Shown piece by piece: positions 1 to 64,000 of a stretch of DNA of 64,000 nucleotides (positions within the stretch are counted from its first letter, which is position 1; each line of letters starts with the position of its first letter). Source of the DNA: Neptunicoccus cionae (GTDB lineage: Bacteria; Pseudomonadota; Alphaproteobacteria; Rhodobacterales; Rhodobacteraceae); contig NZ_BMKA01000010.1 of NCBI RefSeq assembly GCF_014643735.1, forward strand, positions 1 to 64,000. Reading direction: 5' to 3'. The notes beneath the pieces are model-generated. The model saw only the letters and a list, made by a program, of their open reading frames with translations. It made no database searches and was not told the DNA's origin. Position numbers and translations under genes: made by a program.

Positions 1-92
1 ATCCGAAGGTCGCCGAAACCTGTGGACATATCCTAAATAGAGGCACAGAAATCGCCAAAATAGGCCAGAAGCGGTAATTTCTCTTTTATTAG

Positions 93-536
93 GGTACTAC
101 GACACAAGGAGACCAGATCGAAGCCGCCGTCACGGCGGCCAGGATTGCGAGCAGCAACGGAAACGGTGCTATATTTGCGCCGCTCGCCATGGGTGGAGCA
201 GGGGGGCTGCGTGCATCTGGTTCTCCGGACGAACGATTGGCCCGTTGGTTGGCGGGGATGGAGAGCGCTGTTCTAACGGCGATGCGGCATCTGGATCAGA
301 CTGAGGCTTGGACGGTTCAGGCAGAGGCTGAAATGGCGCCACTATCCGGCAAAACCCCTCCCGCCTTACGAGCTCTCTTTGCAGAATGGCCCCTTGTGTC
401 TGCTCCAATGGCTGAGTCCCAGATTGGTTCCAGCCGCGCAGCCGTGCAGCGAAACCTTGCCTTGATGGAGGAAAAGGACTTGGTTCGTGAGGTGACAGGG
501 CTGGGGCGGTTTCGAATGTGGCGGATTGCAACTTAG
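93..536 (+). pseudogene. 5'-truncated DUF1612/HTH_13 (RHE_PE00001-like) fragment
   Basis: The reading frame is open from just after a stop at 90-92 to the stop at 534-536, with the first ATG only at 189. Its translation matches, from memory of the family, the C-terminal part of RHE_PE00001-like proteins: an N-terminal DUF1612 region followed by a helix-turn-helix (HTH_13) near the end, here around the stretch AEWPLVSAPMAE and the final GRFRMWRI. Codons before the first ATG also fit the family (AARIASSNG, then FAPLAMGGAG), so the gene has lost its 5' part and is probably a relic. The full-length family is about 350 to 400 residues and is common on rhizobial and roseobacter replicons. Residues upstream of the stop are not recognisably part of it. 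Confidence 0.6.
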
Positions 537-741
537 TATTTGCCTGGAATGTGGGCAGAAACACGCATAAGCGCGCTTATGGCAAATAATGCGCAGGGAC
601 CCGCTGTATGTTGTAAAAGCGAATTTTACGTCCCAGCACTTTGTCGATTGTGTTTTAGAGCTAGCTCCATCCATTCGCTTCCAAATTATGGGTGTTTGCA
701 TCAACCAGCCATCTATTTGGTCGGTGCGTTGGGTTTCGGGA

Positions 742-1125
742 TCACTTTTTGAAATTCAATTCATTGGCGAGCTTTGAGGTTTCTCGTAATTCTGCCAGAG
801 CTTCCTCTCTTTCTTTTATCTCGGCGCGAAGCTTATTTTCGAGGATTTTTGATATCCTTGCCCATTCGCGAAGCTGCGCTCTTGAGCCCCTGTTTTTATA
901 TATTTCTAACCAAACTCTTATATCTTCAAGCTTCATTCCGAACCGACGACCTCGCAAGATCAGCTTGAACCGCGCGATCTGTTTGCGATCATAACTTCGT
1001 TCACGCCCTTGTAGCGTGGGTTTGAGAAGTTCGAGATATTCGTAATACCGCAGGGTTCGGGGGGTGACGTCGAATTTCCCGACCATCTCTTTGAAGGTGA
1101 GCGTTTCGTCATCGGACTTGTTCAT
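742..1125 (-). CDS. MerR-family transcriptional regulator
   Basis: This 127-residue protein has the MerR winged-helix at its N-terminus (about residues 9 to 78, including the hallmark TPRTLRYYEYLELLKP) and a C-terminal coiled-coil-like helix rich in Glu, Lys and Arg. There is no cysteine cluster, so it is not a metal or redox sensor. MerR proteins of this size in Rhodobacteraceae often sit beside acyl-CoA catabolic genes, where LiuR-type members respond to CoA intermediates; that role is inferred here from the neighbours only. It lies 51 bp downstream of the AraC regulator on the same strand. The shared 11-mer CCTAACGTRAA near 1172 and 12351 might be part of its site. Confidence 0.85.
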   Translation of the reverse strand: MNKSDDETLTFKEMVGKFDVTPRTLRYYEYLELLKPTLQGRERSYDRKQIARFKLILRGRRFGMKLEDIRVWLEIYKNRGSRAQLREWARISKILENKLRAEIKEREEALAELRETSKLANELNFKK

Positions 1126-1176
1126 GGCGTCACTCCGTTCTGATATATGGTCGTGTTAGCGTCTCGTCGTCTAATC

Positions 1177-2226
1177 CTAACGTGAACTGGCGAATAACCC
1201 TTTGCTGGTTTTTCGATATGCGGACGGCGAATCCCCTGAAACCCGCCGGAAAAATCGCGACAGGCTGGCAGTTTCCGAAAAACCGAGGCGATCTGCAACT
1301 TCAGCCAGCGGTAACTCGGATGTATCAAGAAGCTCCCGTGCGCGGCGCAAGCGCACGCTATCGATAATCTGGCGATAGCTCATCGACTGACTGGCAAGTT
1401 TTCGATGTAAAGAGCGTTCTGACAAATGAAGCGTTTCGGCCACTTCCGGCGCATTGGGAAAAACGCCGCGCACCTGCATCAACACCTGATAAACCGAATT
1501 TGCTGTTCCGGTATGCTTGGGGCCGGTTTCAAGCATATTCTCGCACAAAACACGATAGTTTACCGCAAGAAGGGCATTCGCCAGCGGCAGTTTCAGCGCG
1601 CCTGTTCCAGGATGAAAGTGAATGCAACTGCGCGGTGCGCGATACACGATTTCGGTTTGCCAGCGCGCTTCTAGGTTCATCCAGCCTTTCGGGCGGTCCA
1701 ACGGGCATTCGATCAGACGGATGGGCAGGTTTTCTTGACGCAGGTCCCGGAAGAAGGTCGGGCCGGACCCAAGCAGCCGTTCATGAACAAAATCCAGAAG
1801 ATCGGGCGGTACATACTGGTCGTCGGCAACAAACCCTGTTGCAAAACCTTCATCGTCCTCTGTGATGTCATATGCCAGCAGTGCGTATCCCAGCCCCTGC
1901 ATTTGCGTGAAAACCCTCAGCCCCGCTGTCACATTCTCTGAAACTAGCGTGGCAAGCCCGATAGGGCCATACGAGATCAGGCTGTAACGCAGACCGGTGA
2001 CAAAAGCGACACCTTCAATATGCGCTGTACTCCGGCAAAAGGCACGCAGGAATGTGAGTTCCTGAATACCGTCCAGCGTGCCCCATGGATCCGAGAGAAG
2101 GCTGAGCTGCAAACCTGCTTCTTTGAGCAATGGGTCAGGATCAATGCCGTGTTCGATCAGCACGTCACACATGAACTGGATGCTATGTTTGGGAAGACGC
2201 AGGTTTTGGAGCAAGCCCACCTTCAT
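1177..2226 (-). CDS. AraC-family transcriptional regulator
   Basis: The 349-residue product has the AraC-type arrangement with an N-terminal ligand domain of the PF12625 kind (about residues 20 to 210) and two C-terminal helix-turn-helices: the first around AETLHLSERSLHRKL, the second around LAEVADRLGFSETASLSRFF with the terminal PSAYRK. This subgroup commonly controls fatty-acid, lipid or aromatic catabolism. It is divergent from the substrate-binding protein gene at 2562 with a 335-bp gap, so it is the natural candidate activator of the Liv transporter and acyl-CoA genes to its right. The ATG at 2226 is the only good start. Confidence 0.9.
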   Translation of the reverse strand: MKVGLLQNLRLPKHSIQFMCDVLIEHGIDPDPLLKEAGLQLSLLSDPWGTLDGIQELTFLRAFCRSTAHIEGVAFVTGLRYSLISYGPIGLATLVSENVTAGLRVFTQMQGLGYALLAYDITEDDEGFATGFVADDQYVPPDLLDFVHERLLGSGPTFFRDLRQENLPIRLIECPLDRPKGWMNLEARWQTEIVYRAPRSCIHFHPGTGALKLPLANALLAVNYRVLCENMLETGPKHTGTANSVYQVLMQVRGVFPNAPEVAETLHLSERSLHRKLASQSMSYRQIIDSVRLRRARELLDTSELPLAEVADRLGFSETASLSRFFRRVSGDSPSAYRKTSKGLFASSR

Positions 2227-2561
2227 GACGATGACCTCAAAATTCTACTGATGGGTAAATAATATCGATTTGGCAGAAAATGTCAAATTTGTGGCGTTTT
2301 CGGACATTCCCTGCCAGTCCTAACCCTGCGATGCTTGATGCAAGAGATGGGGGAGGGTTAGGGACACGGTCGCGATCAGATGCACTTTTGCGCCATTTGC
2401 AAATCCATGATTTGTTACCGCCCGATTGCTGATCCGACGTATGATAAAACCCGCCAAACTTGCTGATAGTATTCTGCTTTTCCGGGAACGATTTATCCCG
2501 GGCAGCGCATCATTCGCCTTGCAGGAGAAACTTCTTGGGGCGTGAAACCGGGAGGAAAACT
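2227..2561. promoter_or_regulatory. divergent intergenic control region
   Basis: This 335-bp gap separates the AraC gene (leftward) from the first substrate-binding protein (rightward) and must hold both promoters. It is AT-richer than the flanking genes next to the AraC start. No clear paired -35/-10 boxes or AraC direct repeat could be assigned by eye. The only firm element is the ribosome binding site GGGAGGAAAAC just before the ATG at 2562. Confidence 0.45.
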
Positions 2562-3746
2562 ATGAAACGTCGGAATTTTCTACGCAGCGCCGGGGCGCTA
2601 ACTTTGGCCAGTACCTTGCCTGCGCCAATGGTTCTGCGGGCCGCAACGCCCGAAGATTATCACATTGCGGGCATTCTGTCTTTCTCGGGCGCATACGGCT
2701 TGATCGGCAATGACATGCGCAAAGGCGCGGAACTTGCCGTGGCCATGCGGGGTGGCGAATTGTTGGGCAAAAAAGTCCGCTTCAGCTGGGAAGACGATGA
2801 AACCAAACCCCAGCCCGCCGTACAAAAAGCAAGCCGGCTGTTGGCGGAAGGCACGCAATTGATGTTTGGCGCGGTCAGCTCAGCGTCGACTCTGGCACTG
2901 CAAAGCCTGTCCACACAGCGCAAGGTGCCGCATCTGGTCACGATTTCCGCAGACGACAGCATTACCAAGATGGACGGTGCGCGTTACTCATTCCGTACGT
3001 CCAACACGTTGGCCATGGAAATGAACATGTGTGTTGAATTCGTAAAGAAACGCGGGATCAAGAGAGTATACGCGGTCACGGCTGATTATCAGGCCACGCG
3101 CAGCGCCTTTGACGACTTTGCCGCAAAAGCAAAAGCCGCCGGTGTCGAGATCGTCGGGAATGACTTTGCCCCGCTTGGCAACCGCGACTTTTCGGTCATC
3201 ATCGACAAGATGGCGCGTTCGGACGCCGATGGTATTCTGGTTGTGGCAACGGGCAATGACGGCGTCACCTTCTGCAAGCAGGCAGGTCAGGTTGGGATGG
3301 GTCAGAACAAAGTGCTGTTCGGCCCCGTGCTTCAGGATGAAATCTTTGCAGCCGCGACAGGCGAGGCCGCATTGGGCGTGAACTCCGGCGTGCGTTATCA
3401 CTTCTCGCTCGACAATCCGGCAAACGCCGAATTCGTGACGGCCTACCGTGACGCAAACGGTGACTACCCTTCGGCCTTCGCGGGCGAGGCATTTGACGGT
3501 CTTCGCTGGTGGATGGATGTCATCGAAGCGACTGACAGCTGGGATGTGGAAACCTGGGTCGATGCATTTGAAACATCGGTCTATGAAAATTCGGTCGAAG
3601 GGCGCAAGGAAATGCGCGCTTGTGACCATCAGGCCAAACAGGTCGGTCTTTGGGGTGAAGTTGTGAAGGGCGAGGCACCATTGCCGGACCTCACCATGAA
3701 AATCACCGAAGAGTTTTCGGCAAATAGCCTGTTTAGCGACTGTTAA
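2562..3746 (+). CDS. Liv-type ABC transporter substrate-binding protein (system 1)
   Basis: Periplasmic solute receptor of the type I branched-chain amino acid / amide family (Peripla_BP_6), 394 residues. The start at 2562 is chosen because it follows a strong GGGAGG site and gives a secretion signal (MKRRNFLRSAGALTLASTL, cleavage after LRAA); an upstream in-frame ATG at 2460 has no such context. The mature part opens with the typical IAGILSFSGAYGLIG binding-lobe sequence. Relatives bind amino acids, urea, aromatic acids or lipid-like acids, and the neighbouring acyl-CoA genes favour an organic acid. A hairpin follows the gene before the permease gene. Confidence 0.88.
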   Translation: MKRRNFLRSAGALTLASTLPAPMVLRAATPEDYHIAGILSFSGAYGLIGNDMRKGAELAVAMRGGELLGKKVRFSWEDDETKPQPAVQKASRLLAEGTQLMFGAVSSASTLALQSLSTQRKVPHLVTISADDSITKMDGARYSFRTSNTLAMEMNMCVEFVKKRGIKRVYAVTADYQATRSAFDDFAAKAKAAGVEIVGNDFAPLGNRDFSVIIDKMARSDADGILVVATGNDGVTFCKQAGQVGMGQNKVLFGPVLQDEIFAAATGEAALGVNSGVRYHFSLDNPANAEFVTAYRDANGDYPSAFAGEAFDGLRWWMDVIEATDSWDVETWVDAFETSVYENSVEGRKEMRACDHQAKQVGLWGEVVKGEAPLPDLTMKITEEFSANSLFSDC

Positions 3747-3763
3747 TCGATCCTCCCTGAACT

Positions 3764-3805
3764 GGGCGGCGCTGTTCCCTCGCGACATGCGTCGCCCGCT
3801 TTTTT
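3764..3805 (+). terminator. hairpin plus T-run between receptor and permease genes
   Basis: GGGCGGCG at 3764-3771 pairs with CGTCGCCC at 3790-3797 (one G-T pair) and is followed by six T at 3800-3805. It lies between the stop of the substrate-binding gene and the permease ATG at 3831. A partial terminator here would give more receptor than membrane components, as is common in ABC operons. The loop is rather long (18 nt). Confidence 0.55.
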
Positions 3806-3830
3806 GGGGTGAAACTGAGGAACCCTGAAT

Positions 3831-4688
3831 ATGTCCATTATCGTGATCGGGCTGAGTCTCAGCTTTCTGCTGTTTCTGCTGGCAGCGGGCTTGACCCTTA
3901 TTTTTGGCATGTTGGGGGTGATCAACTTTGCCCATGGCGCGCTTTATATGCTTGGCGCGTTTGTCGGGTATCAAATTGTTCATATGACCGGATCGTTCTG
4001 GTTGGGACTGCTGTTTGCGCCGCTGATCGTCGCCTGTGTTGGTGCGCTGATCGAAATTTTGGCGCTGAAACAGGTCTATGACCGCGACCACATTTTTCAG
4101 CTTTTACTCACTTTCGGATTCATTCTGGTCATCGACGACGCGACAAAGATGATCTGGGGATTTGACTATAAGCAAGTGCCGACACCAGAAATCTTCATGG
4201 CACCGATTTCCATGTTTGGCAGTCAAATACCGTCATACCGGCTTTTTGTAATCGGTTTTGGTGCAGCGGTTTCTCTGGCACTGTTCTTGCTGCTGGACCG
4301 TAGCAAATGGGGCATGATTATTCGCGCCGCCAGTTCCGATCCGGAAATGGCTCAGACACTCGGTGTAAATGTAAACCGGGTTCGCACCGGCGTCTTTGCG
4401 CTTGGTGCGTATCTTGCGGCTCTTGGTGGCGTGGTTAGCGCACCGTTGGTGCCGATCGAACTGGGCATGGGATTCAGCGTTATCATCGACTGTTTTGTCG
4501 TGGTGATCATCGGCGGGCTTGGGAACATTCGCGGCGCAATCCTTGCGTCGTTGCTGTTGGGCATGACGCGGGCGGCCGGATATACCTACGCAACTGAATG
4601 GGTCGAACTACTTACCTTTGCCCTGTTGATCGGAACGCTGATGTTCCGGCCTGCGGGCTTGTTTAGCACAAAGGGGCGTTCGGCATGA
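3831..4688 (+). CDS. Liv-type ABC permease, LivH family (system 1)
   Basis: A 285-residue integral membrane protein with about eight hydrophobic segments and the LivH hallmarks: LTLIFGMLGVINFAHGALYMLGAF near the N-terminus and the coupling-region stretch FVVVIIGGLGNIRGAI near residue 225. It forms half of the membrane channel together with the LivM-type protein encoded next, which overlaps it by 4 bp (ATGA). It would receive its solute from the receptor at 2562. Confidence 0.92.
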   Translation: MSIIVIGLSLSFLLFLLAAGLTLIFGMLGVINFAHGALYMLGAFVGYQIVHMTGSFWLGLLFAPLIVACVGALIEILALKQVYDRDHIFQLLLTFGFILVIDDATKMIWGFDYKQVPTPEIFMAPISMFGSQIPSYRLFVIGFGAAVSLALFLLLDRSKWGMIIRAASSDPEMAQTLGVNVNRVRTGVFALGAYLAALGGVVSAPLVPIELGMGFSVIIDCFVVVIIGGLGNIRGAILASLLLGMTRAAGYTYATEWVELLTFALLIGTLMFRPAGLFSTKGRSA

Positions 4689-5635
4689 CACGCAGGATTA
4701 TCGGTCAGGCCCTGATGGGCATTATTATCGCAGTTATGATTATCGTTCCGTTTTTTGTGCAGGATGAGCAATGGGTGAACCTTGTCAGCCTGATCCTGAT
4801 CTGGGCCTTGTTCGCAATCGGCTTTGATCTGGTCTTCGGGGTGACAGGTATGCTGTCATTCGGCCATGCGGCGTTGTTCGGGGCAGGGGGTTATGCGCTC
4901 ACAATCCTCACCCTCAGCTATGGCGTCGGTTTTATACCGGGCCTTTTTGCAGCGGCGATTGTCGGAGCGGTGCTGGCTTACCTGATGGGGCTTTTTGCGC
5001 TTCGGGTTTCGGGGCTTTTTTTTGCACTGCTGACACTGGCCCTGGCGCAGATGATGTACATCCTTGCGTCCAACAAGCTGCGCGCAATCACCGGCGGATT
5101 GGACGGTATTCCAGGCGTGCCGCGGCCTGACTTGTTCGGGATCAATTTCTACGACAACCACAACTATTATGGGTTTATCGTGGCGGTTTTCCTGATCGGA
5201 CTGGCGCTGATGGCATTGCTGCGTGGGTCGCCATTCGGGCGGGCATTGCGCGCGGTACAGGCGAACGACGTGCGCGCCGCGCAACTCGGATACAACGTCC
5301 ATAGCTTGCGCCAATCGGCGTTTATCGTTTCGGGTGCGTATGCAGGTGTTGCAGGAGCCCTGCTGGCATCGTTGATCTTCTACATCTCTCCGCAAATGCT
5401 GCATTGGTCCACATCGGGCGACGTTTTGATCATGACCGTGCTGGGCGGCAAAGGCACATTGCTAGGTCCGATTCTTGGCGTGGCCTTGTTTGAATTACTG
5501 AAAGAAGAACTGAGCCAAATCACCCAATATTGGTACGGCATCCTTGGTCTGGTGTTCATTTTTGCCACCATCTTCCTACGCAACGGTATTGCCGGAATGT
5601 TCCAAGGTGATCAGGACGAAGGAGACATGCAATGA
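4685..5635 (+). CDS. Liv-type ABC permease, LivM family (system 1)
   Basis: A 316-residue membrane protein of the LivM family, the partner of the LivH-type permease. Visible marks are GFDLVFGVTGMLSFGHAALFGAGGY in the first third and the cytoplasmic loop GRALRAVQANDVRAAQLGY followed by VLGGKGTLLGPILG. It overlaps the genes on both sides by 4 bp, so it is translated in step with them. Its stop overlaps the start of the first ATPase gene. Confidence 0.92.
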   Translation: MTRRIIGQALMGIIIAVMIIVPFFVQDEQWVNLVSLILIWALFAIGFDLVFGVTGMLSFGHAALFGAGGYALTILTLSYGVGFIPGLFAAAIVGAVLAYLMGLFALRVSGLFFALLTLALAQMMYILASNKLRAITGGLDGIPGVPRPDLFGINFYDNHNYYGFIVAVFLIGLALMALLRGSPFGRALRAVQANDVRAAQLGYNVHSLRQSAFIVSGAYAGVAGALLASLIFYISPQMLHWSTSGDVLIMTVLGGKGTLLGPILGVALFELLKEELSQITQYWYGILGLVFIFATIFLRNGIAGMFQGDQDEGDMQ

Positions 5636-6381
5636 CTGCCGGATCATTGAGTTGCAACGATATTCAGGTCTCCTTCAGCGGGTTGAAAGCTGTCAACGGT
5701 GTGACGTTCGACTTCCAGCCGGGTCAGCTTTACGGGATTATCGGACCTAACGGTGCGGGCAAGACCACGTTGATGAATGCGCTTTCGGGTCATGCCAAGC
5801 TAAGCGGTGGTCAAGTGATGCTGGACGGGCGCGATGTAACGGGCCTGTCGGTGCATAAACGGACCCGCATCGGTCTGGGCCGCAGTTTCCAGATCACCAA
5901 GATCTTCGCCGGCATGTCGGTGCTTGAGAACCTTCAACTTGCTGCTTTTGCGCATCTGTACAGGTTGCAGCCCTTCTGGCTTCCGGCGGGCCGCTTTCCT
6001 GCAGTCAGGGAACGGGCCGAAAGCGTTCTCGAAGAGATCGGCCTGACGGTGATGGCGCACCGCCCCGCCGAAACCTTGTCTCACGGCGATCAACGCGCAT
6101 TGGAAGTCGGGCTGGCATTGCTGAGCAACCCATCGGTCCTGTTGCTCGATGAACCATTGGCCGGTGTTGGACATGACCAGATCGGGCCTGCGATGGAGCT
6201 GATAAAACGGATCGTCAAGGGCCGCACCGTGCTGCTGATCGAACACAACATGGACGTTGTAATGCGGGTCTCCAGTGCTTTGGTCGTGATGGTTCAAGGG
6301 CAAATTCTGGCGTCTGGCAGCCCTGAAGAAATCCGCGCAAACGCCGAGGTGCGAGCGGCTTATCTGGGAGAAGAGGAATGA
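5632..6381 (+). CDS. Liv-type ABC ATPase, LivG family (system 1)
   Basis: A cytoplasmic ATPase of 249 residues. Walker A is GPNGAGKT (residues 38-45), the signature motif is the variant LSHGDQRAL, and Walker B is LLLDEPLAG followed by the switch histidine in LLIEHNMD. The C-terminal AAYLGEEE ending is typical of LivG. It pairs with the LivF-type ATPase encoded by the overlapping next gene to drive system 1. Confidence 0.93.
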   Translation: MTAGSLSCNDIQVSFSGLKAVNGVTFDFQPGQLYGIIGPNGAGKTTLMNALSGHAKLSGGQVMLDGRDVTGLSVHKRTRIGLGRSFQITKIFAGMSVLENLQLAAFAHLYRLQPFWLPAGRFPAVRERAESVLEEIGLTVMAHRPAETLSHGDQRALEVGLALLSNPSVLLLDEPLAGVGHDQIGPAMELIKRIVKGRTVLLIEHNMDVVMRVSSALVVMVQGQILASGSPEEIRANAEVRAAYLGEEE

Positions 6382-7079
6382 AGCTGCTTGCGTTGGAAAG
6401 CTGCAATGTCACTTATGGCAAGGCGCAGGCGTTGCATAGCGTGTCGATCGAAGTCGCACAGGGCGAAGTTGTTTCGCTGATCGGGCGCAATGGCGCAGGC
6501 AAAAGCACCATTCTCAAGACGATCATCGGTTTAAAGCAACCGGTTTCAGGGCGCAGAGTCTGGAAAGGGGACGACGTTACCGCGCGACTCCCGAACCAAC
6601 TGGGCCGTCTGGGCATTGGGTATGTCCCCGAAGACAGGCGCATTTTTGACAATCTGACAGTGCATGAAAACCTGCGCATCGCAACCGTCATGGGACGCAC
6701 TGGCGCATGGACCGAAACCCGGATTTTTGAAATGTTTCCGGTGCTGCTTGATCGCGCGTCACAGGCGGGAAACACGCTTTCGGGCGGCGAACAGCAAATG
6801 CTGGCGATTTCGCGCGCGCTTTTGACTAATCCGGAACTGTTGCTGCTGGACGAACCGACTGAAGGCCTTGCCCCGCTGATCGTTGATGAATTGGTCGATT
6901 CGATGCGGCGGATCAACGAAGAAGGTATGACGCTTTTGCTGGTTGAACAGAACCTGCGCGTGCCGATGAAATTGGCCCATCGACAGTACGTTGTCGACAA
7001 CGGGACCGTCCAGTGGAGCGGCACGACAGCAGATTTGCTGGCCAACCGCGAAGAGATCGAAAAGCTCATCAGTGTATGA
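6378..7079 (+). CDS. Liv-type ABC ATPase, LivF family (system 1)
   Basis: Second ATPase of system 1, 233 residues. Walker A GRNGAGKS is at residues 36-43, the signature is LSGGEQQMLAI, Walker B is LLLDEPTEGLAP, and the LLVEQN stretch near residue 190 is characteristic of LivF. It overlaps livG by 4 bp and ends the transporter block; the first acyl-CoA synthetase starts 51 bp later on the same strand, so both are probably on one transcript. Confidence 0.93.
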   Translation: MKLLALESCNVTYGKAQALHSVSIEVAQGEVVSLIGRNGAGKSTILKTIIGLKQPVSGRRVWKGDDVTARLPNQLGRLGIGYVPEDRRIFDNLTVHENLRIATVMGRTGAWTETRIFEMFPVLLDRASQAGNTLSGGEQQMLAISRALLTNPELLLLDEPTEGLAPLIVDELVDSMRRINEEGMTLLLVEQNLRVPMKLAHRQYVVDNGTVQWSGTTADLLANREEIEKLISV

Positions 7080-7130
7080 GTTCAGACTGGCAAGGCGGGA
7101 AAATCCCGGAAACCAAGATAGGAAACCGTT

Positions 7131-8681
7131 ATGCGTGTGATCGATTTCTTCGACAGGGGTGTCGCAATCAACCCTAACGTGATCGCTTTGGAAGATGCTA
7201 AAATCGGCCGGAGTTACGGCGAAGTTCAGGAACGCACATATCGTTTCGCCAATGCCATCACTGCCGAAGGGTACGGACGCGACAAGATGGCCGGCGTTTA
7301 CAGCCCCAACTGCGTGAGCGGCCTTGAAGTTATGCTGGGCTTGTTTCGTGCCGGCACGATCTGGGTTCCCGTCAATGCCAAGAACGGCGTAGAAGAAAAC
7401 GCGTATATCCTGGATCATAATGATGTGGAGATTCTGTTTTATCACAGCGATCTTGCACCGGCGCTGGAACAATTGCGTGAACTTTGCCCAAAGATACAAA
7501 AATTCATCTGTCTGGATAAACAAGACGGCGCGGCACCATGGCTGGAAGACTGGATGGCCGCGGCCCCTTCAACCGATCCCGATGTGCCGCTTGGCCCTGA
7601 TGATCTTGTCGGAATTTTATCCTCTGGTGGGACAACGGGGCGGCCCAAGGGGATCATGCTGACGCAGTTGAACTGGACCACGCTAATCGCGAACTATTAT
7701 GCCAGTTTTGATGCCGGACCTGACCCTGTGCATTTGCTGATCACGCCTATGACCCACGCGTCAGGGGTGCTTGCCATTGCGTTGATGGCCGCTGGTGCGC
7801 GCAGCGTCATCCTGCCGGGATTTGATGCCGCCAACGTTCTAGACACAATTGAAAGCGAGGGAGTGACCCATCTGTTCCTGCCGCCGACCGCCGTTTACAT
7901 GCTGTTGTCGCAACCGGAAGTTGCGCAACGTAGCTTTCCGTCATTGCGGTTCTTTCTTTATGCCGCCGCACCTATGGCCATTGACAAGCTGCGCCAATGC
8001 CTGAAGATTTTTGGGCCGGTCATGGCGCAGTGTTTCGGACAAGCAGAATCGCCGATGTTCTGCGCGCTGCTGACGGCAGAGGATCACAATGTTATCGGAG
8101 ATCCGGCCCGCGAACACCGGCTTGCAAGTTGCGGCAGGCCCGCACTTTTGACACCGATGGCGATCATGGATGATGACGGTAACATTATGCCGCGTGGTGA
8201 GCATGGTGAAATTGTTGTGCGCGGAAATCTGGTGATGAAGGGGTATTACAAAAACCCCGAAGCAACCGCAGAGGTTTCCCAGTTCGGTTGGCACCATACC
8301 GGCGACATCGGGTATCTGGATGACGAGGGTTACCTTTATATCGTGGACCGCAAGAAAGACATGATCATTTCGGGCGGCTTCAACGTTTATCCCTCGGAAG
8401 TCGAGCAGGTGATCTGGTCGCATCCTGCCGTGCAGGATTGCGCGGTGATCGGTGTGCCTGACGAAAAATGGGGTGAAGCGATCAAGGCGGTGATCGAACT
8501 CAAACCCGATGCAACGGTGGAACCCGAAGCAATCATTGCATTGTGCAAGGAAAACCTTGGCAGCGTAAAGGCCCCCAAAACGGTTGACTTCTGGGATGAA
8601 CTGCCGCGCAGCCCCGTTGGGAAAGTGCGCAAAAAGGACATCAGGGATACGTTCTGGCAGGGGCAAGCGCGCAGAATTTAG
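7131..8681 (+). CDS. AMP-forming acyl-CoA synthetase (class I ligase)
   Basis: A 516-residue ANL-superfamily ligase that would activate a carboxylic acid to its CoA thioester through an acyl-adenylate. The P-loop A3 motif is SSGGTTGRPKG near residue 165, the A8 region is GWHHTGDIGYLDDEGYLYIVDRKKDMI, and the C-terminal lysine loop is PRSPVGKVRKKDI. The chain length is that of medium-length or aromatic acyl ligases rather than classical FadD. It follows transporter system 1 and precedes another ligase by only 11 bp, suggesting related substrates or intermediates of one pathway. The exact substrate cannot be read from the sequence. Confidence 0.9.
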   Translation: MRVIDFFDRGVAINPNVIALEDAKIGRSYGEVQERTYRFANAITAEGYGRDKMAGVYSPNCVSGLEVMLGLFRAGTIWVPVNAKNGVEENAYILDHNDVEILFYHSDLAPALEQLRELCPKIQKFICLDKQDGAAPWLEDWMAAAPSTDPDVPLGPDDLVGILSSGGTTGRPKGIMLTQLNWTTLIANYYASFDAGPDPVHLLITPMTHASGVLAIALMAAGARSVILPGFDAANVLDTIESEGVTHLFLPPTAVYMLLSQPEVAQRSFPSLRFFLYAAAPMAIDKLRQCLKIFGPVMAQCFGQAESPMFCALLTAEDHNVIGDPAREHRLASCGRPALLTPMAIMDDDGNIMPRGEHGEIVVRGNLVMKGYYKNPEATAEVSQFGWHHTGDIGYLDDEGYLYIVDRKKDMIISGGFNVYPSEVEQVIWSHPAVQDCAVIGVPDEKWGEAIKAVIELKPDATVEPEAIIALCKENLGSVKAPKTVDFWDELPRSPVGKVRKKDIRDTFWQGQARRI

Positions 8682-8692
8682 GGAGCAGAATT

Positions 8693-10201
8693 ATGAACAT
8701 CGCGTACATTTTGACACAGTCCGCGCGCGCCTATTGCGATCGACCTGCCGTCTGCTTGGGGTTGTCGACGTTCAGCACCTACACCCAATTACAGGACCGC
8801 AGCGCGGCCTTGGCCGCTGCGCTGAAACAGCGCAATCTGGTAAAAGGTGACCGTGTTCTGATCTTCATGGGCAACCGGCCCGAATATATCGAGATCCTGT
8901 TTGCCATCTGGACTGCCGGATGTGTTGCCGTTCCGTTGAATGCCAAACTGCACCCTAACGAAGTGACCTATATCCATGCTAACTGTGATGCCGCACTTGC
9001 CTTTACCGACCGGCCGGAAGACGTCGAAGGGTTTTCAGCAGTCATTGCGGTCGGTGGACCGGAATATAATGCGGCGTTACAAGCGTCAGCGGATTTGCAG
9101 CCTGCACACGCTGCGCAAACCGATCCGGCATGGATTTTTTATACCAGCGGCACGACGGGCCGCCCGAAAGGGGCGATACTGACCCACCGCAACCTCTGGA
9201 CCATGACCACGAGTTTTCTGGCCGATATGTGTCCGGTTACGGAAATGTCGGCGGCGCTGCATCCGGCACCGCTGTCTCATGCGGCAGGGCTGTTTATGCT
9301 ACCGTTTGCGCAGCGGGGCGCGGCGAATGTTGTGCCGCAAAGCGGTGGATTCGATCCGCATGAAATCGTGACGTTGCTGCATGAATATCCCCATTCATCT
9401 TTTTTTGTCGCACCCACGATGCTGACGCGTCTGACGGCCTGTCCTGCGCTTGACACGGCGGCCATCGAAAACCTTGATCTGTTGTTCTGCGGCGGTGCGC
9501 CGATTTATGTCGCAGACCTGCGCCGGGCGATGGCGCTGTTGGGCAACCGCATCTGGATCGGATACGGACAAGGCGAGGCACCATGTACGATCACTTATCT
9601 ACCACCGCATATATTGAGCTGGGAAATTCCGGATAGTTGGCTGGGATCCGTCGGCATTCCACGCACCGGCGTCACGGTCTGTGTGGTGGATGAAACAGGC
9701 ACACAATGCCCCCCAGATGTCGCGGGCGAAGTGATCGTCAGTGGCGATGTGGTGATGGCGGGATACTGGGGCAATGAAACGGCAACGGCGTCAGCCTTGC
9801 GGGACGGCTGGCTCCATACCGGCGACATTGGCAGCGTGGACGCCCACGGTTTCCTGACGCTCAAGGACCGGTCCAAGGACGTGATCATTTCTGGCGGGTC
9901 AAATATTTATCCGCGCGAGGTCGAAGAGGTGCTGCTGCGTCATTCCGGCGTGGTCGAAACTAATGTTGTTGGCCGCGAGGAGGCCGAATGGGGCGAGGAA
10001 GTCATCGCGTTTGTCGTGGCAGAGCCGGGCGTGACCGCACAGGCGCTGGACCGTTTTTGTCTGGATAACATAGCGCGGTTCAAGCGACCCAAGGCCTATT
10101 GCTTTGTTCTCGAACTGCCCAAAAGCAGCTACGGCAAAATACTTAAGACAGAGTTGCGCCAGATGCTGACCGACCCCGATACACAATTCGAAAAACCATA
10201 A
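8693..10201 (+). CDS. AMP-forming acyl-CoA synthetase (second ligase)
   Basis: A 502-residue ANL ligase. Motif A3 is FYTSGTTGRPKGA near residue 152, the A8 block is GWLHTGDIGSVDAHGFLTLKDRSKDVI, and the C-terminal active lysine sits in LPKSSYGKILKTELR. A GGGAG site precedes the ATG. It differs strongly from the ligase just upstream, so this is not a recent duplication; the two probably act on different acids of the same route, for example the imported acid and a later shortened acid. Confidence 0.9.
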   Translation: MNIAYILTQSARAYCDRPAVCLGLSTFSTYTQLQDRSAALAAALKQRNLVKGDRVLIFMGNRPEYIEILFAIWTAGCVAVPLNAKLHPNEVTYIHANCDAALAFTDRPEDVEGFSAVIAVGGPEYNAALQASADLQPAHAAQTDPAWIFYTSGTTGRPKGAILTHRNLWTMTTSFLADMCPVTEMSAALHPAPLSHAAGLFMLPFAQRGAANVVPQSGGFDPHEIVTLLHEYPHSSFFVAPTMLTRLTACPALDTAAIENLDLLFCGGAPIYVADLRRAMALLGNRIWIGYGQGEAPCTITYLPPHILSWEIPDSWLGSVGIPRTGVTVCVVDETGTQCPPDVAGEVIVSGDVVMAGYWGNETATASALRDGWLHTGDIGSVDAHGFLTLKDRSKDVIISGGSNIYPREVEEVLLRHSGVVETNVVGREEAEWGEEVIAFVVAEPGVTAQALDRFCLDNIARFKRPKAYCFVLELPKSSYGKILKTELRQMLTDPDTQFEKP

Positions 10202-10216
10202 AAAAGGAGACCCAAA

Positions 10217-11401
10217 ATGACTGCCATTATTGCCGGTGTCGGCATGATCCCTTTTGCAAAACCGGGCGCATCGGCACCTTACGACGAGATGGGCGAGGTG
10301 GCGATCCGTCTTGCACTGGATGACGCCGGTATCGCGTTCGAAGACGTGCAACAGGCCTATGCCAGCTATGTTTACGGCGACAGCACAAGCGGGCAGCGTG
10401 TGATTTACCGCGTGGGCATGACGGGCATCCCGATTATCAACGTGAACAACAATTGTTCGAGCGGTTCAACAGCGCTTTTCCTCGCACGGCAGGCTGTCGA
10501 AAGCGGTGTGGCAGAATGTGTGCTGGCGGTGGGTTTTGAACAGATGGCCCCCGGTGCGTTGGGTGTTGTCTTTCCCGATCGCCCGTCACCGCTGGCGGAA
10601 TTTGATGCCGCCACGGACCGGCTGATAGGGGACGTCGATCTGCCGATGACGCTTCGGTATTTCGGCGGTGCGGGCAAGGCGCATATGGAACGATTTGGTA
10701 CGAAGATGGAGACATTCGCCAAAATTCGGGCCAAGGCTAGCCGCCATGCCGCGAACAACCCACTCTCGGTTTTCCGCAAGGAGATGACCACGCAGGATGT
10801 AATGGGTGCGCAGGTGATCTGGCCCGGTGTAATGACACGGCCAATGGCTTGTCCGCCCACCTGCGGCGCTGCGGCGGCGCTTGTGGTGTCCAAAGGGTTC
10901 GCTGAAAAAATGGGCCTTGATACAACTGTACAAATCCGCGCGCAGGCAATGACAACGGATAAACTGCTGGACCCTGAAACCGGCGACATGATCGAAGTGG
11001 TTGGCGCCAGGCTGAGCCGTGATGCCGCGCGCATGGTCTATGAAAAGGCGGGCGTGGGTCCTGACGATATCGACGTGATCGAATTGCATGACTGTTTCGC
11101 GCAGAACGAATTGATTTCCTACGAGGCCCTGGGGCTATGTGCCGAAGGTGATGGCGAAAAGTTGGTCGATGATGGCGACAACACCTTTGGCGGGAAATAC
11201 GTCACGAACCCGTCTGGTGGTCTGCTGTCAAAGGGGCATCCACTGGGTGCTACGGGGCTGGCACAGTGTTTTGAGTTGACCAACCAACTGCGTGGAAAGG
11301 CAGAGAACCGGCAGGTCGATAATGCGCGGCTTGCCCTCCAGCATAACGTTGGGCTGGGCGGTGCGGCGGTTGTTACACTTTATGAAAGGATTACAGCATG
11401 A
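10217..11401 (+). CDS. SCP-x-like thiolase (lipid-transfer-type acetyl-CoA acetyltransferase)
   Basis: A 394-residue thiolase of the SCP2/SCP-x branch. The acyl-accepting cysteine is C80 in NVNNNCSSGSTAL; the other active-site blocks are ELHDCFAQNE and SKGHPLGATG. SCP-x thiolases are known to cleave bulky or 2-methyl-branched 3-ketoacyl-CoAs. A good AAAGGAGA site precedes the start and the stop overlaps the next gene by 4 bp. It likely performs one chain-shortening step in the pathway of this cluster. Confidence 0.9.
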   Translation: MTAIIAGVGMIPFAKPGASAPYDEMGEVAIRLALDDAGIAFEDVQQAYASYVYGDSTSGQRVIYRVGMTGIPIINVNNNCSSGSTALFLARQAVESGVAECVLAVGFEQMAPGALGVVFPDRPSPLAEFDAATDRLIGDVDLPMTLRYFGGAGKAHMERFGTKMETFAKIRAKASRHAANNPLSVFRKEMTTQDVMGAQVIWPGVMTRPMACPPTCGAAAALVVSKGFAEKMGLDTTVQIRAQAMTTDKLLDPETGDMIEVVGARLSRDAARMVYEKAGVGPDDIDVIELHDCFAQNELISYEALGLCAEGDGEKLVDDGDNTFGGKYVTNPSGGLLSKGHPLGATGLAQCFELTNQLRGKAENRQVDNARLALQHNVGLGGAAVVTLYERITA

Positions 11402-12213
11402 CAAAACCACCAATGAGAGATCGTGACGATTTCGGCGTGGCACTTGTCACCGGTGCAGGTTCTGGCATCGGACAGGGGATTGCTTTGCGGCTGGCGGAGT
11501 TGGGCGCGAGGGTTGTTGTCACTGATATTGCCGAAACAGGCATAGCCGATACGGTCAAGCAGATCGAAGCGGCAGGTGGTACAGCGCTTGGGCAAAAGCT
11601 TGATGTGTCGGATCCGGCATCGGTGAATGCGGCATTTGACGAGACGGAACGCTGGGACAAATGCGTGGATGTGCTGGTGAACAATGCGGGTATCGTCGGG
11701 ATTAATCCGTTCCTCGATTTTCCTTTGGAAGACTGGAACCGCGTTATGGCTATCAACCTGACAGGCAGCATGTTGTGCGCGCAACTTGCTGCGCGTGAAA
11801 TGGTTCGTCAGCGATATGGCAGGATCATCAATATCACGTCGGTCAGCGGCATCCGCGCAGGGGTCGGGCGCACGGCTTACGGCACGTCCAAGGCGGCCTT
11901 GGTGGGGCTGACACGCCAGATTGCGCTTGAAGTTGCGGCGCATGGCGTCACGGCAAACGCGATTGCACCGGGCGCCATTACAACTCCGCTCACCGAAAGC
12001 ACCTATACCGAAGAAACTGTTGCGCGCCTGTTGCCGATGATTCCGGCGGGTTACATGGCCGACCCTGCGGATATCGCGGCGGCAGTTGCCTATCTGGGCT
12101 CGCCTGATGCGCGATATGTGAACGGTGAAACACTGGTCGTTGATGGTGGATATGTCTGTGGCGGCATGATGCAGACTGGCTCGCTGGATCTGGGCACAAA
12201 AAGTTCGTCCTGA
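11398..12213 (+). CDS. short-chain dehydrogenase/reductase
   Basis: A classical SDR of 271 residues. The Rossmann motif TGAGSGIG is at residues 18-25, NNAG at about 95-98, the catalytic Ser is near 148, and Tyr161 and Lys165 form YGTSK. It should oxidise or reduce a hydroxyl/keto group with NAD(P), most plausibly a hydroxyacyl-CoA given the thiolase gene it overlaps. It closes the first transcription block; a 211-bp gap with a palindromic operator follows. Confidence 0.9.
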   Translation: MTKPPMRDRDDFGVALVTGAGSGIGQGIALRLAELGARVVVTDIAETGIADTVKQIEAAGGTALGQKLDVSDPASVNAAFDETERWDKCVDVLVNNAGIVGINPFLDFPLEDWNRVMAINLTGSMLCAQLAAREMVRQRYGRIINITSVSGIRAGVGRTAYGTSKAALVGLTRQIALEVAAHGVTANAIAPGAITTPLTESTYTEETVARLLPMIPAGYMADPADIAAAVAYLGSPDARYVNGETLVVDGGYVCGGMMQTGSLDLGTKSSS

Positions 12214-12424
12214 ACACAAGGTGTCGCGCGGCGAGGCATTTTTTCATGTCGCGCGCATCATCGGGGAACGCACTATCTTGATGTCGCCGGATTGCTGATT
12301 CTCCGATCAAATCGGACGGGAGAAACCGACAACCTACAAGCCTATGTAACCTAACGTAAATTAGTTCTTGATTTGATTATATATTTTTGATTACTTACTG
12401 GTAAGTAAATAGAAAGACGCACGC
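12214..12424. promoter_or_regulatory. promoter region of the second catabolic block
   Basis: This 211-bp gap becomes AT-rich from about 12340 and leads to the enoyl-CoA hydratase gene at 12425. It contains two TTGATT stretches (12368 and 12373), the palindrome listed separately at 12391-12408, and CCTAACGTAAA at 12351, an 11-mer nearly repeated near 1172 between the MerR and AraC genes. The ribosome site before 12425 is weak. Confidence 0.5.
12391..12408. promoter_or_regulatory. palindromic operator, probably for the TetR regulator
   Basis: TTACTTAC-TG-GTAAGTAA is a perfect 8+8 bp inverted repeat with a 2-bp centre, ending 16 bp before the ATG at 12425. This size and spacing are typical of TetR-family operators, and a TetR gene (24094-24714) ends the operon that starts here. 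Binding by that protein would repress the whole block and its own gene. No second full copy was noticed in the window. Confidence 0.6.
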
Positions 12425-13213
12425 ATGACTCAAGCGAATGTACTGGTCGAATACCGTGGTCCGGTTGCGTGGCTGACGTTGAACAGGGCCAACAGTCTTA
12501 ATGCACTTTCTGTCGACCTCATTGGGGAACTGCGCGCCGCGATAAGAGAGATCGCTGTGGCAAAACAGGTGCGCGCAATTGTGCTGACGGCTGCGGGGCG
12601 TGCGTTTTGCGCCGGTGCCAATCTGAAGGAAGTCCTCGCTGGTCTGGATGATGCCGATACGCAAAAGGGTGATTTTCTTGACGCTATCGGCGCGACGTTT
12701 CAAGCGCTGCGTGATTTGCCGAAACCGGTGATCGGCGGGCTGAATGGCATTACCGTTGCGGGCGGGCTGGAACTCGCGATGTGTTGCGATGTGCTGATTG
12801 CGGGCGAGAGCGCCAGAATTGGCGATGCTCATTCGAATTTTGGTGTGTTCCCTGGCGCAGGCGGCGCTGCTGTCTTGCCGTGCCGGATCGGACTCGCAAA
12901 CGCGAAATACCTCTTGTTTTCGGGCCAAAGTCTACCAGCGCGCGAATTGATGCGCATGGGGCTGGTGCAGGAAGTGGTTGGTGATGACGCGCTTGAAGCG
13001 CGGCTGCACGAGTTCAGCCAGTTGCTGGCGACCAAAAGCCCGCTGGTCCTGTCGCAGATGAAGCGGGTAGCCAATGCATCCATCGAAATGACGCAGGTGG
13101 AGGCGCTGAAACAGGAACTTGCCGTGCTGCGCGAACATCTGAAATCCAACGATGCGGCCGAAGGACTTGCCGCATTCGGTGAAAAACGAAAGCCGGTTTT
13201 CACCGGCACATGA
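12425..13213 (+). CDS. enoyl-CoA hydratase/isomerase family protein
   Basis: A 262-residue crotonase-fold protein. The oxyanion-hole blocks are AGRAFCAGANL (near residue 60) and NGITVAGGLELAM (about 108-119), with Glu116 matching the first catalytic glutamate of hydratases. At the place of the usual second glutamate (FGxPE before GxxPGAGG) it has DAHSNFGVFPGAGG, so that residue seems to be Ser or Asn. It may be an isomerase or use one acid residue. It is the first gene after the palindromic operator. Confidence 0.87.
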   Translation: MTQANVLVEYRGPVAWLTLNRANSLNALSVDLIGELRAAIREIAVAKQVRAIVLTAAGRAFCAGANLKEVLAGLDDADTQKGDFLDAIGATFQALRDLPKPVIGGLNGITVAGGLELAMCCDVLIAGESARIGDAHSNFGVFPGAGGAAVLPCRIGLANAKYLLFSGQSLPARELMRMGLVQEVVGDDALEARLHEFSQLLATKSPLVLSQMKRVANASIEMTQVEALKQELAVLREHLKSNDAAEGLAAFGEKRKPVFTGT

Positions 13214-13225
13214 GCGGAGATTGAA

Positions 13226-14464
13226 ATGACAAAAATTTACATTGCCGGGGTCGCGATGACCAAAATGGGACGCCTCGACGGGGCAACGGTAAAGTCGCTG
13301 ACCTGCGAGGCTGTCGATGGCGCGATGGCGGACGCCGGCATTGGCAAGGATGACATTCAGGCTGCCTACTACGCGAACACAACACAGCGACATCTTGAGG
13401 CGCAGTTGATGATCCCGGGCCAGATCACCCTGCGCGAGATGGGATTTGAGGGCATCCCGATGGTAAACGTCGAAAATGCATGTGCCAGCGGGTCAACCGC
13501 GTTGAACCTTGCGGCTCAATTTCTCAAAGCAGGCGAGGGTGACGTGGCTTTGGCCGTTGGGGCCGAAAAAATGTGGACAGGTGACAAAGCTAAGATGTTC
13601 AGCTTTTTCGATGGCGCGTGGGATGTGTCCACCGTTGAGGAAAATACCGAAAAACTGATGGCGCTGGGCAAAGGCATCGACGTGCCGAATGACACCACTT
13701 CGGACAAGCCGTTTTCAGTCTTTATGGCGATTTACGGAGCGTTCGGGCTGGCGCATATGCGCACGTTCGGCACGACCCAAAAACAGATTGCTGCGATTGC
13801 AGCAAAGAACCACATGCATTCGGTTGAAAATGAAAAGGCGCAATTCCGCGCGCCTTATACCGTTGACGAAATATTAAGCGCACCACCGATCACTTATCCT
13901 TTGACCCTGCCAATGTGCGCCCCGATGAGCGATGGCGGTGCCGCTGCGGTTCTGATGACCGAGGCCGGATTGAAAAAGTTCGGGATCAGCCGGGATCGTG
14001 CCATCGAAGTGCGCGCCAGCGTGATCCAGACCGGATCAAACCGCGCGCCGGAGGATTATGAGAACCACCTGACCGCGATTGCGGCACGGCGGGCATATGA
14101 AATCGCCGGTATCGGTCCCCAAGACGTATCAGTTGCCGAAGTGCATGACGCAACAGCGGTGGGTGAGTTGATCCAGATCGAAAACCTTGGGCTGTTCCCA
14201 TTTGGCGAAGGGGGTGCTGCATCCGAGCGCGGTGACACCTCCATCGGCGGGCGGGTGCCGGTGAACCCGTCGGGCGGGCTGGAATGCAAAGGCCACCCGA
14301 TTGGCGCGACTGGGTTGGGCCAGGTTTACGAACTGGTATCGCAACTGCGCGGTGAATGTGGACCTAGACAGGTCGAAGGTGCGCGGATCGCCATCGCGGA
14401 AAATGGCGGCGGTTTGATCGGTATCGAAGAGGCCGTGGCCTCCATCCTTATTCTCGGGCGCTAG
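13226..14464 (+). CDS. SCP-x-like thiolase (second copy)
   Basis: A 412-residue thiolase of the SCP2/SCP-x branch with the nucleophile at C86 (VENACASGSTALN) and the histidine blocks EVHDATAVGE and CKGHPIGATG. It is clearly diverged from the thiolase at 10217 and is not a recent copy. Together they suggest two distinct thiolytic steps, or synthetic versus degradative roles. The gene starts 12 bp after the hydratase-like gene. Confidence 0.9.
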   Translation: MTKIYIAGVAMTKMGRLDGATVKSLTCEAVDGAMADAGIGKDDIQAAYYANTTQRHLEAQLMIPGQITLREMGFEGIPMVNVENACASGSTALNLAAQFLKAGEGDVALAVGAEKMWTGDKAKMFSFFDGAWDVSTVEENTEKLMALGKGIDVPNDTTSDKPFSVFMAIYGAFGLAHMRTFGTTQKQIAAIAAKNHMHSVENEKAQFRAPYTVDEILSAPPITYPLTLPMCAPMSDGGAAAVLMTEAGLKKFGISRDRAIEVRASVIQTGSNRAPEDYENHLTAIAARRAYEIAGIGPQDVSVAEVHDATAVGELIQIENLGLFPFGEGGAASERGDTSIGGRVPVNPSGGLECKGHPIGATGLGQVYELVSQLRGECGPRQVEGARIAIAENGGGLIGIEEAVASILILGR

Positions 14465-14473
14465 GAGCGAAAG

Positions 14474-15610
14474 ATGTTCAAAACCGAAGAGCAGATAATG
14501 GCTTGCGATTCCTTGCGCCGGTTTCTGGATGACCAGATCGAACCGGAATACCTGAAGGTTAAGGATGCGCCGTTCGAAAAAGAAGTCATTCAGGGTTTCA
14601 TGACGCGACTTGCCGAGTTCGGTCTGACATCGGCCCCGCATCCCGAAGAAGCGGGCGGTATGGGGCTGGATTGGACCACCCACCTGATGCTGTTCGAAGA
14701 GGTTGGTGTTACGGCAATAGATATCGCGCTGCCCATTCTGATCAACGTGGTGGCAGGTGAGATTCTGCTGAAGCTCGGGTCTGATGAGATTCGCAAAAAA
14801 TATATCGGTCCGTTGCTTGCCGGTGAAATTACCGCGTCGATGGGCATATCGGAACCAAATGTCGGGTCCGATGTGGCCGCTGTCAAAACCCGAGCGCGGC
14901 GGGACGGCGATGACTGGGTGATCAATGGCGAAAAGACCTGGATCACCAATGGTCGCTTTTCGGATTTCCTGATATGCACCTGCGCCACCGATGAGGGCCT
15001 GACCCATATTCTAGTGGATCGCAAAGAGCATGGCTATGAAACCCGCGACATCAAAAAAATGGGTCTGAACGCACAATCCACGGCACAGATCTTTCTTGAT
15101 GACGTGCGTGTGCCGATTGCAAACACGATAGGCGAGGTCGGCCGCGGCTTGCAGCAAACGCTTGTGGTGTTTGAACGGGCGCGCGTTCACATGGCCATGT
15201 GGGGAATCTCCCTGGCACGGCGCGCGTTGGAAGAGTCGATCAGATATGCGCAGGAACGCAACCAGCACGGCAAGCAGATAGCGGGTCACCAGCTCATCGC
15301 AGACAAGATCGCCGTAATGGCCACAGAGATTGATGCTGCGCGGCTTTTGACCCTCCGTGCCGCTGGCATGATCGACCGCGGCGAACGCTGCGACAAGGAA
15401 TGTGCCATGGCCAAATGGTACGGCACGGAAATCGCAGTGAACGCAACGCGCCAAGCAGTGCAGATCCACGGTGGCAATGGTGTCACCACCGATTTTATCG
15501 TCGAACGGCTGGCGCGCGAGGCCATTATCGGGCCGATCCCGGACGGGACTACAGAAATACAAAAATTGCTGATCGCACGGACGCTTACCGGCGTGCAGGC
15601 ATTCAAATAG
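14474..15610 (+). CDS. acyl-CoA dehydrogenase
   Basis: A 378-residue FAD-dependent acyl-CoA dehydrogenase with the family signature AxxGISEPNVGSD near residue 125, the FAD stretch VINGEKTWITNG (149-160) and the C-terminal QIHGGNGVTTDFIVERLAREA. In medium/short-chain members the base is Glu in YEGT; here the equivalent block is PDGTTEIQ (Asp357). Glu234 in VVFERARV matches the alternative base position of isovaleryl- and long-chain-type enzymes, so this gene probably uses that one. Such enzymes often take branched substrates. Electrons would go to ETF. Confidence 0.92.
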   Translation: MFKTEEQIMACDSLRRFLDDQIEPEYLKVKDAPFEKEVIQGFMTRLAEFGLTSAPHPEEAGGMGLDWTTHLMLFEEVGVTAIDIALPILINVVAGEILLKLGSDEIRKKYIGPLLAGEITASMGISEPNVGSDVAAVKTRARRDGDDWVINGEKTWITNGRFSDFLICTCATDEGLTHILVDRKEHGYETRDIKKMGLNAQSTAQIFLDDVRVPIANTIGEVGRGLQQTLVVFERARVHMAMWGISLARRALEESIRYAQERNQHGKQIAGHQLIADKIAVMATEIDAARLLTLRAAGMIDRGERCDKECAMAKWYGTEIAVNATRQAVQIHGGNGVTTDFIVERLAREAIIGPIPDGTTEIQKLLIARTLTGVQAFK

Positions 15611-15618
15611 GAGCGGTC

Positions 15619-16392
15619 ATGGAAATCGAAGGCAAGACAATCATCGTCACCGGCGGGGCATCGGGTCTTGGCGCGGCGACGGCGAAATATCTGCGAGCAC
15701 GCGGTGCCAAGATTGGTATTTTCGATATGTCGCAGGGCGCTGGCGATGCGCTGGTCAAGGAACTGGGTGCTTCAAACGCAATGTTCTGCAACGTCGATGT
15801 GACCGACGATGAAGGCGTGGACGCGGCAGTTGACGCCGTGGTTTCAAAATTCGGTGCGCTGCATGGGTGCATCAACTGCGCCGGGGTCGTCAGCCCGATG
15901 AAAGTGATCGACCGTGACGGCAAGGCCGCGTCGCTCGACACATTCCGCCGCACGGTTGATATCAATCTTGTCGGCACATTCAACGTAATGAGCAAAGCTG
16001 TTCAGCGGATGTTGTTGAATGAACCCGAAAACGGCGAAGAGCGCGGTGTTGTTGTCAACGTCTCCTCTGGTGCTGCGATGGAAGGGCAAATCGGCCAGCC
16101 GGCTTATTCGTCGTCAAAGGCGGGGGTGATGGGCCTTAACCTGCCTGCCGCGCGCGAACTGGGTGCCAAGGGCATTCGCGTCAACGCGATTGCACCCGGC
16201 CTGTTCGGCACGCCGATGGTCATGTCGCTGCCCGACAACGTGATCGCAAACCTCGAAGCCTCTGTCGAAGCGCCCAAGCGTGTCGGCCGGATGGAAGAAT
16301 TCGCTCATTGCTGCGCCTTTCTGATCGAGAATTCATATATGAACGGCGAAACCGTGCGGCTTGATGCTGCCACGCGCCTGCAGGCGAGATAG
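15619..16392 (+). CDS. 3-hydroxyacyl-CoA dehydrogenase-like SDR (HSD10 type)
   Basis: A 257-residue SDR. The start at 15619 follows GGAGCGGTC and gives the usual MEIEGKTIIVTGGASGLG opening; a longer frame from 15400 overlaps the dehydrogenase gene and is not convincing. TGGASGLG (11-18), INCAG (about 85-89), Ser150, Tyr163 and Lys167 form the NAD site and triad. The overall pattern, including PKRVGRMEEFAHCCAFLIEN near the end, is that of type-2 3-hydroxyacyl-CoA dehydrogenases (17beta-HSD10), known to act on 2-methyl-3-hydroxyacyl-CoA and steroid substrates. It fits the third beta-oxidation step here. Confidence 0.88.
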   Translation: MEIEGKTIIVTGGASGLGAATAKYLRARGAKIGIFDMSQGAGDALVKELGASNAMFCNVDVTDDEGVDAAVDAVVSKFGALHGCINCAGVVSPMKVIDRDGKAASLDTFRRTVDINLVGTFNVMSKAVQRMLLNEPENGEERGVVVNVSSGAAMEGQIGQPAYSSSKAGVMGLNLPAARELGAKGIRVNAIAPGLFGTPMVMSLPDNVIANLEASVEAPKRVGRMEEFAHCCAFLIENSYMNGETVRLDAATRLQAR

Positions 16393-16396
16393 GGCG

Positions 16397-17512
16397 ATGC
16401 TGCAACGCTCAGGTCCCCTCAAAGGTGTACGCATTGTTGAAATGGCAGGTCTTGGCCCTGCGCCGTTTGCTGCGATGCATCTGGCTGATCTGGGCGCTGA
16501 AGTGGTGCGCATCGCGCGGCCCGGTCAGAAATTTCCGTTGCCGATTGATGCGAAATACAATCTGTTCAACCGCTCGCGCCGCAGCCTGACACTTGACCTG
16601 ACAAAGGCCAGAGATGTCGACCGGCTCTGGCAGTTGATCGAACGTGCCGAGGTGCTGATCGAAGGGTTCAGGCCGGGCAAAATGGAAAAGCTGGGATTTG
16701 GTCCGGAACAGGTGCAGGCGCGCAATCCGGCCTTGGTCTATGGCCGATTGACCGGATGGGGACAGGAAGGGCCGCTGGCACATGCAGCGGGCCACGACAT
16801 GAATTATGCCGCCATAACCGGTGCGGTTTGGGGTTTGGGCGATGCGGACCGCCCGCCACCTGCACCGATGAACCTGATCGCGGATCAGGGCGGCGGCGCG
16901 ATGATGCTGAACGTTGGTATCCTTGCAGCCCTGACTCATGCGCGCGCCACGGGGCAGGGGCAGGTGGTCGATACGGCCATGACGGACGGGGTTAACCTGC
17001 TGATGACCATGCAGCACGGGTTGGTCGCATGTGGCGCTTGGTCTGATAAACGGTCTGGCGATTTTATCAACGGCGGCGTTGCGTGGTATCGTTGTTACGA
17101 AACGGGCGATGGCAAATATGTGTCCGTTGGATGTCTCGAACCGCAATTTTTTGCCGAACTTCTGGCACTTCTGGGCCTCACAGACGATCCGCGCTTTGCC
17201 GATCAATACGCACCCACCGCGCAGGCCAGTATGATGGACGCGCTTACGGAGATTTTCCTGACTGCGACCCAACAGGAATGGTGCGATATTCTGGAAGGCA
17301 GCGACGCGTGTTTCGCACCTGTGGTTTCTCTGGCTGACGCATCGGATCATGCGCATAATCGCGCCCGGGGCAGCTTTGTCACAGTAGGTGGCATCGAGAT
17401 GCCGACGCCCGCACCGCGATTCTCGCGAACACAACCCGACACACCGACGACCGGAGATGCGGGAGAAATCAGCCTTGATGAAATCCTTGAACACTGGGGG
17501 AACAACGCATGA
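16397..17512 (+). CDS. CaiB/BaiF CoA-transferase family, alpha-methylacyl-CoA racemase-like
   Basis: A 371-residue class III CoA-transferase-fold protein. The start at 16397 lies 4 bp after the preceding stop; an upstream ATG at 16361 lies inside the SDR gene. The block AGHDMNYAAITG (His133, Asp134) is the racemase-type motif rather than the bare Asp of formyl-CoA transferases. Alpha-methylacyl-CoA racemases invert the 2-methyl centre so that branched acyl-CoAs can enter S-specific acyl-CoA dehydrogenases. The call supports a methyl-branched substrate for this cluster but a transferase role is not excluded. Its stop overlaps the next gene by 4 bp. Confidence 0.85.
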   Translation: MLQRSGPLKGVRIVEMAGLGPAPFAAMHLADLGAEVVRIARPGQKFPLPIDAKYNLFNRSRRSLTLDLTKARDVDRLWQLIERAEVLIEGFRPGKMEKLGFGPEQVQARNPALVYGRLTGWGQEGPLAHAAGHDMNYAAITGAVWGLGDADRPPPAPMNLIADQGGGAMMLNVGILAALTHARATGQGQVVDTAMTDGVNLLMTMQHGLVACGAWSDKRSGDFINGGVAWYRCYETGDGKYVSVGCLEPQFFAELLALLGLTDDPRFADQYAPTAQASMMDALTEIFLTATQQEWCDILEGSDACFAPVVSLADASDHAHNRARGSFVTVGGIEMPTPAPRFSRTQPDTPTTGDAGEISLDEILEHWGNNA

Positions 17513-18390
17513 CTGCCTTGTCTTTTGCCGATGCGATGCAGCTTTTTGTGGTCGGCCTGTCACAAGGGTGCCTTTATAGCCTGATCGCGATTGGTCTGGT
17601 GCTTGTGTATAAGGCGACTGAGCAGGTGAATTTTGCCCAAGGCGAATTCATGATGCTGGGGGCATTTGTCGGGTATCAGTTCATCGTGCTGATGGGGATG
17701 CCCTACTGGCTGGGTGCGATGTTGACATTGGTCTTCATGGGCGCATTCGGCTACGGCGTCGAAGCGCTTGTGGTGCGGCGCCTGACGGGCCAGCCGGTGT
17801 TCACTGTCTTTATCCTGACGCTGGCATTGGGTATCGCGCTCAGGGCGGTTGCAGGGATAATTTGGGGGTTTGGCAACTATTCGTTGCCTGCTCCGGTTGA
17901 TGGCAATCTTACACTGGGCCCAGTGATCATTTCTTGGGCCAGCGTGTTGTCGATTGTTGTCACCGCGGTTGTCGCCAGCGCGCTGTACCTGTTTTTCCGT
18001 TACGCTCGGCAGGGTGTCGCCATGCAGGCGTTGTCCCTGAACCAGTTAGCAGCGTTCTACATGGGTATTCCTGTGAAACGGCTGACATCCTCGATCTGGG
18101 CAATGTCCGCGATCTTTGGCGGGATTGCCGGACTGCTCCTGGGGCCAATGACGTTGGTTTCGACGCAGATGGGTTTTATCGGGTTCAAGGCATTTGCAGG
18201 GGCAATTGTCGGTGGTTTCGGCTCCATCCCCGGTGCGGTGATCGGTTGCTTGCTGATCGGTGTGACGGAACCGTTTTTCGATATCATGTTCCCGACCCTC
18301 AAAGGAATTGGTGCCTACTTGATCATGTTCCTTGTGCTGTTGATCCGTCCGCAAGGCCTGCTGGCCCAAATTTATGCAAAGAAGGTCTAA
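17509..18390 (+). CDS. Liv-type ABC permease, LivH family (system 2)
   Basis: A 293-residue membrane protein with LivH marks: GCLYSLIAIGLVLVYKATEQVNFAQGEFMMLGAF near the start and AFAGAIVGGFGSIPGAVIG near residue 230. It begins the second transporter, whose receptor gene is displaced to the end of the block (22869), behind an acyl-CoA synthetase. The ATGA overlap with the racemase-like gene ties transport to the catabolic enzymes. Confidence 0.92.
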   Translation: MTALSFADAMQLFVVGLSQGCLYSLIAIGLVLVYKATEQVNFAQGEFMMLGAFVGYQFIVLMGMPYWLGAMLTLVFMGAFGYGVEALVVRRLTGQPVFTVFILTLALGIALRAVAGIIWGFGNYSLPAPVDGNLTLGPVIISWASVLSIVVTAVVASALYLFFRYARQGVAMQALSLNQLAAFYMGIPVKRLTSSIWAMSAIFGGIAGLLLGPMTLVSTQMGFIGFKAFAGAIVGGFGSIPGAVIGCLLIGVTEPFFDIMFPTLKGIGAYLIMFLVLLIRPQGLLAQIYAKKV

Positions 18391-18393
18391 GCC

Positions 18394-19473
18394 ATGCGCG
18401 TAATTTTTCGCAAATCCTATGTTCAGGACATCCAGCTTTTCCGCGACCGTGGACAGGCATTCTGGTATCTGCTGTTTGCCGCGATCGCACTGGCCGCGCC
18501 GCTGTTTCTGGACGGCTATTTTCTGGATGAACTCTCATTCGTATTCATCTATGCTATCGCGGGTCTCGGGCTAATGGTGCTGACCGGATTTTCCGGGCAG
18601 GTGAGTTTCGGACAGGCGGCGTTTGTCGCAATCGGTGCCTACACTCACACGATCCTGCTGACCCGTTACAGCGTGCCGTGGCTTTTGTCGCTGCCGATAG
18701 CGGCATTGGTGGCTGGGCTGGTCGGGTTGGCCGTCGGACGGATCTGCGGAAAGATGCACGGGCTGTATCTGGCGATTGCCACGCTTTCGATTGCGATTGT
18801 GACCGAACGGCTCATCGGTGGTGCGGGCGATTTCACAGGCGGTCATCGTGGCCTTTCGGTGCCGGAAATCAATATTCTCGGGCTGGCCATCGACGAAAGC
18901 TGGAAAGTTTATCTGCTGAATTTTGTCATCTTCGTGGGTTGTATCCTGATCGTTCGCAACCTGACACGCACAAGGTCGGGTCGCGCCATGATTGCGATCC
19001 GCGACTCCGAAGTGTCGGCGCGGGCGTTGGGAACCAATGTGGCCTTCTTCAAGGCATATGCGTTCTTCATCTCGGCAGTTTTTGCGGGCCTCGCGGGCGG
19101 GCTGCTGGCGCACGCCTTCTTCTACATCACGCCGGAAACCTTCGGAATGGGGGAATCCATCCGTCTGCTGTTGATGATCGTCGTCGGCGGGATCGGAACC
19201 ATCCACGGCGCGGTTTTTGGGGCGTTCTTTATCGTGCTGCTGCCAACCGTGTTGAGCTGGGTCAAGATCGTGCTGCCCAGTGCAGTCGCCACGTCCGGCG
19301 GTTTCGATAGTCTTGCATTCGGTCTGATCCTGCTGGGGTTCATCCTGTTCGAACCTGACGGACTTTATGGACGCTGGACCAAGATCCATCACTATTTCAA
19401 CGTGTTCCCGATGTACAAGAAGCGCAGTTTCCAGCGTCAGAAGACATTCCTCAAAACGGAGCGTTTAAGATGA
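18394..19473 (+). CDS. Liv-type ABC permease, LivM family (system 2)
   Basis: A 359-residue LivM-type membrane protein. Typical stretches are IAGLGLMVLTGFSGQVSFGQAAFVAIGAY and the loop SGRAMIAIRDSEVSARALGTN. It carries an extra basic C-terminal tail of about 35 residues (YKKRSFQRQKTFLKTERLR) that the LivM protein of system 1 lacks. It starts 3 bp after livH and overlaps the next ATPase gene by 4 bp. Confidence 0.92.
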   Translation: MRVIFRKSYVQDIQLFRDRGQAFWYLLFAAIALAAPLFLDGYFLDELSFVFIYAIAGLGLMVLTGFSGQVSFGQAAFVAIGAYTHTILLTRYSVPWLLSLPIAALVAGLVGLAVGRICGKMHGLYLAIATLSIAIVTERLIGGAGDFTGGHRGLSVPEINILGLAIDESWKVYLLNFVIFVGCILIVRNLTRTRSGRAMIAIRDSEVSARALGTNVAFFKAYAFFISAVFAGLAGGLLAHAFFYITPETFGMGESIRLLLMIVVGGIGTIHGAVFGAFFIVLLPTVLSWVKIVLPSAVATSGGFDSLAFGLILLGFILFEPDGLYGRWTKIHHYFNVFPMYKKRSFQRQKTFLKTERLR

Positions 19474-20237
19474 ACGGGTTGGAGATAGATAACGTATCGC
19501 TTTCCTTTGGTGGTTTGAAAGCGGTGGATGGCTTGAGCTTTTCAGTTGAACCGGGGTCGGTGTTCACCATCATTGGCCCCAATGGCGCGGGCAAAAGCAC
19601 GGTGTTCAACCTCATCTGCCGGATTTACGATCCGTCGCAAGGCGACATCCGGTTCAACGGCAAAAGCCTGCGAAAAGCGAAATCCCATGAGGTAATCAAC
19701 CACGGCATTGCGCGGACGTTCCAGAATATCGAACTGTTCGAACATGCGTCATTGCTTGATAACTTGCTGATCGGGCGCATCCGTCACGGCAAATTCGGGC
19801 CTCTGAGTGAGCTGTTTTTTACCCGTTCGCAGATGCGTCAGGAACTGGCCCACCGCCGCAAAGCCGAAGAAATAATCGAGTTTCTTGATCTCGAAGGCTA
19901 CCGTCATGCACGGGTTGCGGATTTGCCGTATGGCGTGCGCAAAAAGACCGAAATGGCCCGCGCGTTGGTGTCGGAGCCAAAGATCCTGTTGCTGGACGAA
20001 CCGTCAAGCGGACTGACCAGCGAGGAAACCGACGATACTGCTTTTGTGATTGAAGATATCCGCGAGGTCCTGGGTGTCACCGTTGTTATGATCGAACACG
20101 ACATGAAACTGGTGAACAAAGTTTCGGACATGGTGCTGGCCATCAACGAAGGCCGGTTTCTTGCAAGCGGCAGCGCATCCGAAGTTCAAAGCGATCCCGA
20201 TGTTCAGGCGGCATATCTGGGAGGGCAGGCAGCATGA
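19470..20237 (+). CDS. Liv-type ABC ATPase, LivG family (system 2)
   Basis: A 255-residue ATPase with Walker A GPNGAGKS (36-43), a degenerate signature LPYGVRKKTEMARAL typical of this LivG subgroup, Walker B LLLDEPSSGL and the switch His in MIEHDMKLV. The C-terminal VQAAYLGGQA ending is family-typical. It overlaps the genes on both sides by 4 bp. Confidence 0.92.
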   Translation: MNGLEIDNVSLSFGGLKAVDGLSFSVEPGSVFTIIGPNGAGKSTVFNLICRIYDPSQGDIRFNGKSLRKAKSHEVINHGIARTFQNIELFEHASLLDNLLIGRIRHGKFGPLSELFFTRSQMRQELAHRRKAEEIIEFLDLEGYRHARVADLPYGVRKKTEMARALVSEPKILLLDEPSSGLTSEETDDTAFVIEDIREVLGVTVVMIEHDMKLVNKVSDMVLAINEGRFLASGSASEVQSDPDVQAAYLGGQAA

Positions 20238-21004
20238 CCGAGGTACTGCGCGCCAGCAACGTCGAAACGATGTATGGCAGGGTGATGGCCATTCGCGGCA
20301 TCAGCCTGACGGTCAAGGAAGGGTCGGTCGTTACGGTCATGGGCTCCAATGGGGCGGGCAAAACGACGATTTTGAAAACCATCTCCGGCGCGCTTGATCC
20401 GTTCAAGGGGCAGGTGGAATTTGAAGGGCGCGATATCACCGCGCTTGACCCAGATGTCATCGCGCGCGTCGGCATCGCCCATTCACCCGAAGGGCGCGAA
20501 GTGTTTTCCCTCTTGTCGGTCAAGGACAACCTGATGATGGGTGCCTATTGCCGCAAGGATCGCGATGAAGTGGCGCGTGACTTGGAAAAGGTGCTGGGCT
20601 GGTTTCCCGTGCTGCGCACCTTTCTGGAAAAGCAGGCGATCTATCTATCTGGTGGGCAACAACAGATGTTGGCTTTGGGTCGCGCGTTTATGCAGCGTCC
20701 GCGCGTGATGTTGCTGGACGAGCCGTCGCTGGGCCTGTCACCGCTCCTGATTTCCGAGATTTTCCAGATCATCAAACGGATCAACGTCGAAGAAGGCGTG
20801 ACCATGTTGCTGGTTGAACAGAACGCCAGTGTTGCGCTGCCGGCCGCCGATTTCGGGTACGTCCTTGAAACCGGCCGGATCGTTATGGAAGGTGAACGCG
20901 ACGTTCTCATGAAAAGTGCTGACATTCGCGAATTCTACCTTGGCATCAAAGCAGAAAGTGCGCGCGGCGACCGCCGCTGGAAAGCAAGAAAGACGTGGCG
21001 ATGA
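20234..21004 (+). CDS. Liv-type ABC ATPase, LivF family (system 2)
   Basis: A 256-residue ATPase with Walker A GSNGAGKT (37-44), signature LSGGQQQMLAL, Walker B LLLDEPSLGLSP and LLVEQNASVAL. The C-terminal tail after FYLGIK is extended and basic. Its stop overlaps the ATG of the FadD-like ligase at 21001, which places the ligase in the same translational chain as the transporter. Confidence 0.92.
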   Translation: MTEVLRASNVETMYGRVMAIRGISLTVKEGSVVTVMGSNGAGKTTILKTISGALDPFKGQVEFEGRDITALDPDVIARVGIAHSPEGREVFSLLSVKDNLMMGAYCRKDRDEVARDLEKVLGWFPVLRTFLEKQAIYLSGGQQQMLALGRAFMQRPRVMLLDEPSLGLSPLLISEIFQIIKRINVEEGVTMLLVEQNASVALPAADFGYVLETGRIVMEGERDVLMKSADIREFYLGIKAESARGDRRWKARKTWR

Positions 21005-22848
21005 ACACAATGCAAGACCAATCCACCGCAGGATGGACGCCGCCGCCGGTCCAGATTGACGGCTGTGACACGTTCTCCAAACTGTTCCGGCAGAACTGCA
21101 AGAAGTTCGGCAACAAAATCGCAATCCGCGAAAAGGATTTCGGCATCTGGAAAGAATTCAGCTGGCTGGACTATTACGCATCCGCGCGCAGGGTCGGGTG
21201 TTCACTTATGGCGTTGGGCTACCGTGAAGGTGACGTGGCCGCGATCATTAGTGAAGACAACAAGGAGTGGGTGTTTGCCGACCTTGGCATCCAGTGCATC
21301 GGGGCCACGACTCACGGGCTATATCCTACTTTGCAGGAAAAGCAAGTTGCCTATCAGTTGAACGATAGCGGAGCGAAGGTGCTATTCGTTGAGGATGAAG
21401 AGCAGCTAGATAAGTATCTGGGTGTGGAGGACCAGCTTGATCATCTCGAAAAAGTTATCGTATTTGATATGGAAGGGTTGCGCAGTTTCCAGCATGACAA
21501 AGTCATAGGCTGGGAAGAATTTCTCGCACTGTCGGACGCTAAAATCGAAGAACTGAGCGTTGAATTTGAGCGCCGCGTTGATGCGGGCGATCCCGAAGAT
21601 ATCGCAACGCTGATCTATACGTCCGGCACAACCGGTGCTCCCAAAGGTGCCGCGATGTCGCACCGCTTCTTTCTAGCGCAATCGGATAATTACCCCGAAT
21701 TGCCGCTCGGACCGGGCGATGAAGTTTTGACGTTCCTGCCGCTGTGTCACGCGGCCGAACGGATCCTGTCTGTCTGCGTGCCGATCCGTCACGGCATAAC
21801 CATCAACATCGCGGAAAGCGGCGATACATTTGCCGCTGACATTCAGGAAGTCGCGCCAACATTCATCTTTGCGGTGCCGCGCGTGTGGGAAAAATTCTAT
21901 TCCCGTATCAATTTTGTGATGAATGATGCCACCGCATTTGGCCGGTTTGCCTATGACCAAGCCCTGAAAACGGCTGGACGCAGGGAGGCATTGATTGCTG
22001 CGGGAAAATCTGTGCCGACGATGCTTAGGCTTAGGCATAAGGTGCTGGACTTTCTGGTGCTTCGAAATATCAGGGTCGAACTGGGACTGGCGCGCGCGCA
22101 TACGATCGTATCGGGTGCGGCACCGATTTCAGCCCGACTGCTCAGCTGGTTCAATGCCCTTGGGGTGACAGTACAAGAGGCATATGGCCAGACCGAAACC
22201 GGCATTGTGACTGCAACCATACCGGGCAGATCACCGATCGGTTCCATCGGCCGGGCAATGCGCAATGTCGAAGCGAAACTGGCCGATGACGGTGAAATCC
22301 TCATTCGCTCATCCAGCAATTTTTCGGGTTATCTGAACCAGCCTGAAAAGACGGCGGAAACCGTGGTCGATGGCTGGGTCTATACGGGTGATGTTGGGAC
22401 GATGGATGCCAATGGTGACCTAACTATTCTGGACCGCAAGAAGGACATCATCATCACCGCAGGCGGCAAGAACATTACGCCTTCGCAGTTGGAAAACGAG
22501 CTCAAATTCTCGCCCTATATTTCTGATGCGGTGATCATCGGGGACAAGCGCAAATACCTGAGCGTGCTGATCATGATCGACCACGAAAACGTTGAAAAAT
22601 ACGCGCAGGAAAAGCGTATCCCGTTTTCCAACTACAAATCCCTGTGCGCAAACACCCAAATCCAGGACTTGATCGAAGGCGAGGTGGAACAGGCGAACAG
22701 CGGTTTCGCGCCGGTCGAGCAGGTAAAGAAATTCCGGCTGATCGACGTACTTTTGACAGCCGAAGACGACGAGCTGACTCCGACGATGAAGCTTAAGCGC
22801 AACGAGATCGAGCGCAAATACAAAGACCTGATCGAAACGATGTATTGA
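21001..22848 (+). CDS. long-chain acyl-CoA synthetase, FadD15-like
   Basis: A ligase of 615 residues. The start at 21001 is preferred over 20995 because it makes the ATGA overlap used throughout this operon. The A3 motif is LIYTSGTTGAPKG near residue 203, the A8 block is GWVYTGDVGTMDANGDLTILDRKKDII, and the C-terminal half has TPTMKLKRNEIERKY. The longer size and the EAYGQTETGIVT block are those of long-chain and bulky-acid ligases. It sits between the ATPase and receptor genes of transporter 2, an arrangement that suggests vectorial uptake and activation of the imported acid. Confidence 0.9.
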   Translation: MNTMQDQSTAGWTPPPVQIDGCDTFSKLFRQNCKKFGNKIAIREKDFGIWKEFSWLDYYASARRVGCSLMALGYREGDVAAIISEDNKEWVFADLGIQCIGATTHGLYPTLQEKQVAYQLNDSGAKVLFVEDEEQLDKYLGVEDQLDHLEKVIVFDMEGLRSFQHDKVIGWEEFLALSDAKIEELSVEFERRVDAGDPEDIATLIYTSGTTGAPKGAAMSHRFFLAQSDNYPELPLGPGDEVLTFLPLCHAAERILSVCVPIRHGITINIAESGDTFAADIQEVAPTFIFAVPRVWEKFYSRINFVMNDATAFGRFAYDQALKTAGRREALIAAGKSVPTMLRLRHKVLDFLVLRNIRVELGLARAHTIVSGAAPISARLLSWFNALGVTVQEAYGQTETGIVTATIPGRSPIGSIGRAMRNVEAKLADDGEILIRSSSNFSGYLNQPEKTAETVVDGWVYTGDVGTMDANGDLTILDRKKDIIITAGGKNITPSQLENELKFSPYISDAVIIGDKRKYLSVLIMIDHENVEKYAQEKRIPFSNYKSLCANTQIQDLIEGEVEQANSGFAPVEQVKKFRLIDVLLTAEDDELTPTMKLKRNEIERKYKDLIETMY

Positions 22849-22868
22849 AACACCAAAGGGAGAGACCA

Positions 22869-24032
22869 ATGAAGAAACTAGCAACAGCACTTGCGTTTAC
22901 CGCAATGACAGCCACCGGCGCGATGGCCGAGGGGCTGCAGGGCGTGACCGACGACATGATCACGCTTGGCACCTATACGGACCTAAGCGGGCCGTTGGCA
23001 GTCTGGGGTGTGCCCGAGGCGAATGGCCTGCGCATGCGCGTGGACGAGATCAATGCGGCGGGCGGCATTCACGGTCGCCAGCTTGAGATTATAATCGAGG
23101 ACACGCAATATCAGGTGCCCCGCGCGATTCAGGTTGCAAACAAACTGATGCGCCGCGACCAGATTTTTGCGATGGTTGGCGCGCTTGGCACACCGATGAA
23201 CCTAGCGATCATGCCGCAACAAATTGAAGCGGGAATTCCCAACATGTTCCCGATGTCGGCCGAGGTCGAGATGTATGAACCATTGGATCCGATGAAATAC
23301 GCATTTTTTCGCAGCTATACAGACCAGTTTCGCGCGGGCGTTGCATACTTCAAGGAAAATGGTGATTTCTCAACACCCTGCATTGCGCAACTCGCAAATG
23401 AAGCTGGTGAATCAATGGCGCTTGGCGTCACGCAGCAATTGGCAGAGTATGACATGAAAGTCGCGGCCAAAACGGAGCATTCGGCAACCGAATCCGATAT
23501 GCTCTCGTCTGTAACCACATTGAAAAACGCCGGTTGCGATATCGTGTTTCTGGCGGGTGGGGTGCGCGATACAATTCTAGTTGTTGCAACATCTAAAAAG
23601 CTTGGTTTTGAACCGACTTTCGTGACTGGAATGGTGTCCTATATGGATGCAGTTGCGACTGCCGCTGATGGCGCGATGGATGGTCTATATCTGGTATCGC
23701 CTTTTGTTTTTGCGAACGCAGGAGACTCCGAAGGGGAAGCAAAACGTATCCTGGAGAGTTACAGCGAAATTTACGGTGAAAAGATGGCCCCACAAGCGCA
23801 GCTTGGTTACGTTTTCATCGACCTGATTGCCGTGGCGCTCGAAGCTGCTGGTCGCGATCTGACGACCGAAGGATTTCTGGCCGCAACCGAAGCGATCACT
23901 AGCTATGTTGATCCGATCGGCGGCCAGTCGGTCAGCTTTGGCCCGGAAGACCATCAGGGCATCGAAAGTCTGATTATGGCAAAAGTCGAAGACGGTAAAT
24001 GGACTATTGCGGCCCGCGGGCTCGACTACTAA
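22869..24032 (+). CDS. Liv-type ABC transporter substrate-binding protein (system 2)
   Basis: A 387-residue periplasmic receptor. The start at 22869 follows GGGAGAGACCA and gives the signal peptide MKKLATALAFTAMTATGAMA with cleavage after AMA. The mature protein starts with GVTDDMITLGTYTDLSGPLAVWG, as in Peripla_BP_6 receptors for organic acids. It is only distantly similar to the receptor at 2562, so the two transporters probably differ in ligand. A hairpin terminator follows at 24050. Confidence 0.9.
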   Translation: MKKLATALAFTAMTATGAMAEGLQGVTDDMITLGTYTDLSGPLAVWGVPEANGLRMRVDEINAAGGIHGRQLEIIIEDTQYQVPRAIQVANKLMRRDQIFAMVGALGTPMNLAIMPQQIEAGIPNMFPMSAEVEMYEPLDPMKYAFFRSYTDQFRAGVAYFKENGDFSTPCIAQLANEAGESMALGVTQQLAEYDMKVAAKTEHSATESDMLSSVTTLKNAGCDIVFLAGGVRDTILVVATSKKLGFEPTFVTGMVSYMDAVATAADGAMDGLYLVSPFVFANAGDSEGEAKRILESYSEIYGEKMAPQAQLGYVFIDLIAVALEAAGRDLTTEGFLAATEAITSYVDPIGGQSVSFGPEDHQGIESLIMAKVEDGKWTIAARGLDY

Positions 24033-24049
24033 TCTGTCAGTGATAAATG

Positions 24050-24080
24050 CGGGCGGTGCTTCGGTTCCGCCCGTTGGTTT
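24050..24080 (+). terminator. hairpin downstream of receptor 2
   Basis: CGGGCGG at 24050-24056 pairs perfectly with CCGCCCG at 24067-24073 over a 10-nt loop, followed by a T-rich TTGGTTTT. It separates the transporter genes from the TetR gene and argues against the ATG at 24007 as the TetR start. Confidence 0.6.
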
Positions 24081-24093
24081 TGAAAGAGTAGCT

Positions 24094-24714
24094 TTGACTA
24101 GAATCCATTGGCACAAAAAAACCAAAGATGCCAAAGGCCAGCAAAAGCTGAAACGGCGGGCCATGCTCAATCTGGCCGCGCATTCGTTTTCAACAGTCGG
24201 ATACAAACAGACATCGATGGATGACATCGCAGCGGCACTCGCAGTCACCAAGCCCGCGCTTTATTATTACGCCAAAAACAAAGAAGATATCCTGATGCAA
24301 TGCGCCCGCATCTCGCTGGAGCGGGTCGAGCTATGCTTCACATCGGCAAAGGAAGTTCAGGGTAACGGGCTTGATCGTATCCGCGTATTCTTTAGAGTCT
24401 ATGCGAACATGGTTGTGAGCGAATTCGGCTCTGCCTTGATGCGCGAAGCGCGGCGCAATCTGACCGGAGAAAATCAGAAGAATTTGCGTCAGACAATGAT
24501 AGACGGTCAGAATTTTCTTGAAAGTATTATCGCAGAAGGGATCAAAGACGGTTCTATCCGCGATTGCGACTCAAAGCGCCTCGCACATGTGCTTTTTTCG
24601 GCCTTCAACCAGATGCCGATCTGGTATAATCCGAAAGGGCCGCTTAACCCAGAGAGTATTGCAGATGAAATGCTGGAACTAATCATCCATGGCGTGGGTG
24701 CGAAGAATACTTGA
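24094..24714 (+). CDS. TetR-family transcriptional regulator
   Basis: A 206-residue protein with the TetR helix-turn-helix at about residues 24 to 68 (LAAHSFSTVGYKQTSMDDIAAALAVTKPALYYYAKNKEDI in parts) and an all-helical ligand domain. The TTG at 24094 is preferred: it follows GAAAGAG, lies after the terminator hairpin and gives the usual family length; the ATG at 24007 would overlap the receptor gene and run through the hairpin. TetR proteins of this kind in beta-oxidation operons sense acyl-CoA. The operator candidate is the palindrome at 12391-12408. Confidence 0.87.
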   Translation: MTRIHWHKKTKDAKGQQKLKRRAMLNLAAHSFSTVGYKQTSMDDIAAALAVTKPALYYYAKNKEDILMQCARISLERVELCFTSAKEVQGNGLDRIRVFFRVYANMVVSEFGSALMREARRNLTGENQKNLRQTMIDGQNFLESIIAEGIKDGSIRDCDSKRLAHVLFSAFNQMPIWYNPKGPLNPESIADEMLELIIHGVGAKNT

Positions 24715-24852
24715 TTCTAAATTTGTTGCCTATTCAAACAGCGCCGATTTTATTAAAGATTTAACATAAGATGGACTCTCGGATTTTTGAAGGAGCACTT
24801 TCATAATTAACATAAACTTCATTATGCGAATCTATCATGTACGCGGGCACAT

Positions 24853-25926
24853 TCTAATCTGGGTTGCGAATTTTCCCCTATCTTGCTGGAAAGCAAGGAG
24901 AATGAAAGATGGCGCATACTGAGCTAAACGTGCGTGAACGACGCAGGATCGAGGATATGCTGAATGCTAAGATGTCAGTCGGTGAAATTGCCGCTGATAT
25001 TGGCAGGCATAGATCCACCGTCTATCGCGAGATCAAGCGGAACTATTACCACGATGAAGAGATCCCGTATCTGAATGGGTATTACGGATTGAACGCGCAA
25101 GACTACGCAACGGATCGACGCGCGCGGCGGCGCAAGCTAGTGCGTTTGGATGAACTTCGAAAAGCCGTCATCACGCAGCTTAAAGAAGGATGGTCGCCCG
25201 AACAAATCGCAGGCCGCCTTAAATTTGAAGGTCAAACAATCCGTGTGAGCCATGAGACGATCTATGCCTACGTTTACGGCCCCGATGGCCAATCCAGAGA
25301 ACTTGCCCGTTACCTGCCAAACCGCCGCAAGAAACGAAGGCCGCATCATTCGCGTAAGCCACGTGGCCTTGTGTTTCCACCGGATCGATCCATCCATGAA
25401 CGCCCAGACTACGTTGATGGCCGGGAGACGTTTGGCGAATGGGAAGGCGATCTGATGATCTTTGAACGCGCCCAAGGCAAAGCAAATGTTGCCTCTCTGG
25501 TAGAACGTAAGACCCGCTTTGCCGTCCTATTCCGCAACAACGACCGGAGCACGACGCACCTGATGAACCGGCTGATGAGCGTGATGGAACGCGTCCCCCA
25601 GCCCGCTCGCAAATCCATCACCTTTGATCGTGGGATTGAGTTCAGGAATTGGCGCAAACTGAAGCCAGGGATCGGAACGGAGGCTTGGTTCTGTGATCCT
25701 CAAGCCCCGTGGCAAAAGGGTTCTGTTGAGAACCTGAACAAACGTGCGCGCCGTTACTTGCCACGCGATGCGCCTGTAGCCGCGTTCTCAGATCGAGATA
25801 TGAAGTCGATCTGTGACCGCTTGAACGGCACCCCCAGAAAGTGTCTGGGATGGCGCACACCAACCGAAGCCTTCAGAGAAGAACTAATGAAACTGAGATA
25901 GCGGAAACCGTCGCAACGACACTTGA
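24853..25926 (+). mobile_element. IS30-family insertion sequence
   Basis: A transposase gene is framed by imperfect terminal inverted repeats: the left end near 24853-24869 and the right end near 25911-25926 share the core GTTGCGA/TCGCAAC and several flanking bases. The ends are placed to within a few bases only, and no target duplication was assigned with confidence. The element marks the border between the catabolic island and the defence island and seems intact. Confidence 0.75.
24909..25901 (+). CDS. IS30-family transposase
   Basis: A 330-residue DDE transposase. The N-terminal helix-turn-helix (about residues 9 to 43, with SVGEIAADIGRHRSTVYREIKRN) binds the ends. The DDE residues sit in FGEWEGDLM, TFDRGIEF and KGSVENLNKR. 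The length and motifs are those of full IS30 transposases, with no frameshift. A good AAGGAGAATGAAAG stretch precedes the ATG. Confidence 0.95.
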   Translation: MAHTELNVRERRRIEDMLNAKMSVGEIAADIGRHRSTVYREIKRNYYHDEEIPYLNGYYGLNAQDYATDRRARRRKLVRLDELRKAVITQLKEGWSPEQIAGRLKFEGQTIRVSHETIYAYVYGPDGQSRELARYLPNRRKKRRPHHSRKPRGLVFPPDRSIHERPDYVDGRETFGEWEGDLMIFERAQGKANVASLVERKTRFAVLFRNNDRSTTHLMNRLMSVMERVPQPARKSITFDRGIEFRNWRKLKPGIGTEAWFCDPQAPWQKGSVENLNKRARRYLPRDAPVAAFSDRDMKSICDRLNGTPRKCLGWRTPTEAFREELMKLR

Positions 25927-26119
25927 GTATCCAGCGGGTGCGCGCTACCCCCGACTGCGACTCTTGTTAGAAAACAAAAGGCGCAAGATAGAAGGTTGGC
26001 GGTACGCTGGGGTGCCGGTGAACGTGATGGCGCTCGACCATATTCCGCGAGTTCAAGCGCAATCCTTCTCCGATCCATGCATCCCGCTGGTCGAGGTGCC
26101 ATAGAGTGTCACGCAGCAT

Positions 26120-27325
26120 CTATTGCGGCATCTCCCCCGAAATCCGTTTGAGTCCGGCAGCGCGGGGATCATAGTGATAGCCCGTTATTGTGCCGTCCCT
26201 GATCTTTTCGACAGCGTCGTTGATTACAAAGAGAGGAACGAGGAACCATTCTCGCGGGACCACAGGCCTTCCAAAGCGATCCATGATCTCGATCTCGAGC
26301 CGTGCAGGTTCGAAAATGCGGTGGATCAGGTTCTCCAACTTGGACCGATTGATGTTGTAGAGCTCGTATGTCGCGACCACCTCGACATTCGCCATCAGAA
26401 ACGTCGGCTGCAACTGCGCGCCGGCGATCCGCTTCTCGACGCTCATATTGGTAACGCCGATCTTGTGCACCAGTTCCCGGTTTTCCGTGACGAGTGGATG
26501 ATCGGATTTGCTGCGAAGCACATAAATGATCCCGCTCGCCTCATCACCATCGATTGTCTGGTCCGAAAAAAGTGGGCCTGCCGATGGGTCAGTGATTCGG
26601 CGTCCCGCGCCGTCCTTGTTCAACGCGCGCTGGAGCGAGCGCATCAGCATGTTGCTCTCGGTGCCGTTGTCAAAAATCACCCGCAGACGAGCATCGGTAC
26701 GACCTTGCTCATTCGTGATGGTCTCACCCTTTTCAGTAACATAGGCTTTCTGACCGCCGACGATGAAAAAGCGGCCCTTCTCAATCTCGGCTTTCATCTC
26801 GAAAGGGCGGGTCTCCCGCAAACCGCTATCCAGTTCTTTCTGGACCATCTCGAACAATGGCTTGAACTTCGAAAAATCTTCGCATTTTTCGCGATTGGCG
26901 ACCTCGTCGGCGGCCTTTTTCTCGGCTGTAGAGCGGACATGCTTCAATTCTGTGAGTGGTGACTTGGCTACTTCTACGCCCAACTCAGCGAGCAGGGCAT
27001 CGTCTTCTAGATCTTCGGCGCCCGACGTTGAGGCCGCAAAGGTTTCTGCAAGAAGACCTTGCTCGTCCAGTGGGGCAAGGAGATCGCGGCACTCCTGCAA
27101 GTCGCGGATCCGATCAAGACGCACGGCGTAGAGGCGTTCAAAGATATCAAGATCCTCCCCGTGTTGGGGAGGCTGGCCATGCTCCTCTGCAAATCGCGAG
27201 ATTCCCTCAAAACCTGCGACGATGCGTTCTTCGCGTGGTGTGCGGCTGAGCTGCTTCTTGACTTCGACCTCGACGCCAAGCTCAGCAAGGAGGGCATCAT
27301 CTTCGTCGGTGAAACTCTTAGCCAT
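26120..27325 (-). CDS. GIY-YIG nuclease-domain protein of the defence operon
   Basis: A 401-residue protein. The C-terminal part is a GIY-YIG domain of the T5orf172/MUG113 type: GIIYVL (264-269), KIGVT (287-291), Arg298 in VEKRI, the catalytic-type Glu330 in SKLENLIHRIF, and EWF at 358-360. The N-terminal part is acidic and helical and contains the 12-residue string DDALLAELGVEV twice (9-20 and 108-119). It overlaps the helicase gene by 8 bp and is the last gene of the operon. The probable role is DNA cleavage together with the helicase, while the methylase protects the host; this is inferred from gene order and family. Confidence 0.8.
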   Translation of the reverse strand: MAKSFTDEDDALLAELGVEVEVKKQLSRTPREERIVAGFEGISRFAEEHGQPPQHGEDLDIFERLYAVRLDRIRDLQECRDLLAPLDEQGLLAETFAASTSGAEDLEDDALLAELGVEVAKSPLTELKHVRSTAEKKAADEVANREKCEDFSKFKPLFEMVQKELDSGLRETRPFEMKAEIEKGRFFIVGGQKAYVTEKGETITNEQGRTDARLRVIFDNGTESNMLMRSLQRALNKDGAGRRITDPSAGPLFSDQTIDGDEASGIIYVLRSKSDHPLVTENRELVHKIGVTNMSVEKRIAGAQLQPTFLMANVEVVATYELYNINRSKLENLIHRIFEPARLEIEIMDRFGRPVVPREWFLVPLFVINDAVEKIRDGTITGYHYDPRAAGLKRISGEMPQ

Positions 27326-29366
27326 TGGCAGCTTCCTGCTTCATGCGCGCGAGATAAGCCACACCTTCGGCCATTTTCTTTTCCCACGGGTCCGGTGAAG
27401 TAATCGACGGCAGGCGGCCTCGCTCTTGCTTGAACTTGACGGCTCGCTTCGCAAGATCGCGCGCCTCATCCGGTGACAGTTGCACTTTTTTCGCCGAGAT
27501 GACGGCCTGGACCTGCCGAAGGCTTTCCTCGCTCATAGTCTTTGCCAGAATCGAGTAGGCTTCGCCGAACGGGTTGATGCGATCAATCAGGTCGATGTCG
27601 AGTTCGCGCACGTCCATTGCGAATTTGCGCACCCCGTCGATCAAGGCGGTATTGCCGGTTGTTTCTGTGTCATCGCGGTTCGACAGCGCGATCTCTTTTG
27701 CCTTTTGGGTCAGGTTCAGCGCAGCAACTGCGTGTTGGCGCACCGCTTCCTGATCCTCTGCATCTAGCTCTGGGAACCTAGCACCGACAATCTTGCCCAT
27801 GCGGACCTGCGTCAGTTCCTCCGGCACCAGCTCTTCGTCGAAGAGACCCCGTTCGATCGTAGTCTTGTCCTGAACGAAAGCTGTGATGACCTCATTGAGG
27901 TCCTCTTGGCAGATGCGCTTGGCTTCCTTGCTCTTGGGTTCGACCAGGCCTTTGATTTCGATCTGGAACTGCCCGCTGGCCTCGTCGAAGCCGACGTTTT
28001 CCTTGTTGGGATCATAGCCGCCCTCACCGTAATCAAACCCTTCGACAGGGCCACTTTTCACGGTCTTGGGTGTGAAGTTGAAACGCGGGGCCAGCACCTG
28101 TTCCATCAGCAGGCTCGCTGCGATCGCTTTCAGTGTATCGTTGACTGCCTCGGTCACGGCTTCGGCCGCGGCGTCGGGCTCCGCGATAAGGTTGGTGAAG
28201 CGCGCGCGCATCTTGCCCTCGGCATCGCGGGTGGCACGGCCGATGATCTGCACGATCTCCGTCAGGCTGGCGCGATAACCCACCGTCAGGGCGTGTTCGC
28301 ACCAGATCCAGTCAAACCCTTCTTTCGCCATCCCGAGGGCGATGATGATGTCGACATGGTCGCGGTTGTTCTTATGCGCAGGGTCCTTCAGTGCGTTGGA
28401 CACCTTGTCCCGCTTGGCCGGTTCATCATCGACCAGATCGGCGATGCGCAGCACCCGCTCCTCGGGCGTCTTGACCAGCTGAAAGCCTGTGATGGGATCC
28501 GCTCCCTGCCAATCGCCCAGGGCGTCAATGATATGCTCGACCTCGCGATGCTTGTCCTTGGTGCTTTCGCGCGAGTTCACGTTCGGGATGTGAAGGATCG
28601 TCTTCTCGGTCGGATCCAAAACCTTGAGAATGTCGTCCGCATAGGACCCGGAATAGAAGAAATAACCGATGTCAAGCGTCTTGAGGTATTTGTAGCCATT
28701 CAATTGCTGATAGTAGGTATAGGTGAAGGTATCGAACTTTGCCTCATCTTCGGGCGACAGAACGGCTTCGGCATCGCCGCGGAAATAGGACCCGGTCATC
28801 GCAACCAGATGCACCTTGTCGCGCGCGACAAGGGCGCCCAGATGCGTGCCCAGCTTATTATCAGGGTTGGCAGAGACGTGGTGAAACTCGTCTACCGCGA
28901 TGAGCCGATCGTCAAACGCTTCAATCCCGAACTTGTCCACGGCGAACCGAAAGGTCGCGTGGGTGCAGACCAGAACCTTGTCGTCGCTCGCCAAGAACTT
29001 GCCGACAGCGCCCACTTTGCCATCATCCCCGCCGGGAGCGTTGCACAGGTTCCATCGCGGTTGCACGGTCCAGTCTGCCCAGAAGCCGTACTTGCTCAGT
29101 GGCTCGTCGTTGAAGCTGGACCCGATGGATTTTTCTGGCACCACGACGATGGCCTGACGCAGGCCCTGGTTGTATAGCTTGTCGAGTGCTATGAACATGA
29201 GCGCGCGGCTTTTGCCAGATGCCGGCGGCGACTTGATCAGCAGGTATTGCTCGCCCCGCTTCTCATAGGCACCCTCTTGCATTTCGCGCATGCCAAGCTC
29301 GTTCGATTTGGTCGAGCTTCCATTGGCCGCGTAATTGACAGAGACGGAAGGAACTTGCTTTGTCAT
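27318..29366 (-). CDS. SF2 DEAD/DEAH-type helicase of the defence operon
   Basis: A 682-residue helicase. Walker A is PASGKS (48-53), motif II is DEFH (159-162), motif III lies in AMTGSYFRGD, and motif VI is QIIGRATRD (373-381). The first 37 residues form a leader (PSVSVNYAANGS, NELGMREMQE) that is repeated in diverged form in the 49-residue gene at 31011. The C-terminal 300 residues carry no domain I recognise. It overlaps the GIY-YIG gene, and is separated from the ATPase gene by 175 bp that contain two copies of an 18-mer. It probably translocates on DNA to bring the nuclease to non-methylated targets. Confidence 0.87.
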   Translation of the reverse strand: MTKQVPSVSVNYAANGSSTKSNELGMREMQEGAYEKRGEQYLLIKSPPASGKSRALMFIALDKLYNQGLRQAIVVVPEKSIGSSFNDEPLSKYGFWADWTVQPRWNLCNAPGGDDGKVGAVGKFLASDDKVLVCTHATFRFAVDKFGIEAFDDRLIAVDEFHHVSANPDNKLGTHLGALVARDKVHLVAMTGSYFRGDAEAVLSPEDEAKFDTFTYTYYQQLNGYKYLKTLDIGYFFYSGSYADDILKVLDPTEKTILHIPNVNSRESTKDKHREVEHIIDALGDWQGADPITGFQLVKTPEERVLRIADLVDDEPAKRDKVSNALKDPAHKNNRDHVDIIIALGMAKEGFDWIWCEHALTVGYRASLTEIVQIIGRATRDAEGKMRARFTNLIAEPDAAAEAVTEAVNDTLKAIAASLLMEQVLAPRFNFTPKTVKSGPVEGFDYGEGGYDPNKENVGFDEASGQFQIEIKGLVEPKSKEAKRICQEDLNEVITAFVQDKTTIERGLFDEELVPEELTQVRMGKIVGARFPELDAEDQEAVRQHAVAALNLTQKAKEIALSNRDDTETTGNTALIDGVRKFAMDVRELDIDLIDRINPFGEAYSILAKTMSEESLRQVQAVISAKKVQLSPDEARDLAKRAVKFKQERGRLPSITSPDPWEKKMAEGVAYLARMKQEAANG

Positions 29367-29412
29367 GATGTTTTCCTTCTGAGGGGCGCAGAATCATTCG
29401 CTTTAGGGCAGG

Positions 29413-29529
29413 CAATCAAAACCCGATCAAGTAGCGATACCGCACCACGCCTATCGTAACAGTATGATTTATATGTATTTTCCAATTTACGCCCTCTAGC
29501 CCACATACGCACAATCAAAACCCGATCAA
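29413..29529. repeat. two direct copies of an 18-mer, 99 bp apart
   Basis: CAATCAAAACCCGATCAA occurs exactly at 29413-29430 and again at 29512-29529, in the gap between the AlbA_2/HATPase gene and the helicase gene. The intervening 81 bp are not similar to each other. They could be operator copies for the downstream helicase genes or a scar of recombination. With only two copies and unlike spacing this is not a CRISPR. Confidence 0.6.
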
Positions 29530-29541
29530 ATGTTATCCCTG

Positions 29542-31014
29542 TCACGCCCATGAGGGGACATAGCCAGCACGAGGGCGTTCAGCATCCGCAGGACGGATCA
29601 GACCAGCATCCAGCGTTGCGCGAATAACCCGCGACGCCTGCGCAGCGTTCTGGTCGTCGATGCCGAGCCGCTCCCGAAGTGTCGCGTTCGTCATCTTCTG
29701 ACCGCCTACGTATTTGAGCGCGGCATGTTGGTAACACGCTCGCACGGCTTCTTCCGGTGTCATGTCCGCAAAGCGGCGTGGTGCAAACAGAACCACGCGC
29801 ACGGCGTCTCCCTCCATGCGGAAATCCGGTGGGGGCAACTGGTGTAGCTCAACCGCCGAGATCACCTTGTCGATGCCGGTGCCTTGTTCTTCGCAAAGTT
29901 TCATGCGCCGCATCAAGGAAGCAAGAGCTTCATTTCGGGAACGCGGGGGCGAGTCCAAAAACCGGTCGGGGCTAACCAAGGGGGCGCCCGGGTTCGTGAT
30001 CTCCATGCGATCGCTGAATAACTCGATGAGTGGACCGGCACCGGTGATCGTCATGTCCTGGTGGATCAATGCGTTGGCGATCAATTCGCGGATCGCTATC
30101 GACGGGTAGAGCGGACGCTCCTCGCGGAATGCTTTACCAATCAATTCGTTGCGGGGCAGAAGGCCGTCGATGTAATCCACCAGCCCCTGAAATCCCGCTG
30201 CATAGCCGCGCTGGCCGTCCTGGCGGTGGCTCACGTCATCTGCACGTCCGGTGCCAGCATAGGCCACGAAACGAACCCCTTTGCGCTCTACAGAGGGGCC
30301 GAAATCGGAAAGTTTCTTGGCATACAGGATTGCGCCCAGATTGGTAATGTTCCAGCGGTCGCTTACATCTTTCTGGATCAGACGATCTGCCAATAGCTTG
30401 TCGAAGATCCCCTGCCTGTTATCCGGCAAGGGCTGGCCCGTAAGATCGAAGTAGTTGGCGTAATTCAGCCGCGCAAGAACGTCGTCGCCGGACAGGAACT
30501 GCGCCGCGACGCCTGTCTCCCAAGCGTAGGGCTGCAACTTGCTCCAGAGGGCACGCAGGCGTTCCGGATGGTCGGACAGGCGCGGCGTGGCACTGCCGAT
30601 GCGCAAATAGGCGGTCCGGTCAAACTCTACCGGAGCGGTTGCGGCGGCGGGGATAGTCAGCAGGATCAGGCGCTGCCCGTCATGATCGACCTCTTCGAAC
30701 CGGAACTCGATGCCCGGCTGGAGGTGGTTGGCCACCCACAGTTCGAGCGGCTGCCCCTTCTCCTTTTTCACGGTCGGCTCGAAACTCGTGCCGACAACCG
30801 CATGATCGCCGTCTCGCACCCCCCAGACCACATAGGCATAGTGCTGATCGGCCAGCCGTGCAGCATTGGACAAGGCAGAGATCAGCTTGCCGATCAACGG
30901 CCCGTCGGCATTGTTTTCCTTGAACTCGATCCATGTGGTTTCCGCTGGTTTGGCACGCAGATCGTCCACCAACCTGCGGGTGCGTTCCGCGCTCATGACA
31001 GGGTCAAGGGTCAT
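29542..31014 (-). CDS. AlbA_2/HATPase ATP-binding protein
   Basis: A 490-residue protein. The N-terminal AlbA_2 (Schlafen-type) domain is marked by TTWIEFKEN (about 26-34) and AYVVWGVRDGD; the C-terminal half has an HATPase_c_4-type block with IRELIANALIHQD and SDRMEITNPGAPL, and a winged-helix-like end. The start at 31014 is chosen because its ATG overlaps the stop of the 49-residue gene by 4 bp; a longer frame from 31068 lacks this. Such proteins occur as regulators or effectors in defence islands, and would be the ATPase of an Hma-like system. Its exact activity is unknown. Confidence 0.8.
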   Translation of the reverse strand: MTLDPVMSAERTRRLVDDLRAKPAETTWIEFKENNADGPLIGKLISALSNAARLADQHYAYVVWGVRDGDHAVVGTSFEPTVKKEKGQPLELWVANHLQPGIEFRFEEVDHDGQRLILLTIPAAATAPVEFDRTAYLRIGSATPRLSDHPERLRALWSKLQPYAWETGVAAQFLSGDDVLARLNYANYFDLTGQPLPDNRQGIFDKLLADRLIQKDVSDRWNITNLGAILYAKKLSDFGPSVERKGVRFVAYAGTGRADDVSHRQDGQRGYAAGFQGLVDYIDGLLPRNELIGKAFREERPLYPSIAIRELIANALIHQDMTITGAGPLIELFSDRMEITNPGAPLVSPDRFLDSPPRSRNEALASLMRRMKLCEEQGTGIDKVISAVELHQLPPPDFRMEGDAVRVVLFAPRRFADMTPEEAVRACYQHAALKYVGGQKMTNATLRERLGIDDQNAAQASRVIRATLDAGLIRPADAERPRAGYVPSWA

Positions 31015-31160
31015 AGTGTGTCCACTTTCTGACCCACCACGCCTGGGTAGCGTTTGTCGTAGGGGCATTCCTGTATTGCTCGCCGGCCCAGGTCGTTCGG
31101 CTTGGCCGGGCTACCGTTGGTGGCATAAATAATCGAAATGGAGGGAAAACCTTTGATCAT
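31011..31160 (-). pseudogene. 49-residue remnant of a second helicase N-terminus
   Basis: The frame from the ATG at 31160 to the TGA at 31011 encodes 49 residues whose first 36 align with residues 1-37 of the helicase at 27318: PSISIIYATNGS against PSVSVNYAANGS, then NDLGRRAIQE against NELGMREMQE, then Y-K-R. About 18 of 32 aligned residues are identical; similarity stops before Walker A. The gene overlaps its neighbours on both sides by 4 bp (ATGA), so it is still placed to be translated. I read it as the stump of an older helicase gene cut by the arrival of the AlbA_2/HATPase gene. Confidence 0.65.
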
Positions 31161-32041
31161 TGACCTCTCACCCGCTTATCAAAACGTCTTAAAAATATGC
31201 GGGCTGTGATCAGGATTATTTGAAACCGAAAAGCACAATCTTCTTCATCTGACAGGCCCGGATGGCTGCCGTGCGGATGCAATCTTGCCCACAACCCCAA
31301 TACGTACGCAGGTTTGCCTCTGTCGTTCTCCCACTCATTGTATTCGTGAAGTAGGAACGGTCCCGATTTTGTATCTGCAAGATATTGCCTCTTTGCGTCA
31401 TCGCTAACCTTAGGATCACATCCAAAATACTCCGCAATTTTGTCCAGCAGTTCCTGATAGAAATCTCTGATCATCGCGTTGGCGGAAGACCAGTTCCCTT
31501 GCGAAAAGTTCTGAATCGCTTGATCCAAATGCCCCTTGGCGGCGCCCAACCCGTGCCGACCAAGTAAGGCCTCAATTTCGCTGGTCGCCTCTCGAAAATC
31601 TGTCTCAGGTACATCCTCAGGCAGCATCCGCCTGAGAACAGTCTGTGTAATGACCCTTGGAGCGTCATCGAAAATGGAAGATCTGCCCATTGGGTCTGGA
31701 ACCTCCTCTTCCACAAGTGTGAAGCCATCCATTTTCAGACCAGCAAGAAGACGCAACCAGACATCTGGCTTGTTGCGCTTGCTTTGCTCGGATGCCGTAA
31801 TTGCATGCTCAATCATGGCTCTGCTTAGGTCACAGTTTCCGTTGACCGTCGGAACAGAACGTCCCCCCATACTGCTTCTTGCGAACCGAACCATTTCAAT
31901 GGCCTTCGATGCTACCGATCCAGAACCACAGAATTCGTCAACACCCCACCCTAGGGTGAGAGACGAGAAAGCGGTTTGTGTCGACATTTCAGCAATCATC
32001 TCGCCCGCTGCCATCAACGTCATGCTGTTAAAGTCGCTCAT
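31157..32041 (-). CDS. possible abortive-infection-type protein
   Basis: A 294-residue protein without a signal peptide or clear membrane segment. The last third, with AYVLGLWARLHPHGSHPGLSDEEDCAFRFQIILITARIFLRRF, resembles the C-terminal domain of abortive-infection-type proteins (PF14355-like), but this rests on pattern memory only. The N-terminal half is unknown. It overlaps the methyltransferase gene by 4 bp and the helicase stump by 4 bp, so it belongs to the same translational chain. Confidence 0.55.
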   Translation of the reverse strand: MSDFNSMTLMAAGEMIAEMSTQTAFSSLTLGWGVDEFCGSGSVASKAIEMVRFARSSMGGRSVPTVNGNCDLSRAMIEHAITASEQSKRNKPDVWLRLLAGLKMDGFTLVEEEVPDPMGRSSIFDDAPRVITQTVLRRMLPEDVPETDFREATSEIEALLGRHGLGAAKGHLDQAIQNFSQGNWSSANAMIRDFYQELLDKIAEYFGCDPKVSDDAKRQYLADTKSGPFLLHEYNEWENDRGKPAYVLGLWARLHPHGSHPGLSDEEDCAFRFQIILITARIFLRRFDKRVRGQ

Positions 32042-34761
32042 GCGCTCACCTTCGTCGTCATCTTCGTGTACATCTCGAACAGTTTTTCCAGCCGTTCGGT
32101 GTCGTTGCGGAAACGGCGGCCGATGTAGATGCGTTCCAGCACCTCGTCGTTGTGGTCATGCGCTGCGCGGAGGTTGGCGGGCATTTTTTCGGGGTCGTAG
32201 AGGTCGGCGATGGTGGCGGGGAAATGCGCCTCGCGGGCCAGAAGGATACCTTCGGCCGCCGCTGTCAGGTCGGCGCGGTTCTTTTCGGTCAGTTTCGGGA
32301 CGGGGAAGGTGTTCCAGCCCATGGTGTTAGAGTAGCGATATCGAGTTTCCAGCTTCCCGCAAACCGTGGCGATCCAGACCAGATGCAGGCGCGAGGCGAT
32401 CAGCGCCATGTTCCAGAGCGGGGCATCGTATAATGCGAGAGCGAGATTGGATACGCGAACGTCACTGGGCATCAAGCCACACGGCAGGTATTCTCGACGT
32501 TCAGAGGATACGCTTGGAACGACGATGGAATTTACTTCTCCAATGATTGTTCGCTCGAACTTGTACGGCGTCAGCAAGCCCGCTTTGCCGCGCTCGCTCC
32601 CACCCTGTCGGTAGATTCGAATGCGCTCCAAACGTTCCGCAATCGGAGGTATTGAGAATGCAAGTTCTGCTTGGTGATCTTCAATCCAAAGACAATATCT
32701 TTGTTGCCCATTGATGAACTCGCTCGATCCTACAATTGGCTTCACGAGAGGAGATGCCTGAGGGAAACCTTCCAAGAGATCGTTCGCTTCGTCAGGCGAC
32801 AGTAACAGGTTGCCCTGATCCCGCGGTATGTTGCCGCCGAACATTGTCGCTATCTCTGCAATTGGTTCAGAGGCACGTTCAACAATAATATTGGCCCCTT
32901 CGGTGAGGTATGCATTTATGGCTTCGACTGACTTCATGAAGTCAGCTCCATAAATAGCTTTGGACCGTTCACCAACAGCGGCGATCCCAACGATCACACA
33001 GGTGACCTGAGCATTCTTGCTCGCATTATTGCCCCAAAGAAAGTTCTGATGTCCGAAAAATATTTCTTGTCCGTTCTGAAAAATTCGGGGCCAGATCAAC
33101 GGAACTTGGACACCTTGGCAAATCGAGTTTGTAGAAACAAACGCGAAACAGCCGCCATACTTGATGAAGTCCGATGCCTTCCAGAACCAACCCGCGATGT
33201 AGTCAATTGCACGTACTTTTTTGTTTCCTGGTAGCAGCGCGTTCAGATCGTCCTTTTGCTCCTTGGTCTGATATTTGTCGCCGACATAAGGCGGGTTTCC
33301 GCAAACATACGTCTCGCCTCCTTCATTCGCGAAATCGATCTGCGCCTGATCCAGCGGCGACATGAACAAGTCATCCGCTTGAAACTTCACCCCCGTCCCC
33401 GTGGGCGGGCAGACCGACAGCCAGTCCAGCCGCAGGGCGTTGCCACAGGTGATCCAGTTCTGCGCGTCTAGCGGCAGGAACTCGGCCAACGCCTCTTTCT
33501 GGCCGCGATAGGTCACGTCGCATTGATATTCCGCGATGATCAGCGCCAGCCGCGCGATCTCGGCCGAGAAGTCGCGTAGTTCGATCCCGCGATAGTTGGT
33601 CAGGGGAATGTCGGTGCGGCGCAGCGGCTCGCCCCGGCGCTTGTTGATCTCATACTCGATCGCGCGCATTTCCTTGTAGGCGATCACAAGGAAGTTGCCC
33701 GACCCGCAGGCGGGGTCGAACACGCGGATCTTGGCCATGCGGGCGCGCAGATTGGCCAGCTTGCGGGCGTTGTCGCCCGCCGCCTCCAGTTCTGCCCGCA
33801 GATCATCTAGGAAGAGCGGGTTCAGCACCTTCAGAATGTTCGGCACGGACGTGTAGTGCATGCCGAGGACCGAGCGTTCCACCTCATCCGCGACGGCCTG
33901 GATCATCGAGCCGAAAATATCGGGGTTGATCTGTGTCCAGTCGAGGCTGCCGATATGGGACAGGTAGCGCTGCGCGATCTTGGAAAAGCGCGGCACATCG
34001 GTGCTGCCCGAGAAGAGGCCACCGTTCACATAGGGAAAGGTGTCGGCCCAGCGGGGCAGCTTGGCCTCGGCCCGTTTGGGGATGGCGGTGTTCATCGCAC
34101 GGAAGATCTCGCCGATGACTTCGTGCGTGTTCGACCCGTCGCGGTTCGCCATCTGGTCGATGGTGGCGGTGAACAGGTTGTCGCTGACGAAGATGTCGGT
34201 GTCTTCGGCGAAGAAGCAGAAGATCAGCCGCGCCATGAAATGGTTCATGTCGTGGCGTTTTTCGGCGCTGCCCCAGTCGGGGTTGTCCTTGATCAGCTCG
34301 ACATAGAGCCGGTTGAGGCGGCTGGTGGCGCGGATGTCAAACGCACTTTCGCGGATCTGCTTGACGGTAGAGATGCCGGCGAGCGGCAGGAAGAAGCCGA
34401 AGTGATCGGGGAAATCGGTGTAGCGGCAGGCGATGGTCTCGCCGGTGGTGATGTCCTCGGCCTCGAGGTCGATGCCGTCAGTGGCGAGGATGAACTTCGC
34501 CTTGGCGCGGGAGGTGGCAGGGCTTTCGCGCAGGGCGGCGAGGGTTGCCGCGATTTCGCCCGGGACGCAGGTCGCAAGGTGGATGTTGTTGGTCTGCAGG
34601 ACGCCGCCGATGTCGGACTTGTTCGATGCGCCGGTGCGCAGGCGCTTGATTGTCGTCTCCTTGTTTCCGAAGGCCATGAGGAAGGCATAGGGGAACTCTG
34701 CCGCATCAAAGGGCTGCTCGGCGAGTTCGGAAACGGCTTGTTCAATCTCAACGGCGTTCAT
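32038..34761 (-). CDS. MmeI-type class I DNA methyltransferase
   Basis: A 907-residue N6-adenine-type methyltransferase. Motif I is FDPACGSG (348-355), motif IV is NPPY (489-492), and the C-terminal half would hold the target-recognition domain. The N-terminal block ASNKSDIGGVLQTNN and PDHFGFFLPLAGI are those of the MmeI family. The PD-ExK nuclease block of true type IIL MmeI enzymes (an E-x-K motif in the first 150 residues) is not visible. The start at 34761 is chosen for its ATGA overlap with the toxin gene. It probably marks host DNA, with restriction left to the helicase and GIY-YIG proteins. Confidence 0.85.
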   Translation of the reverse strand: MNAVEIEQAVSELAEQPFDAAEFPYAFLMAFGNKETTIKRLRTGASNKSDIGGVLQTNNIHLATCVPGEIAATLAALRESPATSRAKAKFILATDGIDLEAEDITTGETIACRYTDFPDHFGFFLPLAGISTVKQIRESAFDIRATSRLNRLYVELIKDNPDWGSAEKRHDMNHFMARLIFCFFAEDTDIFVSDNLFTATIDQMANRDGSNTHEVIGEIFRAMNTAIPKRAEAKLPRWADTFPYVNGGLFSGSTDVPRFSKIAQRYLSHIGSLDWTQINPDIFGSMIQAVADEVERSVLGMHYTSVPNILKVLNPLFLDDLRAELEAAGDNARKLANLRARMAKIRVFDPACGSGNFLVIAYKEMRAIEYEINKRRGEPLRRTDIPLTNYRGIELRDFSAEIARLALIIAEYQCDVTYRGQKEALAEFLPLDAQNWITCGNALRLDWLSVCPPTGTGVKFQADDLFMSPLDQAQIDFANEGGETYVCGNPPYVGDKYQTKEQKDDLNALLPGNKKVRAIDYIAGWFWKASDFIKYGGCFAFVSTNSICQGVQVPLIWPRIFQNGQEIFFGHQNFLWGNNASKNAQVTCVIVGIAAVGERSKAIYGADFMKSVEAINAYLTEGANIIVERASEPIAEIATMFGGNIPRDQGNLLLSPDEANDLLEGFPQASPLVKPIVGSSEFINGQQRYCLWIEDHQAELAFSIPPIAERLERIRIYRQGGSERGKAGLLTPYKFERTIIGEVNSIVVPSVSSERREYLPCGLMPSDVRVSNLALALYDAPLWNMALIASRLHLVWIATVCGKLETRYRYSNTMGWNTFPVPKLTEKNRADLTAAAEGILLAREAHFPATIADLYDPEKMPANLRAAHDHNDEVLERIYIGRRFRNDTERLEKLFEMYTKMTTKVSA

Positions 34762-35180
34762 GCGGTAGTCCAGGGGTTGATCAGGTCGATCTCGCAACCC
34801 TCGAAGTCAGGCGTGTTGCGCGTGGCGACGGAGGCACCACGGGTGTGGGCAATTGAGGCAATCTGGCAATCGGCCTGGGTGATCGGTCGCCCGGCGGACC
34901 GTCGTGCGGCGGAGATGGCGGCATAGGACTGCGCGGCGGCGCTGTCGAAAGGCAGAATGCGCCCCGCAAGGTCCTCACGCAGGATGCTGTCCACTGCATC
35001 AACCAGCGCGGCGCGCCGCTTGCCGTTCCCCATGATCGCGAGGCCGTAGCGCAGTTCCGCTTCCGATATCGAGGTCAGGTAGACGTTGAGCCCGTCCTGC
35101 GCCGACAGCCATTGCTCGACCCTCGGCTCGGGAGCCGGGCGCAACAGCTCAGAGAGGACATTCGTGTCGAGGATGATCAT
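34758..35180 (-). CDS. FitB/VapC-like PIN-domain toxin
   Basis: A 140-residue PIN-domain ribonuclease. Acidic residues expected at the metal site are visible: Asp5 (DTN), Glu42 (SEAELRYG), Asp104 (TQADCQIA) and Asp125 (TPDFEG). It starts 3 bp after the antitoxin gene, and its stop overlaps the ATG of the DNA methyltransferase by 4 bp. The pair may be an ordinary addiction module, or may guard the defence operon so that its loss or failure becomes toxic. Confidence 0.88.
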   Translation of the reverse strand: MIILDTNVLSELLRPAPEPRVEQWLSAQDGLNVYLTSISEAELRYGLAIMGNGKRRAALVDAVDSILREDLAGRILPFDSAAAQSYAAISAARRSAGRPITQADCQIASIAHTRGASVATRNTPDFEGCEIDLINPWTTA

Positions 35181-35183
35181 GCG

Positions 35184-35432
35184 TCAGGCCTGGTCGAACG
35201 CGGGCGGTTCACGCATGGCTTCACGCTGCGGAAGGTCGAGATCAACGCCACCCAGAGGCGCGACCCGCTCGCGGATGGCCGCGGCAAGATCGTGGGATGG
35301 CTTCGCTTCGCCGACAACATGGCGCAAGATCTCGCGCGCCTCCTCTTCCATCGAACGGCCGTGCTCAGCCGCACGGATGCGAAGGCGGCGCTTCACGTCA
35401 TCGTCAAGGTTCCGGATGGTAATGCTTGCCAT
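35184..35432 (-). CDS. FitA-like ribbon-helix-helix antitoxin
   Basis: An 82-residue antitoxin with an N-terminal ribbon-helix-helix (MASITIRNLDDDVKRRLRIRAAEHGRSMEEEAREIL in parts) and a C-terminal tail that would plug the PIN toxin. A strong CAGGAGGAG site precedes the ATG. The complex usually represses its own promoter; the inverted repeat at 35459 is the candidate operator. It is the first gene of the defence operon. Confidence 0.9.
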   Translation of the reverse strand: MASITIRNLDDDVKRRLRIRAAEHGRSMEEEAREILRHVVGEAKPSHDLAAAIRERVAPLGGVDLDLPQREAMREPPAFDQA

Positions 35433-35458
35433 GATCTCCTCCTGATAGGAGTGTAATC

Positions 35459-35475
35459 ATCGCAATCAATGCGAT
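35459..35475. promoter_or_regulatory. inverted repeat upstream of the antitoxin gene
   Basis: ATCGCA-ATCAA-TGCGAT is a perfect 6+6 bp inverted repeat 27 bp upstream of the fitA-like start. Toxin-antitoxin complexes of the FitAB type bind short inverted repeats at this position, so it is a candidate autoregulatory operator for the whole defence operon. Confidence 0.5.
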
Positions 35476-35634
35476 CAAGGCTAATCGCTGGAACGCATGG
35501 TTTCCTCAGGGTGGGCAAGCCGACGCTGTCAGCTCGCGATCTTGCTGATCACCGCAACTGTTATACGCATCATCAATGTTGCAATAGTATATTTTCGTAT
35601 GTATGCTGGGTGAAGATTGTCAAGGGTCCTTGCC

Positions 35635-36390
35635 ATGCGTTTCGAATTCAAAAACCTCGCTCTGGCGGCCTTTTTAGCTCTCGCCTTGTCCGGCCCAACA
35701 GTTCCCACGCAAGCCCGCGCCCAAACCTATCCGATCGACTGCGCCATCTTGCTGTGTTTGTCCGGTGGCTGGCCGGCTTCTGTGCCATGCGCACGCGCGC
35801 GGGCCGAGTTCATCCGGCGCATCACACCTTGGCCGGTGGAGCCGCCGCTTCAGATTTGGCGCTGCCCCATGGGTGCGTCTTACGATGGTCCTGCCAGGTC
35901 GCGCCCCACGGACCGGATCTTCGATGCCCTATATGGTGGTTCAGGAACCCCACCAAACTCTTCAACCCCGCTTTTTGATCAGGCAGCCGAGGCAGGCGGA
36001 ATGCTCGGGCTGAAAGGCTCCAACGCGGCTTGGGACAACCTCGTAAGGGCTGATTACGCCCTCCAGCTCGTAGAAGACCGCGCCGACATCGATATCAGCG
36101 GGCCGGAATTCAATTTCGTGCGCTCTATTCGCGTCTTTGACGTTCGTTATGCTCGCCAGCACGAATCCGGGCGAGATGGCGACTGCAACCGCAGTGCCGT
36201 CGTTGTCCTCGGCACCTACGGGATCCAGGGCGATTTTTCCTGGAGGGCGTCGTCACCCGCAGCGCTGCCTGCTGCGCATGCCGGTCTCGAGCGATGGGGC
36301 GAGCACTGTCCGAGCATTTATCACAGATCCGTCTTCGCGGAGTGGCGTGACTATAGCGGGAATTACGGCTTCGAGCAGGTCAATTACTGA
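35635..36390 (+). CDS. secreted protein of unknown function, conjugation-associated
   Basis: A 251-residue protein with a clear signal peptide (MRFEFKNLALAAFLALALSG, cleavage near ARAQ). The start at 35635 places this signal at the N-terminus; a frame start at 35617 adds six residues in front of it. The mature part is Cys- and Trp-containing (DCAILLCLSGGWP, PIWRCPMG-like) and ends with YGFEQVNY. It lies upstream of the VirB operon on the same strand. I do not recognise the family; proteins of this kind recur beside roseobacter VirB clusters, to my memory. Confidence 0.7.
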   Translation: MRFEFKNLALAAFLALALSGPTVPTQARAQTYPIDCAILLCLSGGWPASVPCARARAEFIRRITPWPVEPPLQIWRCPMGASYDGPARSRPTDRIFDALYGGSGTPPNSSTPLFDQAAEAGGMLGLKGSNAAWDNLVRADYALQLVEDRADIDISGPEFNFVRSIRVFDVRYARQHESGRDGDCNRSAVVVLGTYGIQGDFSWRASSPAALPAAHAGLERWGEHCPSIYHRSVFAEWRDYSGNYGFEQVNY

Positions 36391-36492
36391 CTGTTGAGGC
36401 GCCGCGACGTCGCACAGAGCCTTGTAAAGATTAAACCTGTAACGCAGGCACAAGCACACAATCGACGGCCATAAAGGCCATAGTCTTCCATG

Positions 36493-36717
36493 TCAGTCGT
36501 CGCGACAGGGCAGCTGCGTGAGAGACGCGAAGTCGATTTCAGCTTTATCGGCATCGCTAAGATCCGGGTAAATCCTTGAGACGCGCTGTGGGCCATGCAT
36601 GTCCCACCGGATTGCCAGAGCACCTGTGTTCCAGCGATATACCCAGCCGACAATGGTTTTTTCATCGGCTGCGATCAAATTGGCGATCGCGACGCCTTCA
36701 CCGTTATCATCGTTCAC
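36493..36717 (-). CDS. small protein of unknown function
   Basis: A 74-residue frame opening with a GTG and lacking a strong ribosome site. The sequence is acidic and soluble (NLIAADEKTIVGWVYRWNTGALAIRWD). Nothing in it points to a family. It is listed because its composition looks protein-like and no other gene claims the segment. Confidence 0.4.
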   Translation of the reverse strand: MNDDNGEGVAIANLIAADEKTIVGWVYRWNTGALAIRWDMHGPQRVSRIYPDLSDADKAEIDFASLTQLPCRDD

Positions 36718-36885
36718 TGTTTACTGACTTCCTGCACTGTGGCGCTTAATTTGCGGCATGGTGTCATAAGGCGCTCACTTGCGCCGCAGGCCGCACATGG
36801 TGGATGTTGGCTAACTGCTATTCCTTGAGGAAGCTGATCTCACGAGGGCACACCCCAAAGCGGTACTCCTCAAAATGCATTGTTC

Positions 36886-37143
36886 TCAAATTCTATGGTC
36901 GGGCTCCGTGGCGGCTTCGACGATCGCCAGAACCTCGAACGGGTCAAAGCCGATGGCACGCGCCAAAACGACCAGCTCGACAACGTCGACCCGGCGTTCG
37001 CCGCTTTCGAGGCGGGCGATAAGGGACTGGTGGCATCTGAGCCTGTCTGCCAGGTTTTTCTGACCAAGGCCCGCTTTGACACGGGCGTCGACCAATGCCT
37101 GACAGAGTGCCACTTGTCCCTTGCTTCTGATTGTTTTCGACAC
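36886..37143 (-). CDS. XRE-family helix-turn-helix regulator
   Basis: An 85-residue Cro/CI-type DNA-binding protein with the HTH in LADRLRCHQSLIARLESGERRVDVVELVVLARAIG (about residues 31 to 65). It starts with GTG. It lies on the strand opposite to the VirB operon and ahead of it, so it may control transfer genes. No ligand or protease-sensitive domain is present. Confidence 0.8.
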   Translation of the reverse strand: MSKTIRSKGQVALCQALVDARVKAGLGQKNLADRLRCHQSLIARLESGERRVDVVELVVLARAIGFDPFEVLAIVEAATEPDHRI

Positions 37144-37267
37144 GCGTCACATACCTTTTGTGACGTCGCTAGCGGATGAAATCCGTTATCTAAAAAGTAG
37201 ATATTTGAGGGTGTTATCGGCGTCTGGTTTCCACGGGGTGCAAGTCTGGTGCATGCCCAGTGGCCCA

Positions 37268-37561
37268 TCAATCCCCCACCAGCTCCAGAAACCGACCATA
37301 GTCCTGACTGACCTCACGGGCTTCCTCAAAAGCACGCGCACGCTCCTGCTCGAGGCAGCGGAAGTAGCTCTGGATATCCTGAATGTAATCTTCGAAGTCG
37401 CCGCGGATGATATCCGCATAGTCCCGCGCGGCCTGCGAATCGCTTGGCAGGAAAGGACGGGATGGCGCAAAGCAGGATTCCGCGAAAACCAGCTCGGGAA
37501 CGCAGATTAGAAGGACCATAGCTTGCAATGGGAGCAGGCATGTCAACCTTGGGTTTCTCAA
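37268..37561 (-). CDS. small secreted protein of unknown function
   Basis: A 97-residue protein beginning at a TTG that follows AAGGAGATAACAGG, which gives a good signal peptide (MRNPRLTCLLPLQAMVLLIC, cleavage near VFAES). An earlier GTG at 37588 would add nine residues. The mature part is helical and acidic (DYADIIRGDFEDYIQDIQSYFRCLEQERARAFEEA). It is oriented against the VirB operon. The function is unknown. Confidence 0.65.
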   Translation of the reverse strand: MRNPRLTCLLPLQAMVLLICVPELVFAESCFAPSRPFLPSDSQAARDYADIIRGDFEDYIQDIQSYFRCLEQERARAFEEAREVSQDYGRFLELVGD

Positions 37562-37717
37562 ACCTGTTATCTCCTTGATCGCAGACACTGGCCGTGACTA
37601 GTGTTTGCGTGACCAAACTACAGCTAAAGCACGATATTACATCTTGCGGTTGATAGTATACTATCGTAACTCTGGGCTTCAAGTAGGAATGCCCGGGGTT
37701 GCGCCATTGGAGAAAGC

Positions 37718-38098
37718 GTGAGCCGGGCCATGAACTGGGACATCGAAGCACCAAATGTGGTTACGGAAGCCAGGTTCCGCGAGCTCGTGGAAAGCGGCTA
37801 TAGCGCAGAAATCCTGTGCCAGGAGTCGGCACATAAGAAAGGCCCCAGCTATTACGGGGTCTGGATCATGCGCGTTGTCTCTGATGACGGCGTGGAAAAG
37901 CTCCTCGTCACCGCCCGCACGCGGACGACCTACAACGATATCAAGATCCGCGAGTTCAAGACGATCTCCGGCGTGGTGTCTTTCTTCATTGGCCTTGGCT
38001 TTGCGCATGTCGACCTGCCGCTTGAGGCGGGTACAAGCCGCACGCATAAACTCGCCCCGCCAGACAAAGCCCCATCAGACTTGGGCACTGGCAACTAA
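37718..38098 (+). CDS. conserved protein of unknown function ahead of virB1
   Basis: A 126-residue soluble protein. The GTG at 37718 sits five bases after GGAG and is preferred to the ATG at 37730. The sequence (NWDIEAPNVVTEARFRELVESGY, YYGVWIMRVVSDDGVEKLLVTARTR) has no domain I know. Its 3' end overlaps the virB1-like gene in another frame, so it is probably the first gene of the VirB operon. Confidence 0.65.
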   Translation: MSRAMNWDIEAPNVVTEARFRELVESGYSAEILCQESAHKKGPSYYGVWIMRVVSDDGVEKLLVTARTRTTYNDIKIREFKTISGVVSFFIGLGFAHVDLPLEAGTSRTHKLAPPDKAPSDLGTGN

Positions 38099-38762
38099 CC
38101 TCGTCTGTCTCTGTCTGGTCGCAGCACCTGCCTCAGCGCAAATGGTCCTGATCATGGAGAGCGACGGCTCTCTGACCCCGTCGCGGTCTCAGAGCGGTTT
38201 TGCTCGAAACTACAATGACGGCGTTGGTCTGGGATCGGCGTCCGATGGTTTGGCCATTCTTGGTGAGACTGAAGCAGCTTCCGAACTTGACTCGCTGACG
38301 TTTGCGGCACTCGCCCAGCCAGTACCCCTGCCCCGCGCAGACGTTCTCTTGGGCATCGAGGCAACAGCCCTGCGCTATGTCGGCCATCCCGGCCTGCGCC
38401 GCGCGGGACTGTCCGTCACGGATTGGCTGGCTCTCTACCGGGCCAATATCGAGGTGGAAAGCGCCTACAGGCAGAATGCCGTCTCGAGCGCGGGCGCCAT
38501 TGGTCTGGGCCAATTGATGCCTGCTACTGCCCGAGATCTCGGTGTGGATCCTCATGACGCGCTGCAGAACCTCGACGGCTCCGCCCGCTACCTGACAATG
38601 ATGCTGGAAAGCTTCGGCGATCCACATCTGGCGCTGGCAGCCTACAACGCCGGGCCGGACGCCGTACGCCAGTACGGTGGCATTCCCCCTTACAGAGAAA
38701 CCCAGAACCACGTAGCCCGCGTCATGGCTGTCGTGGCCCGATTGGAAGGATCAAATTCATGA
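38007..38762 (+). CDS. virB1: VirB1-like lytic transglycosylase
   Basis: A periplasmic muramidase that opens peptidoglycan for the conjugation channel. The SLT fold is visible: the catalytic Glu in IEVESAYRQNAVSSAGAIGLGQLMPATARDLG, then AAYNAGP and IPPYRETQNHV. The signal core LVCLCLVAAPASAQ lies about 30 residues in. The start is uncertain: the ATG at 38007 overlaps the preceding gene by 92 bp and gives a long basic leader; nothing else but a CTG at 38088 lies closer in frame. It overlaps virB2 by 4 bp. Confidence 0.82.
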   Translation: MSTCRLRRVQAARINSPRQTKPHQTWALATNLVCLCLVAAPASAQMVLIMESDGSLTPSRSQSGFARNYNDGVGLGSASDGLAILGETEAASELDSLTFAALAQPVPLPRADVLLGIEATALRYVGHPGLRRAGLSVTDWLALYRANIEVESAYRQNAVSSAGAIGLGQLMPATARDLGVDPHDALQNLDGSARYLTMMLESFGDPHLALAAYNAGPDAVRQYGGIPPYRETQNHVARVMAVVARLEGSNS

Positions 38763-39154
38763 TGTCCCAACCTTTTTGGAAATCATTCCTCAAAACACTT
38801 ATCGGCAATGTCACGAGAGCGCGCAGCGCGGCAGTGCATTGGCGATACCGCTTTTTCCAAACAAGTTGGTTTTCAATCCTCTTTGTCGCCTCGCTGGCGC
38901 TATTCCTGCTGATTGCCGAGCCCGCCCTCGCCCAGAGCATTGATCTCTCCCCGATCCAGAGCCTGTTACAGGGCATCGTCGATGCGCTGACCGGCCCACT
39001 TGGCGTTGTCATCGCGACGCTCGCCGTTCTCGGGGTCTTTCTCAGCTGGTTCTTCAACATCATCGATCTGCGCCAGGCGCTTTGGGTGCTTGTCGGGATC
39101 GCCGGTGTCGCCGCCGCCCCCACCATCGTTGCTGCGGTCTTTGCCGGTGGCTGA
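38759..39154 (+). CDS. virB2: VirB2-like conjugative pilin (TrbC/VirB2)
   Basis: A 131-residue pilin precursor with a long basic leader, a signal segment ending AEPALAQS and two further hydrophobic helices (GPLGVVIATLAVLGVFLSWFF; ALWVLVGIAGVAAAPTIVAAVF). The leader is longer than usual for VirB2. The position between a VirB1 and a VirB3 gene, with overlaps on both sides, confirms the identity. Confidence 0.88.
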   Translation: MMSQPFWKSFLKTLIGNVTRARSAAVHWRYRFFQTSWFSILFVASLALFLLIAEPALAQSIDLSPIQSLLQGIVDALTGPLGVVIATLAVLGVFLSWFFNIIDLRQALWVLVGIAGVAAAPTIVAAVFAGG

Positions 39155-39425
39155 GCGCGCACCTCTCTTTCTCGGCCTCGTGCGCCCGCCCAAGCTTCTG
39201 GGCCTGCCCATCATGTATGCGATGGTCTGGCTCTTTGGCTCGGTGCTCTTGTTCGTCTGGGTCCAGCACATCGCGGTGCTGGGTTTCGCCGCCCTGCTCT
39301 ATCCGGTGCTGTGGAAGGCCGCGGATTGGGACCCGCGTTTCATCGACGTGATGATGACGGCCCTGCAGGAGACACCGCCCACGCGCAACAGGTCCATCCA
39401 TGGCGGGGACAGCTATGCGCCCTGA
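39147..39425 (+). CDS. virB3: VirB3-like inner-membrane protein
   Basis: A 92-residue membrane protein. The GTG at 39147 overlaps the end of virB2 and gives the family opening ERAPLFLGLVRPPKLLGLPIMYAMVWLFG, with a hydrophobic hairpin and a short cytoplasmic tail. VirB3 assembles with VirB4. Other upstream ATG codons in this frame lie inside virB2 and give a non-protein-like leader. Confidence 0.88.
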   Translation: MAERAPLFLGLVRPPKLLGLPIMYAMVWLFGSVLLFVWVQHIAVLGFAALLYPVLWKAADWDPRFIDVMMTALQETPPTRNRSIHGGDSYAP

Positions 39426-41790
39426 TGAAGCTCGGGACGCTGCGCTCGATCCCCGAACAATGACGCCAGACTGGTATGCGCGCGAGACCCGCCTCGCGCA
39501 TATGCTGCCCTATGTGAGCCTCGTTGACGACCAGACCGTGCGGACCCGGGTGAACGAACTCTTCCGCTGCATCCGGCTCGAGGGGATCAACAGCTACACG
39601 ACCGAGGATGCCTATCTCGACAAGGTGACGGCGCTCTTTGCCCGCATCGTCGCGCAGCTCGGGCCGGAATTCAGCTATTACGTCCACAAGGTCTCCAAGG
39701 CCATCAGACCGGATCTGGACCCGATCCGTGAGGACAGCTTCGCAGGTGAGGTTGACCGGCGCTGGCGCGCGAAACTCGAGACCAGCGGGCTCCGCGACAA
39801 AACACTGACGCTCACCGTCATTCACCGCCCGCCCCCGAAAAGCCTCCTGCCGTTTCTGAGCCGCAGCGCCCCGGACCGCCTTAGAGAGGAGACCCGCAAA
39901 CGCCTGCAGCGACTGGGCGAGGCCGTGAACGTCTTCCTCTCGGGCCTCACCGAGCTCAAGCCGCGGCTTCTCTCCGCCGCATCTGGGGAGTTGGTGGGAT
40001 TTTTGGGCGCGCTCAATACGGGCACCGAGCTGCCGCTCTACCCGGCAAACACCTACGGCTTTCTGTCCTTCAACGTGGCCAATACCCGCGTGACGTTTCA
40101 TGGCGATCATTTCGAGCTCTCTGAAGGCGTCGTGGGGCATCGCTACGGCAAGAGTTTCACCATCGGGGAATACTCGGAAGGCACCTCCTGCACCATGTTC
40201 GACATGCTGAACCTGCCGGTCGACATGATCGTCACGCAGTCCTTCACGCCGATCAATTCGAACCTCATGGCGGGCCGCATCAAGCGGCAAAAGCGCCAGA
40301 TGCAGGCGAGCCAGGATGCGGCCCTCTCGCTCCTGGAAGCGCTCGACATCGCCGCCGATGATCTCGAGGCCAAGCGCCAGAGCTTTGGCGAGCACCACAT
40401 GGTCGTGACGCTCTTCTGCGACACGCTCGAAGAGCTGCAAACCCTCAGCGCCGAGATCGTGAATGCCGCCGCGACCGAAGGCGTGAAGATGATTGGCGAG
40501 CGGGTCGCGGCCAAGGCGCATTACCTCAGCCAGCATCCCGGCAACCAGTCCAAGCGGGTGCGTGCCAGCGCCGTCACCAATCGCAACTTCGCGGATTTCG
40601 CGGCCTTTCACCGGACACAGCTCGGCAAACCCGCCGAGAAAACCCCATGGGGCCGGGTCGTCACTTATTTGCCCACGCCGGAGCAGAGCGCCTACCGGTT
40701 TTCTTATCACGAGCAGGGATCGCCCGACAAAGAACCGACCAGCGGTCATACGCTGATCATGGGACGGCCCGGGTCGGGCAAATCGGTGCTTTCGGCCTTC
40801 CTGATGACCCAGGTCCGTCGCGCAGGGGCGCGGATCTTCGTCTTCGATTACCGTCTTGGCATGGAGATGGCGGTCCGCGCGAATGGCGGGCGCTACGCGT
40901 CCCTGAACGCCGGTCAGCCCACGGGCCTCAACCCGCTCTGGACAGAGACCGATGCCCGCGGCACCGCCTGGCTCTCGGACTGGCTTGCCACCCTGCTCTA
41001 CCGCGCTGACAAGCCCCTGACGCCCGCACAGACCAACCGCATCCAGGAAGTCGTGCGCCAGAATGCCCAGGCCTCCAATCCGGCCCTGCGGAACTGGCGG
41101 GATTTCGCGTCGCTTTTTGTGTCCACCGATGATGGCGGCGATCTGCACCAGCGCCTGCTCGAGTGGTCTGAAGACGGCCGCTATGGTTGGATCTTCGGGC
41201 AGAGCCTCGAGGACACGTTCTCGCTCAAAGGCGATGTGGTGGGCTTCGATCTGACCGGCATTCTCGACAGCGAGGCCGACAAGGAACGGATGGCGGTTCT
41301 CTCCTATCTTTTCCGCCGGGTCGAGCGCGAGATCGAGGACCGCCGCCCCACCATCATCGTGATCGACGAGGCCTGGAAGGCGCTCGACAACGCATATTTC
41401 GCCGAGCGGCTATCGAACTGGCTGGTGACCGCGCGCAAGCAGAACACCGTCGCGGTGATGATGACGCAATACGCAAGCCAGCTTGAGCGCACCCGGACCG
41501 GCAAGACCATCGTCGAAGCCGTTCCGACGCAGATCCTGCTGCCCAATATCCGCGCGCAGCCTGCGGATTACGCCATGCTGAACCTCACGGAGAAGGAACT
41601 CGACGTCCTTCTCAACACGGGCAGCAACAGCCGCTTGGCGCTGATCCGCGACGATCAGGGCTCAATCGTCGTCGATGCCGATCTGAGCGCCCTTGGACTC
41701 AATCTCACCATTCTTGGCGGCATGGAGAAAGGCGAAGCGCTTGTTGGGGCCGACTACCGCGACCGCCCAGACTTCTGGAGGCTTTCATGA
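39415..41790 (+). CDS. virB4: VirB4-like conjugation ATPase
   Basis: A 791-residue AAA+ ATPase that powers pilus assembly and substrate transfer at the inner membrane. Walker A is GRPGSGKS near residue 450, Walker B lies in TIIVIDEAWKAL, and the CagE/TrbE/VirB4 N-terminal region fills the first 400 residues. The start at 39415 overlaps virB3; an ATG at 39400 lacks support. Its stop overlaps the lipoprotein gene by 4 bp. Confidence 0.95.
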   Translation: MRPDEARDAALDPRTMTPDWYARETRLAHMLPYVSLVDDQTVRTRVNELFRCIRLEGINSYTTEDAYLDKVTALFARIVAQLGPEFSYYVHKVSKAIRPDLDPIREDSFAGEVDRRWRAKLETSGLRDKTLTLTVIHRPPPKSLLPFLSRSAPDRLREETRKRLQRLGEAVNVFLSGLTELKPRLLSAASGELVGFLGALNTGTELPLYPANTYGFLSFNVANTRVTFHGDHFELSEGVVGHRYGKSFTIGEYSEGTSCTMFDMLNLPVDMIVTQSFTPINSNLMAGRIKRQKRQMQASQDAALSLLEALDIAADDLEAKRQSFGEHHMVVTLFCDTLEELQTLSAEIVNAAATEGVKMIGERVAAKAHYLSQHPGNQSKRVRASAVTNRNFADFAAFHRTQLGKPAEKTPWGRVVTYLPTPEQSAYRFSYHEQGSPDKEPTSGHTLIMGRPGSGKSVLSAFLMTQVRRAGARIFVFDYRLGMEMAVRANGGRYASLNAGQPTGLNPLWTETDARGTAWLSDWLATLLYRADKPLTPAQTNRIQEVVRQNAQASNPALRNWRDFASLFVSTDDGGDLHQRLLEWSEDGRYGWIFGQSLEDTFSLKGDVVGFDLTGILDSEADKERMAVLSYLFRRVEREIEDRRPTIIVIDEAWKALDNAYFAERLSNWLVTARKQNTVAVMMTQYASQLERTRTGKTIVEAVPTQILLPNIRAQPADYAMLNLTEKELDVLLNTGSNSRLALIRDDQGSIVVDADLSALGLNLTILGGMEKGEALVGADYRDRPDFWRLS

Positions 41791-42056
41791 TTCGTATATG
41801 GCGTATCGAGATTTCACCAATAAATCCTGCATCGTTTTTCGCGTTCGAGCGAAGCGAGAGGCAGCGAACAAACGATTCAAGACAATCTCGAAACGCCAAA
41901 TTGTTGGCTTTGGCTGCGCTCGGCGCGCTGGCCTCCTGCACCCAGTATCGGGAGCCGCAGGCCAATTGCTTTTCCTTTCTCGCCTCGACGGCAGCGACAG
42001 CCCAGGATTGCCACTTCGCACCGCTCGGCGCGCCGGAGGGCGACGTTGAAGTCTAG
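41787..42056 (+). CDS. VirB7-like lipoprotein gene carrying an in-frame palindromic insertion
   Basis: An 89-residue frame overlapping virB4 by 4 bp. From residue 38 it reads as a small lipoprotein: KLLALAALGALASCTQYREPQANCFSF, with the lipobox ending LASC. Ahead of this, after MIRI, lie about 35 hydrophilic residues encoded by a 100-bp hairpin element (41799-41898). Without them the product would start MIR-LLALAAL, a normal lipoprotein signal. As it stands the signal is far from the start, so export may be impaired unless a later TTG is used. The role as VirB7 is inferred from size and position. Confidence 0.65.
   Translation: MIRIWRIEISPINPASFFAFERSERQRTNDSRQSRNAKLLALAALGALASCTQYREPQANCFSFLASTAATAQDCHFAPLGAPEGDVEV
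41799..41898. repeat. 100-bp palindromic element inserted within a gene
   Basis: TGGCGTATCGAGATT at 41799-41813 is matched by AATCTCGAAACGCCA at 41884-41898 (14 of 15 complementary). Inside these, CATCGTTTTTCGC pairs with GCGAACAAACGAT, so nearly the whole unit folds into one long imperfect hairpin. It sits in frame in the lipoprotein gene and contains no stop in that frame. The layout recalls MITEs or Rickettsia palindromic elements. No second copy was seen in the window. Confidence 0.7.
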
Positions 42057-43200
42057 CCTGCCTCATATCCTCGCGTTTTGCCTGCTGCCCGGTCTCGCCT
42101 TGTCTCAAGGCGTGCCGACCAATGACAGTGGGCTGACCGCGCGTGACATCGTCGAGACTGGCGATCGCGAGGCTGACTTGGCCGTTCAGGCGGACAAGCT
42201 TGCCGTGCGCGAACTCATTGCCGAGATCGAACGGGAGCAGCTGGAAACCCTCCGACGCATCCTCGATGCGCAGACCAGCTTCGGCGGTCAGGGACTGCCC
42301 GCCATGGTCTCGGGGCTGGAAAACGGCAGCGGCGATCCCGACCGCGCCGTAGAAGCCGTTTATGGCACGGGCGAGATCGATCCCAATCCCGGCGGTGCGC
42401 AGATGTTCGGGGATGCGTCTGAGACCATCGAGCAACTCATCATCCGCGTGGCTCAGGAGACCAGCGGCTTTGCGGGTGTTGGCCGCGCAGGGCTCTCGCC
42501 CGTCCAGTGGCGCGCGTTGCTGCAAGCGCTGATCTGGCAGGAAAGCCGGTTTACGATTGGGGCACGGTCTCCCGTCGGCGCCTATGGTCTCACCCAGATC
42601 ATGCCGGGCACCGCCAGCGATCTCGGCATCAACCCGGAATACTATGACAGCCCCTATCTGCAGGTGCATGGCGGCGCGCGCTATCTCGCGACTCAGCTCA
42701 ACACATTCGATGGCAACATCATCAACGCCCTCGCGGCCTATAACGCCGGACCCGGCCGGGTTTTCGAGTATGGCGGCGTGCCACCCTTCCGCGAGACCCA
42801 GCACTACGTGTCGGTCATCCCTGAACGCTACAATCTCTATTTGACCCGTATCGGCGGGATCGATGCGCTTGGCACGATCGACCCCGCGCTTCTGGCCAAT
42901 GCCAACCTCTCAATCACCGGGCACGGCGCGGCCTTCTATGGCAACAACTCGCCCGCCGCGATCAGGCAAGCCGCCCTGCGTATTGCGGATATCGTCGAAC
43001 GGATTTCCGAAACGGAAGACGTGCAGGAAAGCATCGCACTCAACACCTATGCCCGCGCCGAACTCGGGCGCCTCGTCGCTGCCCGCATCCGGCTTCAGGC
43101 CGCCCGCACCCGCGTGCTCTCCGCCGGAGAGCTGGCCCAGGCCAGCGCCCGCATGGCCGAAGGCGCGTTCATGGATTTTACGATCAGGGAGATTGAATGA
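42046..43200 (+). CDS. second lytic transglycosylase with a VirB5-like C-terminal tail
   Basis: A 384-residue secreted protein (signal MKSSLPHILAFCLLPGLALS). The SLT domain has the catalytic Glu166 in IWQESRF, followed by GAYGLTQIMPGTASDLG and AAYNAGPGRVFEYGGVPPFRETQHY. After residue 300 it continues as a helical tail ending in SIALNTYARAELGRLV and EGAFMDFTIREIE, which closely resembles the end of the VirB5-like protein encoded next (SIDLNTRVTAELAIALV and QRFMDFTLPELRAE). This suggests a shared docking tail. It is the second muramidase in the operon. Confidence 0.83.
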   Translation: MKSSLPHILAFCLLPGLALSQGVPTNDSGLTARDIVETGDREADLAVQADKLAVRELIAEIEREQLETLRRILDAQTSFGGQGLPAMVSGLENGSGDPDRAVEAVYGTGEIDPNPGGAQMFGDASETIEQLIIRVAQETSGFAGVGRAGLSPVQWRALLQALIWQESRFTIGARSPVGAYGLTQIMPGTASDLGINPEYYDSPYLQVHGGARYLATQLNTFDGNIINALAAYNAGPGRVFEYGGVPPFRETQHYVSVIPERYNLYLTRIGGIDALGTIDPALLANANLSITGHGAAFYGNNSPAAIRQAALRIADIVERISETEDVQESIALNTYARAELGRLVAARIRLQAARTRVLSAGELAQASARMAEGAFMDFTIREIE

Positions 43201-44009
43201 TGAGACGGAAGTTTCTGAGAGCGGCCTTGGCCACAACGCTTGGAATTGGCCTGCATCTGGGAGCCCTCTCCCCTGCCGCAGCGCAGGGCGTGCCCGTCGT
43301 CGACACCCAGAACATCGCGCAAAGCATCCAGCAGCTCCGGCAGATGATCGAAGACGAGATCCTGCAAAACGAGCAGCTGGTCCAGCTTCGCGAACAGCTG
43401 GCCACCCTCACGGATCAACTCGCGGAGCTGCAAAGAACCTATGAAGCGCTCACCCGCCTCGCCGAGCTTCCAGAAATCATCCGCACCGAGATGGAAGACG
43501 AACTCAATGGCCTGCTCGACCAGGAGTTCGGGGACATCCTCGCCACGATTGAGGCGATCAAGACTGGGGATTTCTCCGGCCTGTCCGGTTCTGGCGCAGG
43601 CGAGATCGAAACCCAGATGGACCGGGTGCTGGCCGACCTCGGCTTTGACGAGGACACGCTCTCGGAAATGGCCACCAGCGGCAATCCCGGGGCCAACCGT
43701 GTGGCCACGCAGGCAACAACCGGCGCGCTCGTCTCAGCCGCCGCCCAGAACAGCTACGAGGACGCCGGCCAATCGCTCGAGCGGGTCGACCGCCTTGTCG
43801 GACTCATCGACGACATGGACGAACTCAAGGAAAGCATCGATCTCAACACGCGCGTGACCGCGGAGCTCGCCATTGCGCTGGTCGCCATGTGGCAACTCGA
43901 AGCGATTCAAACCGTGGGCGATGGCACCGGCGGCGTGATCGATGCCGCCACCATCGCCGAGGAGCAGCGCTTCATGGATTTCACGCTGCCCGAGCTGCGG
44001 GCCGAGTGA
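43197..44009 (+). CDS. virB5: VirB5-like minor pilus protein
   Basis: A 270-residue secreted helical protein with a signal peptide (MMRRKFLRAALATTLGIGLH, cleavage near AAAQG), a coiled-coil stretch at residues 45 to 85 (QQLRQMIEDEILQNEQLVQLREQL in parts) and the C-terminal block ESIDLNTRVTAELAIALV with the terminal FMDFTLPEL. The place between a transglycosylase and virB8 is that of virB5, which sits at the pilus tip. It overlaps the preceding gene by 4 bp. The family call rests mainly on position and shape. Confidence 0.75.
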   Translation: MMRRKFLRAALATTLGIGLHLGALSPAAAQGVPVVDTQNIAQSIQQLRQMIEDEILQNEQLVQLREQLATLTDQLAELQRTYEALTRLAELPEIIRTEMEDELNGLLDQEFGDILATIEAIKTGDFSGLSGSGAGEIETQMDRVLADLGFDEDTLSEMATSGNPGANRVATQATTGALVSAAAQNSYEDAGQSLERVDRLVGLIDDMDELKESIDLNTRVTAELAIALVAMWQLEAIQTVGDGTGGVIDAATIAEEQRFMDFTLPELRAE

Positions 44010-44025
44010 GTGCGGGGTGTGACGC

Positions 44026-44679
44026 GTGGCGAGTGAACAAGAGATCATCGAGGAAGAGCTGGTCTACGGTGCCCTGCGCCGTGAACGGCTTTGGCAGCGT
44101 CTTGGCCTGATAGGCCTTGTCTTCGGCATCATCGGCTGTCTGAGCGCGGCAGCTGTCTCGATCCTCGATGTCAATCCGCCCCCCGTCGTTGTCCCCTATG
44201 ATCCCGCCACCGGCTTTGCACTCCCCGAAGCATCGGTGGGCGCTTCCTCGGTGACCGCCAACCAGGCGATCATCGAGGCGGAAGTGTTCCGCTATGTGAC
44301 CGACCGCGAGGTCTACAACCAGCTCGACAACGACCTGCGCATCCGCAGCGTCCTGCGCCGCTCTGACGGGGCTGCCGAGAGCGGGCTACGCCAGATCTGG
44401 AACAGCGCAAATGAAAACTATCCGCCGACCGTCTATGGCCCCAATGCCCGGCTCGACGTGGAAATCCTCAGCATCAACCGGATCGGCACCAACCGCGCCA
44501 CGGTGCGCCTGCGCAAGCGTCTGACCTCCATCAACGGCACCCAAACCGGGCTCTTCACCGCGACCCTTCTCTTCGAGTTCCGTCCCGAAACCCGTCGCTC
44601 CATCGACGAGGTCTGGACCAATCCATTTGGGTTTACCGTGCGCGAATATTCCATCCGCTCCGACAGATTGGAGAATTAG
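44026..44679 (+). CDS. virB8: VirB8-like inner-membrane protein
   Basis: A 217-residue bitopic protein. It starts with GTG after a GGGTGTGACGC stretch. A single membrane helix follows a short cytoplasmic segment (GLIGLVFGIIGCLSAAAVSIL, about residues 27 to 47), then a periplasmic NTF2-like domain (VTDREVYNQLDNDLRIRSVLRR and FGFTVREYSIRSDRLEN at the end). VirB8 nucleates the assembly of the core complex. Confidence 0.88.
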   Translation: MASEQEIIEEELVYGALRRERLWQRLGLIGLVFGIIGCLSAAAVSILDVNPPPVVVPYDPATGFALPEASVGASSVTANQAIIEAEVFRYVTDREVYNQLDNDLRIRSVLRRSDGAAESGLRQIWNSANENYPPTVYGPNARLDVEILSINRIGTNRATVRLRKRLTSINGTQTGLFTATLLFEFRPETRRSIDEVWTNPFGFTVREYSIRSDRLEN

Positions 44680-44680
44680 T

Positions 44681-45376
44681 TTGATCAATAAGTTCTTTGT
44701 TGCTGCCATATTTGTTTTGCTGCCCGGCCTTGCCTTTGCCGAAGCGATCCCGCGCGGTGGTCCAAATGACAGTCGTGTGCGGCTGGCCACCTACCAGGAA
44801 GGCCAGGTCTACCGCCTCAGCGTCTCGCTCACCCATGTCACCACCATCGAGTTTGGAGAGGGTGAAAGCATCCGCTCGATTATCGCGGGCGACACGGAAG
44901 GGTTTGAGATCGATGGCGTCCCCGGTGGTCAGGCATTCGCGATCAAGCCCGTCGCGCGCGGTGTCCATACCAATGTGACCGTCTACACGAACCGGCGCAG
45001 CTACTATTTCAACGTCGAGGAGGTCCGCAGCCCCACCTTCTATGTGGTGCAGTTCCGCTATCCTGACGACGCTGCGCGCCCGACCCGGGCCATCGCGGCC
45101 CAAGCGCCGAACTACAACTACGGTGCCAGCGCGCGGACCGAGTTCACACCAACCCGCATCTGGGATGACGGGACGTTCACGTATTTCGCCTTTCCAAGAA
45201 ACGCGCCTGTGCCCGCGATCTTCCGCTACGCGGGCGGCCGCGAGCGCACGGTCAACACGCAAACCCCTGAAGACGGCGTGATCCGCGTCAGCGGCGTAAA
45301 TCGCCAATGGGTCCTGCGACTTGGCGAAGAGGTGGTCTGCATCGAGGCGATCCCGCCCGCGGAGGCCACCTCATGA
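44681..45376 (+). CDS. virB9: VirB9-like outer-core protein
   Basis: A 231-residue periplasmic protein. A TTG at 44681, seven bases after GGAG, gives a clean signal peptide (MINKFFVAAIFVLLPGLAFA); an ATG at 44627 lies inside virB8. Family blocks include IRSIIAGDTEGFEIDG and the C-terminal RIWDDGTFTYFAFPRNAPVPAIFRY. It forms the outer-membrane core with VirB10. The stop overlaps virB10 by 4 bp. Confidence 0.9.
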   Translation: MINKFFVAAIFVLLPGLAFAEAIPRGGPNDSRVRLATYQEGQVYRLSVSLTHVTTIEFGEGESIRSIIAGDTEGFEIDGVPGGQAFAIKPVARGVHTNVTVYTNRRSYYFNVEEVRSPTFYVVQFRYPDDAARPTRAIAAQAPNYNYGASARTEFTPTRIWDDGTFTYFAFPRNAPVPAIFRYAGGRERTVNTQTPEDGVIRVSGVNRQWVLRLGEEVVCIEAIPPAEATS

Positions 45377-46752
45377 GCGATACCGGGAACACCGAGCTGG
45401 AAAAACGCCTCGCCGCCCTTGAGAAAGGCAGTGCCCGCGCCCCCACGGCGGCGCAGCGCCGGTCGCCCCTTCTCGCGCTGATCGTGGTCCTCCTCATCGG
45501 CGCGGGTAGTGCCCTGCTTTATCTCCTCTCACAGCCCGACGAAGAGGTAGCCTTGCCAACGGCCACCCCAGACGTCTTCCAAAACGAGGGGGACGGCTTT
45601 GGCGCCATCGAGACCTTGCCCCCGCCCGAGCCCGAGGTTGTTTTCGTCGCACCTGATCCGGTTGAGCCCAACACCGAGCTTCTGGCGCAGATCACCGCCC
45701 TGCAGGCTCAGATCGAGGAATTGCGCAACGCGCCCGAACCGGTCGTCGAGGAAGACACCGCCGCCGCAGAGGCGATCGACGCGCTGACCGCTCAGATCGC
45801 GGCGCTGCAAGCTGCCTCGGAAGCCGCACAGCAACGGTTCCAGGACGAACTGACGGCGCGGGATCGCAGCCTTGAGCAACTCCGCATGGATCTGGAACTG
45901 GCCCAACTCGAGGCCAGCCGACCCCAACCCGCCCCAGCGGGCCCCACGGAAGATGAGCTGCGCGCACGCGAGCAAGAGCGACTGCGCCGGGAGGAAGAAG
46001 CCCGGCGCATGGCCGAGCTGGAGCGCCGCGCCGCGGAGGAACGCGCCTTCCAGGAGCGGCGCATCGCCTCGCCCACCATCGCGTTTGGCGGTGCCTCCGG
46101 AGCGAATGAAACGGCTCTGACCGAACGCACTTTTGGCGAGGTGACGGATTTCGTGCTGAATGGTGCGTTGCCCTCCACCGTGACGCAGGCCCAGGTGATC
46201 GCCAATCCCTCCAACACGATTTTACAGGGCACCATGATCCAGGCCGTCATGGAAACCGCCCTCGACAGCTCCCTTCCCGGCCAGACCCGTGCCGTGGTGT
46301 CCGAGGATGTTTACAGCGTCGATGGCGCGCGCCTCCTAATCCCGCGCGGATCCCGTCTCATCGGGCGCTACCGCGCCGGCGTCGATATCGCGCAGCGCCG
46401 CGTCACGATCGCCTGGGACCGGATTATCCTGCCTGACAATCAGACCGTCCAGATCAGCTCCTTCGGGGGCGATGAACTGGGCCGTTCCGGTGTCACAGGT
46501 TTCGTGGACACGCGCTTTGCCGAGCGTTTCGGGTCGGCCGCCCTGATCTCGCTGATTTCGGCTGCACCCAGTGCCGCCGCCTCCGAGGTCCAGGATGAGA
46601 CTGCCGCCGACGCTCTCGAAGACGTTGGCGATGATCTGGCAGATGCCACGGACAGCGTCATAGGCGATTACCTCTCCATCGGCCCCGTCATCTATGTCGA
46701 CCAGGGCGCCCGCGTCACGGTCATGGTCGACCGCGATCTGGAGATATTCTGA
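45373..46752 (+). CDS. virB10: VirB10-like core scaffold protein
   Basis: A 459-residue protein spanning the envelope. One membrane helix lies at about 34 to 54 (LLALIVVLLIGAGSALLYLL), followed by an acidic, proline- and glutamine-rich coiled-coil region and the C-terminal TrbI/VirB10 domain (LLIPRGSRLIGRYRAGVDIAQRR, IVVDRDLEIF-like ending). The start at 45373 makes the ATGA overlap with virB9. Confidence 0.92.
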   Translation: MSDTGNTELEKRLAALEKGSARAPTAAQRRSPLLALIVVLLIGAGSALLYLLSQPDEEVALPTATPDVFQNEGDGFGAIETLPPPEPEVVFVAPDPVEPNTELLAQITALQAQIEELRNAPEPVVEEDTAAAEAIDALTAQIAALQAASEAAQQRFQDELTARDRSLEQLRMDLELAQLEASRPQPAPAGPTEDELRAREQERLRREEEARRMAELERRAAEERAFQERRIASPTIAFGGASGANETALTERTFGEVTDFVLNGALPSTVTQAQVIANPSNTILQGTMIQAVMETALDSSLPGQTRAVVSEDVYSVDGARLLIPRGSRLIGRYRAGVDIAQRRVTIAWDRIILPDNQTVQISSFGGDELGRSGVTGFVDTRFAERFGSAALISLISAAPSAAASEVQDETAADALEDVGDDLADATDSVIGDYLSIGPVIYVDQGARVTVMVDRDLEIF

Positions 46753-46756
46753 GCCC

Positions 46757-47743
46757 ATGTCGCTGAGCTATCTCGAAACCTCGCTCGACCGGATCGACGC
46801 CGCCGCCCGCGACGACGTCATCGAGATCTGCATCAACCCTGATGGCACCTGCTGGGGCGAATTCCAGGGTGATCACTTCATGCGCGCGCTGGACCAGAGG
46901 CTGACGGGCGTTCAGGTCAGGGACCTCGGCAACCAGATCGCGTCCTCTGCCAACACCACGATGAGCAAGGACCGCCCCATCGTCTCGGTCTCGATCACCT
47001 ATAAGGGGCGCCCGATCCGCGCACAGGTCATCACCCCGCCCGCCGTGCTCTCGGCCATGTCGATCAGCCTGAGGTTCTTCTCAAGCCTGCCACTCGAGGG
47101 CATTGCGCTCGATTTCCTCTACGGAAAAGAGCGCAAGCTTGAAGACCTGCGCGTGGAAAAGAAGCGCGCCTTGCGCGCTGTGGTGGCCGCGGGTTTGATT
47201 GATGATGCGCTTGCCTTCTGCGTCGAGAACAAACTCAACATGATCGTCTCGGGTGGCACCTCCACCGGCAAGACCGTAGCCGCGCGCAAGATCCTTTCTC
47301 ACGTGCTAGCCGAGGAACGCATCGTCACCATCGAAGAAGCCGCCGAGCTTCTGCCGACCCAGCCAAATGCCGTGACCCTCATCGCCAATCGCGATGCGGA
47401 ATTCCAGACCGCCGATGTGCTTCTCACCGCCACGCTGCGCATGCGCCCCGACCGGATCATCCTGGGCGAGGTCCGCGGCAAAGAGGCCATGACCTTTCTG
47501 GAAGCCATCAACACCGGCCATGGCGGCTCGATGACCACGCTGCATGCCGAAACCCCGCAATTGGCCGTGCAGCGCCTCGCGATTGCGGCCCTCAAGACCG
47601 AGATCCCGATGACCTATGCCGACATGATCCAATACATCGAGAATTCCATCGACGTGATCATCCAGGCCGGTCGCCATGACGGCAAACGCGGCATCACGGA
47701 ATTCTACCTCCCCGGCGCAACTGAGATTGGAGCTTCCCCATGA
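46757..47743 (+). CDS. virB11: VirB11-like traffic ATPase
   Basis: A 328-residue hexameric ATPase of the GspE/VirB11 class. Walker A is GGTSTGKT near residue 160, the Asp box precedes it, Walker B is RIILGEVRGKEAMTF, and the His box is GHGGSMTTLHAETP. The start at 46757 follows the virB10 stop by 4 bp. It switches the channel between pilus assembly and DNA export with VirB4 and VirD4. Confidence 0.93.
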   Translation: MSLSYLETSLDRIDAAARDDVIEICINPDGTCWGEFQGDHFMRALDQRLTGVQVRDLGNQIASSANTTMSKDRPIVSVSITYKGRPIRAQVITPPAVLSAMSISLRFFSSLPLEGIALDFLYGKERKLEDLRVEKKRALRAVVAAGLIDDALAFCVENKLNMIVSGGTSTGKTVAARKILSHVLAEERIVTIEEAAELLPTQPNAVTLIANRDAEFQTADVLLTATLRMRPDRIILGEVRGKEAMTFLEAINTGHGGSMTTLHAETPQLAVQRLAIAALKTEIPMTYADMIQYIENSIDVIIQAGRHDGKRGITEFYLPGATEIGASP

Positions 47744-47928
47744 AGACGTTTGAATACGATATCCTGTCCTTTCCGGTGAAGAAGCAAAAGGACTACGACG
47801 AGATGCGACGTGTCTTGAATCAGCGCGGCGCGGAAGGGTGGGAGGTCATCACCGCCGAAGTCGGCGATTACGGCTACACCACTTTCTTGAAGCGTGAGAC
47901 TGGTACAATGAAGGCGGCATCGGAATGA
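47740..47928 (+). CDS. DUF4177-like small protein
   Basis: A 62-residue protein with the DUF4177 pattern (FEYDILSF then NQRGAEGWEVITAE, GYTTFLKR). The fold is a small alpha/beta unit of unknown role. It overlaps virB11 and the next gene by 4 bp each and so is co-translated with the transfer genes. Confidence 0.75.
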   Translation: MKTFEYDILSFPVKKQKDYDEMRRVLNQRGAEGWEVITAEVGDYGYTTFLKRETGTMKAASE

Positions 47929-48329
47929 CACAGACTATTGCAGTCGCTGGCCTGCTCTTGATCTTTGGCACAACTGCTGGCGTAGCAGAGTGGAACCTGA
48001 TCCCAACGCTCGACAACCACCCAAATGTTTGCCCAGACCAACCACCCGAGCCGGAATGGATGCAGAACATCAATGTGCGCGAATCCTACAAGCGCCTTTT
48101 GATCCAACAGATATATCGGGCTCAAAGCATGGAGCGCGTCGTAGACTCGCAAAACTGCGACTGTCCCACACGGTATCCAACTTGGGAGGACGCCGTACGC
48201 TTCTACACCGAGCGCTATGCTTCATCTGAATACTGGGACGTTGTCGAAGCGACGTCCGAATACCGACGGCAGGCAAATGAACTGCGCCGCGCCGCCATGC
48301 CAATCTGCGTAGCAGCTGGCAACTGGTAG
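47925..48329 (+). CDS. small secreted protein within the VirB operon
   Basis: A 134-residue protein with a signal peptide (MTQTIAVAGLLLIFGTTAGVA). The mature part has four cysteines, two of them in the motif NCDCPTRYPTWEDA, and ends with CVAAGNW. I do not recognise a family. Its position between virB11 and virB6 suggests a periplasmic accessory or entry-exclusion role, which is only a guess. Confidence 0.7.
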   Translation: MTQTIAVAGLLLIFGTTAGVAEWNLIPTLDNHPNVCPDQPPEPEWMQNINVRESYKRLLIQQIYRAQSMERVVDSQNCDCPTRYPTWEDAVRFYTERYASSEYWDVVEATSEYRRQANELRRAAMPICVAAGNW

Positions 48330-48335
48330 CAATCC

Positions 48336-49415
48336 ATGAGTGTCGTCACCTACTTCGTGGAAACGTCCGAAGGGTATCTAGATACCGCTGCCGAAACTCA
48401 GTTTGGTGCGGTCGCAGCAACGGTCGGTACGTTGCTGGTTCTGGGCACAACACTAGTTGTCATTCTGGTCTTCATCAACATGATCTACCAGTATCGCGCC
48501 ATGGACGGCCGAACTGCCTTTTGGCTGGCCGTAAAGGTCGGACTGATAGGGGTCTTCGCGGCCAACTGGGTCCAGTTCAATGCGCTTGCCTCAGCAATAC
48601 TGAACGGAATCGACAGCATTGCCGGGGCCCTTGTGGCTTCTGTCGGCGGCGGATCACCTGGCCCGTCCGGTACCTTTGCAGAGGAATTTGACGAATTGAT
48701 TGCAGCGCTCGGGGACTATCTGAATGCTGCGGGGTCCGAGCTGAACTGGATGGCCGGTGCCTTGTTGGACACACTCGGGGTTCTGCTGCTCTCGATTCTT
48801 GGCGGGTTGGCGGCGTTCATTGTTGTGGCGTCCCGGCTCATGATCGCTCTGCTAATTGGCATTGCGCCAGTGATGATTTTCTTGACCCTGTTCGAGGTGA
48901 CCAAGGATTATTTCGCGCGCTGGTTATCCGCGTTCATTTCATTCGCGATGTATCCGATCGTCGTCGCCGGAGTGTTCGCGACGATCACGGGGGTCTCTCG
49001 GGCGCTTCTTGCCGAGCTTGGCGACCCGGAGGGAGCCTCGAACATAGGGGCCCTTATCCCATTTTTCATGATGGTGCTGATGGCAAAGGGTTTCATCATA
49101 GCAACGCCTTTCTTGGTTCGTGCGATTTCCGGAAACATCATGATGCCAGCGCTCTCTGCCGGGTTCGGTGGCAGCTATGCATTTGCCCGAGGGCTGGCAG
49201 GTAGCCAACAGGTTTACAACCGTTACGCCATCGGTGGTGCGACGGGGGCGGAATACGCAGCCCTGCGCGCGCGCCAATTCTTCGGTGTGCAAGCGTTGCC
49301 AAGCCGACCCAATACTGCCGGAGGACCAACTGCGGCTCGTCCGGGTGACGCAAACGGAACAGGTGCCCGAATGCTGGCACAGCTTTCAAGACTTGGTAGA
49401 TTGGGCAAGCGGTGA
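48336..49415 (+). CDS. virB6: VirB6/TrbL-like polytopic membrane protein
   Basis: A 359-residue protein with about six to seven hydrophobic segments and a hydrophilic C-terminal tail of some 70 residues. The central block (LLSILGGLAAFIVVASRLMIALLIGIAPVMIFLTLF in parts, then FEVTKDYFARWLSAFISFAMYPIVVAGVF) is that of TrbL/VirB6 proteins. It would form the inner-membrane part of the channel. It closes the VirB operon 6 bp after the preceding gene. Confidence 0.9.
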   Translation: MSVVTYFVETSEGYLDTAAETQFGAVAATVGTLLVLGTTLVVILVFINMIYQYRAMDGRTAFWLAVKVGLIGVFAANWVQFNALASAILNGIDSIAGALVASVGGGSPGPSGTFAEEFDELIAALGDYLNAAGSELNWMAGALLDTLGVLLLSILGGLAAFIVVASRLMIALLIGIAPVMIFLTLFEVTKDYFARWLSAFISFAMYPIVVAGVFATITGVSRALLAELGDPEGASNIGALIPFFMMVLMAKGFIIATPFLVRAISGNIMMPALSAGFGGSYAFARGLAGSQQVYNRYAIGGATGAEYAALRARQFFGVQALPSRPNTAGGPTAARPGDANGTGARMLAQLSRLGRLGKR

Positions 49416-49743
49416 CAGACCGGTGCTAAAAACTTGCCAAAACAGCAAAGGGTTTGCCTGGGGCTTTTGTCATAGCTAACTGCTTGATCCTTCTCGACGC
49501 AAGGCGAGCGGCCAGAAACGACATCGTGTGATTGCGGCGGTCGGTTTTCTCGGACCTGACAGGACCACAGGCGGATCAACATAATAGGGAAAATGTCAAG
49601 GTAGGGGTGGGCCGGCGTCAGCCCGTCGATCCCCTGCCCTACCTATGCTCAAAGCGAACTCGGCATAGACGTTGGGGTTGCGGGATTTCTATAGCTACTT
49701 CATTTCTATAAAATGAAGCTGACTTAAGCGACGAAAATCAACA
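49416..49743. other. intergenic region between VirB operon and accessory cargo
   Basis: This 328-bp stretch lies between two convergent genes. The only structure seen is an 8-bp inverted repeat, AGGTAGGG at 49599-49606 and CCCTACCT at 49637-49644, with a further GGGC/GCCC pair in the loop. It lacks a T-run, so a role as terminator is uncertain. No coding frame here looks genuine. Confidence 0.5.
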
Positions 49744-50628
49744 TTACCGGCCATACGCAAATCTAGGTGTCCAGCTTGCAACAAGCTTCTCTTCCTCATC
49801 CTCAACTTCATAGGGATCCTCGGGGAGCATGTCACTCGACAGGACTGTCAACGTATAGCCATAACTCCCCAGACCTACGATCTCTTCCTCAAGCGCAATC
49901 GTCTTCTCTCCACCAAACCATTCGGCCAGGCGCGTTGAACCACAGATGGACTTCCGATTTGAGATGTTTGCTGCCTCGGAATTGAAATTCCGCGTCGCAG
50001 TGTAGGGAAGGGGATCACCCTTCTTAAGAAAACGCAGGCGATCCAGTCGCTTGAAGCTTTCTGACATAAACCCGTAGGCAATCTGAGTGCCTTGGCTCAC
50101 AACAACAGCCATAGGATATGGCGCGCACTCGGCAGCTCGAATTGCTGCCGATGTAAGCGACGTTTCAGCTTCCCCTGCCAAGTGCAGAATTCCTTCAAGA
50201 CCAACCGACGCCCCGTAAAGGGCTTCGCGTGTAAGGCGCGTGGGCATAAGCAATCCTGATGCAAAATGATCAGCTTCTATCTCAATGGAATTGTGCCCCT
50301 GCGTGAATCCCGCCTTGGAAAAGTGAACCGGGGCTGTTTTCAGTATCTCTTCGGGATGTCCTTCAAGGAAATAGTGCCCAAGTTCATGCGCTACGGTGAA
50401 GCGCCGAAAGCCCTCACTGCGAATGTGAGTAGCATATATAATGCCAACACCATCATCGTTAAAAACAATGCAGCCACTCATGCCTTCACGGTCAGGCTTC
50501 TTTGCCTCTACTACAATGGCCTCATCTTCTGCTACCTTGAAAGGATCAATGGGAAGCGTCTCGAACCCGAACTGGCTTGCTACCTGTTCGCCTTTCAGTC
50601 GAGACATCTTGAGTCTGAACTTACTCAC
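49744..50628 (-). CDS. ImmA/IrrE-family metallopeptidase
   Basis: A 294-residue zinc protease with HELGH at residues 81-85 (FTVAHELGHYFLEGH) and the third-ligand region EIEADHFASGLLMP. It begins with GTG and overlaps the repressor gene by 4 bp. In ICEBs1 and several phages, ImmA-type proteases cut the neighbouring ImmR-type repressor after DNA damage and so start excision and transfer. The layout here fits that model. Confidence 0.88.
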   Translation of the reverse strand: MSKFRLKMSRLKGEQVASQFGFETLPIDPFKVAEDEAIVVEAKKPDREGMSGCIVFNDDGVGIIYATHIRSEGFRRFTVAHELGHYFLEGHPEEILKTAPVHFSKAGFTQGHNSIEIEADHFASGLLMPTRLTREALYGASVGLEGILHLAGEAETSLTSAAIRAAECAPYPMAVVVSQGTQIAYGFMSESFKRLDRLRFLKKGDPLPYTATRNFNSEAANISNRKSICGSTRLAEWFGGEKTIALEEEIVGLGSYGYTLTVLSSDMLPEDPYEVEDEEEKLVASWTPRFAYGR

Positions 50629-50966
50629 TTCTCGCGATCCTCCCGCCGCCTCGCAAGTGTGTCGATCATCAGTTGAATGCTTTCACGATCAGCATGATTT
50701 AGGCTCTCTTCATTCCTGAATGCTGTCGTAGACCCCTTGATGGTGTCCGCCCTGCCCAAGAGGTAGTCGGATGACACCTCAAGTGCTTTGGCCAGCGCGC
50801 GAATGTTAGCAAAGGACGGCTTCCGGCGGTTCGCTTCAAAGTGACCAATAGCAGCGGGCTGAAGGCCAGCTATCTTTGCAAGTTCTGTCTGGTTCAGTTC
50901 CCGTTGCTCGCGAGCGGTACGCAATCGGGCAGCAAAAACGCCGTCAGTTTCATCGGCAGTTGACAC
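50625..50966 (-). CDS. XRE-family repressor, ImmR-like
   Basis: A 113-residue regulator with a Cro/CI helix-turn-helix (LRTAREQRELNQTELAKIAGLQPAAIGHFEANRRKPS, about residues 16 to 52). The frame is open to 51107, but the palindromic operator at 50987 lies inside that extension, so the GTG at 50966 is preferred; no clear ribosome site precedes it, and a TATAAT lies only a few bases upstream, so it may be leaderless. It is the probable target of the protease encoded next. Confidence 0.8.
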   Translation of the reverse strand: MSTADETDGVFAARLRTAREQRELNQTELAKIAGLQPAAIGHFEANRRKPSFANIRALAKALEVSSDYLLGRADTIKGSTTAFRNEESLNHADRESIQLMIDTLARRREDREK

Positions 50967-50986
50967 TACGATTATAAATCCTATAT

Positions 50987-51062
50987 TATGACGATATCGT
51001 AGGAAGTCTTGTTGGGCCGTTTGGCCCTTTTCTTTGGCGGAATGTCCTACGTTTTCGTCATA
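50987..51062. promoter_or_regulatory. paired 17-bp operators between the repressor and the rightward cargo genes
   Basis: TATGACGATATCGTAGG at 50987-51003 and, on the other strand, TATGACGAAAACGTAGG at 51046-51062 differ only in the central three bases. The first contains the perfect palindrome ACGATATCGT. A partial third copy (ATCGTAG, minus strand) lies at about 50973. The sites lie between the start of the XRE repressor and the rightward gene at 51153, as expected for CI/ImmR operators. Confidence 0.6.
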
Positions 51063-51152
51063 AAAACTATAACGGACTGGGATTTTGGTCAAGAGAGAAT
51101 CGACCATTTCGGCAAAGTCCAGAGAGAAGAGGAAAGGAAGGAGGTGAACAAC

Positions 51153-51290
51153 ATGGCAAAATCGAACAGCGAAGTAACGAGCGCGAAGGCTGCATCGGCA
51201 GCTTCAAAAGTGCTCAGAAATCCGAAGTCCAGCCCGGCGGCAAAGACAGCGGCGGCTTCTGCGCTTACGCAGCGTCCGAACAAAAAATGA
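51153..51290 (+). CDS. 45-residue basic small protein
   Basis: A very short gene with an excellent ribosome site (GGAAGGAGGTGAACAAC). The product is rich in Ala, Ser and Lys (SAKAASAASKVLRNPKSSPAAKTAAASALTQRP in parts) and looks like a histone-tail-like or disordered peptide. It is the first gene rightward from the paired operators and is probably released when the repressor is cleaved. The function is unknown; small Ala/Lys-rich proteins of this type are common in Proteobacteria. Confidence 0.65.
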   Translation: MAKSNSEVTSAKAASAASKVLRNPKSSPAAKTAAASALTQRPNKK

Positions 51291-51386
51291 CTCTGAAAAA
51301 TTGGGGTGCCTGGTGATACCCGGCACTCCTCCAAACAGGGATGGCACAAGCCATACTGAAATTTTTCTTACCAAGGAGTGCCTCGA

Positions 51387-51650
51387 ATGGCCGACAGACA
51401 AGTAACCGCATCAGGAAAAGACAAGGACGGCGACATCACCAAGCTTTGCAAATCAGGCGAAGCATGGTCCCCGCGCCAGAAGACTGATGCGATCCGCGAT
51501 ATCGAAAACGGCACGCATACCTACTACGTCCAGCAGGCTGGCACGTCTCGTGTCAACATCACCGTGGTGAACGGAACGACCGGCAAATACCTTCGCTCGA
51601 CCGCCGATAAATCTTCGAGCAACAACTTGGACAATCTCCCTGATTGCTAA
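51387..51650 (+). CDS. DUF3892-like small protein (copy 1)
   Basis: An 87-residue protein; the ATG at 51387 follows ACCAAGGAGTGCC. It fits the DUF3892 pattern: a basic start, DAIRDIENGTHTYYV, then GKYLRSTADKSSSNNLDNLPDC. It shares this plan with the gene at 51753, so the two are tandem paralogues of moderate similarity. The family function is unknown. Confidence 0.7.
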   Translation: MADRQVTASGKDKDGDITKLCKSGEAWSPRQKTDAIRDIENGTHTYYVQQAGTSRVNITVVNGTTGKYLRSTADKSSSNNLDNLPDC

Positions 51651-51671
51651 GCCTATGACCCTACAACATCA

Positions 51672-51704
51672 GGGCTCGCAGATAGCATCTACCTCTGCGG
51701 GCCC
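51672..51704 (+). promoter_or_regulatory. hairpin between the two DUF3892 genes
   Basis: GGGCTCGCAGA at 51672-51682 pairs with TCTGCGGGCCC at 51694-51704 (one T-G pair) over an 11-nt loop. No T-run follows, so it may be an attenuator or an mRNA-processing hairpin rather than a full terminator. Confidence 0.5.
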
Positions 51705-51752
51705 GTTTCAACCCGGCGTCCTTGAATGTCATAAAAAGAAGGATATTACCTC

Positions 51753-52040
51753 ATGCCACAGGATCATCAGATCACCTGTATTATCCCAGACGGCGCGGAC
51801 TCTGACCGGCGTATTGACAGCATCGGTGGGGCCACTGGTTCCAAGAGTGGTGGTCCTTGGTGCATTAAGCTCGACGCTGCCATCAAAGGTATCGAAGACG
51901 GCACTTGGCGTTTTTGGACCAGCGTAAATGGCAACTCGGTTTGGGTCATCATCGCTACGCGGAACGGAAAGAAATACCTGAAAACCGAGGCCGATGGAGC
52001 CGAACCGAATAACCTCTTGAGTCTGCCGCACTGTAACTAG
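51753..52040 (+). CDS. DUF3892-like small protein (copy 2)
   Basis: A 95-residue protein after a GAAGGATATTACCTC site. The pattern RRIDSIGGATG, AAIKGIEDGTWRFW, GKKYLKTEADGAEPNNLLSLPHC is the DUF3892 one. It is the paralogue of the preceding gene. About 230 bp without a gene separate it from the DUF2235 hydrolase. Confidence 0.75.
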   Translation: MPQDHQITCIIPDGADSDRRIDSIGGATGSKSGGPWCIKLDAAIKGIEDGTWRFWTSVNGNSVWVIIATRNGKKYLKTEADGAEPNNLLSLPHCN

Positions 52041-52269
52041 GCCTCGATTCAGTCCAAGAGAGGCGGTCGAGGCGTCACCGCCTCGGTATGTATCAATGGC
52101 CCCCCGATCACAGGGTCAGAGGCTGCGCCTTCGGCTTCTGATCGAACAGAATCACACGCCGCATGAGCCATGCGGCAGGAGATCGGATCCGACTTTTTTG
52201 ACAGAAGCGTTGACGCTTTGAACCGAGTATTAAATATTGAAACAAATAACGAACGAGCCGCAACCGAGC

Positions 52270-53703
52270 ATGCCCAAGAACATCCTAATATTTTCCGACG
52301 GGACCGGCCAAGTCGGTGGGCTACGACCCGACCAGCGACTATCGAACGTTTACAAGATGTATCGCGCGATGCGTCCCGGACCATCTTCGCCAATCGACCC
52401 GAAAGAACAGGTCTGTTTCTATTCCGCCGGTCTCGGTGCGGGTGAGGTTGGGGGCTTAACGCTCCGGCGGATTAGGAACATCCTGTCGGCGGCGGTTGGG
52501 ACCGGGATCGACGAAAACGTAATCGATTGCTACGAGAAGATCATCTCCTACTACGAGCCCGGTGACCATATCCTTCTCTTCGGATTTTCGAGAGGCGCCT
52601 ACACCGTCCGTGCCGTTGCCAACGTGATGAACCTCTGCGGTGTCCCGACAAGGATGCCGGACGGATCGCCGGTTCCGCGCTTCGGACCGCGGCTGAGGAA
52701 GATCGCCAGCGATGCCGTGAATTTCGTCTACAACCATGGAAATGGCTACCCACGCGGGCAGAAGCCCTATTACGAAAGGCGTGAAGAGCTGGGTCGGCGG
52801 TTCCGGCAGAAGTACGAAAGTTTCGTGCCGGATGCGGACGAGGACGTCCAAGGCAACGTCCAGCCGACGTTCATCGGCGTTTTCGACACAGTCGCCGCAC
52901 TTGGAAACGCGCAGGTAAGCCTGCTGGCTGGCGTCGTCGCCTTTACGCTCTTTGCCGCGTTCGGTGCGGCACTTTGGTTCTCTTGGCCCTGGTACGTCTG
53001 GCTTCCCCTTCTCGGCTTCCTTGGTCTCATCGGATTCTGGTATGCGAAGCTGAAGTGGTCGCAGTGGAAGTACTTCTCACCGGACGAGACGAAGCCACTC
53101 AGACTGACCCGTCTCGCCGACTGGCCTGCGATCTGGAAACACGGCCACTACGCTAAGTGGAGTCTTGAAAACTATGACCAGTGGCTCGATTCCGATGTCG
53201 GCCACGCCCGTCATGCCCTAGCGATAGACGAGCATCGCAAGAACTTTCCCCGCGTGAAATGGGCAATGGCGGCTGAAGCTAGGAAGACCGAAGGCCGTGA
53301 CCCACCTTGGTTGAAGCAAGTCTGGTTCGCTGGCTGCCACAGTGACGTTGGCGGCAGCTATCCCGAACCAGAGTCCCGTCTCAGCGACATCGCGCTCAGC
53401 TGGATGCTTGAAGAACTGAAAGCATGCGTGCCTGATGTCCAAATCAACGATAACAAGATCTACGTCATGTCCGATCCGAGGGGCATGCAGCACGAGGAAA
53501 CATTCATGTTCGCGTACGGTCCGATCCGGCGGCGGTGGCCGGTTGCGCCGCGCGTAGTAAGCGCCGCTTTCCAGCTCCATCCATCGGTCTTCGAGCGCCT
53601 TGAAGCTGGGCCGGTTTCACACGTAGGAGAGATGCGACCTTACAGACCCGAGCAACTCCGTGACCATCCCTCTACGAAGTCTTACTTCGATGATGGAGAG
53701 TGA
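52270..53703 (+). CDS. DUF2235-family hydrolase with membrane segments
   Basis: A 477-residue alpha/beta-hydrolase-like protein. It opens with the DUF2235 block MPKNILIFSDGTGQ, has the nucleophile elbow GFSRG at 105-109, and later AGCHSDVGGSYPE, which would supply the Asp and His of the triad. Two adjacent hydrophobic helices lie near residues 210 to 255 (LLAGVVAFTLFAAFGAALWF, YVWLPLLGFLGLIGFWY). The same domain forms type VI phospholipase effectors (Tle1), but no T6SS gene is near. A membrane-damaging suicide effector is one possible reading. The ATG at 52270 is preferred to 52237 because it starts the domain. Confidence 0.8.
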   Translation: MPKNILIFSDGTGQVGGLRPDQRLSNVYKMYRAMRPGPSSPIDPKEQVCFYSAGLGAGEVGGLTLRRIRNILSAAVGTGIDENVIDCYEKIISYYEPGDHILLFGFSRGAYTVRAVANVMNLCGVPTRMPDGSPVPRFGPRLRKIASDAVNFVYNHGNGYPRGQKPYYERREELGRRFRQKYESFVPDADEDVQGNVQPTFIGVFDTVAALGNAQVSLLAGVVAFTLFAAFGAALWFSWPWYVWLPLLGFLGLIGFWYAKLKWSQWKYFSPDETKPLRLTRLADWPAIWKHGHYAKWSLENYDQWLDSDVGHARHALAIDEHRKNFPRVKWAMAAEARKTEGRDPPWLKQVWFAGCHSDVGGSYPEPESRLSDIALSWMLEELKACVPDVQINDNKIYVMSDPRGMQHEETFMFAYGPIRRRWPVAPRVVSAAFQLHPSVFERLEAGPVSHVGEMRPYRPEQLRDHPSTKSYFDDGE

Positions 53704-53919
53704 CCAGATTGGTCGTCATATCGGCGTGGAAAGGTTGGCCAGTATCGTAACCGCTGTGAGCGGCCGGCCCCTAGCTGAGCTTTTGGTCGACGCGCAACCA
53801 GCGGCAGCTTCAAGGCCACAGCCGCGGACCAACATCACATGTCTTGATTGCACTTCTTATTCATCTCCGATCAGAGTGCCGGAACCAATCCACCAACCTA
53901 TTTCCTTGGAGATGCCGGT

Positions 53920-55944
53920 TTGAAACACAAGCGCCTAGATCTAGCATCAGAGATCAAAAGAGCATCGCTTCCGGCTGGCCTTCCGGGCTTTCTATATCCG
54001 GTCTTCGAAGCAGTCTCCAATGCACTTCATTCGATAGAAGACAAATATACCTTGAGCGCTCACGAAGATGGCTTCATCAGGGTTGAAATTGACATCGATG
54101 CGAAAACCATTGTGGTGGAGGATAACGGAGAGGGATTCAGCGCTGCCAATCTGGACGCTTTTCTGACGCCGTTTACTGGGAACAAGTTACGCCGGAACGG
54201 AAAAGGGTTTGGGCGTTTTGTTTCCTTCAAGATATTTGACAGTGTATTCTACGCTTCGCCGACGAAATTCTTAGACGGAAGGGTTGCCAATGCCGTTTTC
54301 GAGTACTTGCCGCTTGATCAAGACGACAACCTTAAAGAGTTGAACAGCAGCGAACATCTAGCACCACACAAACACGACACAGGACTTACCGTCAAGTTTT
54401 GCAATCCGAAAGACGAGTACCTCAAATATTTCGATTTTGCCAATGAGGCAAAAGAGGATGACTATACTGAAGAGGAAATATTGATCGCTCTTCTGGATCA
54501 TTTTCTTCTGGAGTTCGTCCAGAAAAAGACGCCTCAGAACTTCTTGTGTGTAATCGGCGGCGCGACTTTCAACCTCTCCGATTATTTCACGGAAAGCGTG
54601 ACACAGCGTGACCAGGACACCGTTTTGTTTGAGATAGACGGCGAGCATGTCGAATTTCATCTCCGCTACATGCAGATCGATGCTAAGAAATCGAAACGTC
54701 ACAGCCTTTACTTCTATGCGGACAATAGAGCGACAAGTGACCTTGAAAACATTGCCAAAGGGCTCCGGGACACGCCTTTCAATGACCAGAAGCGGCGGTA
54801 CAACTATCTCGTTTCAGTAACCAGTCCCTATTTCAAAGCCACTCAGTCTCGTGATCGAATTGAGAACCTTGGGATTGAGATTCAGCATCAAGGCAAGCAA
54901 AGATCACTGAAAGACGCACTTGCTGTCGAAGCAAAGGCTCGTATTTTAGAACTTGAGCCAATATATACGGGTACAAGGCGTGCGACGATAAAGTCGAACG
55001 TCGAGGAGCTGATTGCGCTCGACCCTGTCCTTCGACGAGGTCTTGGAGGAAAAACTCTTGATGAATTCGTCAGTGAGAGAGGTATCACAGAATCAAAAGA
55101 GCAGTTGGCGCAAGACCTGTTCGTCGAGCGGCTGCGAAGCAAATTCGACTTTCGGAAGATAAACTCAAAGACGCCGCTAGAGGAACTCCAGAGGGTAGTC
55201 AGAGATAACATCCCAGCCGATGCAAAAGAGGCGTTGGCCGTTTACGTGGCCTATCGGAATGACGTAATCAAAGTGCTTACGGAAATGCTTGATCGCAGGT
55301 CTGACGGGTCTGTGGCCAAAGAAGATGCCGTCCACGAGTTGATTTACCCCAGGTATAAGGACAGCGACGAGATCGACTACTCTTCGCACAACCTGTGGCT
55401 AATCGATGACGACCTAGCGTACGCGGAGTATATCTCCAGTGACCGGACCCCAAAGGGCAAGCAACGCGAAAAAGGATCGTTTGCTCACGACATATTGGTG
55501 AACAACGAAAAAGAACTTCTTATTGTTGAAATGAAACGACCACATAAGAAGGGATTTGCCGCCGTCGAAAACGCAGCCAAACCAACTGACAATCCGGTGC
55601 AACAACTCATTTCACAGATCGGAGAAATACGCGATTTTGGTGGCGTGACGACGAGCGGTGACCGAAAAGTTGAGGTCTCTCAAGATAATATGGTGCGGGG
55701 CTACGTCATAGCCGACTGGAACGACGATCTAGAAACATACCTTAAAGACAATGACTTCAAGATCACGAATTTCGGAGGCCCAATGGCCTACAAGTACTTT
55801 GACACGCGTAACATGATTATCGAAGTATTGGCTTTCGACCGACTGAAAGACCGTGCCGCCAAAAGAAACATGGTGTTTGTCGATATCTTGGAGGGTAAGA
55901 CAAATTATGCTGGGCTTCGGATCAGTCGCTTGGCAGGCGAGTAA
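53920..55944 (+). CDS. GHKL ATPase with C-terminal PD-(D/E)xK-like nuclease domain
   Basis: A 674-residue protein. The Bergerat ATP-binding fold is complete: FEAVSNALHSIED (Glu30, Asn34), DNGEGF (68-73) and GKGFGRFVSF (94-103). The C-terminal region has LIDDDLAYAEYISSDR, then DILVNNEKELLIVEMKRP and NPVQQLISQIGEI, a D...ExK pattern with a following Gln as in restriction-type nucleases. The TTG at 53920 follows CTTGGAG with 8 bases spacing and is preferred to an unsupported TTG at 53848. The layout recalls MORC/Hsp90-like ATPase-nuclease defence proteins. It is AT-richer than the transfer genes, which suggests separate acquisition. Confidence 0.78.
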   Translation: MKHKRLDLASEIKRASLPAGLPGFLYPVFEAVSNALHSIEDKYTLSAHEDGFIRVEIDIDAKTIVVEDNGEGFSAANLDAFLTPFTGNKLRRNGKGFGRFVSFKIFDSVFYASPTKFLDGRVANAVFEYLPLDQDDNLKELNSSEHLAPHKHDTGLTVKFCNPKDEYLKYFDFANEAKEDDYTEEEILIALLDHFLLEFVQKKTPQNFLCVIGGATFNLSDYFTESVTQRDQDTVLFEIDGEHVEFHLRYMQIDAKKSKRHSLYFYADNRATSDLENIAKGLRDTPFNDQKRRYNYLVSVTSPYFKATQSRDRIENLGIEIQHQGKQRSLKDALAVEAKARILELEPIYTGTRRATIKSNVEELIALDPVLRRGLGGKTLDEFVSERGITESKEQLAQDLFVERLRSKFDFRKINSKTPLEELQRVVRDNIPADAKEALAVYVAYRNDVIKVLTEMLDRRSDGSVAKEDAVHELIYPRYKDSDEIDYSSHNLWLIDDDLAYAEYISSDRTPKGKQREKGSFAHDILVNNEKELLIVEMKRPHKKGFAAVENAAKPTDNPVQQLISQIGEIRDFGGVTTSGDRKVEVSQDNMVRGYVIADWNDDLETYLKDNDFKITNFGGPMAYKYFDTRNMIIEVLAFDRLKDRAAKRNMVFVDILEGKTNYAGLRISRLAGE

Positions 55945-56034
55945 GCAATGTCACTTGGCCTCGTAGACCTTTGCGTCGAGCTTAGCAAATGTCCAGACGC
56001 CGCCCCGTCCGACAGACACGCCATGCCCGCCACC

Positions 56035-58044
56035 CTATCGGGCAACCAGCTTTTCACCACCGTCCTCTCGCAGCATCGCTTCCATTTCATCCAATCCATC
56101 GACAGCAGAGCGCATCTGCGCCTCATCATCCACGCCCACTGTCTCGGCATCCACAACCTGGCCCCCAAAGTCCATTTCTATCTGTCGCTGTTCCTCGGCG
56201 ATAACGGCTTGAACGACGGGCGCGGTTTTCTTTGCGTCGATGTCGGTTTGCCCTGAAGATTGGCCGCGGCCCGCAACGTGGCTTGCGCTGTCCACAACCG
56301 CGTCAGTTTCAGGTCCACTTGGTCCGTTCGCAGGCGGTGTCATCGGCATGGCACGCACACTCAGTGGGAGATTCCCCTGCGGGCCACCTCCCCCCGGCTT
56401 CGGAAACGGCAGCTCCCCCGTCTGTGCCGCGTGGATCGCCTTGAACAGCCGATCGTCGAAGTACTGGATCCGCTTTGCCCGGACCGGCATCTGGGCATCG
56501 ATCACCATGACAATCTCGTCGAGGGGCAGACGGCGCGCTTCATCTTCGGGCAACAAAGAGCTTTCTTCGGTCCGTGTGGATTGGCTGCGGCCCTCGAAGG
56601 GGTTCTTACCGATGGACTGCGAACGCGTGATTACCGTCTTGGTGGTCTTGCCAACCGCCTTGCTCAGCTCCTCGACGGTTTTTTCATCCGAAGGCGTCAG
56701 GTAGAGCTTCACGCCCGCGTTGCCCTGCAGCGCACGGCGGGTGTTCTCGCCATAGATTTCATCGAGGGCGGGGATCGTCTGCGTGACCACGGCAAGGTGA
56801 CCGCGATAGGTTCGCAGGGTCTCGATGCTCTCGACCACGATGGGCATCTTGCCGAGACGGTTGAACTCGTCGAGCATGATCATCACTGGCCACGGCTCGT
56901 CTGGCCCGGGATCCTTTTCCTGCATGGCCGAGAGCAGGTCGGAGAAAAACAGCCGGATCAGCGGCGCGAGGGGTTTGACCATCAGCGGCTGGACCACGAG
57001 ATAGACCGAAAAGGGCTTCTTGCGGATTGTCCGGAAATCAAAGTCCGACACCGCCGTCGCCTCATCGATGGCCGGGTTCTGCCACTGGTCCAGCCCCGAG
57101 GTCATCAGGAGCGAGACGTAAGAGGTCAGCGTATCGTTGTTGGTCGAGGCCAGCCGGGTGAAGATCAGCTTGGCGGCCCGGTTATCCACCTCGTGGCCGC
57201 GCGCGAAGTATTCCTTCTGCTTGTTCCCGCCCGACGCCGCGATGCGGTAGATCTCGCCCAAGGTGGGGCGCTTGCGCTGGAACGCCAGCAGGCCTGCTGC
57301 CACGAAGAGATCGATGCCGCCCTTGAGGAGGCCCTGCACCCGGTCATTGTCGCTCTGCAGGAACAGCGTCGCGAGAAGCTGCAATTCCATCTGCTGGCGC
57401 GCGGGATCTTTCAGTTGATAGATGCGCAGGAGCGGGTTGTAACGATGCGTGCGCTTGCCCTCCCAATCGGTGGGGGCAAAGCGATAGACCTTGTCGCCTT
57501 GGGCTGCGCGATGCCGGGCCGTGGCCTCAAAGCACTCGCCCTTCACATCGAGCGTCACGGCAGAGCCTTGCCAGGTCAGCAGGTTCGGAATAACGAAGCC
57601 CGTGGTCTTGCCGCGGCCCGTGGGCGCCACAATCAGCGCATGGGGGAAGACCTTGGAGCAAATGTAATTGGCGCGGGAGCCGGGCGGCCCAAGTTTGCCG
57701 AGGATGAACCCGGTCCCGGGCGCCCCGAAGAACCCATTGGCCTTCATCTCGCGCGCGGTCTGCCAATGGGTCTGGCCAAAGCGTGTCAGGGCGGACCCCG
57801 AGAGGGCGAGGCTCAGCATCAGGCCGGCGGCGGCAAAGCTGCCGATGATCAGGTGAATAAGTTGTGCGTCCTCCGGGCGGCGATCGAGGATCGCCAGATA
57901 GTTATGCGCGATATAGGCAAAGTCGATCTCGGCCCCGAAGCCGATATCCTGGTAGGTCAGCACCGCGGAGGCGATGGTATAGCCCATGGCGGCGGTCACC
58001 AGCGTCACAAGCAGGACGCCCGTGGCGATCCGCGCTTTTCCCAT
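56035..58044 (-). CDS. virD4: VirD4/TraG-like coupling protein
   Basis: A coupling ATPase of 669 residues that brings the relaxase-DNA complex to the channel. Two N-terminal membrane helices lie at about 6 to 30 and 62 to 85, Walker A is APTGRGKT (140-147), and Walker B lies in VMIMLDEFNRLG. The C-terminal 120 residues are acidic and disordered. The ATG at 58044 is used; a TTG at 58056, which overlaps the relaxase stop, is an alternative. It is separated from the other VirB genes by the accessory cargo. Confidence 0.93.
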   Translation of the reverse strand: MGKARIATGVLLVTLVTAAMGYTIASAVLTYQDIGFGAEIDFAYIAHNYLAILDRRPEDAQLIHLIIGSFAAAGLMLSLALSGSALTRFGQTHWQTAREMKANGFFGAPGTGFILGKLGPPGSRANYICSKVFPHALIVAPTGRGKTTGFVIPNLLTWQGSAVTLDVKGECFEATARHRAAQGDKVYRFAPTDWEGKRTHRYNPLLRIYQLKDPARQQMELQLLATLFLQSDNDRVQGLLKGGIDLFVAAGLLAFQRKRPTLGEIYRIAASGGNKQKEYFARGHEVDNRAAKLIFTRLASTNNDTLTSYVSLLMTSGLDQWQNPAIDEATAVSDFDFRTIRKKPFSVYLVVQPLMVKPLAPLIRLFFSDLLSAMQEKDPGPDEPWPVMIMLDEFNRLGKMPIVVESIETLRTYRGHLAVVTQTIPALDEIYGENTRRALQGNAGVKLYLTPSDEKTVEELSKAVGKTTKTVITRSQSIGKNPFEGRSQSTRTEESSLLPEDEARRLPLDEIVMVIDAQMPVRAKRIQYFDDRLFKAIHAAQTGELPFPKPGGGGPQGNLPLSVRAMPMTPPANGPSGPETDAVVDSASHVAGRGQSSGQTDIDAKKTAPVVQAVIAEEQRQIEMDFGGQVVDAETVGVDDEAQMRSAVDGLDEMEAMLREDGGEKLVAR

Positions 58045-58052
58045 GGAGGCGC

Positions 58053-60386
58053 TCAATGGACCTGACCCCGCTCGGTCTCGCCATCCACGTCTGTGGTGCG
58101 GTGTTTTTCGTATTCGGTGTCGGCAAGATCATCGACCACCTGGCGCAAGGCCTCCGTGTTGGCCGTCGCGGCATCCGATTGCAGGTAAACCTTGGCGACA
58201 TAGAGCCGGTCGAGGCGGTCCTCGAGAACCTTTTCCAGCGCATCGGCATCGCCGGATGTGAGGCGGCCCAATTGGCGGTCATCCAGCACCCGCGCGATCT
58301 CCTCGCGGAAGGCGTCCCGCTCCGCCTCGGTCTCGAAGGGCGCGGACAACTCTCCCGCCCGCTCATGGTCCAGGACGCGCGCAATCTCGCCTGCGAGGCG
58401 GTCGGACCGGTCAAACTGCGGTGCAGTTTCACCGCGGGCTGCGAGGAGTGCGTCGCGCGTGCCAGACCCAAGCCCCTCGCGCAACTCGTTTTCGCGGCGG
58501 ACCTGATTGATGACCTCCGTGTCGCGGATCTCGACGACGGCCGCATAGGTCGCGCCGAGCCCGCGGGCGAGGTGGGACGGCATGTCCGGATAGCGCGCGC
58601 GCAAGTCATCCGTGACAGCATCTGCAACGGGCGTGCGGAGGTCGCGTCCCTCCATGATCCGGTCGACTTCTCGGGTGATCTCGCTGGCGCGGGCCGCATC
58701 GGTGATGGTCTCCCTGTAGGGCTCAGACCGGTCCATCACATCGCCAGGGCGTGCAAGCAGCTCCGGGTGTGCTTCGAGATACGCGCGCTGCTCCGTCTCG
58801 ATCCGGCGCTCCGCTCGCGATACAACCTCCCAATCCCGGTCCTCAATCTGCTGCGCTGTCAGGCCGTCTGCGCGCATCTCCTGACGGATTGTCCCTTCCA
58901 TCGCCCGGACCGCGCCCTCATGATAATGGAACCGCTCGCTGTCCGGTTCCGCTTCCATGACACCATCCCGGCGCAGCACCTGTTCGCGTTCCAGCAGCGT
59001 GCCGAGCGCGACATGCACATCGTTGAGAATGTCGCGCGCCTGTTCCAGATCGGCGCGGCGCTCGAGGTTCAGATCGCGCGCCTCGGCCACCTTAGAGAGA
59101 TCATCTGCGATCCATTGATGCTCCAGCGCGGCGCTCGAGGCCCCGGTTTCGATCCGGGCCACCACTTCCGATGTGCTGATCCCGGTGCCCCGTAGTGCTA
59201 CGTCAATGCGCGATCTCAGATCGGGCTCTGCCAGACGCTCGCGCTGGCTGGCGTCGATATTGGCTTCGGAATAGATCCCGCCCTCCGAGGGAGTCTCTGA
59301 CAGCGTGGATGATCGCAAACCGAGAGGCTGCATGTGCTGGACCTGCGTCTGGATGTCGATGAGGCGTTTTTCCAGCACGGGACGTTCCGCGTCAGACTTC
59401 TCGGCGATCATGCCCTGCACTCGCGCGAGCTTTTCCGCATAGAGGCTTCTCAGATCCTCGAAGCTTTGATCCTCGGCCATATACACATCTCCTGTTCGGT
59501 CCATCTGTCCGCCATGCGCCAGCACCTCGCCCGCGCGGAAGAGTGCCGCGGCGATGTCTGCCCGGGCCTCCCGGGAGGCCTCTGCGGCAAGCGAATGGTA
59601 GACGGTTCTGGTGTTGGCGATCTCCGCCAGCGTCCGGGTCAGGTCGGCCCCCACACGTTCCCGCTCGCGGGGTGCCCGCCCCTCTTCTTTCGCCGCATAA
59701 ACCTCGCTGGTGCGGGCCGGGTAATGCACGACGCCGCGATCCACCCGCCGCGTGGCCTCCAGCCGCACACCATACTTCTCGGCCTCCTCGACCATGGCGA
59801 GGCGGAAGTCGTCATAGTTGAAGCGGTGGTTGCGCCCCAGAAAGAAGAACTCGCCTTCCTGCGAGCGGCGGTTCAGCACCAGATGCGCATGGGGGTGATC
59901 CCGGTCCTCATGCACCGCGATGATGTAGTCGAAATGCCCCGCGTCGGTCTGGAAGAACCGCTCGGCCACATCCGTTGCGATGTCGCGCACATCCTCCCCG
60001 CGCGTGCCGATGGGGAAGGACATGAGCATGTGTGTGGTCTGGCCCAGCTTGGGCTTGAAGCCCGCATCCCACCGCTTGGCAAAGCGCTCGGTCAGGTCCT
60101 TGATGTCGCCCGCCTCGAGCTTCGCCTTGCCATCGAGGAACCCGCTACTGTCCACGATATGGGTGGACTTGGTCGTGAGGTAATCGAGCTGGTTTGCGAG
60201 CTGCGATTTGGTATGCGTGCCGCCGCCCCGGATCGCCTTGAAGACCGCTGGCCGGTGCCCTGCAGCCGCGCGCACAAGCTGGCTCTGCTTGGCGACATGC
60301 AGCCCCTGCATCGAGCCCCGGATCCGGCTCCAGCCGTCCCGGAAGACCTCGCCTGTGACAGCGTCAACCGCATCATTCAGCCGCAT
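58053..60386 (-). CDS. VirD2/MobP-like relaxase
   Basis: A 777-residue relaxase. The nicking Tyr is probably Y69 (ANQLDYLTTKS), and the metal-binding histidines are in HEDRDHPHAHLVLN (His159 to His168), the three-His motif of the PF03432 family. A long helical, charged C-terminal part of about 500 residues follows. The ATG at 60386 follows GAGGGAG; a TTG at 60392 is the alternative. It overlaps the MobC-like gene. Its probable target is the nested palindrome near 61259. Confidence 0.92.
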   Translation of the reverse strand: MRLNDAVDAVTGEVFRDGWSRIRGSMQGLHVAKQSQLVRAAAGHRPAVFKAIRGGGTHTKSQLANQLDYLTTKSTHIVDSSGFLDGKAKLEAGDIKDLTERFAKRWDAGFKPKLGQTTHMLMSFPIGTRGEDVRDIATDVAERFFQTDAGHFDYIIAVHEDRDHPHAHLVLNRRSQEGEFFFLGRNHRFNYDDFRLAMVEEAEKYGVRLEATRRVDRGVVHYPARTSEVYAAKEEGRAPRERERVGADLTRTLAEIANTRTVYHSLAAEASREARADIAAALFRAGEVLAHGGQMDRTGDVYMAEDQSFEDLRSLYAEKLARVQGMIAEKSDAERPVLEKRLIDIQTQVQHMQPLGLRSSTLSETPSEGGIYSEANIDASQRERLAEPDLRSRIDVALRGTGISTSEVVARIETGASSAALEHQWIADDLSKVAEARDLNLERRADLEQARDILNDVHVALGTLLEREQVLRRDGVMEAEPDSERFHYHEGAVRAMEGTIRQEMRADGLTAQQIEDRDWEVVSRAERRIETEQRAYLEAHPELLARPGDVMDRSEPYRETITDAARASEITREVDRIMEGRDLRTPVADAVTDDLRARYPDMPSHLARGLGATYAAVVEIRDTEVINQVRRENELREGLGSGTRDALLAARGETAPQFDRSDRLAGEIARVLDHERAGELSAPFETEAERDAFREEIARVLDDRQLGRLTSGDADALEKVLEDRLDRLYVAKVYLQSDAATANTEALRQVVDDLADTEYEKHRTTDVDGETERGQVH

Positions 60387-60966
60387 GGGCAAACTCCCTC
60401 AGCGCGGCCGTGGCCTGCAGCTGCATCGCGTCTCGACGGCGGCGCAGGAGCAGATCGATCTCGTCTGCAGAATCCAGAATGAACCTCGCCAGCCCGCGCA
60501 TCTGCGCAAGACGCAGTTCCGTGAACTCGGCACTCGTGCCTCCCATGGCCCCCTGCCCTTGCCGGTTGGCCTGCGTCATCTGCTTGGCGATCTGCGCGAC
60601 CCCATTGCCGACCTCGTGCAGCGAGGCGCGGTAGCGCGCCATCTCGGCCGCCATCTGCGCGTCCGGAACGAACACCCCACCCGCCGCCTGAATGAGCCGC
60701 CGCAGCCCCTCGGCCCGGCTCTCGATCCCCGCCTTCGCCAACACCGCGTCGAGGACTGCGAGCTCTGCAGTGGTCACCTTCACACTGACAGCGGAGACCG
60801 GGATCGCAGCATCCACTTGGCGCTCGGCATCGGCTTTGAGCGTGTACTGGATCGCCCGCACCGAAACGCCAAACCGTTCCGCCAGCACTGAAGTGGAAAC
60901 GCCTTCCGCAGCTTCGCGAACGATCTCCATGCGGTCCGCATCTGTGAGACGTTTTGAGCGCGACAT
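60373..60966 (-). CDS. MobC-like relaxosome accessory protein
   Basis: A 197-residue protein. The N-terminus has a helix-turn-helix (LTDADRMEIVREAAEGVSTSVLAERFGVSVRAIQYTL in parts), and the C-terminal half has the MobC-type pattern VGNGVAQIAKQMTQANRQGQ. It would bind the transfer origin and help the relaxase whose gene it overlaps by 14 bp. An ATG with no better alternative opens it. Confidence 0.82.
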   Translation of the reverse strand: MSRSKRLTDADRMEIVREAAEGVSTSVLAERFGVSVRAIQYTLKADAERQVDAAIPVSAVSVKVTTAELAVLDAVLAKAGIESRAEGLRRLIQAAGGVFVPDAQMAAEMARYRASLHEVGNGVAQIAKQMTQANRQGQGAMGGTSAEFTELRLAQMRGLARFILDSADEIDLLLRRRRDAMQLQATAALREFAHAAE

Positions 60967-61513
60967 GCGAAGAAAGACCCCCTATTTCCTGCCACCTTCA
61001 TACAAGGCTGCCCCACCATACGATACTATATCCGACTGTCAATAATATACTTACGTTGCTTCTGGTCTCCGCAGCCTTGTATTCCGCTTCAGGCCGCGGC
61101 CCGCAGGGACGCGGCCCTTCTGCCCTCACCACCGGGCAACCCACCTGACCCAAGGGTACCGTCCGCCTGTACCGCCCGAGGGTCTGGCCGAACACGCATG
61201 TGTTCGGACGGAAACGCGGGCGGGCGCAAACCCCACCGACAGGGCGGACAGGCAGGGTCAAGGAGGGCCAGATTTGGCTTGCCAAATCTCCGCCGCAAAA
61301 ACCGGCAGGCCCCGGCCTGACTGTTTTTGCGGATGGCCCCCTTGAGGCTGGCTGGACGGTCTGTCGCGATCTCTTTGATCTTGGCGGCGTTCGACCCACG
61401 AACGCGCAGCGACCGACACCTGGGGGTCGCCACCGGCAATCAACCCCGCCGGTGACGGCGTCCCTGGAACAGGGACAGGGCCGCCTGACGGCGGCCCATC
61501 CTCGTCAGAGGAT
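60967..61513. other. intergenic region upstream of the mobilisation genes
   Basis: This 547-bp stretch has no convincing gene; frames that cross it have no ribosome site and no protein-like composition. It is dense in inverted repeats: CCGAACAC/GTGTTCGG at 61188-61207 and the large nested palindrome listed separately at 61259-61344. This is the expected place of oriT. Confidence 0.6.
61259..61344. other. candidate oriT: nested palindrome
   Basis: From outside inwards: CAAGGAGGGCCA (61259-61270) pairs with TGGCCCCCTTG (61334-61344) with one bulge. Inside lie the perfect hairpin GATTTGGC-TT-GCCAAATC (61271-61288) and the perfect 10-bp stem CCGCAAAAAC (61293-61302) with GTTTTTGCGG (61323-61332), which itself encloses CAGGCC-CC-GGCCTG (61306-61319). 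The structure sits about 300 bp upstream of mobC and the relaxase gene. The role as oriT is inferred; the nick site is not identified. Confidence 0.55.
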
Positions 61514-61720
61514 TTAGTCCTGCGGTTCCTTCGAACTCGGCGGGAACATCACCAGCTCCGAAACCGCGACCGGAAAGTCGAGCTTGAGGCTGAAGAACTC
61601 CGAGCCGTCCCCGTTGCGGGTGTTGCGGAACATGGCACCCACGCGTTGGAAGCGAGTGCGTTCCTGGCCGTCATTGTCGGTGAACTTGACGGGAACGGTG
61701 GCGACGTAGTGGTTGGTCAT
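61514..61720 (-). CDS. small conserved-looking protein of unknown function
   Basis: A 68-residue protein starting at the ATG at 61720 behind an AAAAAGGAGATACCC site. The sequence (NHYVATVPVKFTDNDGQERTRFQRVGAMFRN, then SEFFSLKLDFPVAV) is beta-rich and recalls DUF736-like proteins that are frequent on alphaproteobacterial mobile elements. A longer frame to 61948 gives a leader without protein character. Confidence 0.7.
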   Translation of the reverse strand: MTNHYVATVPVKFTDNDGQERTRFQRVGAMFRNTRNGDGSEFFSLKLDFPVAVSELVMFPPSSKEPQD

Positions 61721-62250
61721 TTGGGTATCTCCTTTTTGCGATGGGGATCTCACAGCACGGGGGCAAGAGGCCCGGTCGCAAGCGCAAATGCGGAGGGTCC
61801 GCGCCAAAGGCGTGGAAGCCGTATTTGTGCTTGCCGGAGCGAAGCGGAGGGCACGGCCGGACCGACCCCGTGCGATCCACATCAGTGAGCAAAAAGGTGT
61901 GACTCGGATGGCCAGTCCCATCACGCAGACGCCACTGGCCTCGTTCATGTCGAGGCGACGCGCCCGGTGGGTTCACACCGCCACATACGGGGGCCATGTT
62001 CCGGATTGCCATCGATCTGGAGGGGCTGCTCTTCTGCCTCAAGCTCGGCTTTTAGAGCGAGGTATGACTGCGTGGTGAAGGTCCCTCTTTGCGATGACCC
62101 CAAGCCAATCCACCGGGTATGGGTTGCTGGCAGGGGACCCGGAAACAAGGGTTCAGGAGTAAAGGACAGTGTCGGGCAGTGGTCAGTTCAAGAATTCTGC
62201 GAGCGGTCTGCCAGTAGCACGAAGCAGAGCAACGATCATCGCCTCGACTA
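61721..62250. other. intergenic region, no assured gene
   Basis: The stretch of 530 bp contains a possible 67-residue minus-strand frame (61945-62148; YLALKAELEAEEQPLQIDGNPEHGP) that has no ribosome site at its ATG and is not listed as a gene. No repeat, RNA gene or mobile element was recognised here. Confidence 0.45.
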
Positions 62251-63267
62251 TTACGCGCCCAAGCTTTCGAGGATGGACTTCGTCTCCGGCATGCGCTTCA
62301 GCGAATTGTCGATGTGTGCGCGCCAGCGCGGGCCGACCTCTAGTGCGGTGGCATAAGCCTGGGCCAGATCATCAGGGCGGTCCTCGGCCATTGCCTCGAT
62401 CAGGAAGGCCGCTTGCTCTCGATCCTTGGCCGACTTGAGGCTGCCGGCCCCGTCACGCCGCCGATCGGCGATGATCAGCTTGTGGATCGCATAGCGCTCT
62501 GGACGCGGGACCTGCACGAGAATGCCGGATCGATAGATCGCCGCCGCATGGATCGGCTCGGCGATCAGGAAGTTGAGATAGTTCAATCCTTGGGCGTTAA
62601 CGCCCAATGCTGGCAGATCCCGGATGGTCTCATCTCCGAACGCCGGAGTGAGAAACTCGACCAACTGGCCACTGCCACCCTGGGCCCATCGCCAAGTCCG
62701 ACCTTGGTCAAGAGCCGGTAAGGGATCAAATTTGAGTGCCGCGAAGGTCTCGGCCAAACCCGGATCGGCCTGATCCTGCAAGGCGACGCTGAGCTTCTCG
62801 AATTGCGCGATGTCGATATCGCCGGTGTTGGCCATGCCGCCCAGGGGCAGGCGGACGCCAAGCTCGCCTTCATAGAGCCGGAACGCATTCGTCCCGACAA
62901 TCGTACCGCCCAGCCGGAAGGTCCCGGCACCTGCCATTGCGGAGAGGATCGAGCCGGTCGCCCGGTCGGTCGGCGTCATGCCTTCGGCGCGCAAGAGTCG
63001 GACCAGCCGCGACCGCTCAGCCTGTCGGTCCTTGGCAGTCGCGCGCAGCTCCTCGATACGCTCGATGCGCGCGCGCGTCTCATCACTGTTTTCGCCGATA
63101 TAGATGAAGCGCATCTCGGTTCCGACACGGCGGGCCGCGTACCAGTAGGCCTTGTCGCCGCGCTCTTTAAGCGTTGGTTTGCCCTCCACACCGGATAGGG
63201 CGTCATCCTTCAGGAGCCGCACCAGATCGGTGTAGGCGCTCATCGCGATACTGCTAAGAGGGGTCAT
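62251..63267 (-). CDS. GSU2403-type nucleotidyltransferase-fold protein
   Basis: A 338-residue protein with the pattern of GSU2403/NTP_transf_8 proteins: GGTIVGTNAFRLYEGELGVRL (the Gly-rich turn) followed by NTGDIDIAQF (the D-x-D metal motif), then ERYAIHKLIIADRR near the end. The ATG at 63267 is used; an ATG at 63276 and a longer frame to 63426 are alternatives. Members of this family are common on mobile elements and may be toxins or regulators. The function is unproven. Confidence 0.75.
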   Translation of the reverse strand: MTPLSSIAMSAYTDLVRLLKDDALSGVEGKPTLKERGDKAYWYAARRVGTEMRFIYIGENSDETRARIERIEELRATAKDRQAERSRLVRLLRAEGMTPTDRATGSILSAMAGAGTFRLGGTIVGTNAFRLYEGELGVRLPLGGMANTGDIDIAQFEKLSVALQDQADPGLAETFAALKFDPLPALDQGRTWRWAQGGSGQLVEFLTPAFGDETIRDLPALGVNAQGLNYLNFLIAEPIHAAAIYRSGILVQVPRPERYAIHKLIIADRRRDGAGSLKSAKDREQAAFLIEAMAEDRPDDLAQAYATALEVGPRWRAHIDNSLKRMPETKSILESLGA

Positions 63268-63512
63268 GCCTATCATTTCCAAATTTTGCTTGGCACACAT
63301 ATACCTATCAAAACAGGAAATTGCTAGGCAAGGCGAAAAATAGACTTCAGCGATGCGCGCTCCGCACCTCAAGACCACCCCGAAACCGGACACCAGGAAA
63401 CGCAAAGGCCAGGCCCCCACTGACACGTCTCTTGATCAGCGTTGAGCGATGAAGCAGCGACACCCGCCTCTGAGAAACGAAAAAGGGCCGCGCCACGCGC
63501 GACCCTCTCAGT

Positions 63513-64000
63513 TCATGTCTCCGAAGTCTTCTTCGCCGGATCGGCGACCCGCATGACCGTCAGCCCTTTCGCCTCGGCCTTCTGCCCGAGGTTCAGCGCC
63601 ACGCCATTGCCGCCGAAGAGAACAACCCCCGTCGCGGCAAACTTGTCGTCCAGCAACTCGTCGTTGCACTTGAAGGGTGCCGCCCGCCCGTGTGCAGACC
63701 AGCGCGGATCGAACCGGGCCTGCGCGACCCCACGCGCCCGGGCCCACCGGGCCGCGATCATCTCCGCCCCATGCTTGCCACCCTTGTGGCAGAGGAAGAT
63801 TTCCTGATTGCGGTTCTGTTTGATCCGCTCGCGAACCTTGTCGAGCGTGTTGAAGATCACATCGATATCGGTCCAGTCGGTCGCGCCCGAGACGATCAAG
63901 GGGACCCCCTCGACCTTCGACTTCGCAGCCGTCTCGCGATCATGCTGCTCCAGGAGCTGACGGGCCTCGAAGACGGCCCCGGTCTCTTGCGCCCGAGCGC
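63513..64000 (-). CDS. DUF2493-family protein, 5' end outside window
   Basis: The frame is open from the window edge at 64000 to the stop at 63513. It reads VFEARQLLEQHDRETAAKS, then GVPLIVSGATDWTD, FLCHKGGKHGAEMIAARWA and FKCNDELLDDKF. This is the DUF2493 (YspA-like, SLOG-superfamily) plan, found mostly on plasmids and phages, with a predicted nucleotide-binding pocket. The TTG at 63899 would cut the domain, so the real start lies beyond the window. Confidence 0.8.
   Translation of the reverse strand, partial: ARAQETGAVFEARQLLEQHDRETAAKSKVEGVPLIVSGATDWTDIDVIFNTLDKVRERIKQNRNQEIFLCHKGGKHGAEMIAARWARARGVAQARFDPRWSAHGRAAPFKCNDELLDDKFAATGVVLFGGNGVALNLGQKAEAKGLTVMRVADPAKKTSET

Follow-up and report, generated by a model that had tools for sequence, protein, structure and literature searches.

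The closest described relatives of the locus analyzed here are the DnmA-YeeB-YeeC (yeeABC) clusters of Bacillus subtilis and Vibrio crassostreae, in which an MmeI-like methylase without a nuclease motif is followed by an SF2 helicase and a T5orf172/GIY-YIG nuclease, the latter being a core gene (PMC9973331, PMC7261158). In V. crassostreae, deletion of dnmA or yeeB is reported to increase sensitivity to some phages (PMC9973331). The portions of these accounts cited here describe no slot within the cluster and indicate that an uncharacterized family may also belong to the locus (PMC9973331, PMC7261158). With the Hma system and the Hma-embedded candidates in PADLOC, the locus shares helicase, methylase and ATPase genes as well as the idea of guilt by embedding (PMC8565338, PMC12988326); the Hma methylase (HmaB) is a predicted m5C enzyme (PMC8565338), whereas that of the present locus is MmeI-type (PF20473, NPPY). 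In the RptR island, DarTG2 is located between hsdS and hsdR of a type I system, i.e., effector genes are embedded before the restriction subunit, as here, at a site called a potential recombination hotspot (PMC12255303).

The window (the whole stretch of 64,000 nucleotides analyzed, positions 1 to 64,000 of contig NZ_BMKA01000010.1 of the marine bacterium Neptunicoccus cionae) contains eight features in a row on the minus strand (26120-35432), delineated by ORF reading and profile scans. They follow the order given in the initial annotation, namely FitA, FitB, MmeI-type methylase, Abi-like gene, helicase stump, AlbA_2/HATPase gene, helicase and GIY-YIG nuclease, with the families assigned by Pfam where matched. 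These features, together with the segments discussed below, are:

35184..35432, minus strand: FitA-like ribbon-helix-helix antitoxin, 82 aa (PF22513, E 2.9e-21)
34758..35180, minus strand: FitB/VapC-like PIN toxin, 140 aa (PF01850, E 1.1e-14); 4-bp overlap of its stop with the methylase start
32038..34761, minus strand: MmeI-type DNA methylase (DnmA/YeeA-like), 907 aa, ATG at 34761 (Pfam, motif scan, PADLOC PDLC03598 with 961 bits)
32439..33285, minus strand: methylase residues of about 492-774, the exchanged specificity zone (DNA comparison of the window with L038)
31157..32041, minus strand: cargo gene, Abi-like protein, 294 aa, with a tentative C-terminal HEPN-like domain at about 161-294
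31163..32037, minus strand: segment in whose place L037 has another gene (window/L037 DNA comparison)
31011..31160, minus strand: helicase stump, a copy of the 5' end of the helicase gene displaced from it, 49-residue ORF with 4-bp overlaps on both sides
29542..31014, minus strand: SLFN_AlbA_2 + HATPase_c_4 protein, 490 aa, predicted regulator (PF04326, 4.6e-15; PF13749, 6.5e-25)
29512..29529, minus strand: predicted operator site 1, TTGATCGGGTTTTGATTG (2 copies in the window; shuffles average 0.09)
29413..29430, minus strand: predicted operator site 2, identical to site 1, 99 bp away
27318..29366, minus strand: SF2 helicase (YeeB-like), 682 aa (PPASGKS, DEFH, QIIGRATR; 11-sequence alignment)
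26120..27325, minus strand: GIY-YIG/T5orf172 nuclease (YeeC-like), 401 aa, overlapping the helicase gene by 8 bp (PF10544, T5orf172, 1.4e-11; PF13455, MUG113, 9.4e-16)

The proposed 4-bp overlap at every junction from toxin to ATPase could be located by coordinates, in each case as ATGA: FitB/methylase at 34758-34761, methylase/Abi-like gene at 32038-32041, Abi-like gene/stump at 31157-31160 and stump/AlbA_2 gene at 31011-31014. The gap between FitA and FitB is 3 bp, and that between the AlbA_2 gene and the helicase is 175 bp. A promoter scan was uninformative (2 sites versus 3.3 in shuffles). An identical operon (L001) resides on a plasmid typed as conjugative.

The core of this operon is the known DnmA-YeeB-YeeC cluster. 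The methylase matches all five MmeI Pfam domains, as does the type IIL enzyme MmeI (MTase domain PF20473, E 5.9e-111), and contains DPACGSG at residue 349 and NPPY at residue 489. Unlike MmeI, it lacks the nuclease pattern D-x(6-20)-[ED]xK within residues 1-200, the only segment scanned, and is accompanied by separate helicase and GIY-YIG genes; given the absence of the pattern from this segment, DNA cleavage would have to be done by the helicase and GIY-YIG proteins, which fits the split restriction system proposed initially. The SF2 helicase gene is followed downstream, on the same strand, by the T5orf172/GIY-YIG gene; the nuclease, originally taken for an addition, is a core gene of DnmA-YeeB-YeeC (PMC9973331, PMC7261158). 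The helicase matches to DEAD, ResIII and Helicase_C are weak and below the Pfam cut-offs (E 2e-4 to 2e-2), and a PDB sequence search with the helicase alignment yielded 0 matches; B. subtilis matches MmeI_Mtase, and one plasmid homologue (H106) is annotated as YeeB. Unlike the described clusters, the operon in the window contains a cargo gene and an AlbA_2 module between the methylase and the helicase, and is headed by a FitAB pair.

Gene order was compared in the window and 151 loci, together 152 sequences; a helicase match on the plus strand is present in 136 of them. The GIY-YIG match is directly behind the helicase in 132 of these 136, at an interval of -35 to +15 bp in all 132 readable loci; of the four others, two are cut off by the contig end, and the helicase match of L147 and L148 is partial only. 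A readable methylase end precedes the helicase in 123 of the 136 loci; the remaining 13, mostly cases where the contig or flank ends early, were dropped from the slot count. Between the window and L037, dN/dS is 0.04-0.14 across FitA, FitB, methylase, AlbA_2, helicase (0.04) and GIY-YIG (0.09), a set that leaves out the Abi-like gene, which is absent from L037; these six genes are under purifying selection. The low dN/dS and the recurring methylase-helicase-GIY-YIG order indicate that the association is more than chance. The core occurs in many genera, Bacillota names included (L087, L095, L103), and also on chromosome-sized contigs, e.g., L043 and L049.

The methylase-helicase junction is an exchange slot, of which we found no description in the literature. 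It is filled in 66 of the 123 loci and, in a sample of evenly drawn genomes, in 17 of 36 places; it is empty (interval below 60 bp) in 52 of the 123. The occupants form about 30 protein clusters, of which 22 were covered by a Pfam scan; 12 of these 22 pass the curated cut-off, the families being AlbA_2, RhuM, YhcG, Zeta, GmrSD_N, DUF559, CoiA_N, FRG, DUF3800, DUF6088, AbiEii and BrnT. RhuM and YhcG cargo match the PADLOC candidates PDC-S05 and PDC-S02, respectively. In 46 of the 66 filled slots, the cargo starts by a 4-bp overlap. At least 56 cargo changes map to a tree of 119 helicases, and 11 close pairs were picked because their helicases are near and their cargo differs. Neither the 132 readable loci nor the evenly drawn genomes showed any gene between helicase and nuclease. 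A helicase-GIY distance of 3685 in L154, which also has a helicase stump, proved to be an artefact, with the stump taken for the helicase start; the true order was confirmed.

In close relatives, the Abi-like gene is swapped for a PD-(D/E)XK-like or HEPN-annotated gene; next to the cargo of the window and that of L037, the cargo of L153 is a third one. The window and L037 match up to and including the final base of the methylase stop, and again from a few bases ahead of the Abi-like stop onward; the cargo is replaced and the specificity segment of the methylase is kept. Between the window and L038, the specificity segment is replaced and the cargo kept: the zone has no DNA match, whereas its flanks match at 92.8% and 96.5%. 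The replacement of one toxin-like or nuclease gene by another among related plasmids suggests an anti-virus system with exchangeable weapons.

The 'possible Abi protein' of the initial annotation is 294 aa long; the Abi label itself was a guess. In the scans made here, neither the protein nor its family has a significant match to any PADLOC, Pfam, NCBIfam or PHROGs model. A PDB sequence search with its alignment gave 0 matches, and profile comparison found no relation to the 277-aa cargo family. The HEPN motif is Rx4-6H. R253-x6-H260 is kept in all 6 sequences of the narrow alignment, and in a wider set of 11 sequences H260 is kept and R253 is not. The C-terminus is tentatively assigned as HEPN-like, with moderate confidence.

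The first 37 residues of the stump match the helicase N-terminus (54% in the window, 81-84% in L037) and, judging by this resemblance, the stump is a displaced helicase 5' end. The start of the AlbA_2 gene was set here at 31014; in the NCBI annotation, its start lies 18 bp further on. Direct repeats follow the AlbA_2 gene in all 5 loci examined, with the 99-bp spacing found also in L062 and L084, and look like the operator of the predicted AlbA_2/HATPase regulator. In the RptR island, which carries type I hsd genes, direct repeats at the island promoter are bound by a small dimeric repressor (PMC12255303); unlike these, the repeats in the window lie before the helicase-nuclease genes and after the AlbA_2/HATPase gene. 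A 62-aa ORF (29551-29363) was rejected as a gene: apart from the two repeats, little of it is conserved among the window, L062 and L084, and the stretch is therefore read as leader DNA. Against this reading, its 7 silent and 9 changing differences from L037 are compatible with coding. The AlbA_2/HATPase gene and the phased repeats would form a second module, added at the helicase start, which probably controls helicase-nuclease expression apart from the methylase and effector.

At the head of the operon, a FitA-like ribbon-helix-helix gene lies beside the PIN toxin gene, as in FitAB pairs. Of 102 loci, 10 have a FitB-like PIN gene next to the methylase; these include the near-copies of one operon (window, L001, L038, L041) and the close relative L037. 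As a partner, the toxin-antitoxin pair is optional and recurrent. Probably, it autoregulates the operon and makes it addictive.

Taken together, we consider it probable that this is a plasmid-borne restriction-modification operon of the DnmA-YeeB-YeeC type, with a putative antiphage function and an exchange slot for an interchangeable effector. The methylase would mark host DNA at one adenine of each non-palindromic site, and the helicase and GIY-YIG nuclease, probably with the methylase in a type I-like manner, would destroy DNA without the mark. The slot would carry the effector, here tentatively the HEPN-like Abi-like protein, expected to act as an RNase-type back-up. A suicide back-up is plausible given the HEPN-like C-terminus and the toxin, Abi and nuclease genes in the slot elsewhere. 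To the alternative that the cargo is an independent passenger, i.e., single-gene defence or selfish genes that shelter behind the promoter and overlap start of the operon and are not wired to restriction, we give somewhat less than an even chance. Abi-like relatives located away from the core in five loci examined (L002-L006), the RhuM and YhcG matches to PADLOC candidates and the many empty slots agree with passengers; the constant junction with its overlap start and the lack of cargo between helicase and nuclease point the other way, although both are also compatible with passengers.

It appears unlikely that the operon is a relic in which the methylase is an orphan epigenetic regulator and the helicase-nuclease pair no longer restricts. 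This was the published conclusion for B. subtilis DnmA (PMC7261158, PMC9973331), and in L153, a plasmid relative, the sequence shared with the window stops inside the helicase, with methylase, cargo and toxin but no helicase or GIY-YIG after AlbA_2 in its (incomplete) gene table; the purifying selection on both genes argues against this reading. Quite unlikely, too, is a plasmid addiction module, in which FitAB and the restriction-modification pair would punish plasmid loss, with phage defence incidental: the identical operon on a plasmid typed as conjugative and the recurrent FitB-like gene would fit, yet the core is also found on chromosome-sized contigs and the PIN toxin in a minority of loci only. 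The initial likening to Hma (helicase, m5C methylase, ATPase) rested on three broad labels that do agree; a variant of that system is nonetheless extremely improbable given the MmeI-type rather than m5C methylase and the lack of any match in the operon to PADLOC Hma models at E <= 0.001.

The restriction-modification operon with an exchange slot could be part of a broader scheme, which we regard as doubtful. Under this scheme, DnmA-YeeB-YeeC would be a modular immune chassis in which two cassettes are exchanged independently, namely the target-recognition segment of the methylase (self) and the weapon slot before the helicase (punishment); the weapon would be wired to the core and fire when restriction is subverted, AlbA_2/HATPase proteins would regulate restriction genes by recognizing repeats phased at 10-11 bp, and the module of this lineage would have replaced the helicase start, leaving the stump.

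With these observations, a little-studied restriction family gains a clear architecture suited to guilt-by-embedding discovery, in which the genes rotating through one slot, the Abi-like family among them, are candidate effectors and the repeats a candidate operator for AlbA_2/HATPase proteins. The observations further suggest a testable explanation for the fact that only some DnmA-YeeB-YeeC clusters are protective.

All eight features named in the initial annotation lie on the minus strand (26120-35432), and the 4-bp junctions that it described were found again as four ATGA overlaps joining FitB, the methylase, the Abi-like gene, the helicase stump and the AlbA_2 gene. In the methylase, all five MmeI domains are present along with DPACGSG and NPPY motifs, and a pattern scan of its residues 1-200 detected no nuclease motif. 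According to the accessible text of the sources, a cluster of an MmeI-type methylase, an SF2 helicase and a T5orf172/GIY-YIG protein, the three components shared with the operon in the window, is known as DnmA-YeeB-YeeC (PMC9973331, PMC7261158), and this is the identity of the core. In V. crassostreae, deletions of dnmA and yeeB are described as increasing the sensitivity to some phages, and the B. subtilis cluster as giving no protection in the tests used (PMC9973331, accessible text). The likeness to Hma suggested in the initial annotation did not hold: this identity is excluded because the Hma methylase, in the part of the source available, is a predicted m5C enzyme (PMC8565338), that of the window being MmeI-type, and because a PADLOC match to Hma is absent.

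Relatives of the helicase were collected from plasmids (10 chosen of the 264 records with a match), GTDB (the best 80 of 551 confirmed stretches), viral contigs (35 loci) and evenly drawn genomes, with a helicase match in 17 of 385 from the class and 22 of 398 from the phylum, four genomes being in both. Among 151 loci and the window, the helicase match was on the plus strand in 136 and the methylase end was readable in 123, a set that overlaps with the 36 places of the evenly drawn one. The methylase-helicase junction is shorter than 60 bp in 52 of the 123 loci and contains at least one ORF of at least 55 aa in another 66; in the remaining 5 it spans 90-336 bp but has no ORF of that length. 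After removal of seven near-identical rows, this slot is filled in 63/116. In the evenly drawn set it is filled, by row count, in 17 of the 36 places, which include the doubtful ORFs of L175 and L189 and the window's own operon (L154). In contrast to this often filled junction, the helicase-GIY interval is -35 to +15 bp in all 132 loci where the GIY gene could be read and -26 to +211 bp in 35/36 evenly drawn places, the remaining row (L154) being an artefact; no GIY gene could be read in 4/136 loci, two at contig ends and two (L147, L148) with partial helicase matches. Defence genes embedded in type I and Hma systems are already known (PMC12255303, PMC12988326, accessible text). For a slot of this kind in DnmA-YeeB-YeeC, no description was found in the open-licence literature searched for this cluster, including the available parts of PMC9973331, PMC7261158 and PMC12458937.

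A helicase fragment lies between the Abi-like and AlbA_2 genes:

31160-31011, minus strand, helicase stump, a 49-residue ORF whose first 37 residues match the helicase N-terminus

Identity over these 37 residues is 54% in the window and 81-84% in its close relative L037. When the distinct AlbA_2 loci were scanned by script, the stump was detected only in the window's group (the window, L001, L037, L038 and L041) and not in L062, L076, L084 or L088; the AlbA_2 module of the window's lineage therefore seems to have come in at the start of the helicase, bringing a helicase start of its own, with the original one left as a remnant. In the window, L062 and L084, TTGATCGGGTTTTGATYG occurs twice between AlbA_2 and the helicase, at a spacing of exactly 99 bp (the second copy in L084 with 3 mismatches), and no further copy with up to 3 mismatches was found elsewhere in the window. 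Two more distant AlbA_2 loci carry other repeats at the same place:

L076, 8905-8973, five direct repeats, 10-11 bp spacing, after the AlbA_2/HATPase gene
L088, 8850-8893, four direct repeats, 10-11 bp spacing, after the AlbA_2/HATPase gene

Judged from sequence, these repeats fit a predicted operator evolving along with its regulator.

Upstream of the methylase, a FitB-like PIN gene adjoins it in 10 of the 102 loci with readable upstream sequence; members of a second cluster, annotated as HigA-like in L007 and L012, do so in 10 and those of a third, which we read as RHH-like, in 6. An adjoining ORF of 60 aa is absent in 38. Given that an Abi-alpha family gene directly follows the GIY-YIG gene in L015 (12317-13111), there may be a second position for accessory genes on the downstream side. 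On a Xanthomonas plasmid (L004, 6862-9813), a relative of the Abi-like gene lies two genes past a gene for a HEPN/Toprim-associated protein, on the same strand.

Compared with plasmid locus L001, to which it is otherwise 99.9% identical, the window has an insertion of about 1.09 kb (24848-25933), the matching ends of which overlap by 5 bp, resembling a target duplication, and which contains:

24909-25901, transposase ORF, presumably IS30-like

At 36736-36885, ahead of conjugation genes, identity to L001 drops from 99.9% to 88-93%, as would be expected if the block with the operon were a segment shared recently between plasmids whose backbones differ.

On a FastTree phylogeny of 119 helicases, the cargo of the slot changes state at least 56 times, and the slot switches between empty and filled at least 27 times, against a mean of 37.65 in 60 shuffles, which indicates that some inheritance remains. 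Among 11 hand-chosen close pairs, slot DNA is without a match in 10, the exception being L081/L089, where a common RhuM gene matches and the sole difference in the slot is one extra gene; the methylase middle is likewise without a match in 10, and in the eleventh the contig begins too late to tell. A third cargo, annotated as a HEPN protein and matched by no PADLOC or NCBIfam model, is present on a related plasmid from P. pseudonitzschiae (L153), where the match to the window ends inside the helicase (10456-11018) and the incomplete gene table lists toxin, methylase, cargo and AlbA_2 but not the helicase or GIY-YIG gene. L037 is 93.6% identical to the window as far as the final methylase base and 91.8% from 31162 onward, with a different gene in between, and L038 has the Abi gene in common with the window but no match to the methylase segment 33285-32439. 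Together, these two alignments show that the cargo and the specificity segment can change independently.
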